Below, piece by piece: positions 1 to 6,392 of a DNA stretch of 6,392 nt. The notes under the pieces are model-generated. The model saw nothing but the letters and a program-made list of their open reading frames with translations, searched no databases and had not been told where the DNA came from. Source of the DNA: an uncultured Flavobacteriales bacterium. GTDB taxonomy: Bacteria; Bacteroidota; Bacteroidia; Flavobacteriales; Vicingaceae. The stretch spans positions 1-6,392 of the forward strand of contig CAJXFJ010000109.1 in assembly GCA_913052515.1 (NCBI GenBank). Direction: 5' to 3'. Each line of letters begins with the position of its first letter. Position 1 is the first letter of the stretch. Both the position numbers and the translations under genes were made by a program.

Positions 1-86
1 GTGAAAGTAAACCAATTGCTTCTAATGACACGGATGAAGGTCGTTCAAAAAATAGAAGAACTGAATTTGTAATTCTGTCTAAGTAA
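1..86 (+). CDS. OmpA-family protein, C-terminal end (partial)
   Basis: The frame whose first complete codon is at base 3 is open from the window edge to the TAA at 84-86. It encodes about 27 residues ending in the signature C-terminus of OmpA-like peptidoglycan-binding domains: ESKPIASNDTDEGR, then SKNRRTEFVIL. In this family the Asp of the 'NDT..GR' segment and an Arg of 'NRR' bind diaminopimelate in peptidoglycan, anchoring an outer-membrane or periplasmic protein to the cell wall. The rest of the protein lies to the left, so overall length and extra domains (for example WD40-like or TPR repeats, common in Bacteroidota OmpA proteins) cannot be judged. No terminator hairpin is visible between its stop and the next gene, 39 bases away. 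Assignment rests on the short motif alone but is quite distinctive. Confidence 0.82.
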   Translation, partial: ESKPIASNDTDEGRSKNRRTEFVILSK

Positions 87-106
87 CTAAGAAACCATTA
101 CTTTTG
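74..106 (+). promoter_or_regulatory. Candidate promoter of the DUF4920 lipoprotein gene
   Basis: TACTTTTG at 99-106 matches the Bacteroidota -7 consensus TAnnTTTG exactly. A weak -33 element, TCTG (74-77, consensus TTTG), lies 21 bases upstream. The predicted transcript start near 113 leaves a leader of about 13 bases before the ATG at 126. The -33 element overlaps the end of the upstream OmpA-family gene. Assigned from consensus matching only. Confidence 0.4.
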
Positions 107-125
107 CCCTCTTAAATTATTTAAA

Positions 126-653
126 ATGAAAAGATCAATCTTATTATTATTTGCATCAGTATTTGTATTTGCTGTAGCATGTAACCAAGCTGAAAAGCAA
201 ACAGAAACCACTCAAGAAGAACTTACTGAAGTAAAGGAAGAAGTAACTGAAATGGAAGCGGATAGCGTTCATTTTGGAGAATTAATTGACGAAGAAGGTG
301 CTTTGACAATTGATGAATTCGCTATGAAAATGGAAGGCCAAGACACTTTAGAAGTGAAAATTTTGGCAGTAGCTACCGACGTTTGTCAGAAAAAAGGATG
401 TTGGATGAAAGTTCAAACAGCTGATGGCGGTGATATGAGAATCCGTTTTAAAGACTATGGCTTTTTTGTGCCTAAAGACATTAGTGGAAAGCAAGTGATT
501 TTTGAAGGAATTGCTTACCAAGACACGACTTCTGTAGAAGACTTAAGACATTATGCAGAAGACGGAGGACAATCTCCTGAAGAAATTGCTGCCATCACAG
601 AGCCTGAAATTAAAACATCTTTCTTAGCTCATGGTGTATTGATTAAGAATTAA
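126..653 (+). CDS. DUF4920 domain lipoprotein
   Basis: This 175-residue protein begins with a lipoprotein signal peptide: MKRS, a hydrophobic core, and the lipobox AVAC with Cys19 as the lipidated residue. A Glu/Thr-rich acidic linker (about 22-48) follows, then a globular domain (about 49-175) that I recognise as DUF4920. Its diagnostic segments are VCQKKGCWMKV (about 86-96), giving a CX4C pair at Cys87 and Cys92, then RIRFKDYGFFVPKD (about 105-118), and the RHYAEDGG segment around His142. The family has no established function. The conserved Cys pair and His suggest metal binding or redox chemistry in the periplasm, but this is inference. The lipoprotein sorting position after Cys19 is Asn, with no obvious surface-export signal. 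The gene is monocistronic as far as seen, with its own TAnnTTTG promoter and a strong terminator 18 bases after the stop. There is no Shine-Dalgarno; the leader is A/T-rich. Confidence 0.87.
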   Translation: MKRSILLLFASVFVFAVACNQAEKQTETTQEELTEVKEEVTEMEADSVHFGELIDEEGALTIDEFAMKMEGQDTLEVKILAVATDVCQKKGCWMKVQTADGGDMRIRFKDYGFFVPKDISGKQVIFEGIAYQDTTSVEDLRHYAEDGGQSPEEIAAITEPEIKTSFLAHGVLIKN

Positions 654-670
654 TCAAAAAGATACAAAAC

Positions 671-699
671 AAAAAACCACGCCGAGGCGTGGTTTTTTT
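671..699. terminator. Bidirectional intrinsic terminator between convergent genes
   Basis: A 12-bp stem pairs bases 671-682 (AAAAAACCACGC) with 687-698 (GCGTGGTTTTTT) around a CGAG loop at 683-686. The stem ends in a T-run on the plus strand and, read the other way, also in a T-run. It lies between the plus-strand DUF4920 gene (stop at 653) and the minus-strand usp gene (stop at 722), so it can end both transcripts. Confidence 0.88.
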
Positions 700-721
700 A
701 TGTCTATTATTTTCTAATCTT

Positions 722-1525
722 TTATTCGGGTATCACTAAAACAGGTAAGTCTGCGTGCATAACTGCTTTTCTAGAATCACTGGCATTAAAAAAGCGTTCC
801 CAAAAAGTTTGTTTATGTCTAAGTAAAACCAATAATCCTTTTTGATCTTCTATTCCCTTTTTTAGTCCTTCTTCATAATTCTCGCCATGACATTCATGAA
901 TGTCAATTTTAAAACCATCAAATAAAGCTTTTAATTGATCCCAATTTTGCAAAGGACCTTCTTCGTTTATTCTAACATGCATAGCACGAATAGGAAGATC
1001 ATGTTTTAAGGCATATTTTTTAATCGTTTCCGCAGCCTTTTCAGGATAACTTTTGCCATCATAGCTAATAATTACTTCTTCAATATCTTTATCTAAATAA
1101 TGCTCAGGAATGACAAAAAGTGGATGTTTTAAAGCTCTCATCATACTAACTGTGCTACTTCCAATCAAAACCTCTTTTACGCCTGATGCGCCTTTAGTTC
1201 CCATAACCAAGCAATCCGCATTTTCATCAAAGGCAAGAATGGTAGATTGCTCTGAAAAATCTCCTTGAGCTAATCGACTTTCGAAAGTAATTTGACGTTC
1301 CTTAAAGCGCTCGTTCAATTTTTCAGTAAAAGCCTCCATATCTTGTTCGGCTTGCTTTTTTATTTCATCCATCAGATAAAATAAGCCACTTGTTCCTCCA
1401 TGAGGAATATCGTAGACATGAATTAAGACGTATCGGCTATTAGCTGTACCTAAATGATTTACAGCGAAATCTGCTGCCATTAACGCATTCTGAGAAAAAT
1501 CAGTTGGAATTAAAATGGTTTGCAT
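722..1525 (-). CDS. Universal stress protein, tandem Usp domains
   Basis: A cytoplasmic protein of 267 residues with two UspA-type alpha/beta domains: about 1-140, opening with MQTILIPTDFS, and about 148-267, opening with EEVIISYDG and closing with LPVLVIPE. The first domain carries an intact nucleotide-binding signature G-x2-G-x9-G-S (Gly109, Gly112, Gly122, Ser123), so ATP binding is likely. In the second domain the matching stretch (about 231-255, LLVLLRHKQ... ) has lost these glycines and probably does not bind nucleotide; it may serve for dimerisation. Tandem Usp proteins of this length are common in Bacteroidota and are usually linked to survival of starvation or low oxygen; no specific role can be read here. 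The gene is transcribed divergently from the Crp/Fnr regulator across a 144-base gap. I found no GTAAC-N4-GTTAC site there, so it is not an obvious member of that regulon. The start ATG is the first codon of a canonical Usp N-terminus, which supports it. Confidence 0.93.
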   Translation of the reverse strand: MQTILIPTDFSQNALMAADFAVNHLGTANSRYVLIHVYDIPHGGTSGLFYLMDEIKKQAEQDMEAFTEKLNERFKERQITFESRLAQGDFSEQSTILAFDENADCLVMGTKGASGVKEVLIGSSTVSMMRALKHPLFVIPEHYLDKDIEEVIISYDGKSYPEKAAETIKKYALKHDLPIRAMHVRINEEGPLQNWDQLKALFDGFKIDIHECHGENYEEGLKKGIEDQKGLLVLLRHKQTFWERFFNASDSRKAVMHADLPVLVIPE

Positions 1526-1616
1526 GGTCTATTTCAATTTATGCCATAAAGATGAGAAAGAATTGGAGATTTTTTGAATGATTCAGGTTAAATGAAATTT
1601 ATTTTTTCGATTCTAA

Positions 1617-1649
1617 TTTAAATGTCTTTACAAGAATGAATTATCTTCG
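1617..1649 (+). promoter_or_regulatory. Candidate promoter of the Crp/Fnr regulator gene
   Basis: TATCTTCG at 1642-1649 differs from TAnnTTTG at one base. TTTA at 1617-1620, one mismatch from TTTG, lies 21 bases upstream. The predicted start near 1656 gives a leader of about 14 bases to the ATG at 1670. A second similar box (TATCTTAG, 1652-1659) follows as part of an imperfect 10-base direct repeat, so the exact element is uncertain. No GTAAC-type palindrome is present here. Confidence 0.33.
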
Positions 1650-1669
1650 CTTATCTTAGAACAGAACCC

Positions 1670-2302
1670 ATGATTCAAGAGCTAAAAGAGAAGTATGCAG
1701 GAATTTTTGAACCTGCATTAATAGAAGAGATTAACCAAGTAGCCACTATTAAAGAGCTTAAAGAAGGTGACCAATTGATGGAAATAGGCAATTTTATTCG
1801 TTCTATGCCTTTGTTGCTAGAAGGGGCAGTGAAAGTATTACGTGAAGATGAAAATGGAGATGAATTATTACTTTATTTTATAGAAGGAGGTGAAACTTGT
1901 GCAATGACTATAACTTGTTGTTTAGGCAATACGCGATCTGAAGTGAGAGCAATTGCTGAAAAGGATACAAGTATGATTATGCTCCCAGTTCAAAAAATGC
2001 AAAGCTGGATGGACCAATATAGCAGTTGGAGAAACTTTATCTTAAATAGTTACCAAGCAAGAATGATGGAGCTTTTGAATACCATTGATAAAATTGCTTT
2101 CCTTAAAATGGATGAACGATTGCTTGCTTATTTAAAGGAAAAGTCGAATGTCTCTGATGATGACTTTATTCGAAGCACCCACCAAGAAATAGCTTATGAG
2201 TTACATACTTCTAGAGTTGTGATTTCACGCTTATTGAAACGCTTGGAAAATGATGGATACATTGAATTACATAGAAATAAGATTAAAGTCATTGCTCTGT
2301 AA
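1670..2302 (+). CDS. Crp/Fnr-family transcriptional regulator with Cys cluster in sensor domain
   Basis: A 210-residue cytoplasmic DNA-binding protein. Residues about 5-110 form a cyclic-nucleotide-binding-like beta-roll (MEIG 37-40, LLLEGAVKV about 48-56, FIEGGE 70-75). A long dimerisation helix covers about 110-145. The C-terminal winged helix-turn-helix covers about 150-210, with HTH core THQEIAYELHTSR (170-182) and recognition helix SRVVISRLLKRLE (181-193). The recognition helix keeps Arg182 and Arg187 (E. coli CRP R180 and R185), but the Glu that both CRP and FNR use is Val183. The phosphate-binding cassette is atypical: GE (74-75) and RS (89-90) remain, but the loop between them is about four residues longer than in CRP and holds all the protein's cysteines (C77, C83, C84; C-x5-C-C). 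It lacks FNR's N-terminal Fe-S cysteines. I infer that it activates the adjacent sulfur genes through GTAAC-N4-GTTAC sites; the signal (persulfide, redox or a nucleotide) is unknown. Its stop codon lies inside the first such site. Confidence 0.9.
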   Translation: MIQELKEKYAGIFEPALIEEINQVATIKELKEGDQLMEIGNFIRSMPLLLEGAVKVLREDENGDELLLYFIEGGETCAMTITCCLGNTRSEVRAIAEKDTSMIMLPVQKMQSWMDQYSSWRNFILNSYQARMMELLNTIDKIAFLKMDERLLAYLKEKSNVSDDDFIRSTHQEIAYELHTSRVVISRLLKRLENDGYIELHRNKIKVIAL

Positions 2303-2312
2303 CTCAAGTTAC
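2299..2312 (+). promoter_or_regulatory. Candidate Crp/Fnr operator 1, upstream of tauE
   Basis: GTAACTCAAGTTAC is a perfect inverted repeat GTAAC-N4-GTTAC (6-bp arms here, since T and A flank the central CA). It overlaps the TAA stop of the regulator gene (2300-2302). Its centre (2305.5) is 36.5 bases upstream of the final G of the TACATTTG box at 2335-2342. The same palindrome recurs at 3165 and 6340. Binding by the neighbouring regulator is inferred. Confidence 0.68.
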
Positions 2313-2334
2313 TTCTGCTTCAATTATAAGCTTA

Positions 2335-2342
2335 TACATTTG
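2335..2342 (+). promoter_or_regulatory. -7 element of the tauE promoter
   Basis: TACATTTG is an exact TAnnTTTG match. Transcription would begin near 2349, only about 8 bases before the ATG at 2357. No good TTTG -33 element exists; the downstream GTTAC half of operator 1 covers that region, as expected for an activator-dependent promoter. Confidence 0.5.
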
Positions 2343-2356
2343 AGCAAATTTTAGCT

Positions 2357-3157
2357 ATGGATATATTTACTTTACTAGGCTATATAGGAGCCATTATAAT
2401 AGGCGTGGTTTTAGGACTAATCGGAGGTGGAGGTTCAATTATAACTGTTCCCATATTTGTCTATTTGCTTGGAATTAACCCAGTGATGGCTACTGCCTAT
2501 TCTTTGTTTGTAGTTGGAAGTACGGCTTTAGTAGGAACAATAAGAAACTTACCTAAAAAACAGGTAGATGTAAAAACAGGAGCTGTTTTTGCAATACCAG
2601 CACTTTTAGCTGTTTACTTAACCCGCAAGTTTTTGGTGCCTGCCATACCCAATGAATTATTTACTATTTCAAATTTTACAGTAAGCAAAGAGCTTGGCAT
2701 TATGGTCTTTTTTGCCCTGATTATGCTATTGGCAGCAATTTCGATGATACGGAACAAGCGAAAAGATGAAGGAGTAGAAACCGAAATCTCTTACAATTAC
2801 CCAATGATTTTATTAGAAGGCGCATTGGTTGGCTTACTTACAGGTATTGTGGGTGCAGGTGGAGGATTCCTAATTATTCCTGCTTTAGTATTATTAGCAA
2901 AGCTGCCCATGAAAAAAGCAGTTGCTACCTCATTAATGATTATTGCAGTTAAATCTTTAATTGGATTTATTGGTGATGTAGAGAATCTGTCCATCGATTG
3001 GGCTTTTTTACTTTCTTTCACCACACTTTCAATAGTTGGTATTTTCTTGGGCATTTATATGAATAAATTCATCAATGGGAAGAAGTTAAAGTCTGCCTTT
3101 GGGTGGTTTGTTTTGCTTATGGGTATTTACATTATTTTAAAAGAGCTAAGCATCTAA
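2357..3157 (+). CDS. TauE/SafE-family sulfite/sulfur-anion exporter
   Basis: A 266-residue inner-membrane protein made of two related halves, with about eight predicted membrane segments (about 5-25, 28-40, 43-62, 74-90, 113-131, 150-182, 188-205, 217-235, 247-264; borders approximate). Each half carries the family's Gly-rich re-entrant motif: GLIGGGGSIITVP (20-32) with NPVMATAYSLF (41-51), and GIVGAGGGFLIIP (163-175) with PMKKAVATSL (184-193). The family moves sulfite, sulfoacetate, thiosulfate or related anions, probably driven by the ion gradient. The next gene makes sulfite and thiosulfate from persulfide, so export of one of these is the most economical role; substrate is inferred. TauE sits in the Staphylococcus cst sulfide operon in a comparable place. 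The gene has its own operator and promoter between it and the regulator gene, and no terminator separates it from the dioxygenase gene. The start is the first ATG after the -7 box; no Shine-Dalgarno is seen. Confidence 0.92.
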   Translation: MDIFTLLGYIGAIIIGVVLGLIGGGGSIITVPIFVYLLGINPVMATAYSLFVVGSTALVGTIRNLPKKQVDVKTGAVFAIPALLAVYLTRKFLVPAIPNELFTISNFTVSKELGIMVFFALIMLLAAISMIRNKRKDEGVETEISYNYPMILLEGALVGLLTGIVGAGGGFLIIPALVLLAKLPMKKAVATSLMIIAVKSLIGFIGDVENLSIDWAFLLSFTTLSIVGIFLGIYMNKFINGKKLKSAFGWFVLLMGIYIILKELSI

Positions 3158-3164
3158 CTGAAAA

Positions 3165-3178
3165 GTAACTTTAGTTAC
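3165..3178 (+). promoter_or_regulatory. Candidate Crp/Fnr operator 2, upstream of the persulfide dioxygenase gene
   Basis: GTAACTTTAGTTAC is a perfect GTAAC-N4-GTTAC palindrome in the 84-base gap after tauE. Its centre (3171.5) lies 36.5 bases upstream of the last G of the TAACTTTG box at 3201-3208, the identical distance seen at tauE. That places it near -43 relative to the predicted start, the class II activator position. Confidence 0.7.
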
Positions 3179-3200
3179 GTATTTTGAACTTCTGGAGGCT

Positions 3201-3208
3201 TAACTTTG
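3201..3208 (+). promoter_or_regulatory. -7 element of the persulfide dioxygenase promoter
   Basis: TAACTTTG matches TAnnTTTG exactly. The predicted start near 3215 gives a leader of about 27 bases to the ATG at 3242. The only nearby TTTG (3183-3186) is 14 bases away, too close for a normal -33 element, so this promoter probably relies on the activator at 3165-3178. Confidence 0.5.
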
Positions 3209-3241
3209 TGATAGTTTAACTGATATTTAGAAATAGAAGAT

Positions 3242-4648
3242 ATGAAAGTAGAACAAATATATACAGGCTGTTTAGCGCAAGGAGCTTACTACATTGAAAG
3301 CGAAGGAGAAGTGGCTATCATAGACCCTTTGAGAGAAGTAAAGCCATACATGGAAAAGACGGAGAAAAATGGGGCTAAAATCAAGTATATTTTTGAAACC
3401 CATTTTCATGCAGACTTTGTTAGTGGACATCTTACCCTAGCAAAGCAAAGTGGTGCAACTATTATTTACGGCCCAACTGCTAAAACAAATTTTGATGCTT
3501 TAATTGCTGAAGATCAGCAAGAATTTAAATTAGGGGCGGTAACCATTAAAGTATTACACACACCGGGTCATACCATGGAGAGCACCACCTATTTATTGAA
3601 AGATGAAAACGGAAAAGATGTCGCCATATTTACCGGTGATACCTTGTTTTTAGGGGATGTAGGGAGACCTGATTTGGCACAAAAAGCGGCAAGTTTAACA
3701 CAAGAAGAGTTGGCTGCTACTTTATACAAAAGTCTCAGAACACAGATTATGCCTTTGGCAGATGATGTAACCGTTTATCCTGGTCATGGGGCAGGCTCAG
3801 CTTGCGGTAAAAACATGATGAAAGAAACGGTGGACACTTTGGGTAATCAAAAGAAGATGAATTATGCCTTAAGAGCAGATATGACTGAAGATGAATTTGT
3901 GAAGGAAGTAACCGATGGATTGTTGCCTCCTCCGCAATACTTTCCGCAAAATGTGCAAATGAACAAAGAGGGCTATCAAGATATTGATGAAATTTTGAGT
4001 AAGGGTACTCAAGCACTTTCACCTGAAGCTTTTGAAGCAGCTGCTAATGAAACGGATGCTGTTATTCTAGATGTTAGGCATCAAAGTGAATTTGTGCAAG
4101 GACATATTCCAAGGTCAATTTTTATTGGTTTAGATGGTGACTTTGCTCCTTGGGTAGGGGCTTTAATAGCAGATGTAAAACAACCCATACTTTTAATTAC
4201 TCCTGAAGGAAGAGAAGAGGAAGCTGTTACAAGACTTTCAAGAGTTGGTTTTGATAATACCTTAGGTTTTTTAGCGGGAGGGTTTGAAGCTTGGAAGGCG
4301 GAGAAGGAATACGATACAATGAGTTCAATTCCGGCCGATGAGTTTGCAAGTAATTACGAAGAAAATATGCCGATTATTGACGTTCGAAAAGAATCCGAAT
4401 TCAAAGCTGAACACTTAGACAAAGCGACTAACATTCCCTTGAGTTTTGTAAATGAGCATTTGGCTGAATTGCCTAAAGAGGTTAGTTTTTATGTGCATTG
4501 TGCCGGTGGCTATCGCTCTGTAATTGCTGGTTCAATTTTAAAGTCTCGTGGAGTTCACAATTTAATAAATGTGGAAGGTGGATTTGGAGCTTTGAAAAAC
4601 ACCAATTTAAAAACGACAGATTATGTTTGTCCCAGCAGTGTGAAATAA
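3242..4648 (+). CDS. CstB-like persulfide dioxygenase-sulfurtransferase (MBL + two rhodanese domains)
   Basis: 468 residues, no signal peptide, so cytoplasmic. Domain 1 (about 1-230) is an ETHE1/Blh-type metallo-beta-lactamase fold: HFHADFVSGH (54-63), TPGH (107-110), TGD (131-133), GRPD (141-144) and YPGHG (179-183). By analogy with ETHE1 the mononuclear iron ligands are His54 is a second-shell or first ligand candidate, with His110 and Asp133 completing the set. Domain 2 (about 255-360) is a rhodanese fold whose active-site position (LLITPEGR, 317-324) has no Cys: a pseudo-rhodanese. Domain 3 (about 362-460) is an active-type rhodanese with loop CAGGYR (Cys420 to Arg425). This order, plus the extra Cys188 in GAGSACGK, matches the Staphylococcus CstB plan. 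The family oxidises low-molecular-weight persulfide with O2 to sulfite; the rhodanese then combines sulfite with persulfide sulfur to give thiosulfate. The gene follows tauE, has its own operator and promoter, and ends at a strong terminator. Orthology to CstB, rather than convergent fusion, is inferred. Confidence 0.9.
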   Translation: MKVEQIYTGCLAQGAYYIESEGEVAIIDPLREVKPYMEKTEKNGAKIKYIFETHFHADFVSGHLTLAKQSGATIIYGPTAKTNFDALIAEDQQEFKLGAVTIKVLHTPGHTMESTTYLLKDENGKDVAIFTGDTLFLGDVGRPDLAQKAASLTQEELAATLYKSLRTQIMPLADDVTVYPGHGAGSACGKNMMKETVDTLGNQKKMNYALRADMTEDEFVKEVTDGLLPPPQYFPQNVQMNKEGYQDIDEILSKGTQALSPEAFEAAANETDAVILDVRHQSEFVQGHIPRSIFIGLDGDFAPWVGALIADVKQPILLITPEGREEEAVTRLSRVGFDNTLGFLAGGFEAWKAEKEYDTMSSIPADEFASNYEENMPIIDVRKESEFKAEHLDKATNIPLSFVNEHLAELPKEVSFYVHCAGGYRSVIAGSILKSRGVHNLINVEGGFGALKNTNLKTTDYVCPSSVK

Positions 4649-4668
4649 TAATTCGAGAATAGTAAATG

Positions 4669-4696
4669 AAAGGGTCGGCTAATGCCGGCCTTTTTT
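4669..4696 (+). terminator. Intrinsic terminator after the persulfide dioxygenase gene
   Basis: An 11-bp stem pairs 4669-4679 (AAAGGGTCGGC) with 4684-4694 (GCCGGCCTTTT), with two G-T pairs, around a TAAT loop and followed by further Ts to 4696. It starts 20 bases after the stop codon and would end the tauE-dioxygenase transcripts. Confidence 0.87.
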
Positions 4697-4720
4697 GTTG
4701 GAAATACTTCATTAATAATA

Positions 4721-4735
4721 AAAGACAACGTCTTT
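4721..4735. repeat. Short inverted repeat upstream of a lipoprotein gene
   Basis: AAAGAC (4721-4726) and GTCTTT (4730-4735) form a 6-bp inverted repeat around AAC, about 30 bases before the lipoprotein start. It could be an operator or a small hairpin in the leader. It has no T-run, does not resemble the GTAAC palindromes and may be chance. Confidence 0.25.
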
Positions 4736-4764
4736 CGTTTTGAAGAAAACCAAATTTACTTTTT

Positions 4765-5424
4765 ATGAAATACTACCTCTTTTCAATGATAATTGCACTT
4801 ACCTTATTTTCTTGTAAAAAGGATGAGGAAAATACTGTTCAAGTAGAAACTCAAAATACCCCTATATCTCCCAACTACTTCCCTTTAGAAGTAGGAAATT
4901 ATTGGGTGTATGAAAACTATTCTGTAGATACTTCAGGGAATGAAACAAACTTGAATAAACAAGATAGTGTAAGAGTTATAAGGGATACAATGGTAAATGG
5001 GAATAGGTATTTTTATATGTATGGTAAAGAATATCCGACTAACTATGAAGATAGAGGGTGGTTTAGAGACTCCAGTGGGTATTTAGTTTCACTTGGATAT
5101 CAATCTAAGTTAAACTTTGTAAACTTCTCAGATACCTTAGATGACTTTATCAATTACACATCTAATGGAGATACCTTACAATATACTTTTTACATGTTAC
5201 ATTTACCTGAAATAAAAACGATTGTTCCGGCAGGAGAGTTTGCTGTCATAGATTACTTAGGTACAACTATTACTTCGGTAGAAGCATTGCAAAAGCTTTA
5301 TGACTACCCTAGATACTCACACCAACAATACGCTGAAAATGTTGGCAAAGTATTTCAAAGTTTTCATTATTCAGCAAGTCCTAATCATATTGAAAAAAGA
5401 CTTGTTCGGTATCGTATTCACTAG
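4765..5424 (+). CDS. Lipoprotein of unknown function ('FPLxVGNYWVY' type)
   Basis: 219 residues with a lipoprotein signal peptide: MKYY, a hydrophobic stretch, then the lipobox LFSC with Cys17 lipidated. The following residues are KKDEEN; an acidic, charged stretch just after the Cys is associated with surface export of lipoproteins in Bacteroidota, so outer-leaflet display is possible. A short linker leads to NYFPLEVGNYWVYENY (37-52), a motif I recognise at the start of many secreted Bacteroidota proteins of unknown function. The rest looks like a single beta-rich domain, rich in Tyr, ending in YAENVGKVFQSF (189-200) and RLVRYRI (212-218), also typical of that group. No catalytic motif is apparent. 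It follows the dioxygenase gene by 116 bases but is separated by a strong terminator and lacks a GTAAC operator, so a link with sulfur metabolism is not supported. It ends one base before the stop of the convergent minus-strand gene. Confidence 0.8.
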   Translation: MKYYLFSMIIALTLFSCKKDEENTVQVETQNTPISPNYFPLEVGNYWVYENYSVDTSGNETNLNKQDSVRVIRDTMVNGNRYFYMYGKEYPTNYEDRGWFRDSSGYLVSLGYQSKLNFVNFSDTLDDFINYTSNGDTLQYTFYMLHLPEIKTIVPAGEFAVIDYLGTTITSVEALQKLYDYPRYSHQQYAENVGKVFQSFHYSASPNHIEKRLVRYRIH

Positions 5425-5425
5425 G

Positions 5426-6292
5426 CTATTTTCTAAATCCATATAAATTCTGCCCAATAAAGTCTTGCGGGAAGTTTTCATCCCCTTCAAATCCCAATTT
5501 GGTTTCTCCATTTTCATTGGGTATGTGAGCCGTTTTAAAGAGGTAATCCCATAAGCTTAGGCTAATGCCGTAGTTCACTCCATAGCTAGCTTTGGGCAGG
5601 TAATAAGCATGGTGGTGTAAATGCATCACCGGATTATTAAAAATGTACTTGAAAGGTCCGTAGGTTAGTTTGATATTGGCATGATTCAAATGTCCAATGG
5701 TAATGGCAACAAAATGGACAAGGTAAGCTTGTTCGGGTTCAAAGCCACCTAATACCATAACTGCTATGGTTTTTAAAGGTTTGTACAAAATATTTTCCAT
5801 CCAATGAAAACGCAAGTGGGCTGCAAAGCCCATTTCTTTAACAGAATGGTGCACTTTGTGAAATTGCCACAAGGCAGGAATACGATGTAGTAAGACATGA
5901 GTAAACCATTGAACAAAATCAAGTAAAACAAAAAATAGAAGAAGAGAAGCCCAAGTTGGCCAAGTTTTGGTGTTGATTAAACTGAGGCTATCCATTTGAA
6001 TACCTATGGATTCAAAACCCAATTGCATGATTCGATAAAAGCCACTGATAAAAATGGCAAACAAGAAGAAATTAAAAAACATGTAGAAGCCGTCAAGCCA
6101 GAAATCCTTTCTAATAATTCCTTGTTTTTTTCGCCATGGAAAAGCAATTTCCATTCCCCAAACAACTAAAGAAATAATGATTAATCCCCAAAAGTAATTT
6201 TGATACCAAGGAACTTGGAAAATGATGCTATTCCAAGTCCAGTTTAGGCTACCTAAGAATGAATCTTTAAAAGCTTGGAATAATTCATACAT
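5426..6292 (-). CDS. Sterol desaturase / fatty acid hydroxylase family membrane protein
   Basis: 288 residues, integral inner-membrane protein with hydrophobic segments at about 32-50, 66-86, 113-131 and 175-200. It carries the family's di-iron His boxes: HVLLH (132-136, HX3H), HKVHH (145-149, HX2HH) and HLHHH (224-228, HX2HH), plus HLRFH (159-163) and HLNH (201-204). Members use O2 and a di-iron centre to hydroxylate or desaturate lipids such as sterols, sphingoid bases, fatty acyl chains and carotenoids. Bacteroidota generally lack sterols, so an acyl-lipid, aminolipid or sulfonolipid substrate is more likely; the sequence does not say which. Length is normal and all key His residues are present. 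A GTAAC-N4-GTTAC site with a near-consensus -7 box lies just upstream, linking it to the same regulator as tauE and the persulfide dioxygenase. It converges on the lipoprotein gene with one base between the stop codons. Confidence 0.9.
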   Translation of the reverse strand: MYELFQAFKDSFLGSLNWTWNSIIFQVPWYQNYFWGLIIISLVVWGMEIAFPWRKKQGIIRKDFWLDGFYMFFNFFLFAIFISGFYRIMQLGFESIGIQMDSLSLINTKTWPTWASLLLFFVLLDFVQWFTHVLLHRIPALWQFHKVHHSVKEMGFAAHLRFHWMENILYKPLKTIAVMVLGGFEPEQAYLVHFVAITIGHLNHANIKLTYGPFKYIFNNPVMHLHHHAYYLPKASYGVNYGISLSLWDYLFKTAHIPNENGETKLGFEGDENFPQDFIGQNLYGFRK

Positions 6293-6308
6293 AGTTAAAA
6301 TGTTTTTA

Positions 6309-6316
6309 TAAAATTA
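6309..6316 (-). promoter_or_regulatory. Candidate -7 element of the sterol desaturase promoter
   Basis: On the minus strand 6316-6309 reads TAATTTTA, one base from TAnnTTTG. Transcription would start near 6302, leaving about 10 bases before the ATG. The box end is 37.5 bases from the centre of operator 3, one base more than at the two plus-strand promoters. Confidence 0.4.
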
Positions 6317-6339
6317 CACCTATCTGATGGTATTGTTCA

Positions 6340-6353
6340 GTAACAAGAGTTAC
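6340..6353 (-). promoter_or_regulatory. Candidate Crp/Fnr operator 3, upstream of the sterol desaturase gene
   Basis: Read on the minus strand this is GTAACTCTTGTTAC, a third perfect GTAAC-N4-GTTAC palindrome. Like the other two, read toward its gene, it has T as the first spacer base. It sits 48 bases upstream of the sterol desaturase ATG. It could alternatively serve a plus-strand gene starting beyond the right edge, but the -7 geometry fits only the minus-strand gene. Confidence 0.62.
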
Positions 6354-6377
6354 AAAGCAATCTAAGTATGTGTAAAC

Positions 6378-6392
6378 AAAAAAGGAGCTTAA
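6378..6392. other. Possible left half of a terminator, or Shine-Dalgarno, at window edge
   Basis: AAAAAAGGAGCTTAA runs into the edge. It resembles the A-run plus GC arm that opens the terminator at 671-699, so it may be half of a hairpin completed outside the window. AAGGAG could instead be a ribosome binding site for a plus-strand gene beginning just outside. The visible bases do not decide. Confidence 0.2.

Follow-up and report, generated by a model that had tools for sequence, protein, structure and literature searches.

The locus considered here raises the question of whether three copies of the palindrome GTAAC-N4-GTTAC, found in a window of 6,392 nucleotides (the whole stretch of DNA that was analysed), act as operators, which protein reads them and which genes would respond. 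An earlier note had proposed that they define a local regulon of the neighbouring Crp/Fnr-type gene. Our analysis indicates that the palindromes are very probably operators of this adjacent Crp/Fnr protein, with class II geometry, and the whole explanation, in which these operators and class II activation serve a sulfide and sulfane-sulfur regulon, is in our view likely.

Palindromes and genes of the window

The genes and candidate regulatory elements considered in this study were as follows:

1670..2302, + strand: Crp/Fnr-type protein, 210 aa, candidate regulator acting at the palindromes (cNMP_binding and HTH_Crp_2 domains of Pfam, both over their cut-offs)
2299..2312, + strand: palindrome GTAACTCAAGTTAC, proposed tauE operator (motif scan; centre at predicted -41.5)
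2335..2342, + strand: -7 box TACATTTG, 8/8 (centre-to-centre distance to palindrome 33 bp)
2357..3157, + strand: TauE/SafE-type transporter, 266 aa (Pfam PF01925)
3165..3178, + strand: palindrome GTAACTTTAGTTAC, proposed operator of the persulfide dioxygenase gene (motif scan; centre at predicted -41.5)
3201..3208, + strand: -7 box TAACTTTG, 8/8 (centre-to-centre distance to palindrome 33 bp)
3242..4648, + strand: protein with a metallo-beta-lactamase fold and two rhodanese domains, 468 aa (Pfam Lactamase_B, Rhodanese)
5426..6292, - strand: sterol desaturase/fatty acid hydroxylase-like protein, 288 aa (Pfam PF04116)
6309..6316, - strand: -7 box TAATTTTA, 7/8 only (centre-to-centre distance to palindrome 34 bp)
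6340..6353, - strand: palindrome, GTAACTCTTGTTAC in the direction of the gene, candidate operator for the sterol desaturase-like gene (motif scan)

The three perfect copies reported earlier are present at 2299-2312, 3165-3178 and 6340-6353, and the case for them proved stronger than had been claimed. Dinucleotide shuffles of the window gave an expectation of 0.01 exact copies, and three or more copies in 0 of 200 shuffles. When up to two mismatches were tolerated, three matches became unremarkable (mean of 1.83 per shuffle, three reached in 49/200), and therefore it is the perfection of the window copies that matters; no further window sites were found within two mismatches. Their position outside genes was also borne out, since the copies at 3165-3178 and 6340-6353 are intergenic and the first overlaps only the final bases and stop codon of the regulator gene. 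Read toward their genes, all three window copies begin the spacer with T, but this does not extend beyond the window (A 0.32, C 0.32, G 0.01 and T 0.36 in 95 aligned sites), and the position was dropped as a conserved one. Outside the palindrome, read toward the -7 box, GTAAC is preceded by a conserved T (0.84) and GTTAC is followed by conserved T and G (0.77 and 0.65).

The regulator belongs to the Crp/Fnr superfamily (PF00027, 36.6 bits with a cut-off of 27.5; PF13545, 38.9 bits with a cut-off of 27) and reached only 45.1 of the 266 bits needed for the NCBIfam CRP (cAMP) equivalog. Its proposed contact residues are R182, V183 and R187, with invariant residues identified in 40 homologues, and it contains three cysteines in all (C77, C83 and C84), conserved in 121, 118 and 114 of 121 loci, respectively. 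The product of 3242-4648, named from its domains, is a putative persulfide dioxygenase (PDO)-rhodanese fusion.

Motif position and promoter geometry

In the window and 80 loci around regulator homologues, 190 of 206 motif sites were intergenic, counts that are not independent, given that the regulator guided the choice of loci and that these are related to each other. Fifty-nine permuted half-sites with the same letters averaged 0.36 intergenic sites in this set, and other gap lengths gave at most 1. Across eight relatives' genomes (G001-G008), 51 of 72 motif sites were outside genes and 21 inside, and a -7 box of at least 7/8 stood at the right place for 41/51 non-genic vs 2/21 genic sites. 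The plain total in these genomes was not above that of a reversed control pattern (72 vs 99), and the per-genome count was rejected as an uninformative test. The signal sits in motif position and promoter box rather than in genome-wide counts, and the expected preference for promoters over genes in related genomes stood for location but not for total number. The qualification of the regulon as local was too narrow and had to be rejected, as the same genomes carry sites on several contigs, including contigs other than that of the regulator.

At 95 sites a perfect Bacteroidota -7 box (TAnnTTTG) and the palindrome centre were exactly 33 bp apart, and at 3 more the distance was 34 bp, against a background of 0.29 per position elsewhere and 1.6% at random intergenic points, while 37 of 252 unique sites had no -7 box of 7/8 or better. 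In Flavobacterium psychrophilum, TAnnTTTG corresponds to positions -12 to -5 (PMC9723704), which at a distance of 33 bp places the palindrome centre at a predicted -41.5. This would be class II activator geometry for 95 of the 98 boxed sites, with starts predicted from the box. The possibility that the regulator represses from these sites appears improbable: Crp/Fnr proteins are able to repress, and NtcA is described as a repressor where its site lies downstream of the -35 box (PMC3898017), but the fixed -41.5 of nearly all boxed sites is the position of a class II activator.

The full arrangement (palindrome, 22 bp and box) occurred in 33 of 198 Bacteroidia genomes, with 49 matches vs 2 for the reversed pattern, and it recurs both within Flavobacteriales and among more distantly related Bacteroidia. 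Of the 33 genomes with the arrangement, 28 contained a regulator relative at E <= 1e-35, vs 87/165 others (p = 0.0005), and three genomes (G040, G104 and G187) carried the arrangement without an explained reader.

Target genes

The genes downstream of the sites are mostly related to sulfur, comprising persulfide dioxygenase-rhodanese, TauE, SQR-like, YeeE/YedE and other proteins, and the targets also include cytochrome bd, cytochrome c and peroxiredoxin. The conservation before orthologues on which the earlier proposal depended was found: a site with at most one mismatch, together with the box, precedes 60 of 74 persulfide dioxygenase homologues and 37 of 46 TauE homologues (window included in both). 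For sterol desaturase-like homologues, a site was found before 8/18 and was accompanied by a box in 6. Hence, in the three-gene target set first suggested, the persulfide dioxygenase and TauE genes were upheld, and the sterol desaturase-like gene is the weakest regulon member.

Recognition helix and candidate readers of the sites

Covariation between site and recognition helix was analysed in 121 loci, of which 81 were close (the window and the 80 loci, with flanks up to 10 kb) and 40 distant (flanks of about 2.5 kb, one of 7.4 kb in all). The distant loci were taken in E-value order after G001, G002 and G004, with seven skipped (G197:C10, G175, G119, G049, G050, G126 and G047). A GTAAC-type site was present at 100/102 Arg-Val-Arg loci vs 2/19 Arg-Glu-Arg loci. 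The exceptions were two Arg-Val-Arg loci without a site (L178 and L188) and two Arg-Glu-Arg loci with one (L197 and L198); the latter pair had been added last because a site adjoins the regulator, and leaving them out gives 0/17. GTGAC-N4-GTCAC was present at 4/19 Arg-Glu-Arg loci, and a GTGAC-type site with at most one mismatch also at 17/102 Arg-Val-Arg loci, where in at least one case (L164) it is the same site. Because 12 of the 19 Arg-Glu-Arg loci have no PDO neighbour, the contrast partly reflects an absent target cluster; among the distant loci with a PDO neighbour, the GTAAC site was found at 16/16 Arg-Val-Arg vs 2/7 Arg-Glu-Arg loci. The palindrome follows the recognition helix of the regulator. 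Thus, the reading as a Crp/Fnr regulon is supported by sites that are intergenic, kept before orthologues and covarying with the helix. The motif, the fixed promoter geometry, the recurring targets and the helix covariation were all computed directly.

These results leave hardly any room for the view that the palindromes arose by chance or form a repeat element with no part in regulation. Some genome copies do fall within genes or, at L127, in a tandem array that lacks boxes, and per-genome totals do not exceed the control, but spacers and flanks vary between copies, the spacing to the -7 box is constant, the same genes are preceded by sites, and half-site permutations, shuffles and helix covariation all point the other way.

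The sites could alternatively belong to HcpR2, with target genes answering nitrosative stress. The consensus predicted for HcpR2 in 2005, GTAACnnnnGTTAC, is identical to the palindrome (PMC1274295), and one genome (G081) carries a site and box before hcp together with a Crp-type protein whose helix is Arg-Pro (L222). However, the deciding position in the window protein is Val rather than Pro, hcp (PF03063) was found in 0/8 of the site-carrying genomes G001-G008 and is absent from the named target clusters, and the one other readable Crp-type helix of G001 (L220) is neither Arg-Val nor Arg-Pro, a third protein (L239) being below the family cut-off and unreadable. A survey of paralogue helices in 30 loci yielded a regulator-matching protein in 13 and none in 17, among which other Arg-Val paralogues may occur. 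On the basis of helix, targets and absence of hcp, HcpR2 was rejected as reader and is very unlikely to fill this role.

Proposed mechanism and signal

We infer regulator binding, activation rather than repression and a reactive-sulfur signal. A dimer of the regulator would contact both GTAAC half-sites through R182, V183 and R187 and, placed at -41.5, would recruit RNA polymerase in the manner of a class II activator. The tauE, persulfide dioxygenase and, less certainly, sterol desaturase-like genes would then be turned on within a small regulon for sulfide and sulfane sulfur. The signal may be reactive sulfur, with C77, C83 and C84 as its point of action; these residues are located at the position of the phosphate-binding cassette of CRP, and we regard sensing through these cysteines as about evenly balanced.

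It is also possible, although rather unlikely, that the protein does bind the sites yet responds to heme, NO, oxygen or the general redox state, and that sulfur genes are targeted since low oxygen brings sulfide stress with it. Such a signal would fit the presence of cytochrome bd, cytochrome c and peroxiredoxin among the targets, but sulfur genes make up most target clusters. FNR binds its [4Fe-4S] cluster through a set of four cysteines, for which the three of this protein are too few. No heme ligand was identified in the regulator. In favour of such a signal, the heme ligand Cys75 of CooA is located in the effector domain (PMC6955866) and HcpR is described as heme-dependent.

Taking sulfane-sulfur sensing further, we tentatively suggest, at somewhat less than an even chance, that a Crp/Fnr clade widespread in Bacteroidota swapped cyclic-nucleotide sensing for direct sulfane-sulfur sensing through a C-x5-C(C) motif in the old cAMP pocket. 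This clade would be a main activator of the sulfide response in these bacteria and would place cytochrome bd, DUF983 and a sterol desaturase-like enzyme in a common regulon. Its operator would have been re-tuned between GTAAC and GTGAC largely by Val vs Glu. If true, such a regulon would provide a named sulfide switch for many Bacteroidota and would connect sulfur stress with DUF983, the sterol desaturase-like enzyme and an outer membrane efflux protein. Thanks to the high regularity of operator, promoter box and spacing, its targets would be predictable from sequence. The Val/Glu exchange, moreover, offers a clean case, open to testing, of specificity change in a Crp protein.

Comparison with known systems

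HcpR2 is likewise a member of the Crp/Fnr superfamily, occurs in Bacteroides and has a predicted consensus to which the window palindromes conform (Rodionov et al., 2005, PMC1274295). In that description, HcpR2 is distinguished by Pro at CRP position 181 and hcp as predicted target, whereas the window protein (V183) and its Arg-Val-Arg relatives have Val, sulfur genes as targets and conserved cysteines. NtcA of cyanobacteria binds GTAN8TAC at -41.5 in class II activation (PMC3898017) and shares R, V and R with the regulator in the aligned helix, but it exerts nitrogen control with 2-oxoglutarate, and the regulator scored far below the NCBIfam NtcA equivalog (46.4 bits, 244.95 needed).

FisR, SqrR/BigR, MarR-type and other sulfane-sulfur sensors also control sulfide-oxidation genes, FisR being described as an activator with three conserved cysteines (PMC9774590), but they belong to protein families other than Crp/Fnr. 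The best PDB sequence match of the regulator was 3dv8, a Crp/Fnr protein of Eubacterium rectale (7.4e-17), whose cysteines align with C77 and C83; its aligned helix, however, is Arg-Glu, and the entry name assigns no function. Among open-licence PMC literature, no paper was found that describes a sulfide regulon of Crp/Fnr type in Bacteroidota, and Crp/Fnr was absent from the sulfane-sulfur sensors found there (ArsR, MarR, OxyR, PerR, FisR and others). Overall, the consensus GTAAC-N4-GTTAC is already known, having been predicted for HcpR2 and fitting the site described for NtcA, and what is new, as far as this literature shows, is that a different Crp/Fnr clade, one having three conserved cysteines, would use it to control a sulfur regulon.

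Palindromes, conservation and promoter geometry

Exactly three copies of GTAAC-N4-GTTAC are present in the window, at 2299-2312, 3165-3178 and 6340-6353 as read in the earlier note, and scanning the whole window with up to two mismatches revealed no further site. Dinucleotide shuffles of the window gave a mean of 0.01 exact copies, and three copies were reached in 0/200 shuffles. The T assigned to the first spacer base, however, had been over-read. No palindrome precedes the 4765-5424 gene.

Genes (Pfam families) and palindromes of the window
DUF4920 protein
Universal stress protein
1670-2302 (+), Crp/Fnr regulator, 210 aa
2299-2312, palindrome before tauE
TauE-type transporter
3165-3178, palindrome before the persulfide dioxygenase (PDO) gene
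Metallo-beta-lactamase/rhodanese protein (PDO)
4765-5424, protein of 219 aa with no Pfam match, lying between the PDO and sterol desaturase-like genes
Sterol desaturase/fatty acid hydroxylase-like protein
6340-6353, palindrome before the sterol desaturase-like gene

Regulator loci were searched using an alignment of 18 regulator homologues as query, and the 80 loci, which came from named genomes and ranked best among at least 563 confirmed relatives, comprised, together with the window, 1.52 Mb, 89% of it coding according to a simple ORF caller. The motif occurred 206 times in this set, with 190 intergenic and 16 intragenic sites, confirming that it favors promoters over genes. Moreover, 59 other arrangements of the half-site letters averaged 0.36 intergenic and 1.1 intragenic matches, and gaps of 0 to 10 other than 4 gave at most one intergenic match each. 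The highest permuted half-site, and the sole other one enriched between genes, was ATGAC (10 intergenic, 1 intragenic); ATGAC-N4-GTCAT is perhaps the operator of another regulator.

Of the 206 sites, 98 have a perfect -7 box (TAnnTTTG) at a distance of 31-35 bp, measured from the palindrome centre and never in both orientations at one palindrome. This distance was exactly 33 bp in 95 of them and 34 bp in 3; the background was 0.29 boxes per position elsewhere and 1.6% at random intergenic points. Since this box occupies -12 to -5 in flavobacterial sigma-A promoters, as excerpts of PMC9723704 describe for F. psychrophilum, a distance of 33 bp places the palindrome centre at -41.5. By arithmetic, the boxes of the window predict transcription starts near 2347, 3213 and 6304. 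The palindromes form a genuine and conserved group of operators, placed as for class II activators.

Boxes of the window and distance from the palindrome centre
TACATTTG, 33 bp
TAACTTTG, 33 bp
TAATTTTA (weaker), 34 bp

Genome-wide distribution

Genome-wide tests were run on genomes of relatives. The exact motif occurred 6-12 times per genome in eight relatives (G001-G008), 72 times in total, against 99 matches of a reversed control pattern, so that plain counts showed no excess. With every site retrieved, 51/72 lay outside genes, and a box of at least 7/8 stood at 32-34 bp in 41/51 non-genic vs 2/21 genic sites. The genome scan suggested in the earlier note therefore supported the regulon by location, but not by number. 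With 3 to 8 boxed promoters in each genome, the perfect-site regulon is small; the remaining copies look like chance. In one locus of G004 (L127), four GTAACAGCGGTTAC copies at 2024, 2151, 2278 and 2405, spaced exactly 127 bp apart and without a -7 box, look like a tandem repeat array and not operators.

In a second set of 198 Bacteroidia genomes, which includes G001, G002 and G004, the palindrome followed by 22 bp and the box gave 49 matches in 33 genomes, and the reversed pattern gave 2. A regulator relative at E <=1e-35 was present in 28/33 of these genomes vs 87/165 others (Fisher p 0.0005). Of the five genomes left, G136 carries a weaker relative whose recognition helix is the same, and G081 has its site in front of hcp and also encodes an Arg-Pro Crp protein; no reader accounts for the arrangement in G040, G104 and G187.

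Target genes

A total of 252 unique sites came from the window, loci and genome regions; in 215 the box matched at 7/8 or more positions, and 205 of these had a downstream ORF. Target clusters were named from one scanned member each, and neighbours of the regulator are over-represented in the counts because the loci were centred on it.

Boxed sites per target
Persulfide dioxygenase-rhodanese, 65
TauE, 35
FAD oxidoreductase, 17
YeeE/YedE, 16
DUF983, 14
Cytochrome c/Tll0287, 10
Outer membrane efflux protein, 8
Peroxiredoxin, 8
Regulator itself, 7
SulP, 7
Sterol desaturase-like, 5
Molybdopterin sulfite dehydrogenase-like, 2
Single cases, 11 (among them cytochrome bd subunit I, NrfD/ferredoxin-type protein, FNR-like regulator, three thioredoxin-fold proteins, one secreted protein, four without Pfam match)

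The nearest models were sulfide:quinone reductase for the FAD protein (215 of 525 bits, under cut-off), SorA for the molybdopterin protein (224 of 600 bits, under cut-off) and TsuA for the YeeE/YedE protein (39 of 400 bits, far under cut-off). Among tblastn homologues, window included, a site with box preceded 60/74 PDO and 37/46 TauE genes, the upstream conservation that a regulon implies, as well as 6/18 sterol desaturase-like genes (8/18 for the site alone) and 8/87 regulator-type genes, and was found before 0/6 universal stress and 0/1 DUF4920 genes. In G001 and G002 (L109, L117), DUF983 additionally has a site of its own that is distant from the regulator. Behind 20 sites remote from the regulator in distant Bacteroidia, the ORFs, named from their first residues and not by family search (hcp excepted), include hcp, five rhodanese-like proteins, thioredoxin, thioredoxin reductase, TauE-like and PDO ORFs, and several with no recognisable sulfur link. 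Taken together, the controlled genes most probably constitute a sulfide and sulfane-sulfur regulon, and the earlier note was right to read the palindromes as a regulon.

Recognition helix and operator

For 121 loci, 81 of them close and 40 distant, contact residues 182, 183 and 187 of the regulator were set against the sites in the vicinity. A GTAAC-type site (<=1 mismatch) with box accompanied 100/102 R-V-R regulators (exact site in 90) and 2/19 R-E-R regulators. The 40 distant loci gave 19/21 vs 2/19 (p 5e-7) and, when a PDO neighbour was present, 16/16 vs 2/7; the overall contrast is tempered by the absence of this neighbour from 12/19 R-E-R loci. The operators most probably belong to the adjacent Crp/Fnr protein, their predicted reader.

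A GTGAC-type site (<=1 mismatch) with box occurred in 4/19 R-E-R loci, all four adjoining PDO genes (GTGAC-N4-GTCAC, exact in L168, L176 and L185, one mismatch in L191), and is a candidate sister operator. As a further caution on the contrast, 17/102 R-V-R loci likewise contain a GTGAC-type site (<=1 mismatch). Two PDO-linked relatives (L197, L198) are exceptions to the Val/Glu rule, having an Arg-Glu helix and lacking C83/C84, yet carrying an exact GTAAC-N4-GTTAC with a perfect -7 box at a distance of 33 bp. In Maribacter halichondriae (G007), an FNR-like Crp gene (L154, 2191-2889) is preceded by an exact palindrome whose perfect -7 box lies 32 bp away, and the genome holds more R-V paralogues of the regulator (L240, main copy L248) and one R-E (L245).

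Cysteines and possible signal

The only cysteines of the regulator, C77, C83 and C84, are invariant in 40 homologues and retained in 121, 118 and 114 of the 121 loci, respectively. Most R-E-R relatives without sulfur neighbours also keep them, so their presence does not single out the sulfur-linked members. The AlphaFold model (pLDDT 83.5, pTM 0.62) puts them in its least certain part, a short helix with a loop at 77-86; by analogy, the phosphate-binding cassette would lie there. Three conserved cysteines serve the activator FisR in sensing reactive sulfur (excerpts of PMC9774590). Our preferred reading is that the regulator may sense sulfane sulfur; sensing of heme or of general redox state is a plausible alternative.

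Comparison with NtcA and HcpR2

The nearest solved folds were NtcA and CRP-type proteins, with P. gingivalis HcpR at rank 50. NtcA carries R, V and R as in the regulator helix (PDB alignment) and activates from GTAN8TAC at about -41.5 (excerpts of PMC3898017), sharing both position and site type with the palindromes described here. The HcpR2 consensus excerpted from Rodionov et al. (PMC1274295), where a helix argument of like kind places Pro at the Val/Glu position, equals that of our palindromes, and the motif letters are therefore not new; its publication for another Crp/Fnr clade was not knowable to the earlier note. The genome G081 (L200/L219), which also encodes an Arg-Pro Crp protein, has a site with a -7 box at 33 bp ahead of hcp; this agrees with the HcpR2 prediction of 2005 and extends it by the class II spacing. 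As far as our literature search shows, what is new is the Crp/Fnr clade and its regulon.
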